Of a DNA stretch of 64,000 bases, positions 1 to 64,000 are shown one piece after another. The stretch covers positions 1 through 64,000 of IMG/VR virus record IMGVR_UViG_3300042691_055965. One strand, written 5' to 3'. The DNA comes from a virus. Position numbers and translations under genes: made by a program. Position 1 is the stretch's first letter, and the number at the start of each line of letters is the position of its first letter. The notes under the pieces are model-generated. The model saw nothing but the letters and a program-made list of their open reading frames with translations. It searched no databases and was not told the origin of the DNA.

Positions 1-453
1 ATGAAAAAAAATTTGAGAAAAGAATTACAAGAAATGAAGTTCTTGTTTGGATATGAAAGAGGTAGAGTTATTTCTGAGCAAAAAAACTTTCCAAAAGAAA
101 ACGATATGGAAATGATGGTTTCAGATGTAGAATTTGCTGAACCTGATACTGAAACAGAAAAGGAAGTTAAACCTGATGTTGATAGGGAAACAAGACCTTC
201 ACGACCTACAAGAAGAGAAAGAACATTCGATCCAAGTAGATTCGATCCGGCTACACGTCCTGAACCACACCCACAAGGTAGAGAAGAAGATGAGGTAGAG
301 TTTGAATTGGAACTTGATGACAAATACTTTGATGGTGCTGATGAAAAAATGTTTGATGCAGAAATTGATGAACCATATACTATGGACGTTGGTGATACTG
401 ATGTTGATTCTATTGAAGCTTTAGTAAAAAAATATTTAAATTCAAAAGGATGA
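1..453 (+). CDS. Acidic protein with capsid-targeting-type leader
   Basis: Protein of 150 aa, starting at the first base of the window; an upstream start cannot be excluded, but the N-terminus looks complete. Residues 1-26 form a basic, amphipathic leader ending in V-I-S-E, followed by Q27. This is the (I/L)xE pattern cut by T4-type prohead proteases, and the same ending recurs in other proteins of this window. The mature part is strongly acidic (many D and E) with a short Arg/Pro-rich stretch near residues 60-95. No known domain was recognised. Its stop overlaps the next start by 4 nt (ATGA), so the two are probably translationally coupled. Inference: internal head protein matured by the protease encoded at 60557. 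Confidence 0.6.
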   Translation: MKKNLRKELQEMKFLFGYERGRVISEQKNFPKENDMEMMVSDVEFAEPDTETEKEVKPDVDRETRPSRPTRRERTFDPSRFDPATRPEPHPQGREEDEVEFELELDDKYFDGADEKMFDAEIDEPYTMDVGDTDVDSIEALVKKYLNSKG

Positions 454-1436
454 AAAAAATAAACTTGTACGAAGCACCAATTGCTGACTATTTACCTGAT
501 GAATTCAAACAATACGCAAGACAATCTGCAAAAGAAAGTGAAGAATCAGGAACACCGGCAAACACTATGGAGTTTCAACGACTTATGATGGGGTTACCAT
601 CAATAGAAAGGGAACATAAAAGTGATTTGGTTGAATTGGCTGTAAATTCTTTTTATGAAATGTATCCCGATATTAAAAGTTGGGTTGATAAGGGAAGAAT
701 TGTAGTAGATGCAAATTTAGGTGGAGGTACTGGTGGACGTGTGTTACCTCAAACACCCGCAATGTCGGATATAGAAAAAGCAAAAGAAAAAGATCCTGAC
801 TTTGAAGAGCGTGTAAAAATGAGACATTACCAAAATGCGTTCACACAAGGTAAGGCTTGGGTTAATGGGTTTAATTATATTTTTAAAATTGATAATGAAC
901 TTGAAAATATCGACCCGAAGTTATATGATATGTATCGTTCATTTAGTAAGGGTGCTTCAAAATTCTATTGGGAAAATACAGAAATGCTTGAAAGAATGGC
1001 ACAACAAGCAACAGGTAGAGTTGCTTACTGTGATGTCACATTTTTACCTGATGGTAAAGTGAAAATTGAAGCAAGAGCCCCTGTCTTTCCTTTATTGTTA
1101 CACGAATTGGTAAAAGGTGGTGAATATTATCGTTCATTATTTTCTTTACCTAAAGATAGAGATGTAAGTAAAGCGATTACAAGTACAACCGATGTTCATA
1201 AACATGAAATTAAAAACATGAACTACGGTAGGGCTTTAGTTAATACAATTAGAGAAATTTTAAATAGAAGGGTTAAAGGGTATAGTCCTGATATGGAACC
1301 ACATTTGATGTCAGAATTGGAAGAAACTCTAACACCAAAAGAATTTAATGAAATTATGGATGGGATAGTAAGAAAAGATGAAGATAAAATCTTACGTTTC
1401 ATTATTAAATGTGAAAATATAGTAAAAGAATTATGA
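450..1436 (+). CDS. Hypothetical phage protein, 328 aa
   Basis: Unrecognised soluble protein. It overlaps the preceding gene and the following gene by 4 nt each, forming a tightly packed three-gene unit. It has a glycine-rich stretch around residues 90-96 (LGGGTGG) and mixed charged helices elsewhere, with no signal peptide or membrane segment. The leader typical of its neighbours is not obvious, although its first residues (MKKINLYEAP) contain L-Y-E, which would be a very short leader. Its position between two leader-bearing genes suggests a virion or head-related role, but this is inference from context only. Confidence 0.6.
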   Translation: MKKINLYEAPIADYLPDEFKQYARQSAKESEESGTPANTMEFQRLMMGLPSIEREHKSDLVELAVNSFYEMYPDIKSWVDKGRIVVDANLGGGTGGRVLPQTPAMSDIEKAKEKDPDFEERVKMRHYQNAFTQGKAWVNGFNYIFKIDNELENIDPKLYDMYRSFSKGASKFYWENTEMLERMAQQATGRVAYCDVTFLPDGKVKIEARAPVFPLLLHELVKGGEYYRSLFSLPKDRDVSKAITSTTDVHKHEIKNMNYGRALVNTIREILNRRVKGYSPDMEPHLMSELEETLTPKEFNEIMDGIVRKDEDKILRFIIKCENIVKEL

Positions 1437-1717
1437 GAACAAGAATAACTGAATCAGAAATTAATAGAATTGTTAAAAAAATTGTTTTAGAAGACAATCA
1501 ATTCGTTACAGGACCGGCAGCATCAGACAGAACTGAATTAGTTGATGACGTAATTAATAGAATTAATGAATTTGGTGACGAATACATTGCAGCATTAAAT
1601 GAATTAAATGCAGAATATCCTGTAAAACGATACAAACGTATGGAAAGACCTCGTAGAAGTGATTTCGAATTACCAAAAGGGGTTAGAGTACAAAGTTCTT
1701 ATTTTTCAGAAGATTAA
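1433..1717 (+). CDS. Small protein with RITES-type capsid-targeting leader
   Basis: Protein of 94 aa. Residues 1-20 (MRTRITESEINRIVKKIVLE) closely resemble the leaders of the proteins at 4283, 50164, 50713 and 61583: a basic start, T-E-S/R, an I-V-K/R-K/R helix, then a V-L-E end before D21. After the predicted cut the mature protein is about 74 aa, acidic in the first half and basic near residues 63-80 (RYKRMERPRR). No fold recognised. Its start overlaps the previous stop by 4 nt. Inference: small packaged head protein. Confidence 0.6.
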   Translation: MRTRITESEINRIVKKIVLEDNQFVTGPAASDRTELVDDVINRINEFGDEYIAALNELNAEYPVKRYKRMERPRRSDFELPKGVRVQSSYFSED

Positions 1718-1731
1718 AATAATCTTTTATT

Positions 1732-2373
1732 ATGGATGATAATAAGGTATTAAAAATATTTTCAAAGTTCATTGGACAAAAATATGTTAACATTGAAGGT
1801 ATTTTTTTTGAACCTGTTGAAATACTACCTACAGGTAGGGACATAGTGTTCAAAATGTACAATCCAAACGACATTTCGTATTTTGATTTAGCTTTAATAG
1901 ATGAATTGGAATCAATTTTATATGATTTCAAACAATATACCGAAATTTATTTAAAACCAATAATATCCAATTCAAAAAAAATATATTTTAATAAAGAATT
2001 GAAAGAAAAAATTGAAGAATTTTTTTCGTCTGTAAATAAATTAGATGTTTCTGACAAATATTTGAAACAAAAAATTGTAATTTACGGTAAAAGTGTGGGG
2101 TTCTATACTGAAACAGAAGAAGATAGACTTATTTTTTGGAATAAATTTATACCAAGTCGAGGATTCATTGAAAAATTACAAGACAATACAATTTTGACTG
2201 ACAATTTAGTTGAAACTATAGAAAATTATTATGATTTTTTAGAGCAAGACAGTTCTTATTGGGAATCCGAAAACATTTATATAAAAATGGATGTAATTTT
2301 GAACGATTATCCATTAGTTTCGCCTTCATGGATGGCAACTTATTATCACACAGCCTTTTTAAACTACACCTAA
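1732..2373 (+). CDS. Hypothetical protein, 213 aa
   Basis: Unrecognised protein of mixed alpha/beta character, rich in I, Y, F and D, without a signal peptide, membrane segment or the (I/L)xE leader. It begins 14 nt after the preceding gene and is last in this plus-strand unit. Its end overlaps the end of the convergent UvrC-like gene by 15 nt. No function can be proposed. Confidence 0.55.
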   Translation: MDDNKVLKIFSKFIGQKYVNIEGIFFEPVEILPTGRDIVFKMYNPNDISYFDLALIDELESILYDFKQYTEIYLKPIISNSKKIYFNKELKEKIEEFFSSVNKLDVSDKYLKQKIVIYGKSVGFYTETEEDRLIFWNKFIPSRGFIEKLQDNTILTDNLVETIENYYDFLEQDSSYWESENIYIKMDVILNDYPLVSPSWMATYYHTAFLNYT

Positions 2374-3639
2374 CATAGATTTACTACGTTTTTTACGATG
2401 AAAAGTGATAACAAACCTGTGAACTTCGTCTTGAATTGTTGCAAGTAGATTAAAAAACTTGGAATTTTCAAATTTTGTCATATTTCCATCAGAAAACAGG
2501 ATTTTTTCCGATTTATGTGATGAATTTTTACATATAGATATCAAATCTACCCTATTATTTAGTGAAAGTTCATCAAAAACCTTCTTTGCTACACTTAATT
2601 GTCCTTTTCCACCGTCAATTATTACTAAATCAGGGAGTTTTTTCTTTTCGGATAGTAATCTTGTAAACCTTCTACGTAAAACCTCATCAAAAGAAGCGTA
2701 ATCATCAGCACTTTCTACTGTTTTTATGTTAAATTTGCGGTATTCTGACGTGTTTTTCTTACCATTTGTATATCTAACTAAGGCAGATACCTTGTTATCA
2801 CCTCCAGTGTGTGAATTATCATACATTTCTATGTCAATCGGGGTGTTTTTTAAACCATATTTAGTTTTAAACTCGTCAGCAATCACCAAATAACTACCAA
2901 TTCTTGTAGATTCTACACATTTTTCATACTTATCTAAGGCATCTAACCTAAATTTAACACTATTTGCATGTTCAAACTCTAAATTCTTACTAAAACTATT
3001 CATTTGTCGTGTTAATTTACCTTTAACTTGACTAAAATTGAACAAAATAACCTGTTTTAAGTCTGAAATAATAGATTTATAGGTAAATTTATTGATATTT
3101 GACACACAAGGAGCGTCACAACGACCCATATGGTACTCTAAACAAGTAGAAAACTTGTTTTTTTCTATATTTTCAGGCGTGATATCGTATGAACAGGAGC
3201 GTAAATTAAAGATATCGTGTAATAATTCGTATAATTGATAACAAATATTACTACTTGACACACAAATTAGTGGTTCTGACACTAAATTAGTGTCATTTTT
3301 AACTTCTAAACGGGGAAAAACCTCATCAGTAAGGGTTAAATACCATTTTTTGGACTTATCATCCTTTAATTTGATGTTAAATTTAGGTTTGTATGACTTT
3401 ATTAAGTCATTTTCAAGTATAAATGCTGAATTTTCGTCCAAAGTAGTCAAAAAATCCACATCAACTATGGATTCTACCAATAATTTAGTCTTTTTAGGGT
3501 GATTTTTAGTAGAAAAGTAAGATTTTACCCTATTTGGAAGGTGTTTTGCCTTACCAACATAGATAATTTGTCCTTTTTTATCTTTAAAAAGGTAACAACC
3601 ACTTGATTTTGGTATATTTTTGAGTTTTTCTTCTAACAT
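2359..3639 (-). CDS. uvrC: UvrC-like excinuclease subunit lacking the C-terminal HhH domain
   Basis: Protein of 426 aa. Domains in order: GIY-YIG nuclease (about residues 8-95; SGCYLF, IIYVGKAK, NRVKSYF, then ENDLIKSYKPKFNI), a CLEYHMGRCDAPC cysteine segment (about 165-178), a UVR motif (about 215-245), and the RNase H-like C-terminal nuclease (about 265-420; IEMYDNSH, VIIDGGKGQL, QDEVHRFVITFHRKKRSK). Bacterial UvrC normally continues for about 150-200 residues into tandem helix-hairpin-helix motifs; here the protein stops right after the RKKRSK segment. Both incision domains appear intact. In the UvrABC system UvrC makes the two cuts around a lesion, so a phage copy may support host repair or act on phage DNA. 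Its end overlaps the convergent gene by 15 nt, which may have fixed the truncation. Confidence 0.85.
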   Translation of the reverse strand: MLEEKLKNIPKSSGCYLFKDKKGQIIYVGKAKHLPNRVKSYFSTKNHPKKTKLLVESIVDVDFLTTLDENSAFILENDLIKSYKPKFNIKLKDDKSKKWYLTLTDEVFPRLEVKNDTNLVSEPLICVSSSNICYQLYELLHDIFNLRSCSYDITPENIEKNKFSTCLEYHMGRCDAPCVSNINKFTYKSIISDLKQVILFNFSQVKGKLTRQMNSFSKNLEFEHANSVKFRLDALDKYEKCVESTRIGSYLVIADEFKTKYGLKNTPIDIEMYDNSHTGGDNKVSALVRYTNGKKNTSEYRKFNIKTVESADDYASFDEVLRRRFTRLLSEKKKLPDLVIIDGGKGQLSVAKKVFDELSLNNRVDLISICKNSSHKSEKILFSDGNMTKFENSKFFNLLATIQDEVHRFVITFHRKKRSKSMLGVV

Positions 3640-3685
3640 TTAAGCTAAAATAACGTTTTTTTGGGTAAAATACAACAAAATTAGG

Positions 3686-3692
3686 TATTTAT
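3686..3692 (+). promoter_or_regulatory. TATTTAT element before the 3697 gene
   Basis: TATTTAT followed by 4 nt and then ATG. A TTTG lies about 20 nt upstream, loosely fitting Bacteroidota promoter spacing. Candidate promoter inferred from recurrence in the window. Confidence 0.5.
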
Positions 3693-3696
3693 TTGT

Positions 3697-4245
3697 ATGA
3701 AAATCATTATAACAGAGTCTCAATACCGTTTTTTAGTCGAAAATAGTCAAGAAATAGACAATATATTAGACAAAATGAACGAATTTGGGTATGAAAACCT
3801 TGAAAATGACGAAAAAATGATGTTAAAAGACTATTCTGAATGGTTAAATCAAGGAAAAAAGGGTGATTTTACCCCTAAAAAACACCAAAAAATGGGTGAT
3901 TTTGACGAAAAAATGGGTAAAAAATGGAAAAAACAACTAATGGATGGTAGTGATTTTACCTTTACATTTGACTATTTTGATGTTTTAGATAATGAATATC
4001 TATTCTATGGGTTAGTAAATTGGGATGGTGAAGACTGGTATGGGTTAATTGCTACAGATAATAAGGGTAATTTAACTGAAATTGATTTTATTTCTGAACA
4101 AACAACCTTTAGTACCTATAATTTAGACGACAATGATAGGAATATAAATCAGCAAAAAGAAAAAAGACTACAGGAATCACTAGGGAAACTAATTCATCAA
4201 GTAAAATTCTTTTTCGAAGAAGAAGTTATTCCTGAATTAATGTGA
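3697..4245 (+). CDS. Acidic internal-head candidate with short leader
   Basis: Protein of 182 aa. The leader is short, residues 1-15 (MKIIITESQYRFLVE), ending in L-V-E before N16, and shares the ITES core with other leaders. The body has a lysine-rich segment (about residues 50-80) and a beta-rich part with repeated aromatic residues (FDYFD, YLFYGLVNWDGEDWYGLI). No known family recognised. It stands alone between the minus-strand uvrC and the next leader-bearing gene, which starts 37 nt downstream. Confidence 0.6.
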   Translation: MKIIITESQYRFLVENSQEIDNILDKMNEFGYENLENDEKMMLKDYSEWLNQGKKGDFTPKKHQKMGDFDEKMGKKWKKQLMDGSDFTFTFDYFDVLDNEYLFYGLVNWDGEDWYGLIATDNKGNLTEIDFISEQTTFSTYNLDDNDRNINQQKEKRLQESLGKLIHQVKFFFEEEVIPELM

Positions 4246-4262
4246 TTTTTAAAAAATAAAGA

Positions 4263-4269
4263 TATTTAT
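4263..4269 (+). promoter_or_regulatory. TATTTAT element before the 4283 gene
   Basis: TATTTATAAATA palindrome with 13 nt between the 7-mer and the ATG; longer spacing than in the 4-nt group. Confidence 0.4.
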
Positions 4270-4282
4270 AAATAAAATTATT

Positions 4283-4687
4283 ATGAAAAAGAAAGTAATT
4301 AGACTTACAGAAAGTGAATTGACAAATTTAATTCAAATTATAGTTGAGGAAGTTCAAATAGAAGAAGGTATTTTTGGACCGAGTGGTATGGAATTAGAAC
4401 AAAGAAAGATTGATTTAATTCGTGCTATTGATGATTTACTTGAAGAATACAACTTAACTGATGATGACTTATATAATAGTGTTGATTCAGTGGTAAAACA
4501 AGCGGCTGAAGACGGTTACGATGGTGAAGTTAAATTGATGCAAGGAAGAAGTGGAAACGTTGTATTAAAATTCATTGCAAATCCTACAAAATTCCAAAAA
4601 AGTAAATTCTACCAAAATGTGGTAAAACCGATGGTTGGTGGAATGAGACAAGGACACGGTTTCGGTTCAGGTAGAGGAGATCTTTAA
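4283..4687 (+). CDS. Small protein with RLTES-type capsid-targeting leader
   Basis: Protein of 134 aa. Residues 1-22 contain VIRLTESELTNLIQIIVE, the same RLTES-D/E-L-x-x-(L/I)-(I/V) leader as the proteins at 50164, 50713 and 61583; the likely cut follows E22. The mature part has an acidic helical half (about 35-75) and a glycine/basic tail (about 105-134, GGMRQGHGFGSGRGD). No enzymatic motif. A strong terminator lies directly downstream. Inference: packaged head protein. Confidence 0.6.
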   Translation: MKKKVIRLTESELTNLIQIIVEEVQIEEGIFGPSGMELEQRKIDLIRAIDDLLEEYNLTDDDLYNSVDSVVKQAAEDGYDGEVKLMQGRSGNVVLKFIANPTKFQKSKFYQNVVKPMVGGMRQGHGFGSGRGDL

Positions 4688-4691
4688 ATTG

Positions 4692-4717
4692 AAAAAGGGA
4701 CTATGTCCCTTTTTTTT
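4692..4717. terminator. Hairpin terminator, probably bidirectional
   Basis: Stem AAAAAGGGAC / GTCCCTTTTT with a TAT loop and a T run. On the minus strand the same hairpin ends in A/T-rich sequence after the gene ending at 4716, so it may serve both convergent genes. Confidence 0.8.
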
Positions 4718-5009
4718 ATAAATCATTTATTTTTTCATGAATTATTAAAAGTGCTTTATATGTGGTATAATGAAACTTTTTATAATTGTGTGATCGAATA
4801 GTTTGTTGAATAAAAACCAAAATCAGAATACCTAATACAACAATAGGAATTAAACCCAAGAAAGGATTTATCATATATGCAAATAAAATAAAACCGAAGA
4901 ACATAAGGTTTACAAGTGAAAAGGTAAATTTTTCTTTCCATTTGTTAACAACATCAAGAGCGTCCTGTAATTGTTTTTCTTGTTTTTCTTTTGTCTTTAT
5001 TGTTTTCAT
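4716..5009 (-). CDS. Small two-helix membrane protein
   Basis: 97 aa from the ATG at 5009; a TTG at 5033 would add eight residues but is less likely. A charged N-terminal helix (KTKEKQEKQLQDALDVVNKWKEK) precedes two adjacent hydrophobic segments (about residues 29-50 and 54-72), followed by a basic tail. Function unknown. It lies 30 nt downstream of the PAP2 phosphatase gene on the same strand, so the two may be co-transcribed. Confidence 0.6.
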   Translation of the reverse strand: MKTIKTKEKQEKQLQDALDVVNKWKEKFTFSLVNLMFFGFILFAYMINPFLGLIPIVVLGILILVFIQQTIRSHNYKKFHYTTYKALLIIHEKINDL

Positions 5010-5039
5010 ATTTTGTTTTTTACAAATATACAAAAAAAA

Positions 5040-5648
5040 TTAAATAACATCTTGATTTTTTAAAAAATTAAATAACTCTTTTGCTAATTTTTTCCCGAAA
5101 CTAATATCTGATGGATAATGTGCTTTTGCCATTTGTCTTGAATAAACAATATCTTTTGCAATTTTTTCAAAATCACTTTTAAACTCAGGATACATATAAC
5201 TTAATATGTGACATAAAAGATATGATTGTGTAGAGTGTCCCGATGGGTATGCAAAACCTGTCATTGATTTTAACAAGATATCGTTCATGTCATTATCCAA
5301 TCTGAATGGACGTGGACGTTTGTAGAACATTTTTAATTCACGAACAACTTTTGATACGTCATAATGAATTTTTTCTAATTTTTCTTTTGGGTATTTTATA
5401 TTCTTTTCTTTTAAAAGTTCCACAAAATTTCCATAAATATCATCTTTTTCTTGAACAAATCTTTTGTTTAAATCTATAGTTTTTAAAAATTTAAGTTCGT
5501 TTTTTGTTTTTTGACTATTATCTGCTGGTGGGGGAAATGACTTGAATTTATTTAAATCAAACTTTTTGAACACACCCAAGTCATGTTCTTGATTATTTTC
5601 CAATAACATAAGTTTTTGGATTCTGTTTATTTTTTCATTCAATATCAT
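5040..5648 (-). CDS. PAP2-type phosphatase with capsid-targeting leader
   Basis: Protein of 202 aa. The three PAP2/class A acid phosphatase motifs are visible: K-x6-R-P (KMFYKRPRPF, about residues 102-111), PSGHS (about 134-138) and SR-x5-H-x3-D (SRQMAKAHYPSD, about 169-180), so catalytic His and Arg residues are present. The family removes phosphate from lipid pyrophosphates, phosphatidic acid or small phosphoesters. There are no strong membrane helices, so this resembles the soluble class A type. Residues 1-17 (ILNEKINRIQKLMLLE) are a basic leader ending L-L-E before N18, as in its neighbours. Inference: a phosphatase carried inside the virion. Substrate unknown. Confidence 0.8.
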   Translation of the reverse strand: MILNEKINRIQKLMLLENNQEHDLGVFKKFDLNKFKSFPPPADNSQKTKNELKFLKTIDLNKRFVQEKDDIYGNFVELLKEKNIKYPKEKLEKIHYDVSKVVRELKMFYKRPRPFRLDNDMNDILLKSMTGFAYPSGHSTQSYLLCHILSYMYPEFKSDFEKIAKDIVYSRQMAKAHYPSDISFGKKLAKELFNFLKNQDVI

Positions 5649-5659
5649 ATTTATAAATA
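5648..5659. promoter_or_regulatory. Palindromic TATTTATAAATA shared by divergent genes
   Basis: Reads TATTTAT on both strands. Spacing is 4 nt to the minus-strand PAP2 start (5648) and 20 nt to the plus-strand start (5675). Candidate divergent promoter. Confidence 0.5.
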
Positions 5660-5674
5660 TAAAACCAATTCATT

Positions 5675-6109
5675 ATGATAACAAAAAAAGAATTACTTTC
5701 AAATGGAGTGAAAGGTGAAAAAATGATTTCAGAACAAAAAACTAAAAAAGAATTTTCCGAAATGGTGTCTTTGATATTACATTCAAGAACACAAACCCAT
5801 ACACTACATTTACAAACAGGTTCATACGCTGAACACAAAGCATTGAATGATTACTATGATTCTATTGGTGATATCTTTGATGGATTGGTTGAATCATACC
5901 AAGGTAAATATGGAATTATTGAAAGTTATAAATCTTATGACATCGCACCATATAAAAATACGGAAACTTCTATAAAATATTTACAAGACTTGTGCAAAAA
6001 AGTAGAAAATTTGAGGGATTGTTGTGAAGATTCATATATACAAAATCAAATTGATACGGTTTGTGAATTAATTAATTCAACACTTTATAAATTAAGATTT
6101 TTAAAATAA
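5675..6109 (+). CDS. Dps/ferritin-like protein with capsid-targeting leader
   Basis: Protein of 144 aa. Residues 1-20 form a basic leader ending M-I-S-E before Q21. The mature part is helical and carries a Dps/ferritin-like signature: HTLHLQTGSYAEHKALNDYYD (first part about residues 42-50; the H and E residues of a di-iron-type first and second helix), then IGDIFDGLVESYQGKYG. The family binds iron and protects DNA or, in phages, is an uncharacterised Dps-like group. It ends 1 nt before the convergent M15-type peptidase gene. Inference: an iron- or DNA-binding protein packaged in the head; metal binding is not proven by sequence alone. Confidence 0.65.
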   Translation: MITKKELLSNGVKGEKMISEQKTKKEFSEMVSLILHSRTQTHTLHLQTGSYAEHKALNDYYDSIGDIFDGLVESYQGKYGIIESYKSYDIAPYKNTETSIKYLQDLCKKVENLRDCCEDSYIQNQIDTVCELINSTLYKLRFLK

Positions 6110-6664
6110 TTATTTTATAAAATCAACATGGACGTGATCAGTATGTGCTGATTTTCCTCCTGAAGTGTCATAATCATGCCATCCTTTTGGACTATTCCAT
6201 ATTTTATAATTATAAATCACATTTTTAACTTTAAGCTCACTCGCGTTGTCAACCAAGTAGTCAGCAAGTTTTTGCATAGTCGGATCTAAATCACCTCCTT
6301 TTGCGACATAATCCAATGCATTTCCATATGAATGTTCGGACTTTATTTTTGATCCAGCAACGTATCTATCTGCATAACCCCAAATGTTACTCCACTTTCC
6401 TTTAAATTGTGGTTGTGATAGTACATTATTTAAACAATCAACTGCCGGATCAGTCAAAGATTCTAAAGGTGGAAGTGGTTCGTCTTCCATACTTCCACCC
6501 ACTTTTATTTTTACTGGTTGATTACCTGAACGATAATCTATTGCATAATCATTTTTGAAAGGATCTGAAAGTTCTTTTCCGGTTTTTGGATCAACCGCAA
6601 ATTCAAACCCTTCAACAAGTTGTTCGTTGATAATGTCTCCTAATATCTTGACAAATTTCTTCAT
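6110..6664 (-). CDS. M15/extensin-like peptidase with capsid-targeting leader
   Basis: Protein of 184 aa. The C-terminal half carries the metal-site pattern of the VanY/M15-extensin-like group: SEHSYGNALDY (S-x-H-x2-G-x-A-x-D, about residues 114-124) and a C-terminal HTDHVHVDF with the H-x-H pair (about 174-182), preceded by GWHDYD. Such enzymes cut peptide cross-links in peptidoglycan. Residues 1-14 (MKKFVKILGDIINE) form a leader ending I-N-E before Q15. Inference: a virion-borne peptidoglycan peptidase that helps DNA entry, rather than the lysis enzyme, which is probably the GH19 protein at 13395. Confidence 0.7.
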   Translation of the reverse strand: MKKFVKILGDIINEQLVEGFEFAVDPKTGKELSDPFKNDYAIDYRSGNQPVKIKVGGSMEDEPLPPLESLTDPAVDCLNNVLSQPQFKGKWSNIWGYADRYVAGSKIKSEHSYGNALDYVAKGGDLDPTMQKLADYLVDNASELKVKNVIYNYKIWNSPKGWHDYDTSGGKSAHTDHVHVDFIK

Positions 6665-6674
6665 TTGTATTAAT

Positions 6675-6681
6675 ATAAATA
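6675..6681 (-). promoter_or_regulatory. TATTTAT element before the 6664 gene
   Basis: Reads TATTTAT on the minus strand, 10 nt before the start codon. Confidence 0.45.
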
Positions 6682-6763
6682 TTTGATTTCCAGTAAATGA
6701 TAAAATTTAATTCAGGTTTGGTAAAAAACAACCTATTTCAAAATCTAACGTTATAAAATAAAC

Positions 6764-6770
6764 TATTTAT
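6764..6770 (+). promoter_or_regulatory. TATTTAT element before the 6775 gene
   Basis: TATTTAT, 4 nt, ATG. It would drive the surface protein and possibly the sensor operon behind it. Confidence 0.5.
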
Positions 6771-6774
6771 TATT

Positions 6775-8985
6775 ATGAAGCTTTTAAACATAATTTTCTT
6801 TTTTTTAACCTTTGTTGGTTATTCACAGTTCTGTCCAAATTTAGGACCCGATCAATATCTTGCGTGTGGTGTTGGTTCGACTACACTAACTGCGGACTTT
6901 AGTCAATGTGCACCTGGCAGTAACCCAAATCAAACAACAAACTATGGTGTAACAAACATACCATACGTGGCACAAACAAATACAGGGACATCACTTATAA
7001 TGGCTGATGATTCACAACAAGGACCTTTTAATATAGGATTTACTTTTTGTTTTTTTGGACAAACCTATACACAATTTTATGTTGGTTCTAATGGGTGGGT
7101 TTCATTTTCACCAGCTCAACCAACAACATTCACATCAACAACAATCCCATCAGGATTAGGAACAGTCCCAAAGAACTGTATCATGGGTCCTTGGCAAGAT
7201 TGGCATCCTGGAGTTGGGGGACAGATTAGATACCAAGTTCAAGGAACCGCACCATGTAGAAAATTGGTTGTTAGTTGGATAAACGTACCAATGTTTTCTT
7301 GTACTAACTTGACAGGGACATTTCATATTGTAATTTATGAATCAACAAACATTATTGAAAATCATATTCAAAATAAACCTAATTGCTTAGCTTGGGCAGG
7401 AGGAACTGCCGTACAAGGATTACATAACAACAATGGAACATTCGCAGTAACTGTACCAGGTAGAAACTCAACCCAGTGGACTGCTAATAATGATGCAAGA
7501 AGATACACACCAAGTGGGCCTACAGTTATCCCAACACCAACATGGTATCAAGTAGGTAACCCAACACCTATTGGTGTTGGAACATCTATTACGGTAACAC
7601 CACCACAAGCTGGTGCAAATTATACTTGTCAGTTAGTTTATCCTGCTTGTAACGTAGGATGGAACACTTGTAATAATATACCAGGACAAACACCTGACAC
7701 TGTATTTGTACAACCAGGTCCACCAAACCTACAACCATTAAATGTTACTTTTACAAACCCAACTTGTTTTCAAAGTTGTGATGGAACAATCGATGTTACC
7801 CCATCTAACGGAGTTGCTCCTTTTACCTATGTGTGGAGTAATGGACAAGGTACACCAAACCTTATTGATTTATGTGAAGGAATATATGATGTAACAGTAA
7901 CTGACAATCAAGGATGTGATGTAACGGCATCTGTAACACTTACTGATCCTCCACAAGTTGTTATTAATCCGATTCAATCAATCGATACGATTTGTGATTA
8001 TTCATCAAGTGAATTATATTTTGTAAACGACAACGGAAATGGTTACACATATACTTGGACAACACTTGGAAGTATTATAAACGGTCAAGGTAATGATTCA
8101 ATTTACATAAATTGGGACGATAACCCAAGTGGATTTGTTCCCCAAGGTGTGAGTGTAATTGGAATAAATTCGGATGGATGTGAAAGTTTACCTCAAGATT
8201 TTGATTTATACATTTTGGATATAAATCCAACTATACAACAAATCGGACCTTTTTGTGATTATGATGATTGTGCTGATTTGATAGTAAATCCAATTGGTGG
8301 TAATCTATCAGGTTTAGGTGTCAATAATAATCAATTTTGCCCTGATGTGTCTTTGGTTGGTAATAATTCAATTACATATGAATATACTCAAACAAATTGT
8401 ACGTTTGATACTACAATAACTGTGGTTGTAAACCCACAACCAATTTTAGATGACATTAATCCTGATGATGAAATGGTGGAATTTTGTGAAGGTGATATTG
8501 TTAATAGAATATATAGTGTAGAATCCAATTTAAATGGTGGTACTTACTATTGGATTTTAAATGGTGATACAACAGAATCTTACAGTTTAGGACAAAGTTG
8601 GGTTACTAATGGTTACTATACAATACAAGTTTATCAGGTGGTAAATGGATGTGTTTCAGAAACCCAATCAACAACAGTTAATTTGACGACTTGTCCTGAA
8701 GAATTAATTTTTATACCGAATACTTTTACACCTGATGGTGACGAATATAACCAAACATGGTTACCAATATTTACCGAAGGGTTCGATCCGTATGATTATC
8801 AATTAACTATTTTAAATAGATGGGGTGAAGTTGTTTTCGAAAGCAATAACCATACAATTGGATGGTTGGGTGATTACAACGGAAAGGCTTGTACTGAAGG
8901 TGTTTATACTTGGAAAATTGAATTTGGAAATTTAATAAACGATGCTAGAAAAGTACTAGTTGGGCATTTAACACTTATACGATGA
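6775..8985 (+). CDS. Secreted SprB-like surface protein with type IX sorting domain
   Basis: Protein of 736 aa. Residues 1-18 are a signal peptide ending in GYSQ. A beta-rich, aromatic N-terminal domain follows (about 60-250). Around residues 325-395 is a SprB-type repeat (NPTCFQSCDGTIDVTPSNG, then YVWSNGQ and GIYDVTVTDNQGC). Further Ig-like beta domains follow. The last ~90 residues (about 645-736) match the gliding-motility-associated C-terminal domain: FIPNTFTPDGD, LTILNRWGEVVFES, GVYTWKIEF. In Bacteroidota this domain sends proteins through the type IX secretion system to the cell surface. So the protein is made to be displayed by the infected host, not built into the virion. A role in adhesion, cell aggregation or blocking superinfection is inference. 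Confidence 0.85.
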   Translation: MKLLNIIFFFLTFVGYSQFCPNLGPDQYLACGVGSTTLTADFSQCAPGSNPNQTTNYGVTNIPYVAQTNTGTSLIMADDSQQGPFNIGFTFCFFGQTYTQFYVGSNGWVSFSPAQPTTFTSTTIPSGLGTVPKNCIMGPWQDWHPGVGGQIRYQVQGTAPCRKLVVSWINVPMFSCTNLTGTFHIVIYESTNIIENHIQNKPNCLAWAGGTAVQGLHNNNGTFAVTVPGRNSTQWTANNDARRYTPSGPTVIPTPTWYQVGNPTPIGVGTSITVTPPQAGANYTCQLVYPACNVGWNTCNNIPGQTPDTVFVQPGPPNLQPLNVTFTNPTCFQSCDGTIDVTPSNGVAPFTYVWSNGQGTPNLIDLCEGIYDVTVTDNQGCDVTASVTLTDPPQVVINPIQSIDTICDYSSSELYFVNDNGNGYTYTWTTLGSIINGQGNDSIYINWDDNPSGFVPQGVSVIGINSDGCESLPQDFDLYILDINPTIQQIGPFCDYDDCADLIVNPIGGNLSGLGVNNNQFCPDVSLVGNNSITYEYTQTNCTFDTTITVVVNPQPILDDINPDDEMVEFCEGDIVNRIYSVESNLNGGTYYWILNGDTTESYSLGQSWVTNGYYTIQVYQVVNGCVSETQSTTVNLTTCPEELIFIPNTFTPDGDEYNQTWLPIFTEGFDPYDYQLTILNRWGEVVFESNNHTIGWLGDYNGKACTEGVYTWKIEFGNLINDARKVLVGHLTLIR

Positions 8986-9071
8986 ATATAGATATGTATG
9001 CTTTAGTTGTTACTCCAATTATGATTTTAGTTTCTTTTGTTCTTGTAAGTTTATATAGGAACAGAAAGTAA
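8982..9071 (+). CDS. Predicted 29-aa single-span membrane peptide
   Basis: ATG at 8982 overlaps the stop of the surface-protein gene (ATGA), a coupling seen repeatedly in this genome. The peptide has a short polar start (MNIDMYA), one hydrophobic span (LVVTPIMILVSFVLVSLY) and a basic end (RNRK), which would give an outside-N, inside-C orientation by the positive-inside rule. It is not recognised. It lies 33 nt before the sensor kinase start. The coding call rests on coupling and composition only. Confidence 0.45.
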   Translation: MNIDMYALVVTPIMILVSFVLVSLYRNRK

Positions 9072-9093
9072 ATAGTTTTAGAAAGATTTGTGA

Positions 9094-9100
9094 TATTTAT
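9094..9100 (+). promoter_or_regulatory. TATTTAT element before the sensor-kinase operon
   Basis: TATTTAT, 4 nt, ATG at 9105. It supports the ATG over the upstream in-frame GTG at 9090. Confidence 0.5.
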
Positions 9101-9104
9101 ATGT

Positions 9105-10865
9105 ATGACAAATCTTTCAAAAATTTCGTTGGTAATATCAGCCTTTCTGATGTTATTGTTCCTGTGTTCACAATCATTACTTGTTTTTCATTTTATTGAA
9201 TATGTAGATATGATAGGGTATTTTGGTTACGCCATAATACTAGCATTTATCCCATTTTTTTCTGTGTTTGCATATGAATATGTTAAAAGAAACAAAATAG
9301 GTAAGGTAAAAGGTGAATATATAAAAAAACTTAATGAAACAATAATTTCACAATCCCATAATCCATTATTTTATGATGGTGATATTTCTGAAGGAGCAAA
9401 AATTCTAACAAAAGAAGTGTCCACTAATATGGATGTTGATAGATGTTCTGTGTGGCTATACAATGAGGATAGAAGTTCAATTGTATGTCAACAACTATAT
9501 GTTAAATCAGAAAATAGTTGGTATCAGAATATTGAACTACATAAAAAAGATTATTTGGATTACTTCCTTGCTCTTTTGTTAAATCCCGTGATTGTTGCAA
9601 ATGATGCTGAAACTCACCAAGCAACTTCTTGTTTTACTGAATCGTATTTGAAACCTTTGGGTATTAAATCAATGTTGGATGTTCCAATTGTTTATAAGGG
9701 TGACACTATCGGGGTTATTTGTATTGAAAGTTTAGAACCAAAAATGTGGGACAAATGTGAAATTGATTTTGCTCAGATGTTAGCATCACTTTATTCCTTT
9801 TCATACTCCGTAAAAGAAATCAATCGTATAAACAAAACAATAGATGATATTGAGCATTTCATTGATTATTCGGTATTAGTAAGTAAGGCAGACGCAAATG
9901 GTAAAATAACATATGTTAATAAAAGGTTTGAGGATGTATCAGGATGGAAACTAAAACAAGCAATGGGTAAAGACCACAGTATTGTAAATTCAGGTTTTCA
10001 CCCAAAGGAGTTTTGGAAGGATATGTATAAGACAACCGTAAAAGATAGAAAGATATGGAATAAGGTTGTGACAAACAAAAATAGAAATGGTGAAATATAT
10101 TGGGTTGATTCTTATATCATCGCTGAGTTTGATTCTGAAACAGACAAACTAAAAGGATTTATGTCTATTAGATACGATGTAACTGACTTGATGAAAAAAT
10201 CAGAAGAGATTGAAAAAAAGAATACCTATTTGGAACACGCAGCAAAGATATTACGTCACGATATGCACTCAGGTATCAACACCTATATCCCAAGAGGAAT
10301 TAGTTCACTAGAAAGAAGATTAAATGATGATGTAATCAAGGAATTAAAAATTGAATCCCCACTTAAAATGATTAAGGAAGGATTAAAACATTCACAAAAA
10401 GTTTATAAGGGTGTTTATGAATTTACCAATTTGGTTAAAAAAGATTCAAGAATGGGTAAAACTGAATGTAACCTCAAAACTATCTTGGATGAATACCTAC
10501 AATCAACGGCATATAAAAGTCAGGTGATTATTGAGGAATTACCAGTCACTGATGTAAACGAATCTTTATTTTGCACAGCAATTGACAACCTAATCAGAAA
10601 TGGTTTGAAATATAACGATAGTGATACCAAGTTTGTTAAAATATTTATGGAAGAAGACACACTAATTCTACAGGACAATGGTAGAGGGATGACACAAAAA
10701 GATTTTGAATACTTATCCCAACCTTACACAAGAAAACAAAACCAAAAGGAAGGTGGAACGGGACTTGGATTAAACATATGTATCGCAATCTTAAATGAAC
10801 ACGGGTTCAAAATTACCTGTGAGAAAAACGATATTGGAACTAAAATGAAGATTAAACTTAAATGA
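9105..10865 (+). CDS. Hybrid-sensor-type histidine kinase: 2 TM, GAF, PAS, HATPase
   Basis: 586 aa from ATG 9105. Two N-terminal membrane helices (about residues 7-27 and 38-58), a GAF domain (about 90-230; DRCSVWLYNED, LDVPIVYKGDTIGVICIE), a PAS domain (about 245-365; ADANGKITYVNKRFEDVSGW, then a PAC-like MSIRYDVTD) and a kinase core. The phospho-accepting His is H385 in LRHDMHSGINTYIPRG. The ATPase has an N box (NLIRNGLKYN), G1 (DNGRGM) and G2 (GGTGLGLNI). All parts look intact. The stop overlaps the next start (ATGA), so it is coupled to a second kinase with a near-copy of the same core. The signal is unknown; GAF and PAS suggest sensing a small ligand or redox state inside the cell. Phage-encoded kinases of this sort are rare. 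Confidence 0.85.
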   Translation: MTNLSKISLVISAFLMLLFLCSQSLLVFHFIEYVDMIGYFGYAIILAFIPFFSVFAYEYVKRNKIGKVKGEYIKKLNETIISQSHNPLFYDGDISEGAKILTKEVSTNMDVDRCSVWLYNEDRSSIVCQQLYVKSENSWYQNIELHKKDYLDYFLALLLNPVIVANDAETHQATSCFTESYLKPLGIKSMLDVPIVYKGDTIGVICIESLEPKMWDKCEIDFAQMLASLYSFSYSVKEINRINKTIDDIEHFIDYSVLVSKADANGKITYVNKRFEDVSGWKLKQAMGKDHSIVNSGFHPKEFWKDMYKTTVKDRKIWNKVVTNKNRNGEIYWVDSYIIAEFDSETDKLKGFMSIRYDVTDLMKKSEEIEKKNTYLEHAAKILRHDMHSGINTYIPRGISSLERRLNDDVIKELKIESPLKMIKEGLKHSQKVYKGVYEFTNLVKKDSRMGKTECNLKTILDEYLQSTAYKSQVIIEELPVTDVNESLFCTAIDNLIRNGLKYNDSDTKFVKIFMEEDTLILQDNGRGMTQKDFEYLSQPYTRKQNQKEGGTGLGLNICIAILNEHGFKITCEKNDIGTKMKIKLK

Positions 10866-12277
10866 AAAAACTATTATTATTCTTAACAACTTTTATTTTT
10901 GTTGTGAATTCTTATTCACAATTAGAGGCGACTTGGGATCAAGGTGTTCCACTTTGTCCTGAAGACAAATACATTTCAGGTTTGATTGATAAGTTGGGGA
11001 ATAAAAATCTAACAGAACTTGATAGTTTAACTGATAACACAAACCTAAAACTTTTCAGAGAAATTGGTTTTGCGTTTTATGACAAAGGTATGTATGATGC
11101 TGCCGATTGGTATCTAAAAAGAGCAAAAAGATACAAAGAAAAAATTATTGTTGAAAAAACAAAAGACAAAGAAGAAACAAAACCAGAAATATCACAAGAA
11201 GATGCCAAACAAATGAAAAAAGATTTGGAGTTTTTAGGAGGTTTACCAAAATCATATGATAATTTATCAAAAGACGATATGTTGGAGTTGGCAAAAATGA
11301 TTAATAATAAAATTAATCAATTAACTAAAGAAAGGGATTCGATACTTAAAAGTGAAAAACCAAATGAAGAATTACTATCATCAAAAAATAACACAATCAA
11401 ATCATTAGAAAAAGAAAAAGAAGTAATTGATTTAACAATTGAAAGTGATGAATTAAAAGGCGAAACTAAAATATTAAACATAGAAAAGGCGACTTTGAAA
11501 AAGTATTTAACAGGATTAATAATTGGTGCATCAGTACTTATTTTATTCATCCTTGTACTTCTTCAAAGAAAAACAATTAGAGTTAAAGATACAGAAATAG
11601 ATAAACAACTAACCGATATCAATAAGAAAAACAAATACTTAGAATATTCAGCAAGAATCATAAGACACGATATGCACTCTGGTATCAATACTTACATTCC
11701 AAGAGGTATATCATCATTAGAAAAAAGAATCACCCAGGAAGATATTGAAAATCTTAAAATTGCTGCACCCATCAAAATGATTAAAGATGGTTTGAGTCAC
11801 ACACAAAAAGTTTACAAAAGAGTTTATGAATTCACAAACCTTGTAAAACAACAAGTGGTATTAGATAAAAAAGAAACGGACACAACAAAACTATTAACAG
11901 ATTACTTCCAATCCACTTCATATAAGAATCAAGTAGAGATTAGCGAATTAGTAATACTTGATATTAACGACACATTATTTTGTAACGCAATAGACAACTT
12001 AGTTAAAAACGGATTACAATATAACGATAGTGAAGACAAATTAGTTAAGATTTATATGGATAAAAATGACTTAATTGTGGAAGATAACGGTAGAGGGTTT
12101 ACACAAAAGGAATTAGAAACGATAACAGGGAAGTATTTAACTAAAAAGGGGGATTCTGAAATTGGTTTGGGATTAAGTATTAGTAAAACCATTTTAGAAG
12201 AACACGGATTTACAATGACTTGTGAAAAAATTAACAATGGAACTAAAATAAAAATTAAGACAAAAAAAGATGATTGA
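10862..12277 (+). CDS. Second histidine kinase with secreted-type N-terminus
   Basis: Protein of 471 aa. Residues 1-20 are a signal peptide ending in SYSQ. A periplasmic helical region (about 20-210) follows, with a TPR-like GFAFYDKGMYDAADWYLKRA and a coiled coil. One membrane helix lies at about 215-236 (GLIIGASVLILFILVLL). The core has H269 in IRHDMHSGINTYIPRG, N box NLVKNGLQYN, G1 DNGRGF and G2 GLGLSISKT. The H-box region is nearly the same as in the upstream kinase, so the pair arose by duplication of the core with exchange of the sensor. Periplasmic helical-repeat kinases are typical of Bacteroidota. It overlaps the receiver gene by 8 nt. Confidence 0.85.
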   Translation: MKKLLLFLTTFIFVVNSYSQLEATWDQGVPLCPEDKYISGLIDKLGNKNLTELDSLTDNTNLKLFREIGFAFYDKGMYDAADWYLKRAKRYKEKIIVEKTKDKEETKPEISQEDAKQMKKDLEFLGGLPKSYDNLSKDDMLELAKMINNKINQLTKERDSILKSEKPNEELLSSKNNTIKSLEKEKEVIDLTIESDELKGETKILNIEKATLKKYLTGLIIGASVLILFILVLLQRKTIRVKDTEIDKQLTDINKKNKYLEYSARIIRHDMHSGINTYIPRGISSLEKRITQEDIENLKIAAPIKMIKDGLSHTQKVYKRVYEFTNLVKQQVVLDKKETDTTKLLTDYFQSTSYKNQVEISELVILDINDTLFCNAIDNLVKNGLQYNDSEDKLVKIYMDKNDLIVEDNGRGFTQKELETITGKYLTKKGDSEIGLGLSISKTILEEHGFTMTCEKINNGTKIKIKTKKDD

Positions 12278-12707
12278 TTCTATTTTATTGGTTGATGACG
12301 AAGATTTATTTCATTTAGTATTTGAGGACGCTTGTTCTCTACTTGATATAAGTTTATCTCTACAATCTATTAGTAGTGCAGACGAAGCAGCAAAGATGTT
12401 TAAACAATGGTTTGACGATAAGAATACCAAAGATAAACCTGAATGTGTATTTGTTGATTTAAATATAATTGGTAGTTCTTTTGATGGAATTGAGCTTGTA
12501 AGAAGAATTAACTTTGAATATGGTAATCATGTTGTTATTGGAATTATTTCTTCATCAAACGAACCAGATGAACAAGCAAAGGCACTTCAATCAGGTGCAC
12601 AATTTTGGATTATCAAATCAGATGAAATCGAACCAAGATTGGAAGAATTTAAAAAAGATTATGAGGGGTATAAAACAAGAACCGCTCCTTTTAAAATTTA
12701 CAGATGA
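12270..12707 (+). CDS. Stand-alone response regulator receiver domain
   Basis: Protein of 145 aa made of a single receiver domain. The acidic pocket is DDED near residues 8-11 (LLVDDEDLF), the phospho-accepting Asp is D63 (VFVDLNIIG), the switch Ser/Thr is in GIISSSNEP (about 92-100), and the conserved Lys is in FWIIKSDE (about 111-118). There is no DNA-binding or enzymatic output domain, so it should act by protein contact, like CheY. It overlaps the kinase by 8 nt and the next gene by 4 nt. The likely partners are both kinases upstream and perhaps the coiled-coil membrane protein downstream. Confidence 0.85.
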   Translation: MIDSILLVDDEDLFHLVFEDACSLLDISLSLQSISSADEAAKMFKQWFDDKNTKDKPECVFVDLNIIGSSFDGIELVRRINFEYGNHVVIGIISSSNEPDEQAKALQSGAQFWIIKSDEIEPRLEEFKKDYEGYKTRTAPFKIYR

Positions 12708-13381
12708 TTAAAATAGATAAAAATACAAAGAAAACTTTATTAGAACTATACAAAAATAAAGGTATAGGACTTGAAGGTAATATCACAAAACTCATCGATG
12801 GTGAAGACGATGAAGACTTCAAAAAGTATTTAAAAGAATGTGAAACAAAAGATTCTGAAAAAAGACGAAAACGTCTTGAAATGACAAAAAAGATTCAAAA
12901 ACAAAATGAAGATTTAAAGTCATTGAACACTCAGAATCAACAAATACTTGAGGAACTTCAAACAACACTCAAAGAAGTTGAAGATTCCAAAATGACATTT
13001 GAGGTTCAAAACAGAGAACTTAACGAATGGAAACAAGATAACCTACGACTTACCGAAGAACTTAAAAACGAAATGGTAAAGTCAGAACAGGCAAGAATAG
13101 AAGCAGAAAAGGCAAAAGAAAGTGCAATTAACGATTTGGACATTATCCAAAAAAGAAATCAAACAGAACTTATATCAACAATTGTGAAAGTTGCTCTTTG
13201 GGTAATAATTGGTGTTGGTGTTGTTACAACTGGCGTCTATGTGTTTACTTTATTTATGGAAAAAGATACACAAGTTATAAGCGCTGCTTGGTCTAATATA
13301 TTTGGGATTTTGTTAACAAATGCTTTTTCAATAGTTGGAACAATAATGGGTATCAAATATGCCACAGAAAATAAACAATAA
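12704..13381 (+). CDS. Coiled-coil membrane protein, possible signalling output or holin
   Basis: Protein of 225 aa. Residues about 30-155 form a long, highly charged helical coiled coil (KRRKRLEMTKKIQKQNEDLK and similar heptads). Two membrane helices follow (about 160-187, VKVALWVIIGVGVVTTGVYV; and 195-220, IFGILLTNAFSIVGTIMG), with a short C-terminal tail. No family recognised. It is coupled to the receiver gene by a 4-nt overlap and ends 13 nt before the endolysin gene. This position is where a holin or its regulator is often found. Inference: it receives the signal from the receiver protein, or forms the membrane lesion for lysis. Neither is shown by sequence. Confidence 0.65.
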   Translation: MIKIDKNTKKTLLELYKNKGIGLEGNITKLIDGEDDEDFKKYLKECETKDSEKRRKRLEMTKKIQKQNEDLKSLNTQNQQILEELQTTLKEVEDSKMTFEVQNRELNEWKQDNLRLTEELKNEMVKSEQARIEAEKAKESAINDLDIIQKRNQTELISTIVKVALWVIIGVGVVTTGVYVFTLFMEKDTQVISAAWSNIFGILLTNAFSIVGTIMGIKYATENKQ

Positions 13382-13394
13382 ATAAATAATTAAA

Positions 13395-14216
13395 ATGTTA
13401 CTAAAAGTAGGTTCAAAAGGGGACGATGTAAAAAAACTACAAACCAAACTCGGTTTAACTGCCGATGGTTCATTCGGTCCAAACACAGAAAAGAAAGTTA
13501 AAGAATGGCAACAAGCAAATGGATTAACTGCCGATGGTATTGTTGGTTCAGGTACTTGGACAAAAATGTTTGGTGGTGAAGTGATAAAAGAAGATGTGGT
13601 AATTGCACCTGTTCAGGGATTAAACATCGAAAAACTAAAAGGGACAATTCCTGATGGTGTTATTGCACAAATTGCAGAAACCGCAAAGAAATTTAATATT
13701 ACAAACAATTTAAGACTTGCACACTTTTTAGCTCAATGTGCACACGAATCAGGTAGTTTTAAAGCGGTATCAGAAAATCTAAATTATTCCGTTGATGGGT
13801 TAAAAAAAGTATTTGGAAAGTACTTTCCTGGAAATCTTGCAGAATCTTACGCTAAACAACCTGAAAAGATTGCTTCCCGTGTTTACGGTGGAAGAATGGG
13901 TAATGGTGATGAATCAACAAAAGAAGGATTTAAATTCAGAGGAAGGGGATATATTCAATTGACAGGTAAATCAAACTACGTTAAATTTACACAATTCATC
14001 GGTGAAGATTGTGTGGCAAATCCTGATTTAGTTGCTACAAAATATCCGTTAGCATCCGCGGCGTTTTTCTTTAATAACAATAGTTTGTGGAGTATCTGTG
14101 ATAAAGGAGCTGACGATGCAACAGTAACCGCAGTCACCAAAAGAGTTAATGGAGGAACACATGGTTTGGCTGACAGAATTTCTAAATTCAAAACATATTA
14201 TAATTTATTGAAATAA
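13395..14216 (+). CDS. GH19 endolysin with N-terminal peptidoglycan-binding domain
   Basis: Protein of 273 aa. Residues about 1-62 are a PG_binding_1 domain (VGSKGDDVKKLQTKLGLTAD, DGIVGSGTW). Residues about 80-273 are a GH19 chitinase/lysozyme-like domain, with the catalytic Glu in LAQCAHESGSF and the conserved FKFRGRGYIQLTGKSNY. GH19 enzymes in phages cut the glycan of peptidoglycan. There is no signal peptide, so a holin is needed to release it. It begins 13 nt after the coiled-coil membrane protein and appears to be the last gene of the kinase operon. Confidence 0.9.
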   Translation: MLLKVGSKGDDVKKLQTKLGLTADGSFGPNTEKKVKEWQQANGLTADGIVGSGTWTKMFGGEVIKEDVVIAPVQGLNIEKLKGTIPDGVIAQIAETAKKFNITNNLRLAHFLAQCAHESGSFKAVSENLNYSVDGLKKVFGKYFPGNLAESYAKQPEKIASRVYGGRMGNGDESTKEGFKFRGRGYIQLTGKSNYVKFTQFIGEDCVANPDLVATKYPLASAAFFFNNNSLWSICDKGADDATVTAVTKRVNGGTHGLADRISKFKTYYNLLK

Positions 14217-14218
14217 AA

Positions 14219-14395
14219 TTAACATACTTCAAACAATAAACCCAACTTTAAGAATTCATCTATTGTTGGGTTTTTTGTTACCTTAATGAAATATTCATTT
14301 TTTTCACTTCTAAAAAATGCAATCCCTGAAAACATTTTTCTTAAGTTTTCATATATTTCTTTATCTTTTACTTTGTATGTTTTTAATCCCACCAT
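14219..14395 (-). CDS. Small protein of 58 aa
   Basis: An open frame from ATG (14393-14395) to TAA (14219-14221), overlapping the end of the upstream minus-strand gene by 13 nt. The product starts MVGLKTYKVKDKEIYENLRK and continues FSGIAFFRSEKNEYFIKV, a normal soluble alpha/beta composition. It fills the gap exactly and ends 2 nt from the convergent endolysin stop, which favours a real gene. No family recognised. Confidence 0.6.
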   Translation of the reverse strand: MVGLKTYKVKDKEIYENLRKMFSGIAFFRSEKNEYFIKVTKNPTIDEFLKLGLLFEVC

Positions 14396-14961
14396 CTTTC
14401 TATTCTTTCTTTCAAAATTTTAAACAATAAGTCTTTTGCCTTTTGTTGGTTATGTCTTGCAATATACATACAATATTCTCTTTTTGTCCCTTGGGGATGT
14501 TCCTTATAAACCTGTCTTAAAGAGGACTTATATTTTGAAAGATATTCACCGTATCTTTCGGATTTAACATTTATTTCTAATCTTTTGTGTTTTGGAAACC
14601 CCTCAACATCTTTCATAAGATACTCACTATCCTCATAATCATGGAACTCAATTGAATAGTAATCGTTTCTTACTCTGTCAATTAAGTTAAGAACAATAGT
14701 CATATCACGGTTGTCAATATCTATTCTTGTGTGTCTGTTGGATTTAACAAGATATTCCCTTTGAAACTCTATCTTTTTTTGTATTATATTAAAAATAAAG
14801 TCACTGTCCCAATCTCTTTGTTTCCAAATTGTAGGAAACCATTTGATTATATTGGATACACCTGTACAAAAGTTACGAATAGAAGAGGGAAATTTATACC
14901 ATAGGAATTTTCTTTCCCATGCGGAATCTTTAGGTATTGGTAGTTTTTTGTAATTTTTCAT
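14383..14961 (-). CDS. Hypothetical protein, 192 aa
   Basis: ATG at 14961 gives 192 aa; a TTG at 14994 would add eleven. The protein is rich in aromatic and basic residues (WERKFLWYKFP, FPTIWKQRDWD), with the pattern IWKQRDWDSDFIFNIIQKKIEF that I associate with an uncharacterised phage family. No catalytic motif or membrane helix seen. It overlaps the membrane protein gene upstream by 32 nt and the 58-aa gene downstream by 13 nt, so all three are probably one transcript. Confidence 0.6.
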   Translation of the reverse strand: MKNYKKLPIPKDSAWERKFLWYKFPSSIRNFCTGVSNIIKWFPTIWKQRDWDSDFIFNIIQKKIEFQREYLVKSNRHTRIDIDNRDMTIVLNLIDRVRNDYYSIEFHDYEDSEYLMKDVEGFPKHKRLEINVKSERYGEYLSKYKSSLRQVYKEHPQGTKREYCMYIARHNQQKAKDLLFKILKERIERWWD

Positions 14962-15142
14962 CTTCTTTGTCTTTCCACTCCAAATATACGGCAAAAATCA
15001 TTAAGAAGTTAATCATTACACACAAAAAAATTTCTAAAAGATAATGCCAATCAATTTGGGTTACACCAACATGAGTTCCTAACCACATAAAAGAACCATA
15101 TTTATTCATTATTTGAACTATAAGGTATTTGAAAAATTTCAT
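14930..15142 (-). CDS. Small single-span membrane protein
   Basis: Protein of 70 aa with one clear hydrophobic segment (about residues 34-53, YLLEIFLCVMINFLMIFAVYL) after an aromatic N-terminal part, and a charged C-terminal tail (EWKDKEDEKLQKTTNT). Function unknown. Its start lies inside the stop of the 552-aa gene upstream (1-nt overlap), so translation is likely coupled. Confidence 0.6.
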   Translation of the reverse strand: MKFFKYLIVQIMNKYGSFMWLGTHVGVTQIDWHYLLEIFLCVMINFLMIFAVYLEWKDKEDEKLQKTTNT

Positions 15143-16800
15143 TACCTATAAGATCTTCCGTACGTTTTTCTGTTTTGTTTATATGCTGGTATCGTGCCTG
15201 TCCTTCTGGCATAATCTCTATCGTTTGATTTATTTCTACGTCTTTGTTTACTTGCACTCATCCAATCAGATGCACCTGAATGATCAACATATTGTGCTTT
15301 CATCCTTCCAGTAGTGTAAGAATACGAACTAAAACCAAAACCTCCCCCTTGTTTTCCAATGTATTCAAGAGAAATGACATTATTAGCAATTTTACCTGTT
15401 AGTTCACTTTCTGCCGAAATTTTAATATTACCAAGAATTGTTACCCTAACATAAAAAGTAAAATTAGCATACTGACCAGGATTCGGTAAAGTTTTGGTAG
15501 GATCATTATCAAGTTTACCTCCAGTATCAGTTACTTTATAATACATATCAACATTATCATATATGTTTTCAGATACTATTATATCTGTATTTTGTTTGAA
15601 TTTTGAAACTATACTTTGTACTAAAAGATCACCTCTTTTCTTTGCAAGTGCTGCATTTTTTAAATTATTACCTGTCTTTTCTATATTTTCAATTTTTTTA
15701 ACAAATTCATCATCATTTGTGTGTGTCACGTCCAAAACATCAGTCCCCGTCCAAGTATTACTTGCTGAAGATTCTGAATATACTTTATATATTTCTATTC
15801 TATATGATACGTCACATTCACCACTACGATTACATTCAATCATTTCTTTCAGTGTTTTACTATCTGAATCACCTTTTGGTTTTTCATAATCAATTTTTGT
15901 AGAATATAAAGTGTTATATATTGTTTCCATAGCACTTTCTAAAAACGGTTTTGGGTCTGATGCCCCCGGATCATAATTTGTTTCTATTTTTGGTATTTCT
16001 ATCATTTTGGATGCTTTAGTTTCTTTTACATTTGCATCTCTTAATTTTGCGGGTTTTACTTCTTCTTCTTCAGTAGTGATTATGAAAGATAATGGTTTTT
16101 TTGTTACAGGAACATAATTAAATGTGCCATCCTCATTATTTCCTGCATAAACTGATTGAGAATTAGATAATACCACATCTTCTTCACATTCATAATCAAA
16201 CTTATTTGTTAATGCTGTTTGTAGTGCTGTTTTCAATCCGGTTAATTCTTCAGGTTCGACTTCAGCAATCAAAGACAAATCTACAGACTTGTATTCTTCT
16301 GGAAGTACTTCATTGTTCATTACAAATTTCCATCTTTGTGCTTTCTTGAAGAATTTTTTTAATTTTCTAATTTCTTTTTTTTGTGATTTGTCAGTTTGTT
16401 TAGAAATGTATACTCTTGGGTCATCCAATATAGTATTAAGTGCGTTATAAAATGCCTCACCTAATTTTATTCTTTGTTCACCTGTCAATTTATTATACTC
16501 CGCAAAAGAAGAAAGTTCGGCATTCATTTTTTGGGTGACATTCGCAGGTTTTGTTAGTTCTTCATCGACTTCTTTGTCGTATGTAAATTCCCCGCCAATG
16601 TTAAGTGAACCACGGGTTATATCTCTTAATTGATTTCTACCTCCACCTAAATTCAAATTAAAACTTTTAGTTTTTGGTTCATTAATTTCTAAAATTAAAT
16701 TTTCAGAACTCAAATCAGATTGCTCATTCAAAGTTTTACCTACTTTGTAAGAATTTAAAAAATTAATTTTATTAATTTCTTCTAACAATTTTTTGTCCAT
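15142..16800 (-). CDS. Large internal-head candidate with leader and Arg-rich tail
   Basis: Protein of 552 aa. Residues 1-26 form a helical leader (MDKKLLEEINKINFLNSYKV) ending T-L-N-E before Q27, matching the 19872 protein (TISE-Q) and the first gene (VISE-Q). The body is mixed alpha/beta with many acidic residues and no recognised domain. The last ~35 residues are very basic (KQRRRNKSNDRDYARR, then KQNRKTYGRSYR), suiting contact with packaged DNA. Inference: a packaged protein that binds DNA through its tail. Confidence 0.6.
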   Translation of the reverse strand: MDKKLLEEINKINFLNSYKVGKTLNEQSDLSSENLILEINEPKTKSFNLNLGGGRNQLRDITRGSLNIGGEFTYDKEVDEELTKPANVTQKMNAELSSFAEYNKLTGEQRIKLGEAFYNALNTILDDPRVYISKQTDKSQKKEIRKLKKFFKKAQRWKFVMNNEVLPEEYKSVDLSLIAEVEPEELTGLKTALQTALTNKFDYECEEDVVLSNSQSVYAGNNEDGTFNYVPVTKKPLSFIITTEEEEVKPAKLRDANVKETKASKMIEIPKIETNYDPGASDPKPFLESAMETIYNTLYSTKIDYEKPKGDSDSKTLKEMIECNRSGECDVSYRIEIYKVYSESSASNTWTGTDVLDVTHTNDDEFVKKIENIEKTGNNLKNAALAKKRGDLLVQSIVSKFKQNTDIIVSENIYDNVDMYYKVTDTGGKLDNDPTKTLPNPGQYANFTFYVRVTILGNIKISAESELTGKIANNVISLEYIGKQGGGFGFSSYSYTTGRMKAQYVDHSGASDWMSASKQRRRNKSNDRDYARRTGTIPAYKQNRKTYGRSYR

Positions 16801-16813
16801 AAATATTTTATTT

Positions 16814-16820
16814 ATAAATA
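16814..16820 (-). promoter_or_regulatory. TATTTAT element before the 16800 gene
   Basis: Minus-strand TATTTAT 13 nt before the start. The site overlaps a plus-strand copy at 16809-16815 that faces the CAP-like gene. Confidence 0.4.
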
Positions 16821-16871
16821 TAACTATAATTAAAAAAAAAAGTGTTATATTTACTGCTCAAATCTTTCAAC

Positions 16872-17507
16872 ATGAAAACAATAATCACAATTTTAGTTTT
16901 ATTTTTGACTGTGAGTTCATATGGACAAACTCACAATTTTGATGAGGATAGTATTCAATATTACTTTCTTAAGCACTTGGATACCATGAGGAATGAATTA
17001 CATAATGGTATTCCAAAAACAATTGTGAACGATAACGCAAGTAATGCTTGTCTTCACCACAATAAATTTCTTGCTGACATTCAACAAAATGATGGTTCAA
17101 TTATTATGACTCACGATGAATTCAAAATCAAAGACGGTGTTAAATACAAAGGTAACGATACTATAATTGGGTATTATATGGATAGAAATAATTATTACAA
17201 CACAAATAAAGATTTTGCGTCGTCGGCTGAAGTTGCTGCTTGTGTTGTTTTATGGACAACCGACGACAATCAAGGAAATATTACTAATTTTATTCATCAA
17301 TATATGACAAATGAGTGGATAGGAAAAAGATTACTATATTCACTTAAACAATCAGATAGCCATAATAGAGTTATTTCAAGTTTTGGATATAATGTAGTGG
17401 CTATTGACGTGTCAATTATCAATGGGATTGTTTATTTAACTATGGTTACTGGTTCAAAAATAGAATATGTAAACGGTAAAGAGATACATATTTCAAATCT
17501 CAAATAA
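16872..17507 (+). CDS. Secreted CAP/SCP-like protein
   Basis: 211 aa from the ATG at 16872, which starts directly at a signal peptide (MKTIITILVLFLTVSSYGQ). An upstream in-frame ATG at 16842 would bury it. The mature part has features loosely matching the CAP (SCP/PR1) fold: ASNACLHHNKFLADI near the start, an acidic/His region (MTHDEF), SAEVAACVVLWTT, and a later FIHQYMTNEWIGKRLL with a final beta pair. CAP proteins are secreted and have varied roles. Assignment is tentative. It should be exported from the infected cell. Confidence 0.5.
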   Translation: MKTIITILVLFLTVSSYGQTHNFDEDSIQYYFLKHLDTMRNELHNGIPKTIVNDNASNACLHHNKFLADIQQNDGSIIMTHDEFKIKDGVKYKGNDTIIGYYMDRNNYYNTNKDFASSAEVAACVVLWTTDDNQGNITNFIHQYMTNEWIGKRLLYSLKQSDSHNRVISSFGYNVVAIDVSIINGIVYLTMVTGSKIEYVNGKEIHISNLK

Positions 17508-17531
17508 TATTTATGTTTTAGGTGTAACCTA

Positions 17532-17538
17532 TATTTAT
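17532..17538 (+). promoter_or_regulatory. TATTTAT element before the 17544 gene
   Basis: TATTTAT, 5 nt, ATG at 17544; supports this ATG over the TTG at 17538. Confidence 0.5.
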
Positions 17539-17543
17539 TGAAT

Positions 17544-18206
17544 ATGAAAAATTTCAAACAGTTAAATCCCGAATTAAAACCTGGCGATCGTATCATGTTA
17601 TTACATTTGGATGGAGAAGACATACCATCGGGAACAAAAGGAAAAGTTTTGAAAATAATGGATGTACCCAAATTCACAAAAGACGATCTTGGGTTCATGT
17701 ATGATATGGAATGGTACGACGACGAAGGAAAAGTTATATCAAAGTTAAGTTTGGCTCCGGAAGTCGATGGGTGGGTTTACGATAAAATGTTTTATATGGA
17801 AAATCCAACTGACATTAATGAATCCAAAATGGACAATATGGATGATGTCATGAAGGCATTCAAGATAATATCCGCTTTACCAAAGTCAGAAATGAAAATA
17901 ATCCAAACATATTTGGAATTAATTAGAAAACTTGGTATTGTAAATATGTTTCAATCACCAGGTTTATTAGGGGCGTCCAAAGACTATTTGAAAGATTTTA
18001 TAAAAATGAAATCTTATGAACGTGATTTTGATGAAGATATTATAGATGAAATACTTGATATGTCCGACACTGTAAGAAATATTTTAATATCCAAAAGTGT
18101 ACAAAACATTGAAGAAAGAGGACAAGAAATAACAATTAATAATGTGCAACGTGAAATGAAACTATTGGCTCAAGCATGTGTTAAATACTTTATGAAAATA
18201 TTTTAA
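17544..18206 (+). CDS. Hypothetical protein with DUF4314-like N-terminus
   Basis: 220 aa from ATG 17544. Residues about 5-85 form a small beta domain with LKPGDRIMLLHLDGEDIPSG and GTKGKVLKI, resembling the DUF4314/SH3-like group common in phages. A linker at about 90-97 (PTDINES) contains I-N-E, the same triplet as the leader cut site, so processing between the domains is possible. The rest is helical. First gene of a run going to 22133 or beyond. Confidence 0.55.
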   Translation: MKNFKQLNPELKPGDRIMLLHLDGEDIPSGTKGKVLKIMDVPKFTKDDLGFMYDMEWYDDEGKVISKLSLAPEVDGWVYDKMFYMENPTDINESKMDNMDDVMKAFKIISALPKSEMKIIQTYLELIRKLGIVNMFQSPGLLGASKDYLKDFIKMKSYERDFDEDIIDEILDMSDTVRNILISKSVQNIEERGQEITINNVQREMKLLAQACVKYFMKIF

Positions 18207-18213
18207 TATTTAT
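18207..18213 (+). promoter_or_regulatory. TATTTAT element after 17544, before 18244
   Basis: TATTTAT 30 nt before the ATG at 18244; spacing unlike the 4-nt group. Confidence 0.3.
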
Positions 18214-18243
18214 ATCAAGATAAACTTTTTAGAAAATTATAAA

Positions 18244-18723
18244 ATGAGAGGATTTGCAGGATTAACAAAAAAAGAAACTGACGATATATTAAAACAACAC
18301 AGTAAAACATATGACGGGTATGCTGTTGGAAATGTGGGAACTAATATGTACCCGATAAGTGTTTACGACGATGCAAGAGATAGTAAAGGAATAACAGTAA
18401 CTAACAATAATGTTGTAAAGACATACACCAATCATAGAATCAATGAAATAACCGCAAAACCTTTGAATTACGACGAAATAATGCCGGCATATGATTTTGA
18501 TTCACCAGGACCTCAACAAAGTATGGTTCAACCAAACCCAGGAAAAAAACCATATGATTTTACTTCGAAAGGACCTGTAGATGTTTTTGAAGATGAATTT
18601 ATTAGTTTAGATGATGCTGAAGAATTTGTTAACAAGTTAGAACTTGAAGATGAAGATGACAATATAAATGAAAGTATCGAAAAAACACTTGACTTATTCA
18701 AAAGATTTAAAAATTTTAACTAA
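18244..18723 (+). CDS. Hypothetical acidic protein, 159 aa
   Basis: Unrecognised. The N-terminal part is polar (MRGFAGLTKKETDDILKQHS). Two sites fit the (I/L)xE pattern: HRINE near residue 66 and DNINES near residue 141. The middle is proline-rich and may be unfolded (residues about 75-120, FDSPGPQQSMVQPNPGKKP). The C-terminal quarter is acidic. Ends in a 1-nt overlap with the next gene. Likely virion-associated by context only. Confidence 0.5.
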   Translation: MRGFAGLTKKETDDILKQHSKTYDGYAVGNVGTNMYPISVYDDARDSKGITVTNNNVVKTYTNHRINEITAKPLNYDEIMPAYDFDSPGPQQSMVQPNPGKKPYDFTSKGPVDVFEDEFISLDDAEEFVNKLELEDEDDNINESIEKTLDLFKRFKNFN

Positions 18724-19028
18724 TGGAAGTTGTTGAAATTGTTACACATTATATCGACAAAACACAAAATTTGATAAATGTGGAATTTAGGTTGTTAGGT
18801 GACGAAGAAGACGAAATCAGAGAAGATTTGATTGAGTATTCTTTCTTTGAAGAATTTGGTTTTGACAATCATAAAAATTTTGACATATTCGAGTCACTTC
18901 TTGAAGAAGAAGATGAATGGGAAGAAGATGACTATGATTATATTAATAATGAAGACAATTTAATTTCGTTTCTTAATGAATACTATATTGTTTACCCAAA
19001 AAAATTACCAAAGGTAAATTATAAGTAA
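18723..19028 (+). CDS. Small, very acidic protein
   Basis: Protein of 101 aa, dominated by D and E (SLLEEEDEWEEDDYDYINNE), with a short basic C-terminal end (PKKLPKVNYK). No family recognised. Starts 1 nt before the end of the preceding gene. Such acidic proteins may act as DNA mimics or core-like factors, but nothing in the sequence singles out a role. Confidence 0.5.
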   Translation: MEVVEIVTHYIDKTQNLINVEFRLLGDEEDEIREDLIEYSFFEEFGFDNHKNFDIFESLLEEEDEWEEDDYDYINNEDNLISFLNEYYIVYPKKLPKVNYK

Positions 19029-19069
19029 AAACACCAAAAATTAGTTTTAAGGTTTCATATAATTTATTA

Positions 19070-19076
19070 TATTTAT
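19070..19076 (+). promoter_or_regulatory. TATTTAT element before the 19081 gene
   Basis: TATTTAT, 4 nt, ATG. Confidence 0.5.
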
Positions 19077-19080
19077 TAAT

Positions 19081-19455
19081 ATGATAAAGAAACCCATTCC
19101 ATATCATTTTTTTTTATGTGAAATAGTTCTTAGAAAAAAGAATTGCCTTGGTATGGTTACTTCTGAAATTGCTATTGTCATTTCTTTAGATTCCAAAATA
19201 ATAATATTGAAATCAATCTTAAATAAAGATTTAAAAAAGTTTCCTTTAAAAAAATCCGATGTTTTAGATTTCGAATTACTTAAAGAGTGGATTATCGATA
19301 ACCATTATAGTATGTCATTTTACACAAAATCAAAAAAGTTGAAACTTGAAGTTGCTTGTCACTTAGACGATTTAACAAGTCGGAAAAAGTTTAAAAAATC
19401 CTTTTTCAGTAAAATAAACATTTTTAATAGGGTTAAACTATTTATTAAAAAATGA
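19081..19455 (+). CDS. Small basic protein, 124 aa
   Basis: Basic protein rich in K, I, L and F with no recognised domain. It has two hydrophobic stretches (about 7-35 and 40-60) that look like beta strands rather than membrane spans, and a lysine-rich C-terminus (SRKKFKKSFF, RVKLFIKK). The end overlaps the next gene by 4 nt. No leader. Function unknown. Confidence 0.5.
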   Translation: MIKKPIPYHFFLCEIVLRKKNCLGMVTSEIAIVISLDSKIIILKSILNKDLKKFPLKKSDVLDFELLKEWIIDNHYSMSFYTKSKKLKLEVACHLDDLTSRKKFKKSFFSKINIFNRVKLFIKK

Positions 19456-19862
19456 ATTTAATTATTGAAGATATAAGAAGAATCCGACAATTGATGGTTT
19501 TAGAGGATAAATTTACGACTGACGTTGATTTAATTGATAAGGGAGATAGTCAAGAACCAATTCAAAAAGGTCCATCGTCAGACGATGGTGATAATGATGC
19601 ACCTGATGGTATGGATGAATCTGAAATTACCGAAGATGAGGCAGGTGGTGAAGGTGCAACTTCAAGTGCAGCATATCCCACTTTAAATAAATGGGCAAGT
19701 GGTAGGGCTGATGGTCCTAGTAATTCAGGTTCACTAACAAAATGGGCTGAAGTTGTTGGTTCTAAATTAGTAAAAGGACCCGGTAACAAACCAAATAAGT
19801 CAGGTGAACGAGTTTGGGTATCGGGTAGAAAATTTGGACCTACCGGAAATAATTATAAATAA
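19452..19862 (+). CDS. Glycine/proline-rich protein with capsid-targeting leader
   Basis: Protein of 136 aa. Residues 1-18 (MNLIIEDIRRIRQLMVLE) form a leader ending V-L-E before D19, like the PAP2 protein (LMLLE). The mature part is low-complexity: acidic 30-65, then rich in G, S, P and N. It ends 9 nt before the 753-aa leader-bearing protein, so the two are probably made together. Inference: small internal head protein. Confidence 0.55.
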   Translation: MNLIIEDIRRIRQLMVLEDKFTTDVDLIDKGDSQEPIQKGPSSDDGDNDAPDGMDESEITEDEAGGEGATSSAAYPTLNKWASGRADGPSNSGSLTKWAEVVGSKLVKGPGNKPNKSGERVWVSGRKFGPTGNNYK

Positions 19863-19871
19863 TTAATCGTA

Positions 19872-22133
19872 ATGAAAAAAATAATTGAAGAAGAAATACT
19901 AAGACAGTTACAACTTATTAATTTTGATAAAGGTAAAACTATTAGTGAACAATATATGGCTGGTGGTGGACGTGAAATTGCGGCAGCAACATATGAAACG
20001 TCAAAATACATACAAGATGAGAATAAAAAAGAAGATGAAAGTTATCAATACCTTTATGATAAATGGGCACCATATGTTTGTGGAACAGGTGGTGGTGGAA
20101 TAAGTCCTGATAATTCCTTTGGTGCGGTAGCAGGGTATTGTGATTGGGTAAAAAATGGTTTAACACCTTTTGATATTTGTAATTCTCCAATAGTTGATGT
20201 AAAATATAATCATCCAACAAAAGATTTTTACCCATTGAATTATGCTCAAGAAGTTAATAAAAGAAGAAAAGAAGGAAAAAAATACGTCCAAACAGGTGGA
20301 GGTATTGTCGTAAAAAAAGAAAAAGGATATCTTTATAATACATATTGGTGCGAATGTAAAAAAGATGTGGAATTTTATGCACCTACTGAATATAATTCTA
20401 ACTTACCTACGGGTTCATTTTTCAAATTGGACGGTCCTTTGAATTTGAAGTATGTGACAAATGTCCCAACAGTAACAAGTGTTAATGATTGGTTTGACTT
20501 GAAAAAATGTACAGCAACAAATAAAGCTGAGGAGGTTGTTGATAAATATTTTCATACAGTTGCTCCATTCATATCATTAGTGTTGAATTTTTTCGGTCCC
20601 ATTGGTATGGCTTTAGGTGCAGTTATTGAATTTGCGGATGGTGTAAAATATCAAGAAGAAGGTAATACATATGCTGCGGGTTTGTCATATACTTTTGCCG
20701 CATTAGGTCCTTTAGATTTTGGTTTGAGCCCTTTTATTAAATCAAGTGGGAATTCTTTGATAAAAAAAACCTTGATAAAATCCTCAAAATATAGTGTAAA
20801 TGAAATTAAACTTTTGCAATTTCTAAAAAATACAAACCAAACTATGCGATTGGTAAGATTGGGAACTGCTTTTAAATTTGTAAGAGTTGCTATGACATAT
20901 ATAATGAAGTCAAAAATATTCGGATTATTTCTTCTAAAACTTATTAATCTTGGTGTTGCAACAACAGCTATTTTATCGAAATTAGGTTTAATCATTGGTG
21001 GGGGGTTTATTGGTTGGGATTACATTGCATACAAATATGAAATCCAAAATACCATGCCACTTGTTGAATTAAAAAAATCAAATTGGAAAATTTTGAAACT
21101 TCTTGGTGATTTAGGTCCTCATTTACAACCGTTTACTACAGGTGTCATGTCAACAAATCCTGAAGTTGAAAAAATATTTGAAGAATTTGACAAAGAAATT
21201 TCTATGAAAAACAGAATAATAAACGTTATACAAGATAATATCGAAAGTGGTGAAGAGTTTAGTGAAAAATTATCAAAAGTGTACAGCGTTGACTTAGTAT
21301 TCATTCAAATGGCGTTAGAAAGTTTAGGGTTTGCAAAAAATATATCATCTAGTTTTACAGTATATAAAAGTTCTACTTTGTGGGGTTTTAAAAATGCCGT
21401 CAACATTCAAAAAATTCAAATGTTTGCACGTAATACTTTAACAGGAATAGGGGTACTTTCGATGAAATCATTAGAAGCTGTAGAATCAAACTTGACAGAA
21501 AAAGATGGAACGTTAGTACAAGAATGGAACCCTTATAACGGTCGTCCTATTACTTATGTTTATTTGAAAAGGGATATTGGTAAAAAACATTTTTTAATAA
21601 TAACCGACAAATTTGGTAAGAAAAAATCAATAAATTTAAATAGTTCTTTTGAAGAAATGTCATTTGGAATGAAGACTGCGGATGTTGACACAAGTTTCCA
21701 CTGGGGATTTTTTGACAATTTTACAAAGGCATCAGTTATGGAATTTCAGAAAAAAAATGGTATATCACCGTCAGATGGTATTGCAGGAACAAAAACATTA
21801 ATAAAGTTACAAAATATATTAAAATCAAAAAGTGATGAAGTTAAAAATTATGCAAACATAAATTACACTGACGAAGAAATTGATGAACTTAGAGAAGAAC
21901 TCTTAGATAGTCTTGAAGATGTTAAAAAACGTACAGATAAAAAAATGTTAATTTCTGAAAAAGATATGCAAAATGCATACATAAAACAAAAAAATGGATT
22001 AATTAATGAAGCTGAAATATTTTTAAATAAAAATTATGAAGGTCTTAATGTTTCAGACACTACTGTTTATGAAGTAGAATTATTTTTAGAAAAGGCTAAA
22101 AATGGTAGTTTAACAGAAAACGATTTAAAATAA
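19872..22133 (+). CDS. Large membrane-capable internal protein with PG-binding domain
   Basis: Protein of 753 aa. Residues 1-26 form a leader ending T-I-S-E before Q27. A Cys-containing region follows (about 60-180). Hydrophobic stretches lie at about 231-253 (FISLVLNFFGPIGMALGAVI) and 349-382 (GLFLLKLINLGVATTAIL, LGLIIGGGFIGW). A peptidoglycan-binding-like domain lies at about 600-650 (SVMEFQKKNGISPSDG, GTKTLIKLQ). The rest of the C-terminus is a long acidic helical region. Membrane helices plus cell-wall binding in a protein with a capsid-type leader fit an ejected protein that helps DNA cross the envelope, similar in idea to T7 internal core proteins. That role is inference. Confidence 0.65.
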   Translation: MKKIIEEEILRQLQLINFDKGKTISEQYMAGGGREIAAATYETSKYIQDENKKEDESYQYLYDKWAPYVCGTGGGGISPDNSFGAVAGYCDWVKNGLTPFDICNSPIVDVKYNHPTKDFYPLNYAQEVNKRRKEGKKYVQTGGGIVVKKEKGYLYNTYWCECKKDVEFYAPTEYNSNLPTGSFFKLDGPLNLKYVTNVPTVTSVNDWFDLKKCTATNKAEEVVDKYFHTVAPFISLVLNFFGPIGMALGAVIEFADGVKYQEEGNTYAAGLSYTFAALGPLDFGLSPFIKSSGNSLIKKTLIKSSKYSVNEIKLLQFLKNTNQTMRLVRLGTAFKFVRVAMTYIMKSKIFGLFLLKLINLGVATTAILSKLGLIIGGGFIGWDYIAYKYEIQNTMPLVELKKSNWKILKLLGDLGPHLQPFTTGVMSTNPEVEKIFEEFDKEISMKNRIINVIQDNIESGEEFSEKLSKVYSVDLVFIQMALESLGFAKNISSSFTVYKSSTLWGFKNAVNIQKIQMFARNTLTGIGVLSMKSLEAVESNLTEKDGTLVQEWNPYNGRPITYVYLKRDIGKKHFLIITDKFGKKKSINLNSSFEEMSFGMKTADVDTSFHWGFFDNFTKASVMEFQKKNGISPSDGIAGTKTLIKLQNILKSKSDEVKNYANINYTDEEIDELREELLDSLEDVKKRTDKKMLISEKDMQNAYIKQKNGLINEAEIFLNKNYEGLNVSDTTVYEVELFLEKAKNGSLTENDLK

Positions 22134-22138
22134 AAATT

Positions 22139-25135
22139 ATGGAAAAGGAAATTTTACAAGAAATAACAAGGTATCAAACATTGATGGGTATTGAACCAAA
22201 AAAACCTTTGATGAACGAAGGTGCGGAATTAATGGCAATAATACGAGCATCGTCTAGTGCGGCAGCTAAAAACCTTGACGACTTGGTAAAAATAGTAAGA
22301 AAGTCGGCGGTGGAAGGTGTTGAACTTCTTGATAGTGAAATTGATGATTTAGTTGAATATGCGAAAAGTACAGGAAAATATACTGAAGATGAAATTGAAA
22401 TCTTAAGAACTTTTTTTAAAAAACCAAAAGTTAAGACTAAAATTTCTTCAGGTAATGGTTTTAGAACATTAGATGATCTTGTAGATGATATAACAGAATC
22501 AGAAGCAAAAGTTTTAACTACTTTGTATAAATTAACCGATGATGAAATTTCTTCAATAGTTAGTGTACGAAGTGATAGTTTTTTCAAAAATAAACCAAAA
22601 ACTCAATGGGAAACTGATCTTGAAACTTCAATCGTTGATTCAATGGAAAAAGGAAAAAATGAAGGGAAGATTATGGAAACTGCAGAAGTACCTTATAATG
22701 AAATAGATAAGTTAATAGATAAAAAATATCCGGTTACTGATAATATGTCTCCTGTTGAACGAGCGGTTAATGAAGGGACTAGAAAAAATCTAAAACAAAG
22801 ATTTAGGGAATCAGTTCCAATTAAAGAAAAAATAAAAGAACTTGAACTAAATGGAAATATAAAAGAATCTTCAGTAAAAGTAGAACCTATTTCAGACGTT
22901 GCATCTTCTTCTAGTAAAACCGTTAAAAGACAGGTTCCAGATCCTCAAGGGATAGGTGCACCTAGAACTGAAGAATTAGATGAACTTCTTTCAGAATTTT
23001 ACTATGACATACTTGATAAAGTTAAGACTAAAGGTGAAGAAAGTTTGACACCTATTGAAAAAGAAATAGTTGAATCTGTTGAAAATTGGAAATCTGGTAA
23101 ATCCATCGATGCTGAAAAACTAACAACCAAGTACAGAAATCAACCATCTAAATTTATTTACGACTACGTTGATGAATTGAAAAATTCTACAGACGAATTA
23201 ACACCTAACGAACAAAAGTTAGTAGATGCATTAGAAGATTTTGAAAAAAATGGAACTGAATATAAATGGTATACATTAGCTGACGAAGCAATGGAACCTT
23301 TTGTTCTTACAGTTGATAATTTAGGTACAACGTTCAAACGAATTTCCAGTGAATGGAATTTGATGTATTTACTTAAAAAAGTGTTAGTTCCGTTTGATTA
23401 TTTCTACACAGTCATCTTTCGACCGACATTAAGATGGGCAAATGCAAGTTTTGATATATTCTTACAAAATTGGTCTATGCGTATCAAAAACGGAACTTTA
23501 AAATTAGATTTTGATGTTGCTGCGCGCGAATTCACAGAAACAATGGGTAAATCTTTTGATAATTATATTAAAAGCGGGGGTAATTTAGGTTTACGAGATA
23601 TTAGAAAAATGCAAGAAAGATTAATGTATTTGAAAACATATTCACCGTTGGCTGAAGGTTCTCAGATTGAAAAAATGTTACTTGAAGAAACTTGGGAGAT
23701 TTTTAAAACTAACGCAAGAACTAAAGTACCACCAGAAAATATTAAGGATTGGGACACTTTTATTAGATTGTTTGAATCAGAAGGGGAAGGATCGTTATCT
23801 ATATCAACCCGTGAAATTTTGGGAGACGCTCCTCCTTTGAAGACTGACCCTGATCAAACAACTGTGAAAACAACTTTCAGAGAAAAAATAAAAAAGGCGT
23901 GGGCTGATGGTGTTCAAAGTAATGGTAAAACCGTTTTGAATTCACTTTTCCAAAAATTTATAGATGGATTAGGTAATCTTGTGTCTTTAGTTTTTACTGG
24001 AACGGTACTTCGACCTAAAACAATTCAAAGACAATTTTTAAAATATGGTATGACGCAAAAGAATGCTATATGTACTGCAATGTCTATATATGCGGTGCAA
24101 AAAGTTTTATTACCTATTTTAGGTGCCGTTGTCTATGGTGCTCTTTTAGGTCTCGAAAGATCTGAAGGTATTAAAAACAAATATGTTGAAAAATATGGTA
24201 CTGGTTGGGGGTATTATTGGCATTTCTATTTTGTTGATCCGGTAATTGAATGGACTTTAGGAAATGGTCCTGTTGATGAAGTTGCGTCTGTCGCAACAGA
24301 TTTGTTACCTAAAAAATGGAAAGATTCTAAAGAAATGATAAACAAAGTTGCAAAGTTGGAAATCGAAACATCATGGGGTGATTTTTTAAATTGGGCTATT
24401 GAAGGTTGGGGTGATGATATAGTCACTGAAATTATTGAACTATCATTCGTGGCAGCGACTGAAGGAGGTGATACTGTTGAAGAAATTGCAGAAATGGTTG
24501 AAATTAATAGTGTAAATCAAACAACTATCGATGAATATGAAAACTTACAGAATGAACTTAAAAATGCCGAGGAAAGACTAAAAAATGCTAAAAATGAACA
24601 AAGTAAAAATAAAGCGAAATATGATATCGCAATTGCTAACGAAAAAATTAATGGAGTACAAATTGGTGCGTTTTTAAATGAAGCAAAATATGCAATAAAC
24701 GATATTTTTGGTAAAGGTACTGACGCTGCGGAAAATATGATATCTAGACTAGAATTTGTTCCATATTTACCAAACGATTACTTAGAAAGAGTTAAGAAAA
24801 ATTTAAAAGATAATAATTATAATGTAACTTTGAAAAATTTGGCAAATTTATCAAGTGATATAAAAAATAATACTGAACTATACACTAAAAAAATTCAAGA
24901 AGAAATAACAAAAAATAGAAAAGGGTCAGTACTTATAAAAGGGGATAAGGATAAGTACTTATTAGTGGTTAATTCACCAAATTTTGAACTTGATTTAACT
25001 CCTGATGAGTTTTCGACTATATTTGATGGTGAATCTGTTGCTTGGGTGTCCCCAAGTATGAAGAACATAAAACCAAACACAGAAAGAACCTATGGAACTT
25101 TAAAAGACTTCTATAAAAATATGAAAAATTTATAA
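22139..25135 (+). CDS. Very large internal-head candidate, 998 aa
   Basis: Residues 1-27 form a helical leader ending P-L-M-N-E before G28, close to its upstream neighbour, which ends 5 nt before. The body is helical and strongly charged, with no recognised enzyme motif. One strong hydrophobic segment lies at about 647-672 (VQKVLLPILGAVVYGALLGL), followed by a second, amphipathic region (WGYYWHFYFVDPVIEWTL) at about 685-705. A coiled coil sits at about 795-845. The pair 19872/22139 resembles two large ejection proteins expressed together. A polymerase was considered, but no motif supports it. Confidence 0.6.
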   Translation: MEKEILQEITRYQTLMGIEPKKPLMNEGAELMAIIRASSSAAAKNLDDLVKIVRKSAVEGVELLDSEIDDLVEYAKSTGKYTEDEIEILRTFFKKPKVKTKISSGNGFRTLDDLVDDITESEAKVLTTLYKLTDDEISSIVSVRSDSFFKNKPKTQWETDLETSIVDSMEKGKNEGKIMETAEVPYNEIDKLIDKKYPVTDNMSPVERAVNEGTRKNLKQRFRESVPIKEKIKELELNGNIKESSVKVEPISDVASSSSKTVKRQVPDPQGIGAPRTEELDELLSEFYYDILDKVKTKGEESLTPIEKEIVESVENWKSGKSIDAEKLTTKYRNQPSKFIYDYVDELKNSTDELTPNEQKLVDALEDFEKNGTEYKWYTLADEAMEPFVLTVDNLGTTFKRISSEWNLMYLLKKVLVPFDYFYTVIFRPTLRWANASFDIFLQNWSMRIKNGTLKLDFDVAAREFTETMGKSFDNYIKSGGNLGLRDIRKMQERLMYLKTYSPLAEGSQIEKMLLEETWEIFKTNARTKVPPENIKDWDTFIRLFESEGEGSLSISTREILGDAPPLKTDPDQTTVKTTFREKIKKAWADGVQSNGKTVLNSLFQKFIDGLGNLVSLVFTGTVLRPKTIQRQFLKYGMTQKNAICTAMSIYAVQKVLLPILGAVVYGALLGLERSEGIKNKYVEKYGTGWGYYWHFYFVDPVIEWTLGNGPVDEVASVATDLLPKKWKDSKEMINKVAKLEIETSWGDFLNWAIEGWGDDIVTEIIELSFVAATEGGDTVEEIAEMVEINSVNQTTIDEYENLQNELKNAEERLKNAKNEQSKNKAKYDIAIANEKINGVQIGAFLNEAKYAINDIFGKGTDAAENMISRLEFVPYLPNDYLERVKKNLKDNNYNVTLKNLANLSSDIKNNTELYTKKIQEEITKNRKGSVLIKGDKDKYLLVVNSPNFELDLTPDEFSTIFDGESVAWVSPSMKNIKPNTERTYGTLKDFYKNMKNL

Positions 25136-25138
25136 AAT

Positions 25139-25996
25139 ATGGGAACAAGATTTGATGAAGATAATTACAAACATTGGAAGGATACTTTTAAATTCCAATC
25201 TTATGATGAAGAAAAAGCAGAATATAAAACTGTGAAAATTAATATGGAAGATGTAATGGATAGAATTGATCATTACAGAAAAAAATATGATGAAGACGAT
25301 GCATTTGTTCGTGCGGTTATTGACACACACGATAAAGTAGTAAGAATCATGTTTACTAAAGATTTAGCACATTTGACTGAATCGGTTCATTTAAATGGAT
25401 TTGCGGCACTTTTGAAAGTTTTGAGAGAATCAAAAGGTGAAATGGAGATTTGGTCGGTTGCAAGACCTACCGATGGTAACTGGTTTTTGGTAAAAGGTTC
25501 CTTCACCAAAAGAGAACTTGCAAATATGGATTTACACAAAAAAGAACCAAGAGACAAAAAAGAAACAAAAAAAGAAAATCCTTATCAGGAGTTAAAAAAA
25601 AAAGAAGAAAAATCGGTAGAAAGACTGAAGAATAACGAAAAAGATGGTTTTGATAGTTTACCAATTAAGGTGAAAGAGAAATTAAAAGAAAAGTTATCAA
25701 AAGGTTGGACAACTGAAGAACCATTATCTTTCTTTAAAGATTTTTATACTGAAAGTGAAATAAATTCTGTTTTCAATGACAAGATAAAAATTTATAAATT
25801 GAAGGCTACAGAAGAATTTTTTAACAAATTAAAAGAATATTCTGCACACATTCCTATAAGTAGAGGTTTTTGTAAATCGATTGTCAAATCTAAAAACGAC
25901 GCTGATATCACATCTGACGTAGAAAAATATGTAAATCACTTTGTTAAAAAGTGTAACGAAAAATACGAAGGAAAATTTGGTTTACATTCTTTCTGA
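25139..25996 (+). CDS. Hypothetical protein, 285 aa
   Basis: Unrecognised soluble protein, starting 3 nt after the 998-aa gene. A folded N-terminal domain (about 1-125) is followed by a lysine/glutamate-rich linker (about 130-170, KKEPRDKKETKKENPYQELK) and a helical C-terminal domain. It lacks the leader, in contrast to the genes on both sides, so it may stay in the cell or be assembled by another route. Confidence 0.55.
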   Translation: MGTRFDEDNYKHWKDTFKFQSYDEEKAEYKTVKINMEDVMDRIDHYRKKYDEDDAFVRAVIDTHDKVVRIMFTKDLAHLTESVHLNGFAALLKVLRESKGEMEIWSVARPTDGNWFLVKGSFTKRELANMDLHKKEPRDKKETKKENPYQELKKKEEKSVERLKNNEKDGFDSLPIKVKEKLKEKLSKGWTTEEPLSFFKDFYTESEINSVFNDKIKIYKLKATEEFFNKLKEYSAHIPISRGFCKSIVKSKNDADITSDVEKYVNHFVKKCNEKYEGKFGLHSF

Positions 25997-26005
25997 TAAA
26001 GACAA

Positions 26006-26012
26006 TATTTAT
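26006..26012 (+). promoter_or_regulatory. TATTTAT element before the 26018 gene
   Basis: TATTTAT, 5 nt, ATG. Confidence 0.5.
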
Positions 26013-26017
26013 TATTA

Positions 26018-28435
26018 ATGAAAAGAATTTTCACTATATCTGAACAAGAAAAAAGTGCAATATTGGAAAAATATTACCTTTTGAAAGAAGTAGATACCCG
26101 TAATTGCTCTGAAGGTGATTGTGTTGATGGTGAAGGTACACTTGTAATCAATAGTAAGTTCGGTAATGTTGAAGTAGAAAAAACTTTCATTGGTACTTTT
26201 AAAAAAAGTATTCTAACTAACGGGGAAATCACAATCAATACCGGTGTTAATACAACATATCAGAGTGGAAATTTCAAGAATGGGGAACTTTTAACTGGAG
26301 AAGGTTTGTACATACAAGAAGTACCAAGTGAAAACTTTAGACAAGTCACAAAAGGTACGTTTGTTGATGGGTATTTAACTAAAGGTACGACTGAAGTCAC
26401 TATATCTTCAATGAGTTTTACTATTAAAAGTGACAATGTTGTTAAAAACACTTATAAGGATGCTGAAATTAAATTTAATGACGGATCAATATATTATGGA
26501 GACATTACGGACAACACATCAAATTTTGAATTCAAATCGAAAACAAAGGGTTTAGAAACTGATGATTTAGTTCAATTTCATATAAAAACAGAAGGAAGTC
26601 AATCAGATGTTGAACGGACAACTAGTACACCCACAGTAACTCCAAGTGTGTCTACAAATTCTACAAATACTGATACTAAAATAACAGATGAATTAAGGGC
26701 TAAATGGACAGGTTGTGAATATACGGCTGACGACTTGTTCCGATTCAACAAACCCGAAGATGATTATGTCACAGAAATACCAGAACTAGGTTATTTCAAA
26801 TTTGAAGGTGAAGTTGATGGTAAAAACATAAAAGTAAACGCTTGTTTTGACAACTTCAAATTAATTAAAACACAAGAAGGAAATGAGACAGGTGATAGGG
26901 GTGAATTTAATGGTGTATACTATAGTGAGGATGATGGATTACCTTTAAAATTTGAAGGAGATGAATCCAAAGCTAATAAGTTCAAAAGAGGAAGATTACT
27001 AAATTCACCTGACTACGATTTTCATGTCGAAAAGTTTGAATACATAGGAACATTTGACAATGGTATCATTCATAGTCCAAAAATTAGTGAAGGTTCTTCT
27101 GTTGAAAATATATTCGCAAAATCTGAAATACTTTTCGAAGATAATTCATATTATAATGGAAATTTTGAAAATGGTAAAATAAAAGGTTACGGCATTTTTA
27201 CAATCCCAAGTAAAGGAAAATTTGAAGGCGAATTTGAACAAGTAAAAAATGATAACGGCAATACCACATATAAAGTTACATTATCGAATGGTGCGGTTAT
27301 TGAAGATTTGATGGATTATGCCTCGAAAGTAAAATTTAGTACTGATAAAACCACTGATACATATTTGGGTGTTTTAAAAGGGGCTAAAGTAAATGGAACC
27401 GTTTTTTATCAATCAGTATATACTTTGAAAACTGATGATGGAAAAAAGACAGAAAACACTTATAAGGGTGGCTTGATGGGTGCCACCGTTGTTTTAAAAT
27501 CCAAATCATCTGAAATTGAAACGGAAGGTGAAATAATAAAAGGTAAAACATTTGAAACCACCACAGATGAAAATGGTAAATTTACATTTGATGGTGTTCC
27601 ATACGGAACTTATGATATAAAAATTAGATTTGGTGATAAATTGTCACCGTATTTTAAATACGATGCTGAAAATTTAAAAATCGATTCGAATAAAACGTAT
27701 GAGATTACAACAGTTAAAACAAAAAAACTTGAAAAAAGGGAACAAGATTATTTAGATCAAGAAAGTTTCAGTGCTGAAGATTTAGAAGACTTTACAGAAG
27801 AAAATTACAAAAATCTTATTTTAAAATCATTATTGAAATCCCATAAGGATGATTCTACTTATGTTGAGGATATTTTGGATGGTACTTTTAAACAAAAATA
27901 TGGAAAAAGAACCGCTTTAAAATTTTGTACCACTCAATTCAATAATTATGCCGATGAATTGAAACAAGTGTATTTGAAAAAAGTAAGTGATGCGTCTATA
28001 AAATCCGCAGAAGAAATAGAACCATCTAAAAAAGTTTTACAATATTGTTGGAATAATTACAAAGAGGAATTATCAAAAAAAATTAAAAAGGATGACTTGA
28101 GTTTAATCCAACAACCTGGTGGAAAACTATTAGTATATCAAGTTGATTTGAAAGAAAATTACAATAGACAATATATTTATACTAAAGAAAATGATATGAA
28201 AGAAACTATAAAAAATATCATTAAAGAACATGCAAGAATTAAGAAGATTCAATCATCTACTGAATCTAAAATTATTGAAAACCGTTTGAATTTCATTTTT
28301 GAAGACAGCACGGGTTATACAACAAGAAACAAAATCAGAAAAAATTTATTGAGTGAAAAAAACCAACTCCTTTATATGGGGTATACACCAAAACTTGTAA
28401 ATGAAATTTTTAATAGGTTTATGGTAAAAATATAG
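26018..28435 (+). CDS. MORN-like repeat protein with capsid-targeting leader
   Basis: Protein of 805 aa. The N-terminus (MKRIFTISEQEKSAILEKYY) has I-S-E at 7-9 and L-K-E at 22-24, either of which could be a cut site. Several beta-hairpin units of MORN type follow (about 30-430; GNFKNGELLTGEG, YYNGNFENGKIKGYGIF, GKFEGEF). Around 488-565 is a carboxypeptidase-regulatory-like beta domain (TTDENGKFTFDGVPYGTYDI). The C-terminus (about 570-805) is helical and basic. MORN repeats often bind lipids or proteins. Two terminator or promoter elements downstream close this transcription unit. Confidence 0.6.
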   Translation: MKRIFTISEQEKSAILEKYYLLKEVDTRNCSEGDCVDGEGTLVINSKFGNVEVEKTFIGTFKKSILTNGEITINTGVNTTYQSGNFKNGELLTGEGLYIQEVPSENFRQVTKGTFVDGYLTKGTTEVTISSMSFTIKSDNVVKNTYKDAEIKFNDGSIYYGDITDNTSNFEFKSKTKGLETDDLVQFHIKTEGSQSDVERTTSTPTVTPSVSTNSTNTDTKITDELRAKWTGCEYTADDLFRFNKPEDDYVTEIPELGYFKFEGEVDGKNIKVNACFDNFKLIKTQEGNETGDRGEFNGVYYSEDDGLPLKFEGDESKANKFKRGRLLNSPDYDFHVEKFEYIGTFDNGIIHSPKISEGSSVENIFAKSEILFEDNSYYNGNFENGKIKGYGIFTIPSKGKFEGEFEQVKNDNGNTTYKVTLSNGAVIEDLMDYASKVKFSTDKTTDTYLGVLKGAKVNGTVFYQSVYTLKTDDGKKTENTYKGGLMGATVVLKSKSSEIETEGEIIKGKTFETTTDENGKFTFDGVPYGTYDIKIRFGDKLSPYFKYDAENLKIDSNKTYEITTVKTKKLEKREQDYLDQESFSAEDLEDFTEENYKNLILKSLLKSHKDDSTYVEDILDGTFKQKYGKRTALKFCTTQFNNYADELKQVYLKKVSDASIKSAEEIEPSKKVLQYCWNNYKEELSKKIKKDDLSLIQQPGGKLLVYQVDLKENYNRQYIYTKENDMKETIKNIIKEHARIKKIQSSTESKIIENRLNFIFEDSTGYTTRNKIRKNLLSEKNQLLYMGYTPKLVNEIFNRFMVKI

Positions 28436-28448
28436 AACAGTAACAATT

Positions 28449-28569
28449 ATGAATAGAAAAACAAAACAAAATCCGTAATGTCGTTAGCGGGGGAACAAGT
28501 AACGACAATTCGAAACAAGAAGTAGTTTTCGAGTTTCATAAACTGTTAAAAGAAGGAGGTGTTCATTAA
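28449..28569 (+). pseudogene. Possible frameshifted small ORF
   Basis: An ATG at 28449 opens a frame (MNRKTKQNP) that stops after nine codons. The next frame stays open to a TAA at 28567-28569 and would encode a tail reading RNVVSGGTSNDNSKQ then EVVFEFHKLLKEGGVH. Joining the two needs a single-base shift within the A-rich run near 28457-28472. This could be a decayed gene, a programmed shift or a sequencing error; the gap holds no other gene. Confidence 0.3.
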
Positions 28570-28575
28570 TCTAAG

Positions 28576-28604
28576 AAAGGTGTCCTGACGGACACCTTTT
28601 CTTG
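28576..28604 (+). terminator. Rho-independent terminator
   Basis: Stem AAAGGTGTCC / GGACACCTTT with TGAC loop, followed by a T-rich tail. It ends the transcript from the 26018 unit before the adhesion cluster. Confidence 0.85.
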
Positions 28605-28612
28605 TTATCATG

Positions 28613-28619
28613 TATTTAT
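28613..28619 (+). promoter_or_regulatory. TATTTAT element before the fiber cluster
   Basis: TATTTAT, 4 nt, ATG at 28624. It lies right after a terminator, so it probably starts the transcript of the adhesion genes. Confidence 0.55.
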
Positions 28620-28623
28620 CTGT

Positions 28624-29406
28624 ATGGAGTTTTTTATAAGAAAAAATAGTACACTACCACTCTTGGAAATTAATTTAATTAAAGACGGAAGAACGGATTT
28701 CAGGTACGATAAAACATCTTTGACAGCATCTACGATATATTTCAATATGAAAAATATATCTGATAATGTTTATAAAATAGCAAAAGGTGTTTGCACATAC
28801 TCCATTGATACTGATACTGTATATTATCAGTTCACCAAAAAAAATACAAATCTTGTTGGAAGATTTGAAACTGAATTTGATATTTATACAAGTCAAGGAC
28901 TTATAAAATTCCCTTTAAGGGACAAACTTTTTGTGAATGTTTTGGATTCAATAAGTAATTCTGATTTTTGTTGCGGACCTAATAAGAATATTGCACCAAT
29001 TCAAACACCAATACCAACAAGTCCACCACCAACACCGACTCCAACTCCTACACCATCACCAACGATTGGTCCGAGCAAGAGTGGTATTTACTATGGTAAA
29101 GTTACTAGTCCAACATTTACATTATCAAATTTACCATCAGTTACTTTTGTTGAAACAAATACCGCAGTTAACACTTATGTTGAATTTGCTGCAGTACCTG
29201 GTTATGGTTACACATTGATACCTGTTGGGTTTACCCAACCTAGTAAATTTGTTAATAGTACTAATGGATGTGATGGATTAAACGTTCCAACCAATAATAT
29301 TGGAACAATAGTTATTAATGACATAAACGGATTCCCTGTGACATACAATATTTATAGAACCTATTATAGTATTGTTGGTTCTTTTTATAGTTGGATGTGT
29401 AGTTAA
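28624..29406 (+). CDS. Baseplate/fiber adaptor-like protein with Pro-Thr linker
   Basis: Protein of 260 aa. The N-terminal ~115 residues form a beta domain (FFIRKNSTLPLLEINLIKDG, then TIYFNMKNIS) resembling the BppU-like N-terminal domains of phage baseplate proteins. A Pro/Thr/Ser linker (about 123-145, TPIPTSPPPTPTPTPTPSP) separates it from a C-terminal beta domain (about 150-260). Starts the plus-strand adhesion cluster. The adaptor role is inferred. Confidence 0.55.
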   Translation: MEFFIRKNSTLPLLEINLIKDGRTDFRYDKTSLTASTIYFNMKNISDNVYKIAKGVCTYSIDTDTVYYQFTKKNTNLVGRFETEFDIYTSQGLIKFPLRDKLFVNVLDSISNSDFCCGPNKNIAPIQTPIPTSPPPTPTPTPTPSPTIGPSKSGIYYGKVTSPTFTLSNLPSVTFVETNTAVNTYVEFAAVPGYGYTLIPVGFTQPSKFVNSTNGCDGLNVPTNNIGTIVINDINGFPVTYNIYRTYYSIVGSFYSWMCS

Positions 29407-29415
29407 AAATAAAGA

Positions 29416-31221
29416 ATGGGTACATTTAGTTTTTCAGGTGGTGTTGAAGTTACTGGATTTATATCTCCAACAGATCCGTTGGATACATATCCCGTAATCG
29501 ATCCGTTATATGGTGTAGATGGTTTAAGAAACGTTAACCTGTTAAGTGATTTAAATAATATTCCTGAACTTCGAAGAAGAGCAGGGATGGTTGTTGGTGT
29601 AAGTGGAGGGACTACGTACTATAAATTAAATAATAGTCCATGGAATTATACAATATCTGATTGGAGTATTTTTAGTAGTGGGGGTGGTGGTTTATCAGGT
29701 GATTATTTACCTTTAAGTGGTGGAACAGTAACAGGAGCAACTGTATTTAATTCAGGTTTGACTGCAAACACAATATTTGCAACAACATATTTGAATTTAC
29801 CAATAGATTTAACAATCACAGGTATTTCATATTCAAACAATACTTTAACCATTTCAAATAATAGCGGAAACACGTTATCAACACAAATTAATTCATTTAC
29901 TGGTTTAACAATCAACGGTATTCTTTCAGCGACGACAATTAGTGGTGGTACTTTATTTGGTGATGGTAGTAATTTGACGGGTATCATTACTTCGGGTGAA
30001 TTTTTACCTTTAAGTGGTGGTACAGTGACTGGTGATACTACATTTACTTTAGGTTTGAGTGCTGATACGTTCAGTGGAACAAGTATTATTGTTGATAGTT
30101 TAAATTCGACAAATAACACATTATTGAACAGTTCTACAAATGTTACTTTAGATTGGGAAAATGGGTTACTTACAAATAGTACCGGTATTGATTCTTTGGA
30201 TTGGGAAAATTTGTTATTATATGATATAAATTCTTTAGTTTCTATTGATTGGAATAGTCGAATACTTTTTGATTCTAACGGGAATGTTATTTTAGATTGG
30301 GAAAATCATGTTCTTTCAGGTATGACTAACATTTATGGTGATACTTTAAGTGCCACAACATATTTGAATTTACCTTTAGATGTTAAAATAACAGGTTTTA
30401 CGTACAATAATGCAAATACATTTACAATATCCGATAACTCAGGTTCAACGTATTCTGCAACATTCAATACTGTTACGGGATTAACTGCAACAACTATATC
30501 TGCAACCACATATCAAAACTTACCTGTAACTGCAGATACATTTACAACTGGATTTTCTTATAGCAATAACACATTTACAATAAATAGAAATCAATCACAA
30601 CCAAATCTTACGGCAACAATAAATACGATGACGGGGTTAACCGTCAATGGTAATTTTGTTGTAACAGGTACAAGTAGGGTAAATAGTATTACGGGTACAA
30701 GTGCGTTATTTTCGGGAACGGCACAAAATGTTTTAACCGTTATTGGTTCAGGTTCTACTCAACCTATTGTATCAGTACAAGGTTCATTTGGTGAATTATT
30801 TACAATTTATGACACTTTAACGGGTTCACTTTTTTCTGTTAACGATATATCAGGATTACCAATACTCGAAGTATTTTCTGATAATACAATTTTGATGGGT
30901 AGTTATGTTACCCCATCACTTAATACTACAACAAGTGTATTAGCAACAACAGGAACAACTAACGTCTATTCTATCCCTACAAGTGCGTATACAGGTGCAT
31001 TTTTCGATTATACCGTAAGTGACGGAAGTAATTTAAGAGCGGGTAACATAATTTCTACATGGAGTGGAAGTTCTGTAAATTATGCGGAAACATCAACAAC
31101 CGATTTTGGTAATACTTCGGGACTTACTTTTAATATGGTGGTAAGTGGTGGAAACGCAATATTACGTACATCGGGAGTTACAGGAAATTGGACAGTTAAA
31201 ACAATAGTAAGAAGTATTTGA
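29416..31221 (+). CDS. Tail fiber protein with DW-type repeats
   Basis: Protein of 601 aa. The N-terminal domain (about 1-90) ends in a glycine hinge. The shaft is low-complexity, rich in T, S, N and G, with repeated units such as LPLSGGTVTG, GLTANTIFATTYLNLP, and the block NNSGNTLSTQINSFTGLT. Around residues 235-300 are repeats with a DW core (LDWENGLLTNS, SLDWENLLLYD, SIDWNSRILFD, LDWENHVLSG), also found in the 1810-aa fiber. The C-terminus (about 500-601) is a separate beta domain. Such shafts are typical of Bacteroidota phage fibers. Confidence 0.75.
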   Translation: MGTFSFSGGVEVTGFISPTDPLDTYPVIDPLYGVDGLRNVNLLSDLNNIPELRRRAGMVVGVSGGTTYYKLNNSPWNYTISDWSIFSSGGGGLSGDYLPLSGGTVTGATVFNSGLTANTIFATTYLNLPIDLTITGISYSNNTLTISNNSGNTLSTQINSFTGLTINGILSATTISGGTLFGDGSNLTGIITSGEFLPLSGGTVTGDTTFTLGLSADTFSGTSIIVDSLNSTNNTLLNSSTNVTLDWENGLLTNSTGIDSLDWENLLLYDINSLVSIDWNSRILFDSNGNVILDWENHVLSGMTNIYGDTLSATTYLNLPLDVKITGFTYNNANTFTISDNSGSTYSATFNTVTGLTATTISATTYQNLPVTADTFTTGFSYSNNTFTINRNQSQPNLTATINTMTGLTVNGNFVVTGTSRVNSITGTSALFSGTAQNVLTVIGSGSTQPIVSVQGSFGELFTIYDTLTGSLFSVNDISGLPILEVFSDNTILMGSYVTPSLNTTTSVLATTGTTNVYSIPTSAYTGAFFDYTVSDGSNLRAGNIISTWSGSSVNYAETSTTDFGNTSGLTFNMVVSGGNAILRTSGVTGNWTVKTIVRSI

Positions 31222-31222
31222 T

Positions 31223-31933
31223 ATGAGTTTTCATTATTCACCAAAAATTATAACCGATGGGTTAGTTCTTTATATGGATGCTGCAAATCCTAAATCATAT
31301 TCAAGTGGTAGTACAACTTGGAATGATTTGAGTCGTAGTTCAAATAATGGGACACTAACCAACGGTGTTAGTTTTGATACTTTAAATTACGGATCATTAA
31401 GTTTTGATGGGGTTGATGATAGGGTATCGAAAGTTGGTGCAATAAATACGGGACAAAATTTTACAGTCAACGCATGGATATACCCCACATTATTGGGTAC
31501 TACTAGAAGAGCAATTGTAGGGAACGGTTATCCTTATAGTACTAGACAAGGTTGGTTATTTTGTACTGCTGGTGCTAGTGTTAATAATACTTTTTTTATG
31601 TCTATCGGGGGTGATTTAGCGTATAGAGTCGCTGCCGCAAATACATTATCACCTAATATTTGGCAATATGTTACTGCTGTTGTTACTGATGGGGGGTTGA
31701 CTATTAGTTTATATAAAAATGGACAGACAACCAATACTTCATTTGTTTTATTATCTACCGGTACTATAACTTACAATAACACACAATTCAATATTGGTTT
31801 CAGAAATACTATATTAGACCCTGATCCTTACACGGGTAAAATTTCAATTGTAACAATATATAATAGAGCTTTAACTCAACAAGAAATTATACAAAACTAC
31901 AATGCAAATAAAACAAGATTTGGATTAACATAA
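31223..31933 (+). CDS. LamG/ConA-like lectin domain protein (1 of 3)
   Basis: Protein of 236 aa with a concanavalin A/LamG-like fold: GLVLYMDAANPKSYSSGSTT, WNDLSR, GSLSFDGVDD, FTVNAWIYPT, and a closing IYNRALTQQEIIQNYNA. It starts 1 nt after the preceding fiber gene. The next two genes are full-length paralogs. The domain usually binds carbohydrates, so it probably recognises host surface sugars. Confidence 0.75.
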   Translation: MSFHYSPKIITDGLVLYMDAANPKSYSSGSTTWNDLSRSSNNGTLTNGVSFDTLNYGSLSFDGVDDRVSKVGAINTGQNFTVNAWIYPTLLGTTRRAIVGNGYPYSTRQGWLFCTAGASVNNTFFMSIGGDLAYRVAAANTLSPNIWQYVTAVVTDGGLTISLYKNGQTTNTSFVLLSTGTITYNNTQFNIGFRNTILDPDPYTGKISIVTIYNRALTQQEIIQNYNANKTRFGLT

Positions 31934-31934
31934 T

Positions 31935-32633
31935 ATGTCGGGTAACGTAGCACCAAATACAGTCAAAGATGGGTTAGTTCTATATTTAGATGCTGCAAAT
32001 ATTAAATCCTACACATCAGGGTCAACTATTTGGTATGATTTAAGTAAAAGAAATAACAATTCAACCTTGGTTAATAACCCAACATTTGATTCAAGTAATA
32101 AGGGTAGTATTGTTTTCGACGGTATTGATGATGTAGGGACATTTCCTGTTTTACCCGATTTTTATTTTTTGGGAAGATCACCTTACACCTTGAGTATTTT
32201 TGCAAATATTGTATCGGCGAGTAGTACATTCCATGGATTACTTAATCGTGAATATGGTGCACCAAGAAATGGGTATAATATGTGGTTTTATAGGGACAGT
32301 CCAAATTTATTAGCCGTTGCCACAGAAAGATTTGGTGGAACAGGACAAAAAGTCGCCTTTGTTTTACTTGATAATGATAGTTGTATTAATAAATGGAATC
32401 ACTATTGTGCAACTTATGATGGAAATAATTTAAATTTTTATTTTAACGGACAGTTATCCAATGGAGTATTTGCTGACGGAAATATTACAAACACAAGTGG
32501 TACGTTACAAATAGCAAGAAGACAAACAACAAATGGTAATGTAAAAGTTTCAAATACACAAATTTATAACAGGGCATTATCTGCTTCAGAAGTTTTACAA
32601 AACTATAATGCATTAAAAGGTAGATATATATAA
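31935..32633 (+). CDS. LamG/ConA-like lectin domain protein (2 of 3)
   Basis: Protein of 232 aa with the same framework as its neighbours: GLVLYLDAANIKSYTSGSTI, WYDLSK, GSIVFDGIDD, and IYNRALSASEVLQNYNALKG. Loops between strands differ strongly from the upstream copy, as expected if binding sites diverge while the scaffold is kept. Separated by 1 nt from the previous gene. Confidence 0.75.
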   Translation: MSGNVAPNTVKDGLVLYLDAANIKSYTSGSTIWYDLSKRNNNSTLVNNPTFDSSNKGSIVFDGIDDVGTFPVLPDFYFLGRSPYTLSIFANIVSASSTFHGLLNREYGAPRNGYNMWFYRDSPNLLAVATERFGGTGQKVAFVLLDNDSCINKWNHYCATYDGNNLNFYFNGQLSNGVFADGNITNTSGTLQIARRQTTNGNVKVSNTQIYNRALSASEVLQNYNALKGRYI

Positions 32634-32635
32634 AA

Positions 32636-33361
32636 ATGCAAACTTTAAAACAAGGTCCAGGTATTATTACTGATTCATTAATTTATTATTTGGATGCGTC
32701 TAATCCAAATTCATACGTTAGTGGTTCAACATCTTGGAATAACATAAGCAACCAAACCAAAGGTAGTGGTACGTTGTTAAGTGGTGTCACTTTTTCGCAA
32801 TCAAACAAAGGTTGTCTTGCTTTGGACGGTGTTGATGATTATATTATATTACCTCAAATAACAACAAATCAAACTTTTGGTAATTATTCATTAAGTATTT
32901 GGTTTAGTCCGGCAACGACAATTACTTCGGTAATTAGTCCTAATTATATGTTGATGGAAGCCCAAAATTATGTTTTGAACGGTGTTGACAATTACATCTA
33001 TATTTTAAGTAGTACTTCAGGTAGAATCGGGTTTCAAACTTTTAATCCATTGGCGGTAACATATTCCACCACCAATTATTGGGAAGCTAACAAATGGTAT
33101 AATGTAACAGGAACATACGATATCACAACAAGTCGACTTTCATTATACGTTAATGGGATAAGAGAATCATTCACAACTATTGCGAATTGTTACTTTAATA
33201 CTAACACATTTTATGGTTTAGGTGCGTATACTGCAAACCCACCCAGAACGTGGTTTTTTTCAGGAAGATTTGCTTCACATGCCGTTTATACAAAAACACT
33301 TTCAGATGATGAGGTTTTACAAAACTATATCACATTCAAACAAAAATTTGAATTGTCATAG
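32636..33361 (+). CDS. LamG/ConA-like lectin domain protein (3 of 3)
   Basis: Protein of 241 aa, third paralog: SLIYYLDASNPNSYVSGSTS, WNNISN, GCLALDGVDDYI, YSLSIWFSP, and a closing TKTLSDDEVLQNYITFK. The closing DEVLQNY-type helix is shared by all three and may dock the lectin to a fiber. Ends 45 nt before the next gene. Confidence 0.75.
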   Translation: MQTLKQGPGIITDSLIYYLDASNPNSYVSGSTSWNNISNQTKGSGTLLSGVTFSQSNKGCLALDGVDDYIILPQITTNQTFGNYSLSIWFSPATTITSVISPNYMLMEAQNYVLNGVDNYIYILSSTSGRIGFQTFNPLAVTYSTTNYWEANKWYNVTGTYDITTSRLSLYVNGIRESFTTIANCYFNTNTFYGLGAYTANPPRTWFFSGRFASHAVYTKTLSDDEVLQNYITFKQKFELS

Positions 33362-33362
33362 A

Positions 33363-33369
33363 TATTTAT
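33363..33369 (+). promoter_or_regulatory. TATTTAT element before the 33407 gene
   Basis: TATTTAT 37 nt before the ATG. Confidence 0.3.
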
Positions 33370-33406
33370 AACAGAACATAATCTTGGATAGGGAAAAGAT
33401 TAAATT

Positions 33407-34810
33407 ATGCCGAACGAATTTGTAATAAAAAACGGGTTTATATCCCAAAATAATTCTAATGTTAGTGGATTGTTGACAACAACAACATTTAGACTAACTT
33501 CAGGCGCAACAAATGGTTATGTTCTAACTTCCGACGGTAGTGGTAATGCCACTTGGAGTCCTTTAAGTGCGACAACAGGTTACTTTGATGTATTTGTCAC
33601 AGGTGGTACGTATTCTAGTGGTACTGCGACATTTACAAATAATACTGGAGGAACATTCACGGTTACTGGGTTTTCAGTGGGTGGTGGGGGTGGTGATACT
33701 ATCACTGGTGGAACTATTGATTACTCTACCGGTACTTTATCGCTGAATTCCACAGGTAGTACTGTTTTAATCACAGGATTCACCGATACTTTTGTTACAG
33801 GGGGGACTTATTCTAATGGTACTGCAACATTTACAAATAACACGGGAGGAACATTTAATGTTAATGGTTTTTATACGGGACAAACAAGTTATGTAAATTC
33901 TGTCACTACAGGAAGTGGGTTATCAGGAGACTCAACAACAGGTAATATTACATTAGTAAACACGGCACCTGATCAAGTAGTTACATTAAACGAAGGTAAC
34001 AATATTGGTGTCCAAGGCACCTATCCTAATTTTACAATTGATGTAACAGGTTTAACAGATAACAATAGATTTGTTACAGGATTTACTTATGATGATGCGA
34101 ACACGTTTACAATATCTGACAATTCGGGGTCAACATATTCTGCAACATTTAATTATGTTACAGGTTTAACTGCAAATACGATTTCAGCAACAACGTACCA
34201 AAATCTACCAACTGACGTATTTGTTAGTGGTGGTACTTATTCTGCAGGTACTGCAACATTTACAAATACAACAGGAAGTACCTTCATGGTGACAGGATTT
34301 TCTGATTTTCAATACTTTATTTCAGGTTCATCACCAAGTGGTATTACATTAAATATCGGTGACAGGTGGTATAACTTAAATAATGGTGCTGAATACGTTT
34401 GGAATGACGACGGTAATACCACACAATGGGTACAACCTGCAGGAATACCTGGACCTCAAGGTATTCAAGGTATTCAAGGACCACAAGGTATACAAGGACC
34501 ACAAGGTGACCCAGGGTTTAGTGGTTTATTTGTTACTACGGGTATTACAGCATCCACACAAACATTAACAACAGGTTTTACATATTATGGAATCATTCAT
34601 ACAGGTAACGTAGATTTGACACTTCCATCACCAGTAGGAAACGATGGATTTAATTTGAACATCAAAGATGAAAGTGGTAATTCGGGTATTTATAGAATAA
34701 GAATAACAACACCTTCAGGAAGTATTGATGGAAATAGTTATGTTGATATGAATATAAATTATATGTCACTTCATTTTGTGGCAAGAAACAACAATTGGTG
34801 GTTGATATGA
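33407..34810 (+). CDS. Tail fiber with collagen-like segment
   Basis: Protein of 467 aa. The shaft is built of beta repeats such as SNGTATFTNNTGGTFNVNGF, seen about five times here in related forms and again in the 36031 and 42928 genes. At about residues 346-370 is a collagen-like Gly-X-Y run (GIPGPQGIQGIQGPQG and onward), giving a trimeric rod. The last ~95 residues are a small beta tip (TASTQTLTTGFTYYG, GNDGFNLNIKDESGN). The stop overlaps the next gene's start. Probably a trimeric fiber or tip protein. Confidence 0.75.
   Translation: MPNEFVIKNGFISQNNSNVSGLLTTTTFRLTSGATNGYVLTSDGSGNATWSPLSATTGYFDVFVTGGTYSSGTATFTNNTGGTFTVTGFSVGGGGGDTITGGTIDYSTGTLSLNSTGSTVLITGFTDTFVTGGTYSNGTATFTNNTGGTFNVNGFYTGQTSYVNSVTTGSGLSGDSTTGNITLVNTAPDQVVTLNEGNNIGVQGTYPNFTIDVTGLTDNNRFVTGFTYDDANTFTISDNSGSTYSATFNYVTGLTANTISATTYQNLPTDVFVSGGTYSAGTATFTNTTGSTFMVTGFSDFQYFISGSSPSGITLNIGDRWYNLNNGAEYVWNDDGNTTQWVQPAGIPGPQGIQGIQGPQGIQGPQGDPGFSGLFVTTGITASTQTLTTGFTYYGIIHTGNVDLTLPSPVGNDGFNLNIKDESGNSGIYRIRITTPSGSIDGNSYVDMNINYMSLHFVARNNNWWLI
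34442..34516 (+). repeat. Collagen-like Gly-X-Y repeat
   Basis: Twenty-five codons with Gly every third residue, mostly GPQ and GIQ. In-frame within the 33407 fiber gene. Confidence 0.85.
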
Positions 34811-36027
34811 GTTTTATTTTTAATAATAAAGTTGCCTATAGTGATGGTCCGGCGATTGACGCATTTGGTAGATTAAGAACTGCAGCAGTTCAAAATTTGT
34901 TGGACATCAAACACGTCTATGATAAAAATCCACTACAGATTAATGAAGTTACTGCGGGAACTGCCACATCAATTTTCAATCCACAATTTGCAAGAGTAAG
35001 AATGTCAACTTTTGCAAATAATGATTTTGTCATAAGACAAACAAAAACACACCCAATTTACCAACCAGGTAAAAGTCAATTATATGAGGCAAGTATGTCA
35101 AATTTCCAATTGGAAACAAATGTAATCAAAAGAATAGGTGGATTTGATTCGGTACAAATATCACCATACAACTCAGGATTTGATGGATTCTTCTTGGAAA
35201 GTAATGGAGTGACAAATGAAATAAGTTTTCAGATACATAGGTCGGGAACAACAGTGTTTTCAGCATCTACAACAACTTGGGATAATAGTGGATTTAATGT
35301 AGGAGATATTGATTGGAGTAATACAAACCTAATTACAGTTGATTATCAATGGTTAGGTGTTGGTAGAATGAGATTTGGATTAAACTTATCAGGACAAACA
35401 ATTTATTTTACTGAACATAATTGCGCAAATAACGAACCTGATGTTTATATGTCTTCACCAAACCAACCAATGAGGTATGAAATAAGACAACTTGGTGCTG
35501 GTTCAGGGTATTTAGATATGTTGTGTAGTCAAACATCTACGGAAGGTGCGTTGAATGGGTTATACTCTACAGTAGGGATACAACACCCAACAACGACAAC
35601 ATTACAAAATGATGGCACAAAATATCCATACATTGGTTATAGATTAAAACAATCATATCACGCAGTAACATCACAATATAGTAGTTTGAGTGTGTTAAAC
35701 ACATCAAATGATAACTATTTAATTACCATTGAATTCAATCCTACAATATCAACAACACCTACTTGGGAATCTATTCCGAACTCACCGTTTGAATATGCGT
35801 TATTTACAGGAACAACAACTGCAACAATAACATCACCAGGACACGTAATGACATCACTTATAGGTGCATCTGGTAGTGCTGCTTTGACAACAACAAAAGT
35901 TGATGACAATCAGATTAGGGTTGGTGTAAATGTAGATGGAAGTTTAGATGAAATGTGGGTATGTATAACTCCATTAGGTGCAAATGCTGCTTTTTTGGGG
36001 ACTGCTGAAATATTATATTATTTATAA
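34807..36027 (+). CDS. Phage structural protein, 406 aa
   Basis: ATG at 34807 overlaps the upstream stop; an in-frame GTG at 34795 is less likely. The beginning (FNNKVAYSDGPAIDAFGRLR) and the following ATSIFNPQFARVRMS are patterns I associate with virion proteins of marine and Bacteroidota phages of unknown exact place. The rest is beta-rich. It ends 3 nt before the 1810-aa fiber, so a baseplate or fiber-attachment role is inferred. Confidence 0.6.
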   Translation: MSFIFNNKVAYSDGPAIDAFGRLRTAAVQNLLDIKHVYDKNPLQINEVTAGTATSIFNPQFARVRMSTFANNDFVIRQTKTHPIYQPGKSQLYEASMSNFQLETNVIKRIGGFDSVQISPYNSGFDGFFLESNGVTNEISFQIHRSGTTVFSASTTTWDNSGFNVGDIDWSNTNLITVDYQWLGVGRMRFGLNLSGQTIYFTEHNCANNEPDVYMSSPNQPMRYEIRQLGAGSGYLDMLCSQTSTEGALNGLYSTVGIQHPTTTTLQNDGTKYPYIGYRLKQSYHAVTSQYSSLSVLNTSNDNYLITIEFNPTISTTPTWESIPNSPFEYALFTGTTTATITSPGHVMTSLIGASGSAALTTTKVDDNQIRVGVNVDGSLDEMWVCITPLGANAAFLGTAEILYYL

Positions 36028-36030
36028 GAT

Positions 36031-39000
36031 ATGCCAATAAATTTTCCAATACCATCATTTGTAGGTGAACTTTACACCTTTGGACAAACCACTTGGGAGT
36101 GGTCGGGTGAATACTGGGGTGTTTACTCAGCACAAACAGGTTATGTTTATTCAGTAACAACAAGTACCGGATTATCAGGTGATACTACACAAGGTAATAT
36201 TACATTATTGAATACCGCTCCCGACCAAATAGTTACCATATCAGGTGGAACGGGAATATTGACAGGTGGAACTTACCCAAATTTTACGATAACAAATACC
36301 GCGCCCGACCAACTTGTTACACTTTCAAATGGACAATATATTACAATATCAGGAACTTATCCTAATTTTACAATAGCAACTACAGGTATAACAGATAACG
36401 ATAAATTTACAACAGGTTTTACCTACAACAACAATACTTTTACTCTTATTGATAATTCAGGTAATACCTTATCTGCAACAATCAATGATGTCACAGGTTT
36501 AACAATTAATGGTGATTTAACTGTGACGGGTAGTTCTTTTCTTAATACAATCACCGCAAATACAATAACAAACGTTGATTATATTGATTTTGATATAACA
36601 CAAACAGGAACAACCTCATCACCTGGTAGATTATTTTGGGATGTTAATAATAGAACTTTGAGTGTTGGTATGTTGAGTGGTGTAACTCAACAAATAGGTG
36701 AAGAACAATATTACTTAGTTGAAAATCAAACAACAGGAACATTATTAGATGGATATGTTGTAAGAGCAGTGGGAACAACAGGTTCAAGTGGTAAGATTCT
36801 AATTGATTATACAATTGCAAATGGAACTATACCCGCATTTACTACTTTAGGAGTTCTAACTCAAACATTATTAAGTGGGGAAACAGGTTATGTAACATCA
36901 TTTGGTTTAGTTAGAAATATAGATACGACAGGTGCTCCATATGGTGAAACTTGGAGTCAGGGTGACATTCTTTATGTTTCACCAACAATACTTGGTGGAT
37001 TTACAAATGTGAAACCAATTGTTCCAAACCAAGATATTATTATCGCTATTGTAATGGAATTGGGTGTTAACGGTTCAATATTTGTTCGTCCCGATGTTTA
37101 TCGTCCATTCAAAGACCCACAACTTCTTACGGTTGCAAAACAAAATGCGGACTTTACATCAATCAAAGATGCGGTTGATAGTATTGTAGGTTCATCAATA
37201 TCAAATAGATATGTAATAACGGTTGGGCCTGGTATCTTTGTAGAAGATGAAATTGATTTAACTACTACTCCTTATGTAAGTATTGTAGGAAGTAACATAC
37301 AAACAACACTCGTTGTTCCTAGTGGTTCAACACAACACGTATTCAAAATAGGAATAAATAACGAAATTTCATTTTTAAGTATAAGTGGGGCATCAACAGG
37401 ATATGCGGGAATATATTGTTATGATGTTGGTGATTTTGCACAGGCTCACAAAATATCAATGTATGATTGTGATACAAACGTTTGGGTAGAATCGGACACA
37501 CAAGATACGAAGTTTTATGGTGAGTATATGGACTTCAATGGAACATATACATACGGAACAAGAGTAGTAGGAAACAATGGGTTTTTAGCATTAGCCAATA
37601 TGGAAAACTACTTCAACTTTCCAACGGGGAGTAATATAACATATTGTAATCATGCGACAGGTAGTGGTGCGACAATAAACGCATTTGTTTGTGATAACGT
37701 TAGTAATGGTGTATCAGGAACTACTGCGTTTTTAATACAAGATGGTTCACAACTTAATACATCCACAGTCACTTGCGATGGTAATACCTATGGTGTAAGA
37801 AACCCTAATATTGGTTCACCTGTCAGATTTGATATTGATAACGCAAGTTTTGTTGATGGTGAATGGGATTTATATGTTGAAAGTATTGGGACATTTGGAA
37901 CATTGGGAGGTAGTTCAAACCATCAAAAGATATTCACAGCATCTGAAAACGTATATTGGGCATTTTTGGATATTGACGATGGTGAATTTGATATTACAAG
38001 AAAAGCATCCGTTACATTCACGGATGGTTCACATACAGATTTTACTACTTTAATTTTTGAAGGTGGTACTATGGGTCTTATATCTGGTGGTAGTATCACA
38101 ACTATAAGTGGGTTTACGGTTCAAGCAGATGCTGGTTTTGGTTATTTAGAAAAATCTGATGATAGTGGTATTGTTAGAAGAATTGATTGGGTAAACAATC
38201 AAATAACATTATCTGCAAATACTGACAATTATATATACATTAATGAAAATAGTAACCTTGTAAGTTCGGGAACCAAACCCATTACTTCATATAACATTCT
38301 TTTAGGTAGAGTTATTACAGATTCAACAGGTGTCGAGTTTATTGACTTGTCACCTATGAAAGCTCAACACACATCAAATAGTTTCGATAGTTTATTTACG
38401 GAAGCGTTAGGTCCAATTTATTCAGAGGGGTCTATTGTTACAGAAGGGGTGACTCCATTTACGATAGATGTTACGCAAGGAGATTATCATTTCTCAACAA
38501 ATGAATTTTTACCATCAGGAGGAACTAACATTAATTTTATACAATATTATAGAAATGGCACTGGTTCAACTTGGGTGACTTCAGCAACCACGTTAGTTAA
38601 TAACACCCAATATGATAATAATGGAACGTTAACAGGTTTAACTGCTGGTTATTTTACAAAACATACTCTTTATACTGTAGGACAAGGTTCGTATGAAAAT
38701 TACTTTTTAGTAATTGGACAAAACGAGTATACAACATTGGTTGAGGCGGAAGACGCATTATTACCAACACCGCCAACTTATTTTAGTGATGGTGTGGTAC
38801 AAATAGCAAACATTTATATCGAACAAGGTTCTTCAGGTATAACACAAGTAGAAGATGTTCGTCCAACAATTGGTTTTAGAGCGGGTGGTGTAAACGCATC
38901 GTCAGTTCACGGAAATCTTCTTGGTTTGGCGGCAGATGACCACATACAATATCTTTTGGTTAGTGGTGCTCGTGCTATGAGTGGTAACCTTGATATGGGT

Positions 39001-41463
39001 ACAAACGACATCACAAATGTCGGAACGGTTGATGGTGTAACAGTATCTGCTCACGCAACAAGACATCAATTTGGTGGGTTAGACCCTGTTGGTTCTGTAA
39101 CACCATCAGCAAACGCAATACCATATGCCGATGTTAATGGGACACTCAATGATTGGGTGTCAACAGCATCAACAACCACTTTTGGTAAAGTAAAAACATC
39201 AAGTTCAAGCACTACTGTAGTTAGTGATAACGATTCAAGATTTTTGAATTCATTTACGGGTGGTTCATATTCTAATGGTACAATATCGTTCACGAATAAT
39301 TCAGGCGGAACCTACAATGTCACAGGTTTTTTCACAGGGGGAACTGATGTATTTGTTACAGGAGGAACGTATTCAAATGGAAGTGCAACATTTACAAATA
39401 ATACTGGTGGTACATTTAATGTAACAGGGTTTTATACAGGACAAACAAGTTATGTTAATTCATTGACAACGGGAACAGGTTTATCTGCGAATACAACAAC
39501 AGGTAATATTACAATTGTTAATACTAGTCCTGATCAAACAGTAGTTCTGAATAATGGAACAGGCATTTCAACAAGTGGAACTTATCCTAACTTTACTATC
39601 ACAAATACCGCACCCGATCAAACGGTAACAATATCAGGTGGAACAGGAATATTAACGGGGGGGACTTATCCTAATTTTACAATTACTAATACTGCGCCCG
39701 ATCAAACCGTTGTATTAAATAATGGTACAGGAATAAGTGTTACAGGCACATATCCAAGTTTTACAATATCATCAACAGGAAGTACTGGTGAAACATTTAC
39801 AGGTGGTACAGTTACAGGGAACACCGTGTTTACTCAAGGATTAACTGCAACAACTATATCTGCAACTACATATCAAAATCTTCCTACAGATATTAGAGTT
39901 ACTGGAGGGACATACAATAATTCAACAGGAACTGCGACATTTACAAATAATACGGGAGGTACATTTAATGTGTCAGGATTTATTACTGGAGGGACAAGTG
40001 GTGTTAGTGGTGATTACTTACCATTAAGTGGTGGAACGGTAACAGGGAACACCGTATTTACACAAGGACTGACAGGTAATACTATTAGTGGAACAAGTAT
40101 ATTTGTAGATACTATAGATTCGTTCAATAGAATACTTAGAGAATCAAATGGTGAAACAAGAGTTGTGTGGGGTGATGGTCAACTATATAACTCATCAATA
40201 CTAAAATTAGATTGGAACAATGGATATTTAAATGATTCTTCCGGAGTTTTATCTGTTGATTGGGAAAACATGCAACTTTTTGACACAGTCACACCTATTA
40301 TTTCTGTTGATTGGAGAACTAGAAATTTAATTGATGCTGGTGGTAATATAAAATTAGATTGGCAAACAGGTGTTCTTTCGGGAATGACGAATGTACAATC
40401 AACCACCATAAGTGCAACTACATATCAAAATTTACCTACGGATATTAGAGTAACAGGAGGAACATACGACAATTTAACAGGATCGGCAACATTTACAAAT
40501 AATACAGGTGGTACATTTAATGTTACAGGATTTAGTACAGGTGGTGGAGGAACTTTTACAGGTGGTACGGTAACAGGATCAACTGATTTTACAAATGGGT
40601 TAACCGCAAATACAATAAGTGCAACCACATACCTTAACATTCCATATATTACAGGAAATACTATTAGTGTTCAAGCAAGAAGAACAACACTTTATACTTT
40701 AACAAACACATTCACAAATATAACATTCAATGTTACAGATATTGAAAATGATTCTTCAGTTATTTCCCATGACAATGTAAATACCGGTAGAATTTATATG
40801 TATGAAAGTGGTTTGTATGAAATACATTATCATGGTGATGTTGGGCACGGTACTACCGCAAACGACTTTGAAACAAGATTGTATTTGAATGATTTATCAG
40901 TGATTAATGGTGGTAGTTTAAGTGGAAAAAGTTCAAGTACAGATAGGATTACTTTCGCATCAAATACTGTCTTTTCAGCGTCATCAGGTGATTACATAAC
41001 ATTACAAGCAAGATTTCCCGCCTTAACTAGTGGTTCTATAGGGAATCTTGTATTATCTGTTAAACAACTTAAAGGGTTAAAAGGTGACATAGGTGCAATA
41101 GGTCCACAAGGACCTCAAGGTACCGGATTATTTACGGGAGGAACAATATCAAGTCCTACCGAATTTACAAATGGGTTAACCGCAAATACAATAAGTGCAA
41201 CAACATATCAGAATTTACCTATACTTTCAATGAAATCTGATACTGTAGCTGCTGGAAGTTTTACAGGTAACCCAAAAAAATATACCGTAACGTTCACAAC
41301 CGCCTATCCGAATACAAATTACACCATAAGTATTACAGGTTCAGATAACAGAACATTTACATACGAATCAAAAGCAACTACAGGATTTGTTATAAACACA
41401 AATGCGAACACCGTTTTAACAGGAAATGTTGATTGGCAAACAATTGCAATTGGTGAATCTTAA
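36031..41463 (+). CDS. Giant tail fiber: beta-helix domain plus C1q-like tip
   Basis: Protein of 1810 aa, the longest in the window. An N-terminal attachment part (1-45) is followed by a repeat shaft. At about residues 369-630 is a pectin-lyase-like right-handed beta-helix (ADFTSIKDAVDSIVG, RYVITVGPGIFVEDEIDL, and stacked strands), the fold of many phage depolymerases. Shaft repeats follow (NGSATFTNNTGGTFNVTGF; ATTISATTYQNLPTDIRVTG), with DW repeats at about 1389-1452. At about 1550-1680 is a jelly-roll domain like C1q (GRIYMYESGLYEIHYHGDV), then a short collagen-like run (GPQGPQG) and a small end domain. Enzyme activity of the helix is not proven. Confidence 0.75.
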   Translation: MPINFPIPSFVGELYTFGQTTWEWSGEYWGVYSAQTGYVYSVTTSTGLSGDTTQGNITLLNTAPDQIVTISGGTGILTGGTYPNFTITNTAPDQLVTLSNGQYITISGTYPNFTIATTGITDNDKFTTGFTYNNNTFTLIDNSGNTLSATINDVTGLTINGDLTVTGSSFLNTITANTITNVDYIDFDITQTGTTSSPGRLFWDVNNRTLSVGMLSGVTQQIGEEQYYLVENQTTGTLLDGYVVRAVGTTGSSGKILIDYTIANGTIPAFTTLGVLTQTLLSGETGYVTSFGLVRNIDTTGAPYGETWSQGDILYVSPTILGGFTNVKPIVPNQDIIIAIVMELGVNGSIFVRPDVYRPFKDPQLLTVAKQNADFTSIKDAVDSIVGSSISNRYVITVGPGIFVEDEIDLTTTPYVSIVGSNIQTTLVVPSGSTQHVFKIGINNEISFLSISGASTGYAGIYCYDVGDFAQAHKISMYDCDTNVWVESDTQDTKFYGEYMDFNGTYTYGTRVVGNNGFLALANMENYFNFPTGSNITYCNHATGSGATINAFVCDNVSNGVSGTTAFLIQDGSQLNTSTVTCDGNTYGVRNPNIGSPVRFDIDNASFVDGEWDLYVESIGTFGTLGGSSNHQKIFTASENVYWAFLDIDDGEFDITRKASVTFTDGSHTDFTTLIFEGGTMGLISGGSITTISGFTVQADAGFGYLEKSDDSGIVRRIDWVNNQITLSANTDNYIYINENSNLVSSGTKPITSYNILLGRVITDSTGVEFIDLSPMKAQHTSNSFDSLFTEALGPIYSEGSIVTEGVTPFTIDVTQGDYHFSTNEFLPSGGTNINFIQYYRNGTGSTWVTSATTLVNNTQYDNNGTLTGLTAGYFTKHTLYTVGQGSYENYFLVIGQNEYTTLVEAEDALLPTPPTYFSDGVVQIANIYIEQGSSGITQVEDVRPTIGFRAGGVNASSVHGNLLGLAADDHIQYLLVSGARAMSGNLDMGTNDITNVGTVDGVTVSAHATRHQFGGLDPVGSVTPSANAIPYADVNGTLNDWVSTASTTTFGKVKTSSSSTTVVSDNDSRFLNSFTGGSYSNGTISFTNNSGGTYNVTGFFTGGTDVFVTGGTYSNGSATFTNNTGGTFNVTGFYTGQTSYVNSLTTGTGLSANTTTGNITIVNTSPDQTVVLNNGTGISTSGTYPNFTITNTAPDQTVTISGGTGILTGGTYPNFTITNTAPDQTVVLNNGTGISVTGTYPSFTISSTGSTGETFTGGTVTGNTVFTQGLTATTISATTYQNLPTDIRVTGGTYNNSTGTATFTNNTGGTFNVSGFITGGTSGVSGDYLPLSGGTVTGNTVFTQGLTGNTISGTSIFVDTIDSFNRILRESNGETRVVWGDGQLYNSSILKLDWNNGYLNDSSGVLSVDWENMQLFDTVTPIISVDWRTRNLIDAGGNIKLDWQTGVLSGMTNVQSTTISATTYQNLPTDIRVTGGTYDNLTGSATFTNNTGGTFNVTGFSTGGGGTFTGGTVTGSTDFTNGLTANTISATTYLNIPYITGNTISVQARRTTLYTLTNTFTNITFNVTDIENDSSVISHDNVNTGRIYMYESGLYEIHYHGDVGHGTTANDFETRLYLNDLSVINGGSLSGKSSSTDRITFASNTVFSASSGDYITLQARFPALTSGSIGNLVLSVKQLKGLKGDIGAIGPQGPQGTGLFTGGTISSPTEFTNGLTANTISATTYQNLPILSMKSDTVAAGSFTGNPKKYTVTFTTAYPNTNYTISITGSDNRTFTYESKATTGFVINTNANTVLTGNVDWQTIAIGES

Positions 41464-41465
41464 TT

Positions 41466-42176
41466 ATGGGGCATTTTATTTCAGATAGTATTATTTCAGA
41501 AGGGGGGTTAACAGCAACCACCGCAAATATAACAACAATTAGTGCAACCACAATTTCAGGTACAACCTTTTATGGTGATGGTTCTAATTTAACAAATGTA
41601 CCCATTAATGTTACATTAACATCAAGTCAAGATGCAATTGTTTTTAATAGTGGAAACACTTTTAGTGGTCACACAAGTTTGGAATATAGTGGAGGTAGTT
41701 TGTTAATAACAGGAACAACGAGAACAAATGGACAATTTTTTTACGGAAATAGTTCAGCGGGATTAAGGTTACAATGGTTTGGAACACAAACCGCAGGAAC
41801 TGCACCTGGTATTATATGGACAAATATGCCTGCGTTACCTACAACTTGGTTACATCAAACATCAGGAACATTAACAGGAGATGCAACATATATTGTAGAT
41901 TTAACTGAATACACACAGTTCAGGTTCACATTTCAAAGACAAGTCGCAGGGGCTGCGGCAAGTAACTTAGTAATACAATACTCATTAGATAATTCAACTT
42001 GGGAAGTCACTCCATTAGTAACTTTGGCTGTGGGTACTGGTACAGGAGCAAGGGATTCGGGGTGGACAACAATTCCTGTTGGTGCAAGAACTTTTATTTA
42101 TATCAGATTGGCTGGTGCGGGAGGTAATGGTACTGCCGACCCTCGTTTTTCACCACCAACAATTATATTCAGATAA
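41466..42176 (+). CDS. Short tail fiber-like protein (paralog A)
   Basis: Protein of 236 aa. The N-terminal stub is FISDSIISEGGLTATTANIT, followed by a GDGSNLTN-type turn; the C-terminal ~120 residues are a beta domain ending FSPPTIIFR. The following gene is a close paralog. The shared stub is likely the attachment end. Starts 2 nt after the giant fiber. Confidence 0.65.
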   Translation: MGHFISDSIISEGGLTATTANITTISATTISGTTFYGDGSNLTNVPINVTLTSSQDAIVFNSGNTFSGHTSLEYSGGSLLITGTTRTNGQFFYGNSSAGLRLQWFGTQTAGTAPGIIWTNMPALPTTWLHQTSGTLTGDATYIVDLTEYTQFRFTFQRQVAGAAASNLVIQYSLDNSTWEVTPLVTLAVGTGTGARDSGWTTIPVGARTFIYIRLAGAGGNGTADPRFSPPTIIFR

Positions 42177-42183
42177 TATTTAT
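42177..42183 (+). promoter_or_regulatory. TATTTAT element before the 42189 gene
   Basis: TATTTAT, 5 nt, ATG. Confidence 0.5.
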
Positions 42184-42188
42184 ATAAT

Positions 42189-42902
42189 ATGGCAGAATTT
42201 ATTTCAGATAGTATCATTTCAGAGGGAGGATTAACAGCATCTACGTCAAGTATCACAACGTTAAGTGCAACAACTATTTCAGGATCAACTCTTTTTGGTG
42301 ATGGTTCGAATATTATAAACGTTAATGGTACAGCAACACCAGGAGGGGTTAATGGTTCGATACAATTTAATAATGGAGGACTTTTATCGGGTAGTACATC
42401 ATTATTATTTACGGGAAGTGAATTACAATTTACAGGTACGACAAGACTTAATGGGCAACTTTTTAGGACAAATAGTCCAAGTGTAAAGTTAGCCCACCAA
42501 TGGGGTGGTAGTATTGCCGCTGGTACAACTCCTGGAATTATTTGGACAAATATGCCTGCAGGTATTACAACTTGGTTACATACGACTACAGCAACACTAA
42601 CTCAAGATGCAACATATGTTACAGATTTGACTGAATACACACAATGTAGATTATTTACCTCAATGCAAGTTGCAGGTGCTGCGGCAAACACATTAATTGC
42701 TGTTCAATACGCAACAACTATAGGTGGTGTATATTCCACATTAGTGTCATTAACCATTGCAAATACAACAGGTGCGAAAGATACTGATTGGCAAACAATA
42801 CCTGTTGGTGCCAATGGGTTAGTATTTATTCGTCTTATTGGGCAAAATGGTGTATCAGGGACAAACCCAAGATTTTCACCTCCAATACTATTAATTAGAT
42901 AA
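42189..42902 (+). CDS. Short tail fiber-like protein (paralog B)
   Basis: Protein of 237 aa, paralog of the previous gene: same start (FISDSIISEGGLTASTSSIT), same GDGSN turn, same end (RFSPPILLIR). Both have GIIWTNMPA and LTEYTQ-type segments in the C-terminal domain. Unlike paralog A it has its own upstream element, so it may be separately transcribed. Confidence 0.65.
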   Translation: MAEFISDSIISEGGLTASTSSITTLSATTISGSTLFGDGSNIINVNGTATPGGVNGSIQFNNGGLLSGSTSLLFTGSELQFTGTTRLNGQLFRTNSPSVKLAHQWGGSIAAGTTPGIIWTNMPAGITTWLHTTTATLTQDATYVTDLTEYTQCRLFTSMQVAGAAANTLIAVQYATTIGGVYSTLVSLTIANTTGAKDTDWQTIPVGANGLVFIRLIGQNGVSGTNPRFSPPILLIR

Positions 42903-42914
42903 TTTAGTTTGAAG

Positions 42915-42921
42915 TATTTAT
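42915..42921 (+). promoter_or_regulatory. TATTTAT element before the 42928 gene
   Basis: TATTTAT, 6 nt, ATG. Confidence 0.5.
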
Positions 42922-42927
42922 CTTAAT

Positions 42928-44064
42928 ATGGCAAATAAAAAAATATCAGAATTACCATACATACCAGAATCACAAATTTCAGGGAATACTTTAGTACCTT
43001 TGGTTACTTATTATTCTGCCACGACAGGTGATACTGTTCATACGTATGTTTCAGATTTACAAGATTATTTATTAAGTGGGCAAACAATCACTGGCGGAAC
43101 TTATTCTGCAGGTACTGCCACTTTTACAAATAGTAGTGGTGGTACATTTGATGTTACTGGTTTTACAAGTGGTACTAATTTTGCAAATACTGATTTAACC
43201 TTTACAGGAAATAGAACACATAACACAAATAACAATTATTTGTGGTTACAAACAAATGGAACAACAAGTGGTTCTTCAATCTATATGGATTCCACAAATT
43301 GGATAGACGTAGGATTTAGTAATTCGATTTCTGTTGGTAATTTTACAAGATGGGAACCATCAATAGTAACTCACTACTACCAAACAATCGATAGATTAAA
43401 TTTAAAAAGCACGGAAACCGTTATCAATGAAACGGGTATCGATGTTGATTTTAGAGTTGAAAGTGACACAAATCCAAATATGTTATTTGTAGATGCAAGT
43501 ACAAACAGAGTGGGAATAGGTAAAAGTAACCCAACTGTGGAATTAGATATAAGTGGAGATACTACAAATTCAGGATTATTAAAATCAACTTCAATTTCAG
43601 CAACAACAGTTTCTGCAACCACAATAGTTTTAAGTGGTAGTGATATAACCTCATCTTGGACATCATATGTACCAACATGGTCATCAAATGGTATAACACA
43701 ACCAACCATAGGTGACGGTTCGATTACGGGAGCATACAAAGTTATTGGTAAAACGTGTTTTTATAGAGGTAAGTTACTTTTTGGAACAACAACATCAGGA
43801 GGGTCGGGAGCATGGGAAATTTCTTTACCTTTTACCGCCGCATCAGCAGACGGAGTTCAATTACCTGTTTCAATTTTGGATCAGGGTATTGATTGGTATC
43901 AAGGGTTAATGAATGGTTCTTACGGAGGTTTTACAACTAAAAGTTCAATACTCGCCCCATCAACATTATCCATAGGTAAAAGCTCAGGTTTGGATGCAAC
44001 TTTACCATTCACTTGGGGTAATAATGATTATTTTGTTTGGAATGGTTCTTACGAAATTGCGTAA
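42928..44064 (+). CDS. Tail fiber protein, 378 aa
   Basis: N-terminus KKISELPYIPESQISGNTLV is an attachment motif seen in other phage fibers. One shaft repeat (AGTATFTNSSGGTFDVTGF) matches the other fibers of this cluster. The C-terminal ~135 residues (TSYVPTWSSNG, GAYKVIGKTCFYRGKL, WEISLPFTA) look like a common phage fiber tip domain. Its end overlaps the convergent glycosylase-like gene by 16 nt; last gene of the adhesion cluster. Confidence 0.7.
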   Translation: MANKKISELPYIPESQISGNTLVPLVTYYSATTGDTVHTYVSDLQDYLLSGQTITGGTYSAGTATFTNSSGGTFDVTGFTSGTNFANTDLTFTGNRTHNTNNNYLWLQTNGTTSGSSIYMDSTNWIDVGFSNSISVGNFTRWEPSIVTHYYQTIDRLNLKSTETVINETGIDVDFRVESDTNPNMLFVDASTNRVGIGKSNPTVELDISGDTTNSGLLKSTSISATTVSATTIVLSGSDITSSWTSYVPTWSSNGITQPTIGDGSITGAYKVIGKTCFYRGKLLFGTTTSGGSGAWEISLPFTAASADGVQLPVSILDQGIDWYQGLMNGSYGGFTTKSSILAPSTLSIGKSSGLDATLPFTWGNNDYFVWNGSYEIA

Positions 44065-44528
44065 ATCCTTTCTTTACTGCCAACAATTTGTTTGTACCAT
44101 TTACCCTTTTCATCTAACCACACATACGGATTTTCGGGATTTTCTATCCACCCATGTTTAGAATAATAATCCAAATCTTTTCGTAATAAATTTGCTCTAT
44201 GGGATGAATGAAATTCTTCATTTTCTAACCAATCGGGTAAAACAAATTCACCTTCAATTCTTTCATATTCCATAGTGTTTTTGAAACCACGCTCAACCCA
44301 CACATCGATGCAATCGTTATAGTATTGTTTTAGTGCATTTACATAAGGACGCCACATTACAGAACAAGGATGATTTAACCATCCCTTGTATGGTTTTCCA
44401 TCTTTTCGAAGTCTTCCTGTGATAGCGGATATAATTTGATATGCTTCGACACGTTGTTTACCCAAACGTTTGTTGTCTAAAGATTCTAAAGATTTTCTGA
44501 AATCGGAATATGGAAGGAATGTTTGCAT
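44049..44528 (-). CDS. MSMEG_6728/DenV-like protein, possible DNA glycosylase
   Basis: Protein of 159 aa. The beginning (MQTFLPYSDFRKSLESLDNK, then RLGKQRVEA) and HPCSVMWRPYVNAL match the MSMEG_6728-type family. The later part (RGFKNT, SSHRANLLRKDLDYY) shares an order of motifs with T4 endonuclease V (DenV), a pyrimidine-dimer glycosylase. The link to DenV is remote and by eye. If right, with UvrC it gives the phage two repair proteins. It overlaps the convergent fiber gene. Confidence 0.55.
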   Translation of the reverse strand: MQTFLPYSDFRKSLESLDNKRLGKQRVEAYQIISAITGRLRKDGKPYKGWLNHPCSVMWRPYVNALKQYYNDCIDVWVERGFKNTMEYERIEGEFVLPDWLENEEFHSSHRANLLRKDLDYYSKHGWIENPENPYVWLDEKGKWYKQIVGSKERIYAIS

Positions 44529-44566
44529 GATACAAAGATAATAAAATTTTTCTATAATTTTTAATA

Positions 44567-45232
44567 TTATTTTTTATTTTTCTTACTCATATATTTACCT
44601 AATTTCCATCCATTACTTAAATAAAAATTAATTTCATTAGGGTTTACCATTTTATTGTCCGTACCTTTAGTCATACACTTTTTACCATATACTGAATTTT
44701 TTTCCCCAACACCCGTACCTTTTTTCATTTCACTTAATTTTTTCTTTGTTTCATCGGTGTGTTTTTTTCCTTTCCAATCATAAAAATATTTTTTATCTCT
44801 TCTACCATCAAGATATTGTTGTTTATTCGCTTTACTTAATTTTTCTGAAAATTGTTTTCTATATTCGTCATCTTTCATTTTTTCTAAAAAGACTTCATTA
44901 CCCCGTTTACAGGTTTTTACCATATGGTTTTTATCAATGAATCCACCGCCCCCACCTAATTGTAGGTTCATACAAAGTTTTTCAGAAATCAACTGTTGAT
45001 TGACAATTTCTTTTTCTCTTTTTTTTAGAATTTCTCTGTTTTCACAAAACTCAATAATTTCTTTGATGTGATTTTCTTTTCCATGATAGTTTAATGAACG
45101 CCATAATCTTTTACCACTACCAAGATAACCATCGTTCAGTGTGTTGGTACTGTGCATACCAATATAATATTTGTTATTCAACAAACAAGTTGTTTTATAA
45201 ATGTAGTGATATTTTTTTTGTAGTCTCGCCAT
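44567..45232 (-). CDS. Free-standing GIY-YIG homing endonuclease
   Basis: Protein of 221 aa. The GIY-YIG domain is at about residues 8-100 (YIYKTTCLLNNKYYIGMHST, GYLGSGKRL). A NUMOD3-type DNA-binding segment sits at about 165-185 (GKKHTDETKKKLSEMKKG). This architecture is that of Seg-like phage homing endonucleases, which cut a specific site in rival genomes and spread their own gene. It lies 48 nt downstream of the tmRNA gene on the same strand, so its target could be a tmRNA-less or variant locus. Confidence 0.85.
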   Translation of the reverse strand: MARLQKKYHYIYKTTCLLNNKYYIGMHSTNTLNDGYLGSGKRLWRSLNYHGKENHIKEIIEFCENREILKKREKEIVNQQLISEKLCMNLQLGGGGGFIDKNHMVKTCKRGNEVFLEKMKDDEYRKQFSEKLSKANKQQYLDGRRDKKYFYDWKGKKHTDETKKKLSEMKKGTGVGEKNSVYGKKCMTKGTDNKMVNPNEINFYLSNGWKLGKYMSKKNKK

Positions 45233-45247
45233 ATCTATATTTTATAT

Positions 45248-45254
45248 ATAAATA
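45248..45254 (-). promoter_or_regulatory. TATTTAT element before the GIY-YIG gene
   Basis: Minus-strand TATTTAT 15 nt before the start and between it and the tmRNA 3' end. Confidence 0.4.
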
Positions 45255-45280
45255 TGGCGATAAGTACAAAACTTCCGGCG

Positions 45281-45697
45281 TGGAGGTGCGGAGAGTCGAA
45301 CTCCGGTCCATAACATCCTGTCAGATAAGGACTACACGTTTAGGTTAAGGTTTTTCATACCTTCCAAAATATTTGGTTCCTATTTTGACATTGTTACCAA
45401 CAACTGTGTCGAGTTCACTTTTGTTACGGTAGCACTCTGAACGAGACCGTTTGTTTCTTTTCGGGTAGAAACCACACCTTTGTAAAGACTTCTGTTGCTA
45501 GGTTATATGTCCACCGACCCCCCGTTTCCGTGCTTAACTTAAGCTACAGTAACTTCTTCAGTTGAAATTAAACCAACCACTGAAAGGTTTTCTAAAACGT
45601 CGCCATTTGCAACTTGAATCAGTTTTTAAGGAGATTAATTCAGTCCCCACGTGCCCTTATTCTTCAGCCAATGCCTGTCAAATCCAAAACCACCCCC
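45281..45697 (-). ncRNA. ssrA: tmRNA with unusual 23-codon tag
   Basis: Read on the minus strand, the 5' end is GGGGGTG followed by GTTTTGGATTTGACAGGC, the conserved 5' end of tmRNA. The 3' end has a T-arm (CGGAG, loop TTCGACT, CTCCG) and CACCTCC, which pairs with the 5' GGGGGTG to make a 7-bp acceptor stem, then a discriminator A. CCA is not encoded. Length is 417 nt. A resume codon region GCAAATGGCGAC resembles the usual GCAAACGACGAA. From GCA (45608-45610) to TAA (45539-45541) the frame encodes ANGDVLENLS, then VVGLIS, then TEEVTVA. Host tags end in -ALAA or similar; this one ends in -TVA. tmRNA rescues stalled ribosomes. No SmpB gene is seen here, so host SmpB would be needed. Confidence 0.9.
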
Positions 45698-45762
45698 ATA
45701 TTTTCAAAGAACTTTCTTAATACAAATATATGTATAATATTAAATATATCCAAATTTAAGTA

Positions 45763-45769
45763 TATTTAT
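45763..45769 (+). promoter_or_regulatory. TATTTAT element before the 45774 gene
   Basis: TATTTAT, 4 nt, ATG; 66 nt from the tmRNA 5' end, divergent from it. Confidence 0.5.
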
Positions 45770-45773
45770 TTAT

Positions 45774-46952
45774 ATGAAAAAAAGAAGAAAATTATTTGAA
45801 GACGAATCAGAAGAACTATCTGACTTCAAAAAAATTCTTGCAATAAATAAAAAAAGGATTTCTTATAGGGATGTTGACTTTTATAACTCAGAAGGTAAAG
45901 ATTTTTCAGATATTATTGAAATAACCCAAGACGGATTATTATTCACTTTCGATGGTGGACTTGTTGAATACTTACAGTTTTTCTTTCCTGACGAATTTGA
46001 AGAAGGTTCTGATAGTTACTATGATGCTCAAATGTATGATTATATGTATGCCGGAAATTATGATTGGTATTCTGAATTTTCTGACAGATATTATGATGAT
46101 TGGGGTGAAGGATACATATTGGATGCCTTGAATGACAATCAAGTAGATAAATTGAAAGAAATTGTATCCATAGTTTCACCCACAATGGTTAATTATTTTT
46201 ATACTTCAGATCAGGGAAGAAAAAAAATAGGTAGAGATAGTAATGAAGTACAAAAAATTATTGATTTATTGACTACATTAGGTTTTGAAAGTTCTTTTCT
46301 AGATGCATACATTGAAGGAAGTGTTTCTGCGGTTAGAAACAGTGCTGCTGAATATATAAAAGACATATATTGTAATTGTTTAAAAGAAGCTATTGGGCTT
46401 GAAAACTACAGCCAAAGATACTGTTTTTGGAAATACGAATTATCTTGGGGTGATATAGTTTTGTTATATGCTAGATTTGGTTCACCAGAAGATAATCTTT
46501 ATGATTTACTTTTTGAAGCAATAAAAAAATCAAGCATAAAACATGCACCTGAACATTATGAAATTCAACATTATGTTTGGGACAATCAAAGATTTAGTGA
46601 AACTTTCAATCCAGAAATGGATAACATTTTAGATAATAAGTATGATGAAATTTTGGATGACGAAGAGTATTCAAAAGATTATATTGACGTATTAAATAAA
46701 GTTTCATTAATTGGTGGTACTGATAGTTGGATTAAATCGAAAAATGGTAAGTATCAAATTCGTATATTAAAGATAGACCCAAAAACTTTAAAAATAGATT
46801 ATTCTGTTTCTGACAAAAGTAACAATTGGAGTTCTAAAAAAGGAAGAACAACTATTGATGAGTTAATTAATTTGTTAAACTATGAAAGTTTGTTCCATCC
46901 TTCAGAATTTCGGGAACAGTTATTAAGGAAGTTTAGAAATTCTATCCTTTAA
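45774..46952 (+). CDS. Hypothetical acidic protein, 392 aa
   Basis: Unrecognised. Very acidic and tyrosine-rich in the N-terminal half (YDAQMYDYMYAGNYDWY), mixed helical later. The N-terminus is basic (MKKRRKLFEDESEE); L-F-E at residues 7-9 could be a very short leader, but this is weak. The end overlaps the convergent peptidase gene by 30 nt. Function unknown. Confidence 0.55.
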   Translation: MKKRRKLFEDESEELSDFKKILAINKKRISYRDVDFYNSEGKDFSDIIEITQDGLLFTFDGGLVEYLQFFFPDEFEEGSDSYYDAQMYDYMYAGNYDWYSEFSDRYYDDWGEGYILDALNDNQVDKLKEIVSIVSPTMVNYFYTSDQGRKKIGRDSNEVQKIIDLLTTLGFESSFLDAYIEGSVSAVRNSAAEYIKDIYCNCLKEAIGLENYSQRYCFWKYELSWGDIVLLYARFGSPEDNLYDLLFEAIKKSSIKHAPEHYEIQHYVWDNQRFSETFNPEMDNILDNKYDEILDDEEYSKDYIDVLNKVSLIGGTDSWIKSKNGKYQIRILKIDPKTLKIDYSVSDKSNNWSSKKGRTTIDELINLLNYESLFHPSEFREQLLRKFRNSIL

Positions 46953-47948
46953 CATTTCATAAAGAGATATACAATCTTCATTTGAAATGAAAATTGATGT
47001 ATCCACATCCATTAAAATAATACCATCTTCATATTCAGACACATCAATTTCTTCGAACTGATGGTGGGTATTTTCATTTAATTCAATTAAAGAATTCATC
47101 ACGGTTTGATTGGTATATACTATTGGTTTATATTCATATTCATATTTTTTCAAACCAAGAACATCAACCATATTTAACCCTGCGGTTAATGCTTTTTGAA
47201 CATCTTCTAATGAAATAAATTCTTGTGATGAATGCATGTTATAATATCCACAGGACATATTGATGCAAGATACATTAATTTTCTTTTTTAATTGTGAAAT
47301 GTCCGTATAAGGGTGTGATTGAACAAGCATTTCATTTCCAAATGATTTTTCAATTGTTGAAATAACTTTTTCATAAAATTCACTATTTCTATCAAATAAT
47401 CGAACTCCCGAGCATATCTCGGTAATTAAATGATTTCCTGGTGCATCATATTGTGTGATATAACCAACATCTTGTAAAAAATCTTCATCACATTTTTGTG
47501 AACCGTGGCAACCTGTTTCTTCTGAAACAAAAAGTCCAACTTTTACTTTGTCCAATCTTTTTAAAAGTTCCAAACAAATAAAAATTCCACATTTGTCGTC
47601 ACCACCAATACCTGTTGGGTTTCCATGTACATCATATGCTTTCAAACAATCAACCTTTTCACTTGTAAAAACTTTTCCAAACGTTGCGGGTCTTGTAAGT
47701 TTTTCTTTTTTTACAATTATTTTATCAATTTTGTGGTGAACGGTGTCTGTGTGAGCAACAAACATTGGGTAGAACTCTCCGTCAGAAAGTTCACCCTTTG
47801 TTGCATATATATTCATCATATTGTCCCGATAATATTTGACACCGGGAATCGTATCAAGTTCATTACAAAGATATTCAACCATATCTTCTTCTTGATACGT
47901 TTTTGATGGAACTGAAAGAAGTTCTTTAAATTTTTCTAAATTGTACAC
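46923..47948 (-). CDS. M20-family (peptidase T-like) metallopeptidase
   Basis: 341 aa from a GTG at 47948 (a TTG at 47975 would add nine residues). Metal and catalytic motifs of the M20/PepT group are visible: AHTDTVH, GGDDKCGI, SEETGCHGS (catalytic Glu), YDAPGN, and the later HPYTDISQLKK and NMHSSQEFIS. These enzymes remove amino acids from short peptides using two zinc ions. It starts 48 nt after the ClpC-like gene on the same strand, so they may share a transcript. Inference: it may finish breaking down peptides made by a Clp protease. A metabolic role is the alternative. Confidence 0.8.
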   Translation of the reverse strand: MYNLEKFKELLSVPSKTYQEEDMVEYLCNELDTIPGVKYYRDNMMNIYATKGELSDGEFYPMFVAHTDTVHHKIDKIIVKKEKLTRPATFGKVFTSEKVDCLKAYDVHGNPTGIGGDDKCGIFICLELLKRLDKVKVGLFVSEETGCHGSQKCDEDFLQDVGYITQYDAPGNHLITEICSGVRLFDRNSEFYEKVISTIEKSFGNEMLVQSHPYTDISQLKKKINVSCINMSCGYYNMHSSQEFISLEDVQKALTAGLNMVDVLGLKKYEYEYKPIVYTNQTVMNSLIELNENTHHQFEEIDVSEYEDGIILMDVDTSIFISNEDCISLYEMLKDRISKLP

Positions 47949-47996
47949 AGATATATATTTTTTATAAAAATACAAAAAATTTTATTAATAACAAAA

Positions 47997-50045
47997 TTAT
48001 TGTGTTTTTATTTTTCTTTTTGTTGGTTTTTTTATTTTAATATCTGTTTTATCTTCTTTTTGATTGTATGATAAAATAAACTTGGAATTTTTTTCTGGGT
48101 TATCAGAAAGGATTTTATCTGTTATATAATCGTCAACCCATTTCTGAACCGTTCTTTTTAAAATCCTTGCTCCAAACCTTGTATCAGTTCCAATTGAAAT
48201 AATATGTTTTTTCAAGGTATCGTCAACCTCAACATCAAATTCAATTTTTCTAACTCTTTCATATACTTTTTCCAATTCCAAATCAATAATTTCCATCAAG
48301 TTATCTTCATCCAAATCTTTGAAATAAACAATATCATCAAATCTATTTATAAATTCTGGAACAAATCTTTTGAAAAGTTCTTTTTCCAACACTGATTTTA
48401 TTTCTTCTTCTTTTTGTTCAATTTTTGTTGCCGTCGAAAATCCTACACCTGTTCCAAATTGTTGAACGGCTCTTGTTCCAACATTTGATGTCATCAATAT
48501 AATACAATTTTTGAAATTGATTTTTCTTCCATGTCCATCGGTTAAAAATCCTTCATCGAGCATTTGCAAAAACACATTGAAGATTTCAGGGTGGGCTTTT
48601 TCAATTTCATCAAGTAAAATAACAGAATATGGTTTGTTTTTAATTTTATTCAAAAAAGGAGAACCATCATCATATCCAACATAACCTGGCGATGTTCCTG
48701 TTAATTTTGATGTTGATATTTTATCTGAAAATTCGCTCATGTCAAGTCTGATAAGAGCATCTTCTGAATTGAACATATGTTTTGCAAGTTGTTTTGCAAG
48801 TTCCGTTTTTCCAACACCGGAATTACCAATTAAAAGTCCACTGAATATCGGTCTTTTTGGATCGTTCAAACCAACTTTATTTCTTTGGATAGCTCTTGCA
48901 ATTTTTGCAATTGCATCATCTTGTCCAATAACCTTTTTATTAAGTGTGTCCTTTAATGTTTTAAGTTGTTCTGATTCATCAGTTGTGATTTTATTGATTG
49001 GAATTTTTGTCATAAGTGACACAACATCATAAACAATATCTTCTGTTACTTCTCTTTTGAAAAGGTTTCTATTTTTTTCAAATTCATCTTTTTCCTTTTC
49101 AAGCTCAAGAAGTATTTTTCTTTCTTTATCTCTTAAATTTGCTGCTTCTTCGTACTTTTGACTATTAATAACTCGAATTTTTTCCTTTTTAATGTCTTCT
49201 GCCTTTTTTTTCAAATCTTCGATAATTTCAGGTAATTTGATTTCAACTTGCGACCTGGCACCAACCTCATCGATTATATCAAACGCCTTGTCAGGAAATT
49301 CTCTATCTGTGATGTAACGATCAGCCAATTCAACACAAAGTTTTAATATGTCATCACTGTACTTTACCTTATGATAATCTTCATACCTTTCTTTTGTATT
49401 ATACAAGATTTCAAGTGTTTCTTCTTTTGTTGACGGATCTACCATTACCTTTTGAAACCTCCTTTCAAGTGCTCCGTCCTTTTCAATGTTTTTTCTATAT
49501 TCTTCAAGTGTTGTTGCTCCAATACATTGTAATTCACCACGGGACAGGGCTGGTTTGAAAATATTTGATGCATCCATTGTACCTGATGCGTTTCCTGCAC
49601 CAATCATTGTATGAATTTCATCGATGAAAATAATAATGTCAGGATTTGCATAAAGTTCTTCCATTATAACTTTCATTCTTTCTTCAAATTGTCCTCTGTA
49701 TTTTGTTCCTGCAACAACAGATGTCATGTCTAATGAAACAATTCTTTTATTTGCCAAATTTTGGGGACAATCACCTTCGAATATTTTCTTTGCAAGTCCT
49801 TCAATAATTGCTGTTTTTCCACAACCAGGTTCACCAAGAACGATTGGGTTGTTCTTTTTTCTTCTTGATAAAATCTGTGCAATTCTATTGATTTCGTTTT
49901 CTCTCCCAACAATCGGGTCTAGTTTTCCTTCTTCTGCTAGTAATATTAAATCTCTTGAAAAATTATCCAAAACGGGGGTTTTTGACGAACCTGTTGATTG
50001 TGATTTGTTTTTGGATTTTTCGTTGCTATCTGCTGAATCAATCAT
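47997..50045 (-). CDS. ClpC/ClpA-type AAA+ unfoldase without N-domain
   Basis: Protein of 682 aa with two AAA+ modules. D1: Walker A GEPGCGKT, Walker B IIIFIDEI, and GALERRF arginine finger. A middle domain has a UVR-like helix (SQKYEEAANLRDKERK), as in ClpC. D2: Walker A GNSGVGKT, Walker B VILLDEI, and RFGARILKR. In D2 the motif VGF (GTGVGFST) sits where ClpP-binding loops lie in ClpC/ClpA, so it could dock on host ClpP. The normal ~150-residue N-domain, used for adaptors, is missing; instead there is a short Ser/Lys-rich tail of about 25 residues. No protease subunit is encoded nearby. Co-oriented with the M20 peptidase and the tmRNA. Confidence 0.9.
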   Translation of the reverse strand: MIDSADSNEKSKNKSQSTGSSKTPVLDNFSRDLILLAEEGKLDPIVGRENEINRIAQILSRRKKNNPIVLGEPGCGKTAIIEGLAKKIFEGDCPQNLANKRIVSLDMTSVVAGTKYRGQFEERMKVIMEELYANPDIIIFIDEIHTMIGAGNASGTMDASNIFKPALSRGELQCIGATTLEEYRKNIEKDGALERRFQKVMVDPSTKEETLEILYNTKERYEDYHKVKYSDDILKLCVELADRYITDREFPDKAFDIIDEVGARSQVEIKLPEIIEDLKKKAEDIKKEKIRVINSQKYEEAANLRDKERKILLELEKEKDEFEKNRNLFKREVTEDIVYDVVSLMTKIPINKITTDESEQLKTLKDTLNKKVIGQDDAIAKIARAIQRNKVGLNDPKRPIFSGLLIGNSGVGKTELAKQLAKHMFNSEDALIRLDMSEFSDKISTSKLTGTSPGYVGYDDGSPFLNKIKNKPYSVILLDEIEKAHPEIFNVFLQMLDEGFLTDGHGRKINFKNCIILMTSNVGTRAVQQFGTGVGFSTATKIEQKEEEIKSVLEKELFKRFVPEFINRFDDIVYFKDLDEDNLMEIIDLELEKVYERVRKIEFDVEVDDTLKKHIISIGTDTRFGARILKRTVQKWVDDYITDKILSDNPEKNSKFILSYNQKEDKTDIKIKKPTKRKIKTQ

Positions 50046-50137
50046 ATTTTTTGTTTTTTTAAAATGTAATTAATTTTTATTCTTTTATCAATTCTTATTT
50101 TTTTGAATATCGGAAATGTTTTTTTCTTTATTGTGCA

Positions 50138-50144
50138 TATTTAT
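50138..50144 (+). promoter_or_regulatory. TATTTAT element before the 50164 gene
   Basis: TATTTAT 19 nt before the ATG; in the gap between the divergent Clp gene and the leader paralogs. Confidence 0.4.
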
Positions 50145-50163
50145 TTGGTATAAATAAAAATTT

Positions 50164-50706
50164 ATGAAAAGAATTATAAGACTTACAGAATCAGATTTAG
50201 CTCGTATTGTTAGACGAGTAATTAATGAAGATACTGAAACTACTACTATGACACCAGAAACCGTAACAGATATTACTATGAAAGATGATGTTAAACTTCA
50301 AGAGTATGCTAGTGATGCTCGTGAAGGTATTACCGCACCAAATTCACTAACTATTACGGGTAAGGCTGGTTTAAAAAATGGTGTTGGTACTGTTAATTTT
50401 AACATTACTGGTTCAGGACTCCAAGGAATTAGTAAACGACAGTGTAAAAGAACGAGTGAAGGGTTCAGTATGATAGAAAGTGCTTCTGTAACATTTTCAC
50501 AAAAAAGTGACATAAAATATTATGCCTTCAGTAGATTTTTTACTTACGATGAAACTACTAAATCTTATGTAAGTGATAGAGGTGCCAGTTTAAGAAGCAA
50601 TATTACCGACGGTGGGACAACATTTAAAAATGATAAAAAATTAGCCGAACTGACTTTAAAATACTGTAAAGCGGTGTGTGGTGATGATAAAAATAATTGT
50701 AAATAA
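50164..50706 (+). CDS. Leader-bearing protein, paralog 1
   Basis: Protein of 180 aa. Residues 1-22 are the clearest example of the leader (RLTESDLARIVRRVINE core) with a likely cut after E22. A Thr-rich hinge (ETTTMTPETVTD) follows. The mature beta-rich part has four Cys in the last third (a pair near C174-C179), which could form disulfides. The next gene has the same leader but a different body. Inference: packaged in the head. Confidence 0.6.
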   Translation: MKRIIRLTESDLARIVRRVINEDTETTTMTPETVTDITMKDDVKLQEYASDAREGITAPNSLTITGKAGLKNGVGTVNFNITGSGLQGISKRQCKRTSEGFSMIESASVTFSQKSDIKYYAFSRFFTYDETTKSYVSDRGASLRSNITDGGTTFKNDKKLAELTLKYCKAVCGDDKNNCK

Positions 50707-50712
50707 AAAGTT

Positions 50713-51213
50713 ATGAAAAGAATAATTAGATTAACAGAATCAGATTTGGCTCGTATTGTTAGACGAGTAATTAGTGAAGGAACTGAAACCACTACTATGA
50801 CTCCGGTAAGTTACACTGAATTAGATTACAATGGGAACATATATAGAGCTATGACTTCTGCAGGTTCACAATTGAAATTCAATGTTGCCCCACGTTATAA
50901 AAAAGTTACTGACAATAAAGGAAACACAACAGAAGATACCAACGTAATAGAATTAACAGTATCTGTTGAGGGTGTTTCAGAAACTTCAGGTAGATTAACA
51001 CTTGATTGTAATAGTAAAACCGCAAAAGGTACATGGAGTTCGGGAATTGTATCTAAAGATGAGAACTTTTGTATAAATGCTGGAAATAGAGGAACTAAAT
51101 GTGGAGCAGAAGCGTCTAGTACGCTTCGATCGTCATTCATACCAGCTGCAAAAGCATGGAAAAATCAAGGTATGGTAGCTGAAATGTTAACTAAATATTG
51201 TAAAAAACCATAA
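50713..51213 (+). CDS. Leader-bearing protein, paralog 2
   Basis: Protein of 166 aa. Leader RLTESDLARIVRRVISE is almost the same as the previous protein at DNA level, cut expected after E22, with the same Thr hinge (ETTTMTP). The mature domain shares only an overall plan: a beta domain with Cys (LTLDCNSKT, NFCINAGNRGTKCGA) and a final Lys-rich KYCKKP. Starts 6 nt after paralog 1. The leader was probably copied as a unit. Confidence 0.6.
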   Translation: MKRIIRLTESDLARIVRRVISEGTETTTMTPVSYTELDYNGNIYRAMTSAGSQLKFNVAPRYKKVTDNKGNTTEDTNVIELTVSVEGVSETSGRLTLDCNSKTAKGTWSSGIVSKDENFCINAGNRGTKCGAEASSTLRSSFIPAAKAWKNQGMVAEMLTKYCKKP

Positions 51214-51227
51214 AACTAAATAAAATG

Positions 51228-51258
51228 AAAAAGGACACCAACGGTGTCCTTTTTTTTA
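51228..51258 (+). terminator. Rho-independent terminator
   Basis: Stem AGGACACC / GGTGTCCT with AAC loop and a T run. It ends the paralog pair. Confidence 0.85.
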
Positions 51259-51699
51259 ATTATAAACAATTGTACCGTTGGTGGTATTTGTTACAGTACT
51301 GATAAAGTACATTAAATAGTAAGGTTTAGTTTTATCATTCTTGTTTGTGTTCAAGTGAACAGTACTAACAACTGTTTTTCCTGTTGAAGTTTCTTTGTCA
51401 TTCATTGTAAGAACTACCGTACTCCCTTTTTTGGTGAAAGTAAGTATATCTACACTTTCGGCAAGTGTTCCAAAGTGGTATCTTTTTGCAGTTTTATTAT
51501 CCAAGTCAAAAATATATTTGTTTTTACCTACTAAATTTTTATTGACTGCAACATAATTTGTTGAATCAATTACATTGTCATAACCCCTTAACATACCCGT
51601 ATTAAAAAGCGTAAACTCATCAAATTCAATTTCAATTACTTGTGAAAAAGAAATCATGCTGACTACTGACATTACTAAAGACAAAATCAAATTTTTCAT
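51256..51699 (-). CDS. Small secreted protein
   Basis: Protein of 147 aa. Residues 1-20 are a signal peptide (MKNLILSLVMSVVSMISFSQ), ending in the flavobacterial SFSQ. The mature part is a small beta domain (DNVIDSTNYVAVNKNLVG, LTFTKKGSTVVLTMNDKE). No family recognised. Lies convergent to the paralog pair. Expected to be exported from the infected cell, like the CAP-like protein at 16872. Confidence 0.55.
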   Translation of the reverse strand: MKNLILSLVMSVVSMISFSQVIEIEFDEFTLFNTGMLRGYDNVIDSTNYVAVNKNLVGKNKYIFDLDNKTAKRYHFGTLAESVDILTFTKKGSTVVLTMNDKETSTGKTVVSTVHLNTNKNDKTKPYYLMYFISTVTNTTNGTIVYN

Positions 51700-51814
51700 A
51701 ACTGTTTTTTTTAAGGGTTTATTTATATACTACAAATATATATGATTTATTTTGAATGGCAAAATTTTGCATCAAGTATTTTCGAAAAAAATTAAAATTA
51801 AATATACATAAGAC

Positions 51815-52063
51815 ATGGCAGTAAAAAAAACAACCATTGAAGGAGGTAAAATAATTTGTGAAATTGATTCTTCTAATTTAAAAACCACAGAATATGACAC
51901 AGATACAAAAACACTAGTTGTCGAATTCAACAACGGTTCAAAATATGAATATGAAGAATTTCCTCATGATGTTTATGCGAGGTTTAGATTATCTGAATCA
52001 CAAGGAAAATTTTTTAATTCAGAAATATCCAAAAAATACAAATACAAAAAATTAGAACTTTAA
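51815..52063 (+). CDS. KTSC domain protein
   Basis: Protein of 82 aa matching the KTSC pattern: SSNLKTTEYDTDTKTLVVEF, NGSKYEYEEFPHDVY, and GKFFNSEISKKYKYKKL at the end. KTSC is a small domain found often in phages and beside RNA-related proteins; its exact biochemical role is unclear. Starts 89 nt after a TATTTAT copy at 51720-51726. Confidence 0.75.
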   Translation: MAVKKTTIEGGKIICEIDSSNLKTTEYDTDTKTLVVEFNNGSKYEYEEFPHDVYARFRLSESQGKFFNSEISKKYKYKKLEL

Positions 52064-52074
52064 TTCTAATGAAC

Positions 52075-52081
52075 TATTTAT
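52075..52081 (+). promoter_or_regulatory. TATTTAT element before the 52086 gene
   Basis: TATTTAT, 4 nt, ATG; a second partial copy overlaps it. Confidence 0.5.
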
Positions 52082-52085
52082 ATTT

Positions 52086-52853
52086 ATGGCAAGTACAAAA
52101 AAAATTATAAATAGTTTTTATCTACAAGACGAACTCAATCCTGAAGTTTGGTACAATCCAAAAAAAGATAAAACAGGAAATGTTGAAGATTTGATGCTTA
52201 AACCTGAAATAAGGGAAAGGTTATTAAAAATTGCTGAATTATTTATTGATTACATTGATATTGATATTTTTGTTCACGACATAATATTGGTTGGTTCATT
52301 AGTTGGATACAATTGGAGTGAATTTTCGGATTTTGATTTACACATACTTTATGACTTTAATGATGCTGGTGATAAAAAAGAACTTTATGAAGATTTATTT
52401 AGATTAAAGAAGACGGTTTTTAATGCTGCTCACGACATTTATATAAAAGGTTATGAAGTTGAAGTTTATGTTCAGGATTTGAATGAAAAAAATGAAAGTT
52501 TGGGGGTATACTCAATAATGAATAATGAATGGGTACAAATTCCAAAGAAAGAAGAATTTACTTTAGATAAAAACAAAGTAAAACAAAAAGCAGAACAATG
52601 GATGGATATCATCGATGGTGTTTTAGAAAACGCTGAAGATGAAGAATTGGAAGATGCTGTCAAGTTAGTAAAAAAATATAGAGAAAAATTACGTAAATAT
52701 AGAACTTGTGGATTAAAGAAAGAAGGCGAATTTTCTTATGAAAACCTTGTATTCAAATTTTTAAGAAGAAACGGTTATATTGAAAAACTTGAAAACTTTA
52801 AAAACAAGATTGTTGACAAAAGATTGTCATTAGAACAAGAAAATTTCGAATAA
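52086..52853 (+). CDS. Nucleotidyltransferase-fold protein
   Basis: Protein of 255 aa. The motif IILVGSLVGYNWSEFSDFDL (about residues 60-79) is the G-S-x2-G-x8-D-x-D pattern of the Pol-beta-type nucleotidyltransferase fold, with DLHI carrying the metal-binding acid. The rest is helical, ending in a long charged stretch. Substrate unknown: families include tRNA or protein nucleotidyltransferases and toxin-antitoxin MNT. No HEPN partner is seen beside it. Confidence 0.7.
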   Translation: MASTKKIINSFYLQDELNPEVWYNPKKDKTGNVEDLMLKPEIRERLLKIAELFIDYIDIDIFVHDIILVGSLVGYNWSEFSDFDLHILYDFNDAGDKKELYEDLFRLKKTVFNAAHDIYIKGYEVEVYVQDLNEKNESLGVYSIMNNEWVQIPKKEEFTLDKNKVKQKAEQWMDIIDGVLENAEDEELEDAVKLVKKYREKLRKYRTCGLKKEGEFSYENLVFKFLRRNGYIEKLENFKNKIVDKRLSLEQENFE

Positions 52854-52877
52854 AAAGTAAATTACCAAACAACAATA

Positions 52878-52884
52878 TATTTAT
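52878..52884 (+). promoter_or_regulatory. TATTTAT element before the 52929 gene
   Basis: TATTTAT 44 nt before the ATG; start of the head module. Confidence 0.35.
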
Positions 52885-52928
52885 ATAAAAAGTTTTTTAA
52901 AATAATTAAACATTAAAAACATTTAACA

Positions 52929-54260
52929 ATGGCGGATTTAAAACCACTAGGTAGTGAAAAATTACAAGGTATGAATAAAATTCAACGTATCCTTGAAATT
53001 GCTCGATATAATGAAACACCTAAACAGGAAGTAAATGAACTTTCTACAACTAACTATACTATCAGACTTGCTGACGGAAACACCTATGGTATTGTGAAAG
53101 AAAGATTAGGATATATAATCAAAAAGGGACTTAACGAAAGTACTTTGGACTATTCTGAACACATGAAACATAGAAAATACTATAGATCATATTCTGAAGC
53201 TATGAAAAAGTTAAATCTTATGGCGGGTGAATTGAACCGTGTTCATGAAAATGATGAAGAAATTCCTTTAATCGGAGAACAAAAATTTGTTCTTAAGACT
53301 AAAAAAAAAAGTAAACCCGTAACTGAACCTACCCCTGAACCGGCAGCACCACCTGCACCCGCCGCTCCTGCACCCGCTCCGCCAGCAGATGCAATGTCAG
53401 CACCCGCAGATATGGATACAGGTGAACCTCCTATGGGTGACCAAAACATGGATACAGGCGAACCACCTATGGGGTCTGAAGATATGGATATGGGTGCACC
53501 ACCTATGGGATCTGAAGACACGGGATCAGAACAACCACCAATGGGTGATGAAGATATGGGTTCTGAAGAACCACCAATTGGTGACGAGGATATGGGAGCA
53601 CCTCAAATGGGTGGTGAAGAAAGTGGTGAACCATCAGCATTAAAATCTATACAAAGACTTACAGGTAAACTCGGACAAAAAATCAGAGCTTACGATAAAG
53701 AAAAAGGTATGGATTCGCAAGATATTAAGTATGTTGTTAATTCTATTTTATCAGCAATTGATTTAGAAAATCTAGATGAAGACGATAAAGATGATATTTT
53801 ATCAAAATTTGAAGAAGAAGATGAATATGGTGTTGAAGGACCAGGTGAACTTGATTTAGGTGGTGAAGATGAATTTGATATGGGTGGTGAGCCTGATATG
53901 GGTTCAGAGGAACCAACATTAGCAGAACCAAAAGAAATGTATGGTAATGTAATGGATTCAATTTATACAGAATCAAGAGTAGAAAAAGTCCTATCAAAAT
54001 ATTTTGACATCAAACCAACCGAAAAAACACTTCTTGAAGAAAAAAGAAAGAAACAATTTTTAAATGAAAAATTAAATAAGTTGGAAACCAAAAAAGAAAT
54101 TGTAAGATTAAGTGAAACAAGACAACAAAAAGTTGCAGCAGAAAGACTTATTGAAGATTTTTCAGAAGCAAAATTTATTGGAATTACGAACAAGAAAAAT
54201 TTAATCTTTTCAATTGATGGGACACAAGTTAAAATTTCACCAAACGGAACACTTATATGA
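52929..54260 (+). CDS. Acidic proline-rich head-module protein
   Basis: Protein of 443 aa. Residues 1-120 are folded and helical. A Pro/Ala linker (PAAPPAPAAPAPAPPADAMS, about 140-160) is followed by a degenerate repeat region (about 155-235, EPPMGSEDMD-like units) and an acidic helical part with a basic end. The site IPLIGE-Q (about 112-118) fits the protease pattern, so the protein may be cut after its N-terminal domain. Expressed just upstream of the terminase. Probable core, scaffold or internal protein; not sequence-identified. Confidence 0.55.
   Translation: MADLKPLGSEKLQGMNKIQRILEIARYNETPKQEVNELSTTNYTIRLADGNTYGIVKERLGYIIKKGLNESTLDYSEHMKHRKYYRSYSEAMKKLNLMAGELNRVHENDEEIPLIGEQKFVLKTKKKSKPVTEPTPEPAAPPAPAAPAPAPPADAMSAPADMDTGEPPMGDQNMDTGEPPMGSEDMDMGAPPMGSEDTGSEQPPMGDEDMGSEEPPIGDEDMGAPQMGGEESGEPSALKSIQRLTGKLGQKIRAYDKEKGMDSQDIKYVVNSILSAIDLENLDEDDKDDILSKFEEEDEYGVEGPGELDLGGEDEFDMGGEPDMGSEEPTLAEPKEMYGNVMDSIYTESRVEKVLSKYFDIKPTEKTLLEEKRKKQFLNEKLNKLETKKEIVRLSETRQQKVAAERLIEDFSEAKFIGITNKKNLIFSIDGTQVKISPNGTLI
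53410..53630 (+). repeat. Degenerate acidic PPMG repeats
   Basis: About seven in-frame units of roughly 10-13 residues around the core E/Q-PPMG-S/D-EDM. Confidence 0.7.
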
Positions 54261-54676
54261 AGTTGATTTATATTAATGAATTAGGTCCGAACTATAAAGG
54301 TGATAATATATATGAATTCATCTTTTCTGACTTGGACGATGTGTGGGGTGAAGATTGGGATTCGGAACCAGCATCAGGAAAACCACAACCACCTGAAATT
54401 CAGTTTATTAAAAGAGTTGGAACTTTGAAAAATTCGTTGATTGAATTAAATCTTATACAAAATTCCGATTTCTTTGGTGTGTATGATTCAGTTGATGGTG
54501 TAATTGCTCTTGGATGGGAAAGGTCTGATAGTGACGAAATATTAATAAAAAAGAAAAAAAGATTGGTTTTCAATTTTGGTGAAACAGAAAAGGAAATCGA
54601 AAACAAATTATATGAACGAGATATCGTATTAAAATGGGAAAAAACTTTAGTGCAAGATGAAACATATGAATCCTAA
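54257..54676 (+). CDS. Hypothetical protein, 139 aa
   Basis: Overlaps the previous gene by 4 nt and the next by 20 nt. The first residues (MKLIYINELG) contain I-N-E, a possible very short leader. The body is acidic and beta-rich with tryptophans (DDVWGEDWD). No family recognised. Confidence 0.5.
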   Translation: MKLIYINELGPNYKGDNIYEFIFSDLDDVWGEDWDSEPASGKPQPPEIQFIKRVGTLKNSLIELNLIQNSDFFGVYDSVDGVIALGWERSDSDEILIKKKKRLVFNFGETEKEIENKLYERDIVLKWEKTLVQDETYES

Positions 54677-55187
54677 ATTGGCTAAACTTCTTTATGAAGG
54701 ATTTTCAATTAGTACCTTGGAAAAATTGGATGGGAAACAATTAAATGCTTTGTATAAAAAAATTGTTGAACAATCAACAGGTGTTCTGAATATATCTAAA
54801 TCAGATACTGCGGCGATTGCCAATGCTAAATCAAAAAAAACACCATTTGTTACATACGAAGAAGAAATGGAAGAAGGTGAAATGACAGAAAAGGCGGTTT
54901 CTAAACAACAACAAAAAATAATGGGTTTAGCTTTATCAGTCAAAAGAGGGGATACACCTAAATCTAAAGTTTCAAAAAAAGTTAAAGACATGGCAAAAAA
55001 AATGTCTGAAAAAGATTTAGAAGATTTCGCATCAACAAAACATAAAGGACTTCCAAAAACTAAAGAAACAGAATCAAAAGAAGAAGTTAAAAAGTTGGAA
55101 GAAAGTATTCTTAACATTTTGGAAAAACATTTACCACCACATACAACAAAGGGTGAATTAATCAATATGATTAAAAGAAAAATCTAA
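54657..55187 (+). CDS. DUF3008-like protein
   Basis: Protein of 176 aa; a second ATG at 54666 is an alternative start. The middle and later part (QQKIMGLALSVKRGDTPKSK, KKMSEKDLEDFASTKHKGLP) matches the DUF3008 pattern of small phage and bacterial proteins of unknown role. The end is lysine-rich. Ends 4 nt before the terminase gene. Confidence 0.6.
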   Translation: MKHMNPKLAKLLYEGFSISTLEKLDGKQLNALYKKIVEQSTGVLNISKSDTAAIANAKSKKTPFVTYEEEMEEGEMTEKAVSKQQQKIMGLALSVKRGDTPKSKVSKKVKDMAKKMSEKDLEDFASTKHKGLPKTKETESKEEVKKLEESILNILEKHLPPHTTKGELINMIKRKI

Positions 55188-55191
55188 ATGA

Positions 55192-56967
55192 ATGGCGTTA
55201 TCAAAAGAACAAGCACTATTAGAATATGCAAAATGTGTAAAGGACACACCCTACGCACTTAAAACATATTTGCAAACTTACGATAACACACAATCAAAAT
55301 ATGTTCCGTTAGAACTGTTTAATGATCAAGTAACACTTGTAAAAGATTACGATGAATGTGAAGAAAACATCGCACTTAAATATCGACAAGCAGGTGTATC
55401 AACAGTAACATCTGCATGGGCTTCCAAAAGACTTGTTTTTGCAAGAAAGGAAAAACCTGAAAAAATTCTTATAATCGCTAACAAATTGGACACGGCAGTC
55501 GAAATGGCAAACAAAGTTCGTGCGTTTGTTGATCAGTGGCCGAAATGGATGGGTGTAACATTTTCAAATGAAAAAAATTCACAAAGACACTTTAAATTAA
55601 CTAATGGGTGTGAAGTGAAGGCGGTTGCAACATCAAAAGATGCACTTCGTGGTTATACACCAACGATACTAATATTTGACGAAGCGGCGTACATTGATGC
55701 CGATGAAGATTTTTGGTCTGCGTGTATGGCGTCTTTATCAACAGGGGGTAAAGTTATTGTAATTTCAACACCAAACGGATTCGACCCAATTTACTACTCT
55801 ATATACAGTCAAGCAATCAAAGGAATGAATGACTTTAGAATAACAGAAATGTATTGGTATCGTGATCCACGATATTCAAAAGATTTAAAACTTATAAAAT
55901 GTGATGACATTGTTCACTATATGCTGAATAGAAGTGATTATAATGATAATGAAATCACATTAGACTATAGTCAAATAAAAGTTAGTGACAGAAATTTTCC
56001 TGAAATAAAAGAAAAAATTGAAAATGGTTATAAGGCATATAGTTCTTGGTTCGAGGCTATGGCTAAAAAACTTAAATTCGATAAGAGAAAAATTTCACAG
56101 GAATTAGAATGTAACTTTTTAGGTTCAGGGGATAATGTAATCCCACCTGAAACTATGAAAAAAATAAAAGAAAACCATATCAAAGAACCTGAAAATAAAT
56201 TTATGGGTGGTGCTCTTTGGCAATGGAAAGAACCAATTGCAGGACACCGATATATTATGGGTGTTGATGTATCAAGAGGTGATAGTGAAGATTTTAGTAC
56301 AATATCAGTGATTGATTTTGACAATAGGGAACAAGTATTAGAATACATGGGAAAAATTCCACCTGATGTACTTGCAGAAATCGCATATAAATGGGGAACT
56401 ATGTATAACGCCTTTATTGTTACCGATATAACGGGGGGTATGGGTGTTTCTACATCAAGAAAACTACAAGAACTAGGATATAGAAATTTATATGTTGATG
56501 GAGTAAATCCAGCAGATAAATGGAAGTGGAACCCTAAGGCACAAGATAAAATACCGGGAATTAATTTTAATGCAAAAAGAGTTTTAATTATACAAGCGTT
56601 TGAAGAAGCGTTAAGATATGACTTTTCTTTAAAATCACAAAGATTATTTAATGAACTAAATACGTTTGTATATGTGAATGGTAGACCTGATCACCAAAAA
56701 GGACAACATGATGACTTAATTATGTCTTTTGCAATGGCGATATATGTTGCTGAAACTTCTTTTGCACAATTGGAAAAAGCAACAGAACAAACTAAGGCAA
56801 TGATTGAATCTTGGCAAGTTGAATCAAAGGTTCATGCCGATCCAACAAGAAGTTTTAATCCAGGTATACCTGTTGATGTTTATGGTATGAACAATTTCCC
56901 AAAAAGTGGACCGACTAAAAGTGACTATGAAAACTATTTATGGTTATTCGGTAAAGGAAGGGTTTAG
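55192..56967 (+). CDS. Terminase large subunit (T4 gp17-like)
   Basis: Protein of 591 aa. The ATPase part has a Walker A-like KYRQAGVST (about 63-71) and a Walker B ILIFDEAAYI (about 160-170). The C-terminal RNase H-like nuclease has VDVSRGDSEDFS (first Asp), FIVTDITGGMG (second Asp) and HDDLIMSFAMA near residue 505 (third acid). This motor packs DNA into the prohead. Order terminase, portal, protease, scaffold, capsid follows T4. A small terminase subunit was not recognised. Confidence 0.95.
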   Translation: MALSKEQALLEYAKCVKDTPYALKTYLQTYDNTQSKYVPLELFNDQVTLVKDYDECEENIALKYRQAGVSTVTSAWASKRLVFARKEKPEKILIIANKLDTAVEMANKVRAFVDQWPKWMGVTFSNEKNSQRHFKLTNGCEVKAVATSKDALRGYTPTILIFDEAAYIDADEDFWSACMASLSTGGKVIVISTPNGFDPIYYSIYSQAIKGMNDFRITEMYWYRDPRYSKDLKLIKCDDIVHYMLNRSDYNDNEITLDYSQIKVSDRNFPEIKEKIENGYKAYSSWFEAMAKKLKFDKRKISQELECNFLGSGDNVIPPETMKKIKENHIKEPENKFMGGALWQWKEPIAGHRYIMGVDVSRGDSEDFSTISVIDFDNREQVLEYMGKIPPDVLAEIAYKWGTMYNAFIVTDITGGMGVSTSRKLQELGYRNLYVDGVNPADKWKWNPKAQDKIPGINFNAKRVLIIQAFEEALRYDFSLKSQRLFNELNTFVYVNGRPDHQKGQHDDLIMSFAMAIYVAETSFAQLEKATEQTKAMIESWQVESKVHADPTRSFNPGIPVDVYGMNNFPKSGPTKSDYENYLWLFGKGRV

Positions 56968-57007
56968 TTTATAGGTAAACCTATTTAATTTTTTAAAAAA
57001 GAAAATA

Positions 57008-58807
57008 ATGGCACAAGACAAATATACAATATGGCAAAGGTTGAGTAAGACATTCGGTCCAAGTGCTACACTCGATCAACAATCACCCGTATTCAAGTTC
57101 GATAAAAAAGAACTATTAAAAACAACAGATAAACAAGAATATGAAGTTGAAAAACTTCAAGCACAACAAACTGTTTATTTGGGTAAACAATGGCAAAAGG
57201 TTGAATCTAACCTTTACCAACAAGCAGTATATTATGAACCAACAAGAATGGCTTCATATTATGACTATGAATCAATGGAATATACACCTGAAATATCGGC
57301 AGCTCTTGATGTTTATGCTGAAGAATCTACAACACCCGATAAAGATGGTGATATATTAAAAGTTTATTCTGAATCAAAAAGAATTAAATCTGTTTTGACT
57401 GATTTATTTGTCACCAGAATGGATATTAATACAAATCTCCCAATGTGGACAAGAAACACTTGTAAATTTGGTGACAACTTTATTTATTTGAAATTGGATC
57501 CAGAAAAAGGTGTTGTAGGATGTCAACAATTACCGAATATCCAAATTGAAAGATTGGAAAAAGGGATGCGTTTTCAACCTGACAAGTATTCACAAGAAAT
57601 GGAAAACGATGCATTGAAGTTTGTATGGAAAGAAAAAAACATGGAATTCAATCTTTGGGAAGTAGGACATTTCAGAATATTAGGTGATGACAGAAAACTT
57701 CCTTACGGAACATCTATGTTAGAAAAAGCAAGAAGAATTTGGAAACAATTATTACTTTCTGAAGATGCTATGTTAATATACAGGGTGTCAAGAGCACCTG
57801 AAAGAAGAGTGTTTAAGGTATTTGTTGGAAACATGGATGATAAAGATGTTGACCCATATGTACAAAGAGTTGCAAACAAATTCAAACGAGATCAGATTGC
57901 TGATCCCAAAACAGGTAACGTTGATATGAGGTACAATCAGTTGGCAGTCGATCAAGACTTCTTTATTCCTGTTAGAGATCCGGCACAAACAAACCCAATA
58001 GAGACATTACCTGGTGGTACAAACTTGGCGGAAATCGCAGATATTGAATATATCCAAAAGAAATTGGTTACCGCACTTCGTGTACCAAAGGCTTATTTAG
58101 GTTTTGAAGAAGCGGTGGGTGATGGTAAAAACTTATCATTACTTGATATTAGATTTGCAAGAACAATCAATAGAATCCAAAAATCAATGTTGGCGGAATT
58201 GAATAAAATTGCGATTATACATTTATTTTTGTTAGGGTTTGAAGATGAATTAACAAATTTCAGTCTTGGACTTCACAACCCATCCAAACAAGCAGATTTA
58301 CTTGGTGTGGAAGTATGGAAAGAAAAAATTACGTTATACAAAGACGCTGTTGCACCGATTCAAGATTCAGTTGCTCCTGTTTCAGCGTCATGGGCTAAGA
58401 AACACATACTTGGATTTAGTGATGAAGAAATTAGACTTGACTTACAACAACAGAGGGTTGAAAGAGCGGTTGCTGCTGAACTTGGTAAAACTGCAGAAGT
58501 TATTACTAAAACAGGATTATTTGATAATATCGATAATTTATATGGTAAAAAGGATTCTGAACCTGCAGGGGCACCTGCTGAAGGTGGAGGAATGCCTCCT
58601 GAACCAGGAGGTGGGGCACCTCCACCACCGAGTGAACCACCAGCAGGTGGTGAAGCCGCAGTAACACCTGAAAGATTTGTTAAAGATGGGTTAGATTTGA
58701 TACTAGAAGAAACGTTATTTTATGGAAATGATACACTAGATTTGTCCAAAGGAAAAAATTCTCTTGTAGAAATAAATGAAAAACTTAACGATTTAATCAA
58801 CAAGTAA
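57008..58807 (+). CDS. Portal protein (T4 gp20-like)
   Basis: Protein of 599 aa with gp20-family features: SYYDYESMEYTPEISAALDV, an EVGHFRIL wing region, APERRVFKVFVGNMDD, ETLPGGTNLAEIADIEYIQK and LRVPKAYLGFEE. Portal forms the dodecameric ring through which DNA passes. The last ~90 residues are Pro/Gly-rich (GGGMPPEPGGGAPPPPSEPP) with an acidic end, an extension not typical for T4. Starts 40 nt after the terminase. Confidence 0.95.
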   Translation: MAQDKYTIWQRLSKTFGPSATLDQQSPVFKFDKKELLKTTDKQEYEVEKLQAQQTVYLGKQWQKVESNLYQQAVYYEPTRMASYYDYESMEYTPEISAALDVYAEESTTPDKDGDILKVYSESKRIKSVLTDLFVTRMDINTNLPMWTRNTCKFGDNFIYLKLDPEKGVVGCQQLPNIQIERLEKGMRFQPDKYSQEMENDALKFVWKEKNMEFNLWEVGHFRILGDDRKLPYGTSMLEKARRIWKQLLLSEDAMLIYRVSRAPERRVFKVFVGNMDDKDVDPYVQRVANKFKRDQIADPKTGNVDMRYNQLAVDQDFFIPVRDPAQTNPIETLPGGTNLAEIADIEYIQKKLVTALRVPKAYLGFEEAVGDGKNLSLLDIRFARTINRIQKSMLAELNKIAIIHLFLLGFEDELTNFSLGLHNPSKQADLLGVEVWKEKITLYKDAVAPIQDSVAPVSASWAKKHILGFSDEEIRLDLQQQRVERAVAAELGKTAEVITKTGLFDNIDNLYGKKDSEPAGAPAEGGGMPPEPGGGAPPPPSEPPAGGEAAVTPERFVKDGLDLILEETLFYGNDTLDLSKGKNSLVEINEKLNDLINK

Positions 58808-58808
58808 A

Positions 58809-58815
58809 TATTTAT
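58809..58815 (+). promoter_or_regulatory. TATTTAT element before the 58828 gene
   Basis: TATTTAT 12 nt before the ATG. Confidence 0.4.
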
Positions 58816-58827
58816 TGTAAAAACAAT

Positions 58828-59556
58828 ATGAATACTTTTGGAAATATTAAATCAAAAATAGAAAAAGCATCAATTGAATTGTATGGGAAACCTCAATTCA
58901 AAATGTTTATGAATCAATTTAAATCTGTGGTTTTAGAAAACAAAGATTTATCTGAATTGTATTTCATTTATGATGATTTGTCCACAAATAAAAACTTACC
59001 GAACGACATTGCTGATGATTATATCAATGAATCAATAGAATATGCTCAAATATTGATTGAAAACAATGACGAAGAACTTGGTATGGTAAACTATTGGATT
59101 AGTAATATCGTAAAAAAAGATTCAAACAACTATAATGATATTGATACTATCATTTACAACAATAGTATCAAAAATTTAGAAACAGTTTTAGAATCTAAAA
59201 AAAATATCAAAAAAATTATTACTGAAAGTAAAAAAGAAAAAGAAATCGAAAAAATAAATGTTCCAATTAGTTCAATGGTTAAAATTGCAAATTCAACTTT
59301 AACTAATCGTTTTTCTAATTTAAGTGAACAAGAAAGAAAAGAATTAAATTCAATCGTAAAATTATCGACAAAAGAAATAAAAAAAGAAATGGACAACTTG
59401 AAAGAACAAGCAATTTCAAAATTAAAAATGAGTTTGAATGAGTCCAAAGATACTGAACTTACAAAGGCAGTTAATGATACAATACAAAAAATAAAAGAGT
59501 CGAAATACGATTATTATAATTTATATAAACTAAGAAATTTAAATGCGGGATTATGA
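58828..59556 (+). CDS. Helical head-module protein, 242 aa
   Basis: Mostly helical, Lys/Glu/Asn-rich protein with no recognised domain, between portal and protease, where T4 has small core proteins (gp67, gp68). A Y-I-N-E-S site lies near residue 70. Ends in a 4-nt overlap with the small membrane protein. A core or scaffold helper role is inferred from position. Confidence 0.5.
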   Translation: MNTFGNIKSKIEKASIELYGKPQFKMFMNQFKSVVLENKDLSELYFIYDDLSTNKNLPNDIADDYINESIEYAQILIENNDEELGMVNYWISNIVKKDSNNYNDIDTIIYNNSIKNLETVLESKKNIKKIITESKKEKEIEKINVPISSMVKIANSTLTNRFSNLSEQERKELNSIVKLSTKEIKKEMDNLKEQAISKLKMSLNESKDTELTKAVNDTIQKIKESKYDYYNLYKLRNLNAGL

Positions 59557-59795
59557 AAAATTTTATAGTAAAACTATTGAGTGATGAATCAGGTAGTATT
59601 TCATCAAAAAGATTATCAGGATTGATTTGTGTATTATTTTTAAATGTTACACTTCTTGCTAATTCATTTTCACATGGTGAAATTGCACCATCAGATATGC
59701 TAGTTGAAACTGTTGGGTTACTAGCGTTTGGTACATTAGGTTTAACTTCTACTGAAAGAATTTTTGGGAAAAGGGATTCAAAAAAGAGCGAATAA
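59553..59795 (+). CDS. Small two-span membrane protein, holin-like
   Basis: Protein of 80 aa with two hydrophobic spans (about 22-40, LSGLICVLFLNVTLLANSF; about 51-67, VETVGLLAFGTLGLTS) and a charged C-terminus (KRDSKKSE). Short paired spans with a basic tail are seen in holins, and similar small proteins occur in Bacteroidota phages. It is far from the endolysin, so a second holin or a head-related membrane role are both possible. Confidence 0.55.
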   Translation: MKNFIVKLLSDESGSISSKRLSGLICVLFLNVTLLANSFSHGEIAPSDMLVETVGLLAFGTLGLTSTERIFGKRDSKKSE

Positions 59796-59978
59796 TTAGT
59801 TCTTGTTTTTTTGAATATGAATAGCCTTATTTTTCTGTGAGCGTTTTTTCACTGAAGGTTTTACATATTCTTGCCTATTTTTCAAAATTTCATTTTGCTT
59901 TGTTCTATAAACTTTAAATTTATAGGTTTTCAAAGCGCTTTCAATAGAATTCGCATTCTTTACTTCTACTATAATCAT
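59796..59978 (-). CDS. rpsU: Ribosomal protein bS21 homolog
   Basis: Protein of 60 aa matching Bacteroidota bS21: MIIVEVKNANSIESALKTYK, then RTKQNEILKNRQEYVKPSVK and KRSQKNKAIHIQ. The S-I-x-x-A-L-x-x-Y-K and RQ-x-Y-x-KPSVKKR elements are the conserved parts. bS21 sits near the anti-Shine-Dalgarno end of 16S rRNA, and in Bacteroidota it helps hide that sequence. A phage copy could replace the host protein and shift which mRNAs are read. It is on the minus strand within the head module, abutting the membrane-protein stop. Confidence 0.85.
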   Translation of the reverse strand: MIIVEVKNANSIESALKTYKFKVYRTKQNEILKNRQEYVKPSVKKRSQKNKAIHIQKNKN

Positions 59979-59997
59979 ATTTTTTGTCGTTATTGAT

Positions 59998-60004
59998 ATA
60001 AATA
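59998..60004 (-). promoter_or_regulatory. TATTTAT element before the bS21 gene
   Basis: Minus-strand TATTTAT 19 nt before the start codon. Confidence 0.4.
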
Positions 60005-60085
60005 TAAGGGATTTTTTTAAATTTTGACATATCCTTAATAATTTTTTATATTTAACTAAAACAATAAACGATTAAGTTATGAAAA

Positions 60086-60535
60086 ATGAAAAAAGGAAAA
60101 ACGTCAAAATTAAACATTTTTGATGATGCAAAGTGTTATTACGGCACAGTCGATTCCAAAGAGTTCAAATCTTTATACATTGTTATACAGACTTGGATTG
60201 AACCAAATGACGATTACACAAATTGGACAAAAATTACAGGACAAATTAAAAGACAAATATTACACAACCTGTTAGAAGTAGTCGAAACAAACACCTTCGA
60301 AAGAAAACAAATAGTAGATTTAGATTTAAGAACAAGTGGAATACAAAAGAACAAAAAAAGTTTTCTAAATTTAGAAATCACCCTTTTTATCCATAACAAA
60401 GATTATGATTTCAAATCCCTTATTTTAAGAAACAAAATTAAAAAAATTGCACAATCGGTATACTTTGACGAACTGAAAAATTCTAAATACTTTACCTTAA
60501 GCAAGACAAAAATCAAAGAATTCAGTATGATATAA
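60086..60535 (+). CDS. Hypothetical basic protein, 149 aa
   Basis: Basic alpha/beta protein with a lysine-rich N-terminus (MKKGKTSKLN) and no recognised family. It lies divergent from bS21 and 21 nt upstream of the protease gene. No leader. Function unknown. Confidence 0.55.
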   Translation: MKKGKTSKLNIFDDAKCYYGTVDSKEFKSLYIVIQTWIEPNDDYTNWTKITGQIKRQILHNLLEVVETNTFERKQIVDLDLRTSGIQKNKKSFLNLEITLFIHNKDYDFKSLILRNKIKKIAQSVYFDELKNSKYFTLSKTKIKEFSMI

Positions 60536-60542
60536 TATTTAT
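60536..60542 (+). promoter_or_regulatory. TATTTAT element before the prohead protease
   Basis: TATTTAT 14 nt before the ATG; overlaps the end of the preceding gene region. Confidence 0.4.
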
Positions 60543-60556
60543 ACTTAAAAAGTATT

Positions 60557-61264
60557 ATGAAAATATTAGGACCTAGTGATATTGGTAAAGGGATTTTAAT
60601 TGAACACGACGCAGGATTAATCAGTTTAAATGATGTAAGAAATAATAAAACAATAAATGAATCCTACGGACAATTAGATTATTCTAAACCATTTGTATTT
60701 TATGCGACACTACAAAAATACGGTGTACCAAACAGAAACGGAAGGGTATACCCTGAAAAAATATTGAAAAGAGAAGCCGAAAAGTACAAAGAAATGATTA
60801 ATAAAGGGATGTCAATTTCGGAATTAAATCACCCTGAATCATCTTTAATTGATTTGGACAGAGTTTCACATTTAATAACAGATGTATGGTGGGAAGGTAA
60901 CGTACTTATGGGTAAAATTAAATTACTTACAACACCAGGATTCCATGAAAGAGGTATTGTATCGTCTAAAGGCGATATTGCAGCAAACATGATGAGACAA
61001 GGGGTTACTATGGGTGTGTCTTCGCGTGGGGTTGGTTCATTGGTTAAGAAAGGTGAACAAAATGAAGTGCAAGAAGATTTTGAACTAATATGTTTCGACT
61101 TGGTATCTTCACCTTCTACACCTGGAGCATATCTATACTTAAATAAAGAAGATAGACCTAAATATGAAGAAAAACTTACAGAGCATGAAAATGTAAATTC
61201 TTTTGGCGGTTTAGAAAAATCAGTTGACTTAATGAAAAGATTATCCGATTATTTGGGTAAATAA
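60557..61264 (+). CDS. Prohead protease (T4 gp21-like)
   Basis: Protein of 235 aa. Conserved features of the herpes/T4-type serine prohead protease: PNRNGRVYPEKIL (about 56-68), SELNHPESS with the catalytic His (about 92-100), and GVSSRGVGS with the catalytic Ser (about 155-163). The last ~40 residues are a likely self-cleaved tail. T4 gp21 cuts after Glu in (I/L)xE sites in scaffold, capsid and packaged proteins. That matches the leaders of at least 15 proteins in this window, so this enzyme is the expected processing factor. Confidence 0.9.
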   Translation: MKILGPSDIGKGILIEHDAGLISLNDVRNNKTINESYGQLDYSKPFVFYATLQKYGVPNRNGRVYPEKILKREAEKYKEMINKGMSISELNHPESSLIDLDRVSHLITDVWWEGNVLMGKIKLLTTPGFHERGIVSSKGDIAANMMRQGVTMGVSSRGVGSLVKKGEQNEVQEDFELICFDLVSSPSTPGAYLYLNKEDRPKYEEKLTEHENVNSFGGLEKSVDLMKRLSDYLGK

Positions 61265-61270
61265 AAATTT

Positions 61271-61486
61271 ATGGAACAAGGAGAAAAATATTTTGTAGCA
61301 AAAATTACTTCTGATTTATTGGATACTGAATCAGGTAAAGTAAAAAAGATGAAAGAAGAAAAATTGGTTTTGGGTTATTCACCGACTGACGTTGAAGCAA
61401 AAGTTACCAAAGTTTATGAAAACTATACAATGGATTGGAGAATAACTTCAATTACAGAAAGTAAAATTGATGAGGTAATTGAATAA
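61271..61486 (+). CDS. DUF4494-like small protein
   Basis: Protein of 71 aa resembling the DUF4494 group common in Bacteroidota (EKYFVAKITSDLLDTESGKV, KKMKEEKLVLGYSPTDVEAK, ITSITESKIDEVIE). Role unknown. Starts 6 nt after the protease gene and precedes a strong terminator. Confidence 0.6.
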   Translation: MEQGEKYFVAKITSDLLDTESGKVKKMKEEKLVLGYSPTDVEAKVTKVYENYTMDWRITSITESKIDEVIE

Positions 61487-61508
61487 TCAATTAAATTTTT
61501 AAGGTTTA

Positions 61509-61540
61509 GAAGGACACATTACGTGTCCTTTTTTTTTTTA
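61509..61540 (+). terminator. Rho-independent terminator
   Basis: Stem AAGGACAC / GTGTCCTT with loop ATTAC and a long T run. Core repeated at 61902 with the loop inverted. Confidence 0.85.
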
Positions 61541-61545
61541 ACTTA

Positions 61546-61552
61546 TATTTAT
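61546..61552 (+). promoter_or_regulatory. TATTTAT element before the 61583 gene
   Basis: TATTTAT 30 nt before the ATG. Confidence 0.35.
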
Positions 61553-61582
61553 TATTAAAATAAAAAAATTAAAAATAAAATT

Positions 61583-61879
61583 ATGAAAAAAATTAACCGT
61601 CTGACTGAAAGAGATTTAACACGAATTGTTAAACGTGTAATCAAAGAAGAAGAAGATGATAATAAAAAGGAAAGTAAAGGAATGTCTATAACAATAAAGG
61701 ATGTGTTTGATGAAGTTGTTAACGCACTTAAGGAGTTAGGGGATTACGATGACTCGATGAAAGGAAAAGCAATGAAATTGGCTAAAAAAATTATGTCTAA
61801 TTTCAAAGATGATTTGGCTTATATTTCTGATAACCACGAGGACGAATTATACGATATTCTTGGTGAAGAAAATTATTGA
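61583..61879 (+). CDS. Small leader-bearing protein between twin terminators
   Basis: Protein of 98 aa. Leader RLTERDLTRIVKRVIKE at residues 6-22 with likely cut after E22. The mature part is acidic and helical (DVFDEVVNALKELGDYDDSM, NFKDDLAYISDNHEDELYDI). It sits alone between two nearly matching terminators with its own upstream element, a self-contained cassette just before the scaffold gene. Confidence 0.6.
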   Translation: MKKINRLTERDLTRIVKRVIKEEEDDNKKESKGMSITIKDVFDEVVNALKELGDYDDSMKGKAMKLAKKIMSNFKDDLAYISDNHEDELYDILGEENY

Positions 61880-61901
61880 TAAACTATTCTTTTAAGGATT
61901 G

Positions 61902-61929
61902 AAAGGACACGTAATGTGTCCTTTTTTTG
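61902..61929 (+). terminator. Rho-independent terminator
   Basis: Stem AAAGGACAC / GTGTCCTTT with loop GTAAT and T run. The 21-nt core is the reverse complement of the core at 61510-61530. Confidence 0.85.
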
Positions 61930-61990
61930 TTTTATTGAACTTTTTTTTGTCTGACATTATCCAAAAATAAACTTTTTTTAACTTGCTACA

Positions 61991-61997
61991 TATTTAT
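61991..61997 (+). promoter_or_regulatory. TATTTAT element before the scaffold gene
   Basis: TATTTAT 35 nt before the ATG at 62033. Confidence 0.35.
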
Positions 61998-62032
61998 TTG
62001 GTAAATAAACGCATAATGTATTGCATTTAAAA

Positions 62033-63580
62033 ATGGGAATAAATGAAAATAAATCGGTAGTTGAAGAGGCTTTATTACAAATAAAGAACCTTGAAGACGC
62101 TATCAATGAAAACGCAAAAGGAATACTTGCTTCAACTATGAAGGAAGAAATCAGTGAATTAGTAAAAGAATCATTAGGTGGTTACAAAAAAAATCTACGG
62201 GAACAAGACGCTCCTGAAGAACCAGAAGGTGAAGAAGAAGTTGATGTTGACTTAGAAGACGAAACGGAAGTTGAACCTGAAGGTGAGGAAATTGACTTTT
62301 CTGCGGTAGAAAAATTTAATGAACCGCAAGGTGATGAAGAAGTAGGCGATTTTTCCGACCTAGAAGAACCTATGATGGGTGATAATGAAACGGGTAATGA
62401 AATGCCACCACTTGATATGACATCAGCTTCCCCTGAAGAAATTTTGAAAGTATTCAAAGCGATGGGTGATGAAGATGGAATCATTGTTAAAAAAGACGAT
62501 GATTATATCCATTTGTCAGATAATCAAAAGGATGTTGAATATCTTATAAGTGTTGGTGATGAACCCGAAGAAACAGAAGAAACTCAAATGGCAGAAAATG
62601 TGATATATGAGTTAGAAGTTGAAGAATCAGAAAACATGGACTTTAATTTGTTTATGGACGAAGAAGAAGAATTTGAAGGTATGTACATGGACGAAGAAGA
62701 AGAATTTGAAGGTATGTACATGGACGAAGAAGAAGAATTTGAAGGTATGTACATGGACGAAGAAGAAGAACAAGAAGAAACAGTTTATGAAATCGATGAA
62801 GAAGATTTGGAATCCGTAATGGAGGCATTCAAAGCTGTTGGACTTGGTTTTGGAAAACCGATGAAAACTTTTTCTAAAATGGAAGTAAACGACAAAGGAT
62901 TCAAGGATGATAAAAAACAAGGTGAAAATCTGAAAAGAAAAGGTCCGAAGTTTAAATATCCAAAAATCAAACATGGTGTTACTGAAATGGAAGATAAAGA
63001 AATGGATGAAGAATGGAATGAAGAAGAATACAACGAAGGAATGGATTACCATGAAGAAGAAGCAGAAACAAAAGAAGCTGCTAGAACATATGGTAAAGGT
63101 TCTAAACGTGGTAGAGGCTTAAGAAAAGGGGTCACTCCAAACAGAAACTTAGTTTACGGTGAAAACGGTGTTCATTCTGAATCAGTACAAAATGAAATCA
63201 ATGTTTTAAGAGAAAAAAATGAAGAGTACAAAAAGGCTCTTGACTTCTTTAGAAACAAATTGAATGAAGTTGCTGTATTTAATTCCAATTTGGCGTATTC
63301 AACAAGATTGTTCACTGAACATTCAACTACTAAACAAGAAAAGATTAACATTCTTAGAAGATTTGACGAAGTCGATACTTTGAAAGAATCAAAATCTTTG
63401 TACAAAACAATTAAAACAGAATTAGATGGAAAAGGTTCATCTAATACAATAAAAGAATCTATCGAAAGACGAGTTGTTAAAACACCATCTAATGGTTCAT
63501 CAACAAATCTAATCGAAAGTAAAACGTATGAAAATCCACAATTCTTAAGAATGAAGGATTTGATGACAAAAATAAAATAA
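62033..63580 (+). CDS. Prohead scaffold/core protein (T4 gp22-like position)
   Basis: 515 aa from ATG 62033 (a TTG at 62021 is in frame but less likely). Sits directly before the major capsid gene and after the protease, as T4 gp22. Very acidic and helical in the first half (EGEEEVDVDLEDETEVEPEG), with a tandem repeat at about residues 208-246, a basic middle (RTYGKGSKRGRGLRKG) and a C-terminal coiled coil (EINVLREKNEEYKKALDFF). Sites such as NLRE-Q fit protease cutting, as expected for a scaffold removed during maturation. Roughly twice the length of T4 gp22. Confidence 0.8.
   Translation: MGINENKSVVEEALLQIKNLEDAINENAKGILASTMKEEISELVKESLGGYKKNLREQDAPEEPEGEEEVDVDLEDETEVEPEGEEIDFSAVEKFNEPQGDEEVGDFSDLEEPMMGDNETGNEMPPLDMTSASPEEILKVFKAMGDEDGIIVKKDDDYIHLSDNQKDVEYLISVGDEPEETEETQMAENVIYELEVEESENMDFNLFMDEEEEFEGMYMDEEEEFEGMYMDEEEEFEGMYMDEEEEQEETVYEIDEEDLESVMEAFKAVGLGFGKPMKTFSKMEVNDKGFKDDKKQGENLKRKGPKFKYPKIKHGVTEMEDKEMDEEWNEEEYNEGMDYHEEEAETKEAARTYGKGSKRGRGLRKGVTPNRNLVYGENGVHSESVQNEINVLREKNEEYKKALDFFRNKLNEVAVFNSNLAYSTRLFTEHSTTKQEKINILRRFDEVDTLKESKSLYKTIKTELDGKGSSNTIKESIERRVVKTPSNGSSTNLIESKTYENPQFLRMKDLMTKIK
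62654..62770 (+). repeat. 33-bp tandem repeat in the scaffold gene
   Basis: Three full 33-nt copies (62654-62686, 62687-62719, 62720-62752) and a partial fourth, nearly without differences, encoding MDEEEEFEGMY units. Such clean copies suggest recent expansion by slippage. Confidence 0.9.
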
Positions 63581-63613
63581 ACAAATAAATAAACTCAAAT
63601 TAAAAAAATAAAA

Positions 63614-64000
63614 ATGGGAGCATTATTAGAATCAGGTCTTGTTGGTAACATCGGTCTTAAGCACCTTAAAGTTATCAAAGAAGATACAATTAACAAATGG
63701 GATAAATTAGGATTCCTAGACGGTCTTAAAGGACACATCAAAGAGAACATGGCACAATTATATGAAAACCAAGCGTCTCACCTAATTAACGAAGCCGCGT
63801 CAACTGATAGTTCAGGTTCTTTCGAAACTGTAGTTTTCCCTATCGTTCGTCGTGTATTCTCTAAATTGTTGGCTAACGACATCGTTTCTGTACAAGCAAT
63901 GAACTTACCTATTGGTAAATTGTTCTACTTCGTACCTAAAATCCAAGGTTACACAACTGCAAATCCTACCACAAGTGCAATTCACAACCAACCAATTGGT
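63614..64000 (+). CDS. Major capsid protein, N-terminal part (T4 gp23-like)
   Basis: Open to the end of the window, 129 residues seen, no stop. The stretch SFETVVFPIVRRVFSKLLAN and IVSVQAMNLPIGKLFYFVPK matches the gp23 N-arm/P-domain start (in T4, VMGMVRRAIPNLIAFDICGV, QPMNSPTGQVFAL). HLINE-A ending at E60 fits the gp23 propeptide cut, which in T4 follows E65. It has more C-ending codons than neighbours, as expected for a highly made protein. Confidence 0.9.
   Translation, partial: MGALLESGLVGNIGLKHLKVIKEDTINKWDKLGFLDGLKGHIKENMAQLYENQASHLINEAASTDSSGSFETVVFPIVRRVFSKLLANDIVSVQAMNLPIGKLFYFVPKIQGYTTANPTTSAIHNQPIG

Follow-up and report, generated by a model that had tools for sequence, protein, structure and literature searches.

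The region analysed here (the window) comprises positions 1–64,000 of the IMG/VR record IMGVR_UViG_3300042691_055965. The full record, 229 kb in length, is that of a tailed phage, with portal and terminase genes at 55–59 kb. The window contains a row of five genes on the + strand and, further downstream, one small gene that bears on their interpretation:

9105..10865, + strand: histidine kinase HK-A (HK1), with an ATG start (alternative GTG start at 9090), N-terminal hydrophobic spans, a GAF domain, an MmoS/Aer-like PAS domain, a divergent HisKA region and HATPase_c.
10862..12277, + strand: histidine kinase HK-B (HK2), with a signal-peptide-like start, a predicted periplasmic region, one strong transmembrane (TM) segment and a kinase core.
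12270..12707, + strand: REC, a stand-alone receiver of 145 aa (Pfam Response_reg, 3e-9).
12704..13381, + strand: CC2TM, with a putative N-terminal adaptor domain, a coiled coil and a C-terminal TM hairpin; the proposed output of the receiver.
13395..14216, + strand: GH19 endolysin, with an N-terminal PG_binding_1 domain and a GH19 domain, and without a signal or TM segment.
59553..59795, + strand: small membrane protein of 80 aa, a possible separate holin candidate on hydropathy.

The first five are intact open reading frames in a row, in which successive genes overlap by 4, 8 and 4 nt and the last is separated by 13 nt, exactly as a preliminary description of this DNA had reported. Scans of the sequence for promoters and terminators gave scores no better than those of shuffled sequences.

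Both kinases carry the parts expected of a two-component kinase: a phospho-acceptor histidine, N and G boxes and a HATPase fold. Pfam identifies GAF (6e-16), PAS (2e-5) and HATPase_c (2e-13) domains in HK1 and HATPase_c (4e-13) in HK2, and the phospho-acceptor region of HK2 aligns to solved kinases. The phospho-acceptor histidine lies in the H-box, at H385 in HK1 (RHDMHSGI) and at H269 in HK2. The RHDMHSGI box is divergent and gives no Pfam HisKA match; the HDMH box is found in all kinase ORFs longer than 330 aa, and the N, G1 and G2 patterns in 136/166. The kinase core matches sensor-kinase PDB entries such as 3dge/2c2a (3e-7), which we take to be HK853 of Thermotoga, the nearest solved kinase. 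The two cores had been described as nearly the same, but they are only 57% identical over 232 aa.

REC has the residues of a conventional two-component receiver. Its phospho-acceptor, D63, is encoded at 12456–12458, and all 51 distinct sequences keep D9, D10, D63, S94/S95 and K116, so that the earlier claim of intact catalytic motifs holds for the receiver as well as for the kinases. The protein is without a DNA-binding or enzymatic output domain. It is a lone receiver, as had been proposed, and no other was found in the 229-kb record.

Relatives of these genes are widespread among viruses. Receiver relatives are encoded by at least 589 viral contigs, and a CC2TM profile matches at least 496. 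The order kinase, receiver, CC2TM recurs across 157 loci, and we refer to these three genes as the triad, a narrower unit than the five genes originally grouped together. Near-copies (CC2TM at least 99% identical) were removed and full flanks demanded, leaving 45 non-redundant full-context loci. The whole triad is present in all 45, with one kinase in 35 and two in 10; these loci are related by descent, and such counts do not represent independent events. Recurrence of this order in 45/45 loci is far beyond chance. Of 78 loci, 72 have the stop codon of the receiver overlapping the start of CC2TM by 4 nt, and in 5 the overlap is 1 nt. Searching 50,697 phage records by tblastn with the receiver, CC2TM and the kinase core found nothing, and no cultured relatives were therefore identified. 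The triad is phage-specific and almost absent from bacterial genomes.

HK-A is found in 45/45 full-context relatives, where its sensors are built from GAF and PAS domains in differing numbers. When compared with solved structures, the PAS domain of HK1 matched best to MmoS (3EWK, 2e-21), followed by Aer (8DIK, 5e-16) and NifL (2GJ3, 2e-7). The PAS domains of MmoS, Aer and NifL bind FAD, and the HK1 domain matches these solved FAD-binding domains in sequence. A redox or respiratory/energy signal for HK-A is therefore plausible. Of the two signals suggested in the preliminary description, this likeness lends some support to cell state, in the form of redox or energy; none was obtained for phage density. 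HK-B is differently equipped. Hydropathy indicates a signal-peptide-like start, followed after approximately 190 residues by one strong TM segment (216–234), and from this predicted topology HK-B probably senses the periplasm through the intervening region. In the kinase tree, HK-A and HK-B belong to two old paralogous clades, HK-B forming a clade of its own with support of 100/99. HK-B is optional, and in two-kinase loci the second kinase always adjoins the receiver; apparent single-kinase members of the HK-B clade come from loci truncated on the upstream side. In many two-kinase loci a gene for a secreted protein (fam19) separates the kinases; it is absent from the window.

The coiled-coil, two-span architecture originally assigned to the protein at 12704 is borne out by hydropathy and by an AF2 model (mean pLDDT 84, pTM 0.33). 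The model consists of a small N-terminal domain (residues 1–36), a single helix or coiled coil (37–185) and a hairpin, with TM segments at approximately 158–185 and 196–220. The second TM segment, which contains G212xxxG216, is the most conserved region of the protein, with a mean column identity of 0.94 compared with 0.60 for the coiled coil; the latter differs among relatives in both sequence and length. No significant Pfam family was detected. The best holin family, Phage_holin_9, scored an E-value of 0.42, far below the cut-off, and membership of CC2TM in a known holin family was rejected on this basis. Its PHROG match is a family of unknown function, and a Foldseek search against viral models gave one significant match, to an uncharacterised phage protein with 54% identity, the others being generic helices.

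CC2TM relatives were found in only 2 of 84,980 bacterial and archaeal species. One of them (L156) sits among phage-like genes. The other (L157), on a Bacteroidota MAG contig, follows the order kinase, receiver and then a 349-aa protein, the first 76 residues of which align with the window CC2TM at 39% identity and are followed by HisKA and HATPase domains. This single MAG locus suggests that one adaptor is joined to a membrane hairpin in phages and to a kinase in a bacterium, and it is the strongest sequence evidence for CC2TM as an output. Since the N-terminal domain of CC2TM is joined in L157 to a histidine kinase instead of a hairpin, we suggest that CC2TM is the output of the receiver, the N-terminal domain being the adaptor and the hairpin the effector. 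The invariant synteny, together with the pairing of the same adaptor with a different output in this bacterial relative, supports a tie between the receiver and the two-span membrane protein. Conserved adjacency likewise argues for phosphotransfer from kinase to receiver.

One further chromosome (L163) encodes a kinase and receiver without any CC2TM, and its REC is 69% identical to that of L157. These are the only chromosomal Bacteroidota loci found, and their kinases group within the HK-A side of the tree. Such homologues, and the extreme conservation of the receiver, would also fit a module that intercepts host two-component signalling, exchanging phosphate with host partners while the role of CC2TM is limited to holding the receiver at the membrane, as an anchor or by sequestration. 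However, among 147 genomes related to that of L157, REC was found in just 2, no further REC-bearing genome was found among 396 spread over Bacteroidota, and a self-contained kinase–receiver pair is kept in every phage locus. We consider interception of host signalling very improbable.

The gene downstream of CC2TM in the window is a phage endolysin, as first proposed: it matches GH19 (2e-9) and PG_binding_1 (3e-14) in Pfam and the endolysin family phrog_181 (2e-66), and so combines a GH19 with a peptidoglycan-binding domain. Across the 45 loci, GH19 lies between 6 kb upstream and 3 kb downstream of CC2TM in 32, the next most persistent non-triad family reaching 17/45. Its position relative to the triad varies: GH19 follows CC2TM directly in 13 loci and at a greater distance in 5; in another 13 it lies immediately upstream in divergent orientation. 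In the remaining 14 it is located elsewhere or was not found, and some of these have it approximately 12–27 kb away. GH19 was not found in three related triad-bearing contigs of 170–226 kb. Other lysis genes also occur nearby. A family divergent to the kinase in relatives (fam17) has an endolysin PHROG match (3e-9), and a family directly after GH19 in several relatives (fam32) matches Phage_holin_10 (2e-17). Altogether, a lysin or holin-like gene lies near the triad in 36/45 loci.

These contexts do not bear out the idea of a module built into a lysis operon. The endolysin is not consistently adjacent to and co-directional with the triad across relatives, and the 45 non-redundant contexts, together with the near-genome-length contigs without GH19, rule out the endolysin operon as a conserved unit. 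The gene following CC2TM is on the opposite strand in 20 of 45 loci, and the unit therefore ends with CC2TM. In many loci GH19 forms a transcription unit of its own, and three large contigs have no GH19, so the relay can exist without this endolysin. The link to lysis is real but looser than ‘operon’ implies. Thus, of the proposed pathway from sensor to receiver to membrane protein in a lysis context, the intact pathway tied to CC2TM and the neighbourhood of lysis genes stand, and the conserved operon does not.

The same observations bear on an alternative in which the relay is real but the output of CC2TM is not lysis. The inner membrane would then be altered for superinfection exclusion, control of the proton-motive force, transport or shut-off of injection, and the lysins would be neighbours through shared late expression. 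A unit that ends with CC2TM and the large contigs lacking GH19 are consistent with this. Holins vary freely in sequence, and the second TM segment of CC2TM is unusually conserved for a holin. On the other hand, GH19 stays near the triad in most loci despite its several arrangements, as do lysin or holin-like genes generally. We regard a non-lysis output as possible, though somewhat unlikely.

Alternatively, CC2TM might itself be the holin, with a class-II-like hairpin whose hole formation the receiver gates directly. The protein has two TM segments, within the one to three expected of a holin, and in the window it lies directly before an endolysin without a signal sequence; in addition, no Phage_holin_10 was found in the window's own 229-kb record. 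Against this, CC2TM matches no described holin family, and a coiled coil of 120 residues precedes its hairpin, an arrangement unlike that of any described holin to our knowledge. The window phage also has a second small membrane protein, at 59553, which shows no Pfam or PHROG match and is 44% identical to a family-40 protein of another triad locus (L049); its relatives lie near the triad in some loci. Some relatives encode CC2TM together with a recognised holin, which is placed after GH19; CC2TM is therefore probably not simply the holin, and direct gating of a CC2TM hole seems improbable.

The phage module shares with bacterial two-component systems, themselves already known, its kinase domains, H-box, N and G boxes and canonical receiver triad. 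It differs in being phage-encoded, in its divergent H-box, in a receiver without DNA-binding output and in the membrane protein that always follows. LytSR-LrgAB/CidAB links a two-component system with murein hydrolases and membrane proteins that resemble holins, and LytR acts on transcription. T4 lysis inhibition (RI/RIII/T holin) adjusts the timing of lysis to the condition of the infected cell and involves no phosphorelay; the proposed tie between lysis timing and cell condition is the likeness to our module, and no homologous parts were found here. LytSR-LrgAB is the nearest functional parallel, LytSR of staphylococci regulating autolysis (PMC2996381), whereas the phage receiver is without a DNA-binding domain and probably targets the membrane protein encoded next to it. 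The cREC proteins of jumbo phages are also receiver-fold proteins of large phages, but they are stated never to occur with histidine kinases and are linked to NAD/ADP-ribose enzymes (Iyer et al. 2021, PMC7824862). The receiver described here is conventional, with a kinase adjoining in 45/45 full-context loci, and is not a cREC. In cassettes of Phage_holin_10 (Pam3 gp28) with GH19, the holin is directly downstream of GH19, as in several triad relatives, and Flavobacterium phage immuto has an endolysin–holin pair in which a GH19 endolysin is followed by a holin. Unlike the triad loci, these cassettes are without kinase, receiver or CC2TM. Our partial coverage of the literature yielded no paper describing a phage kinase–receiver module, or a kinase–receiver lysis module, and it appears that no complete pathway from kinase to receiver with its own output has been described in phages.

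From the anatomy of the genes, their intact motifs, the invariant triad, the adaptor with its apparently swapped output and the lysis neighbourhood, all of them properties of the sequences, we infer phosphotransfer, binding of REC to CC2TM, the nature of the signal and an effect on lysis, in the following scheme. One or two histidine kinases would sense the infected cell. HK-A would do so through its cytoplasmic GAF/PAS domains, probably responding to redox or energy state; HK-B, where present, would use its periplasmic region. The kinases would phosphorylate the single receiver at D63, and phosphorylated REC would bind the N-terminal domain of CC2TM. The signal would then travel along the coiled coil to the conserved TM hairpin and change either how the hairpin packs or how it acts on the inner membrane. 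CC2TM would in this way act as a holin regulator or as an accessory gated membrane lesion, so that a step of lysis is held or released according to the state of the cell. This purpose is the most likely one because lysins, and in some loci a recognised holin, adjoin the module.

The data give good support to a phage phosphorelay that acts on a membrane effector, and we hold it to be likely. Control of lysis as the purpose of the relay is supported more weakly, and we judge it about evenly balanced. The best explanation overall is a three-part phage relay acting on a membrane effector, most likely for lysis timing, to which we assign roughly an even chance. Only tentatively do we propose an almost phage-exclusive system in which the phosphorylated receiver drives a TM hairpin via a modular coiled-coil adaptor, timing lysis post-translationally by host redox/energy and envelope state.

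Hundreds of viral contigs carry this relay; the search of 50,697 phage records found it in none of them. As the complete relay usually adjoins genes for cell lysis, its occurrence in large uncultured phages suggests that these viruses gauge the condition of the cell they have infected before they act on its membrane. The swap of adaptor and output seen in L157 would define a modular, receiver-driven coiled-coil effector. Should the hairpin be under receiver control, the relay would represent a novel means by which a virus links a membrane event to the physiology of its host, and, if true, it would offer an explanation, open to testing, of how the timing of lysis is decided in large phages.

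Among relatives of the triad of histidine kinase, lone receiver and coiled-coil two-span membrane protein, a conserved 200-aa protein with a transmembrane segment at its N-terminus (family 20; for example L098:11462-12079) was present in 28 loci, frequently close to the GH19 endolysin end of the module. Its PHROG matches were weak and all of unknown function, and it had no match in Pfam. In 29 loci a gene for a secreted coiled-coil protein (family 19; for example L155:1572-2189) lay between the two kinases, with small overlaps, and this protein may be a periplasmic partner of HK-B, the optional second kinase adjoining the receiver. Families found 3′ of the triad in many relatives (9, 11 and 22; L006, L062 and others) had a DnaK-like, FKBP-like isomerase and aspartate/asparagine-tRNA-ligase-like look in sequence.

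Further features of the window
6110-6664 (-): candidate M15/extensin-like peptidoglycan peptidase motif, EHSYGNALDY...HVDF
6775-8985: 736-aa protein, SprB repeat and CHU_C type IX secretion sorting domain (Pfam)
45280-45697 (-): phage-encoded tmRNA, tag EKKQTVSFRVLP
47997-50045 (-): ClpA-like ATPase (phrog_4871 at 3e-222)
4283, 50164, 50713, 61583, 19452, 19872, 22139, 5040 (-), 15142 (-): proteins with shared N-terminal tags

The first of these products is possibly a peptidase, judging by its motif; its Pfam match (0.12) was below significance. The N-terminal tags, common to unrelated proteins, had two looks, MKRIIRLTESDLARIVRRVI.E and LxEIxRIxxLMxLxE/...GKxxxEQ, and are perhaps a targeting or prohead-cleavage signal.

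Relatives of the 736-aa protein flanked the triad in 20 loci. Its SprB repeat and CHU_C domain point to a Bacteroidota host.
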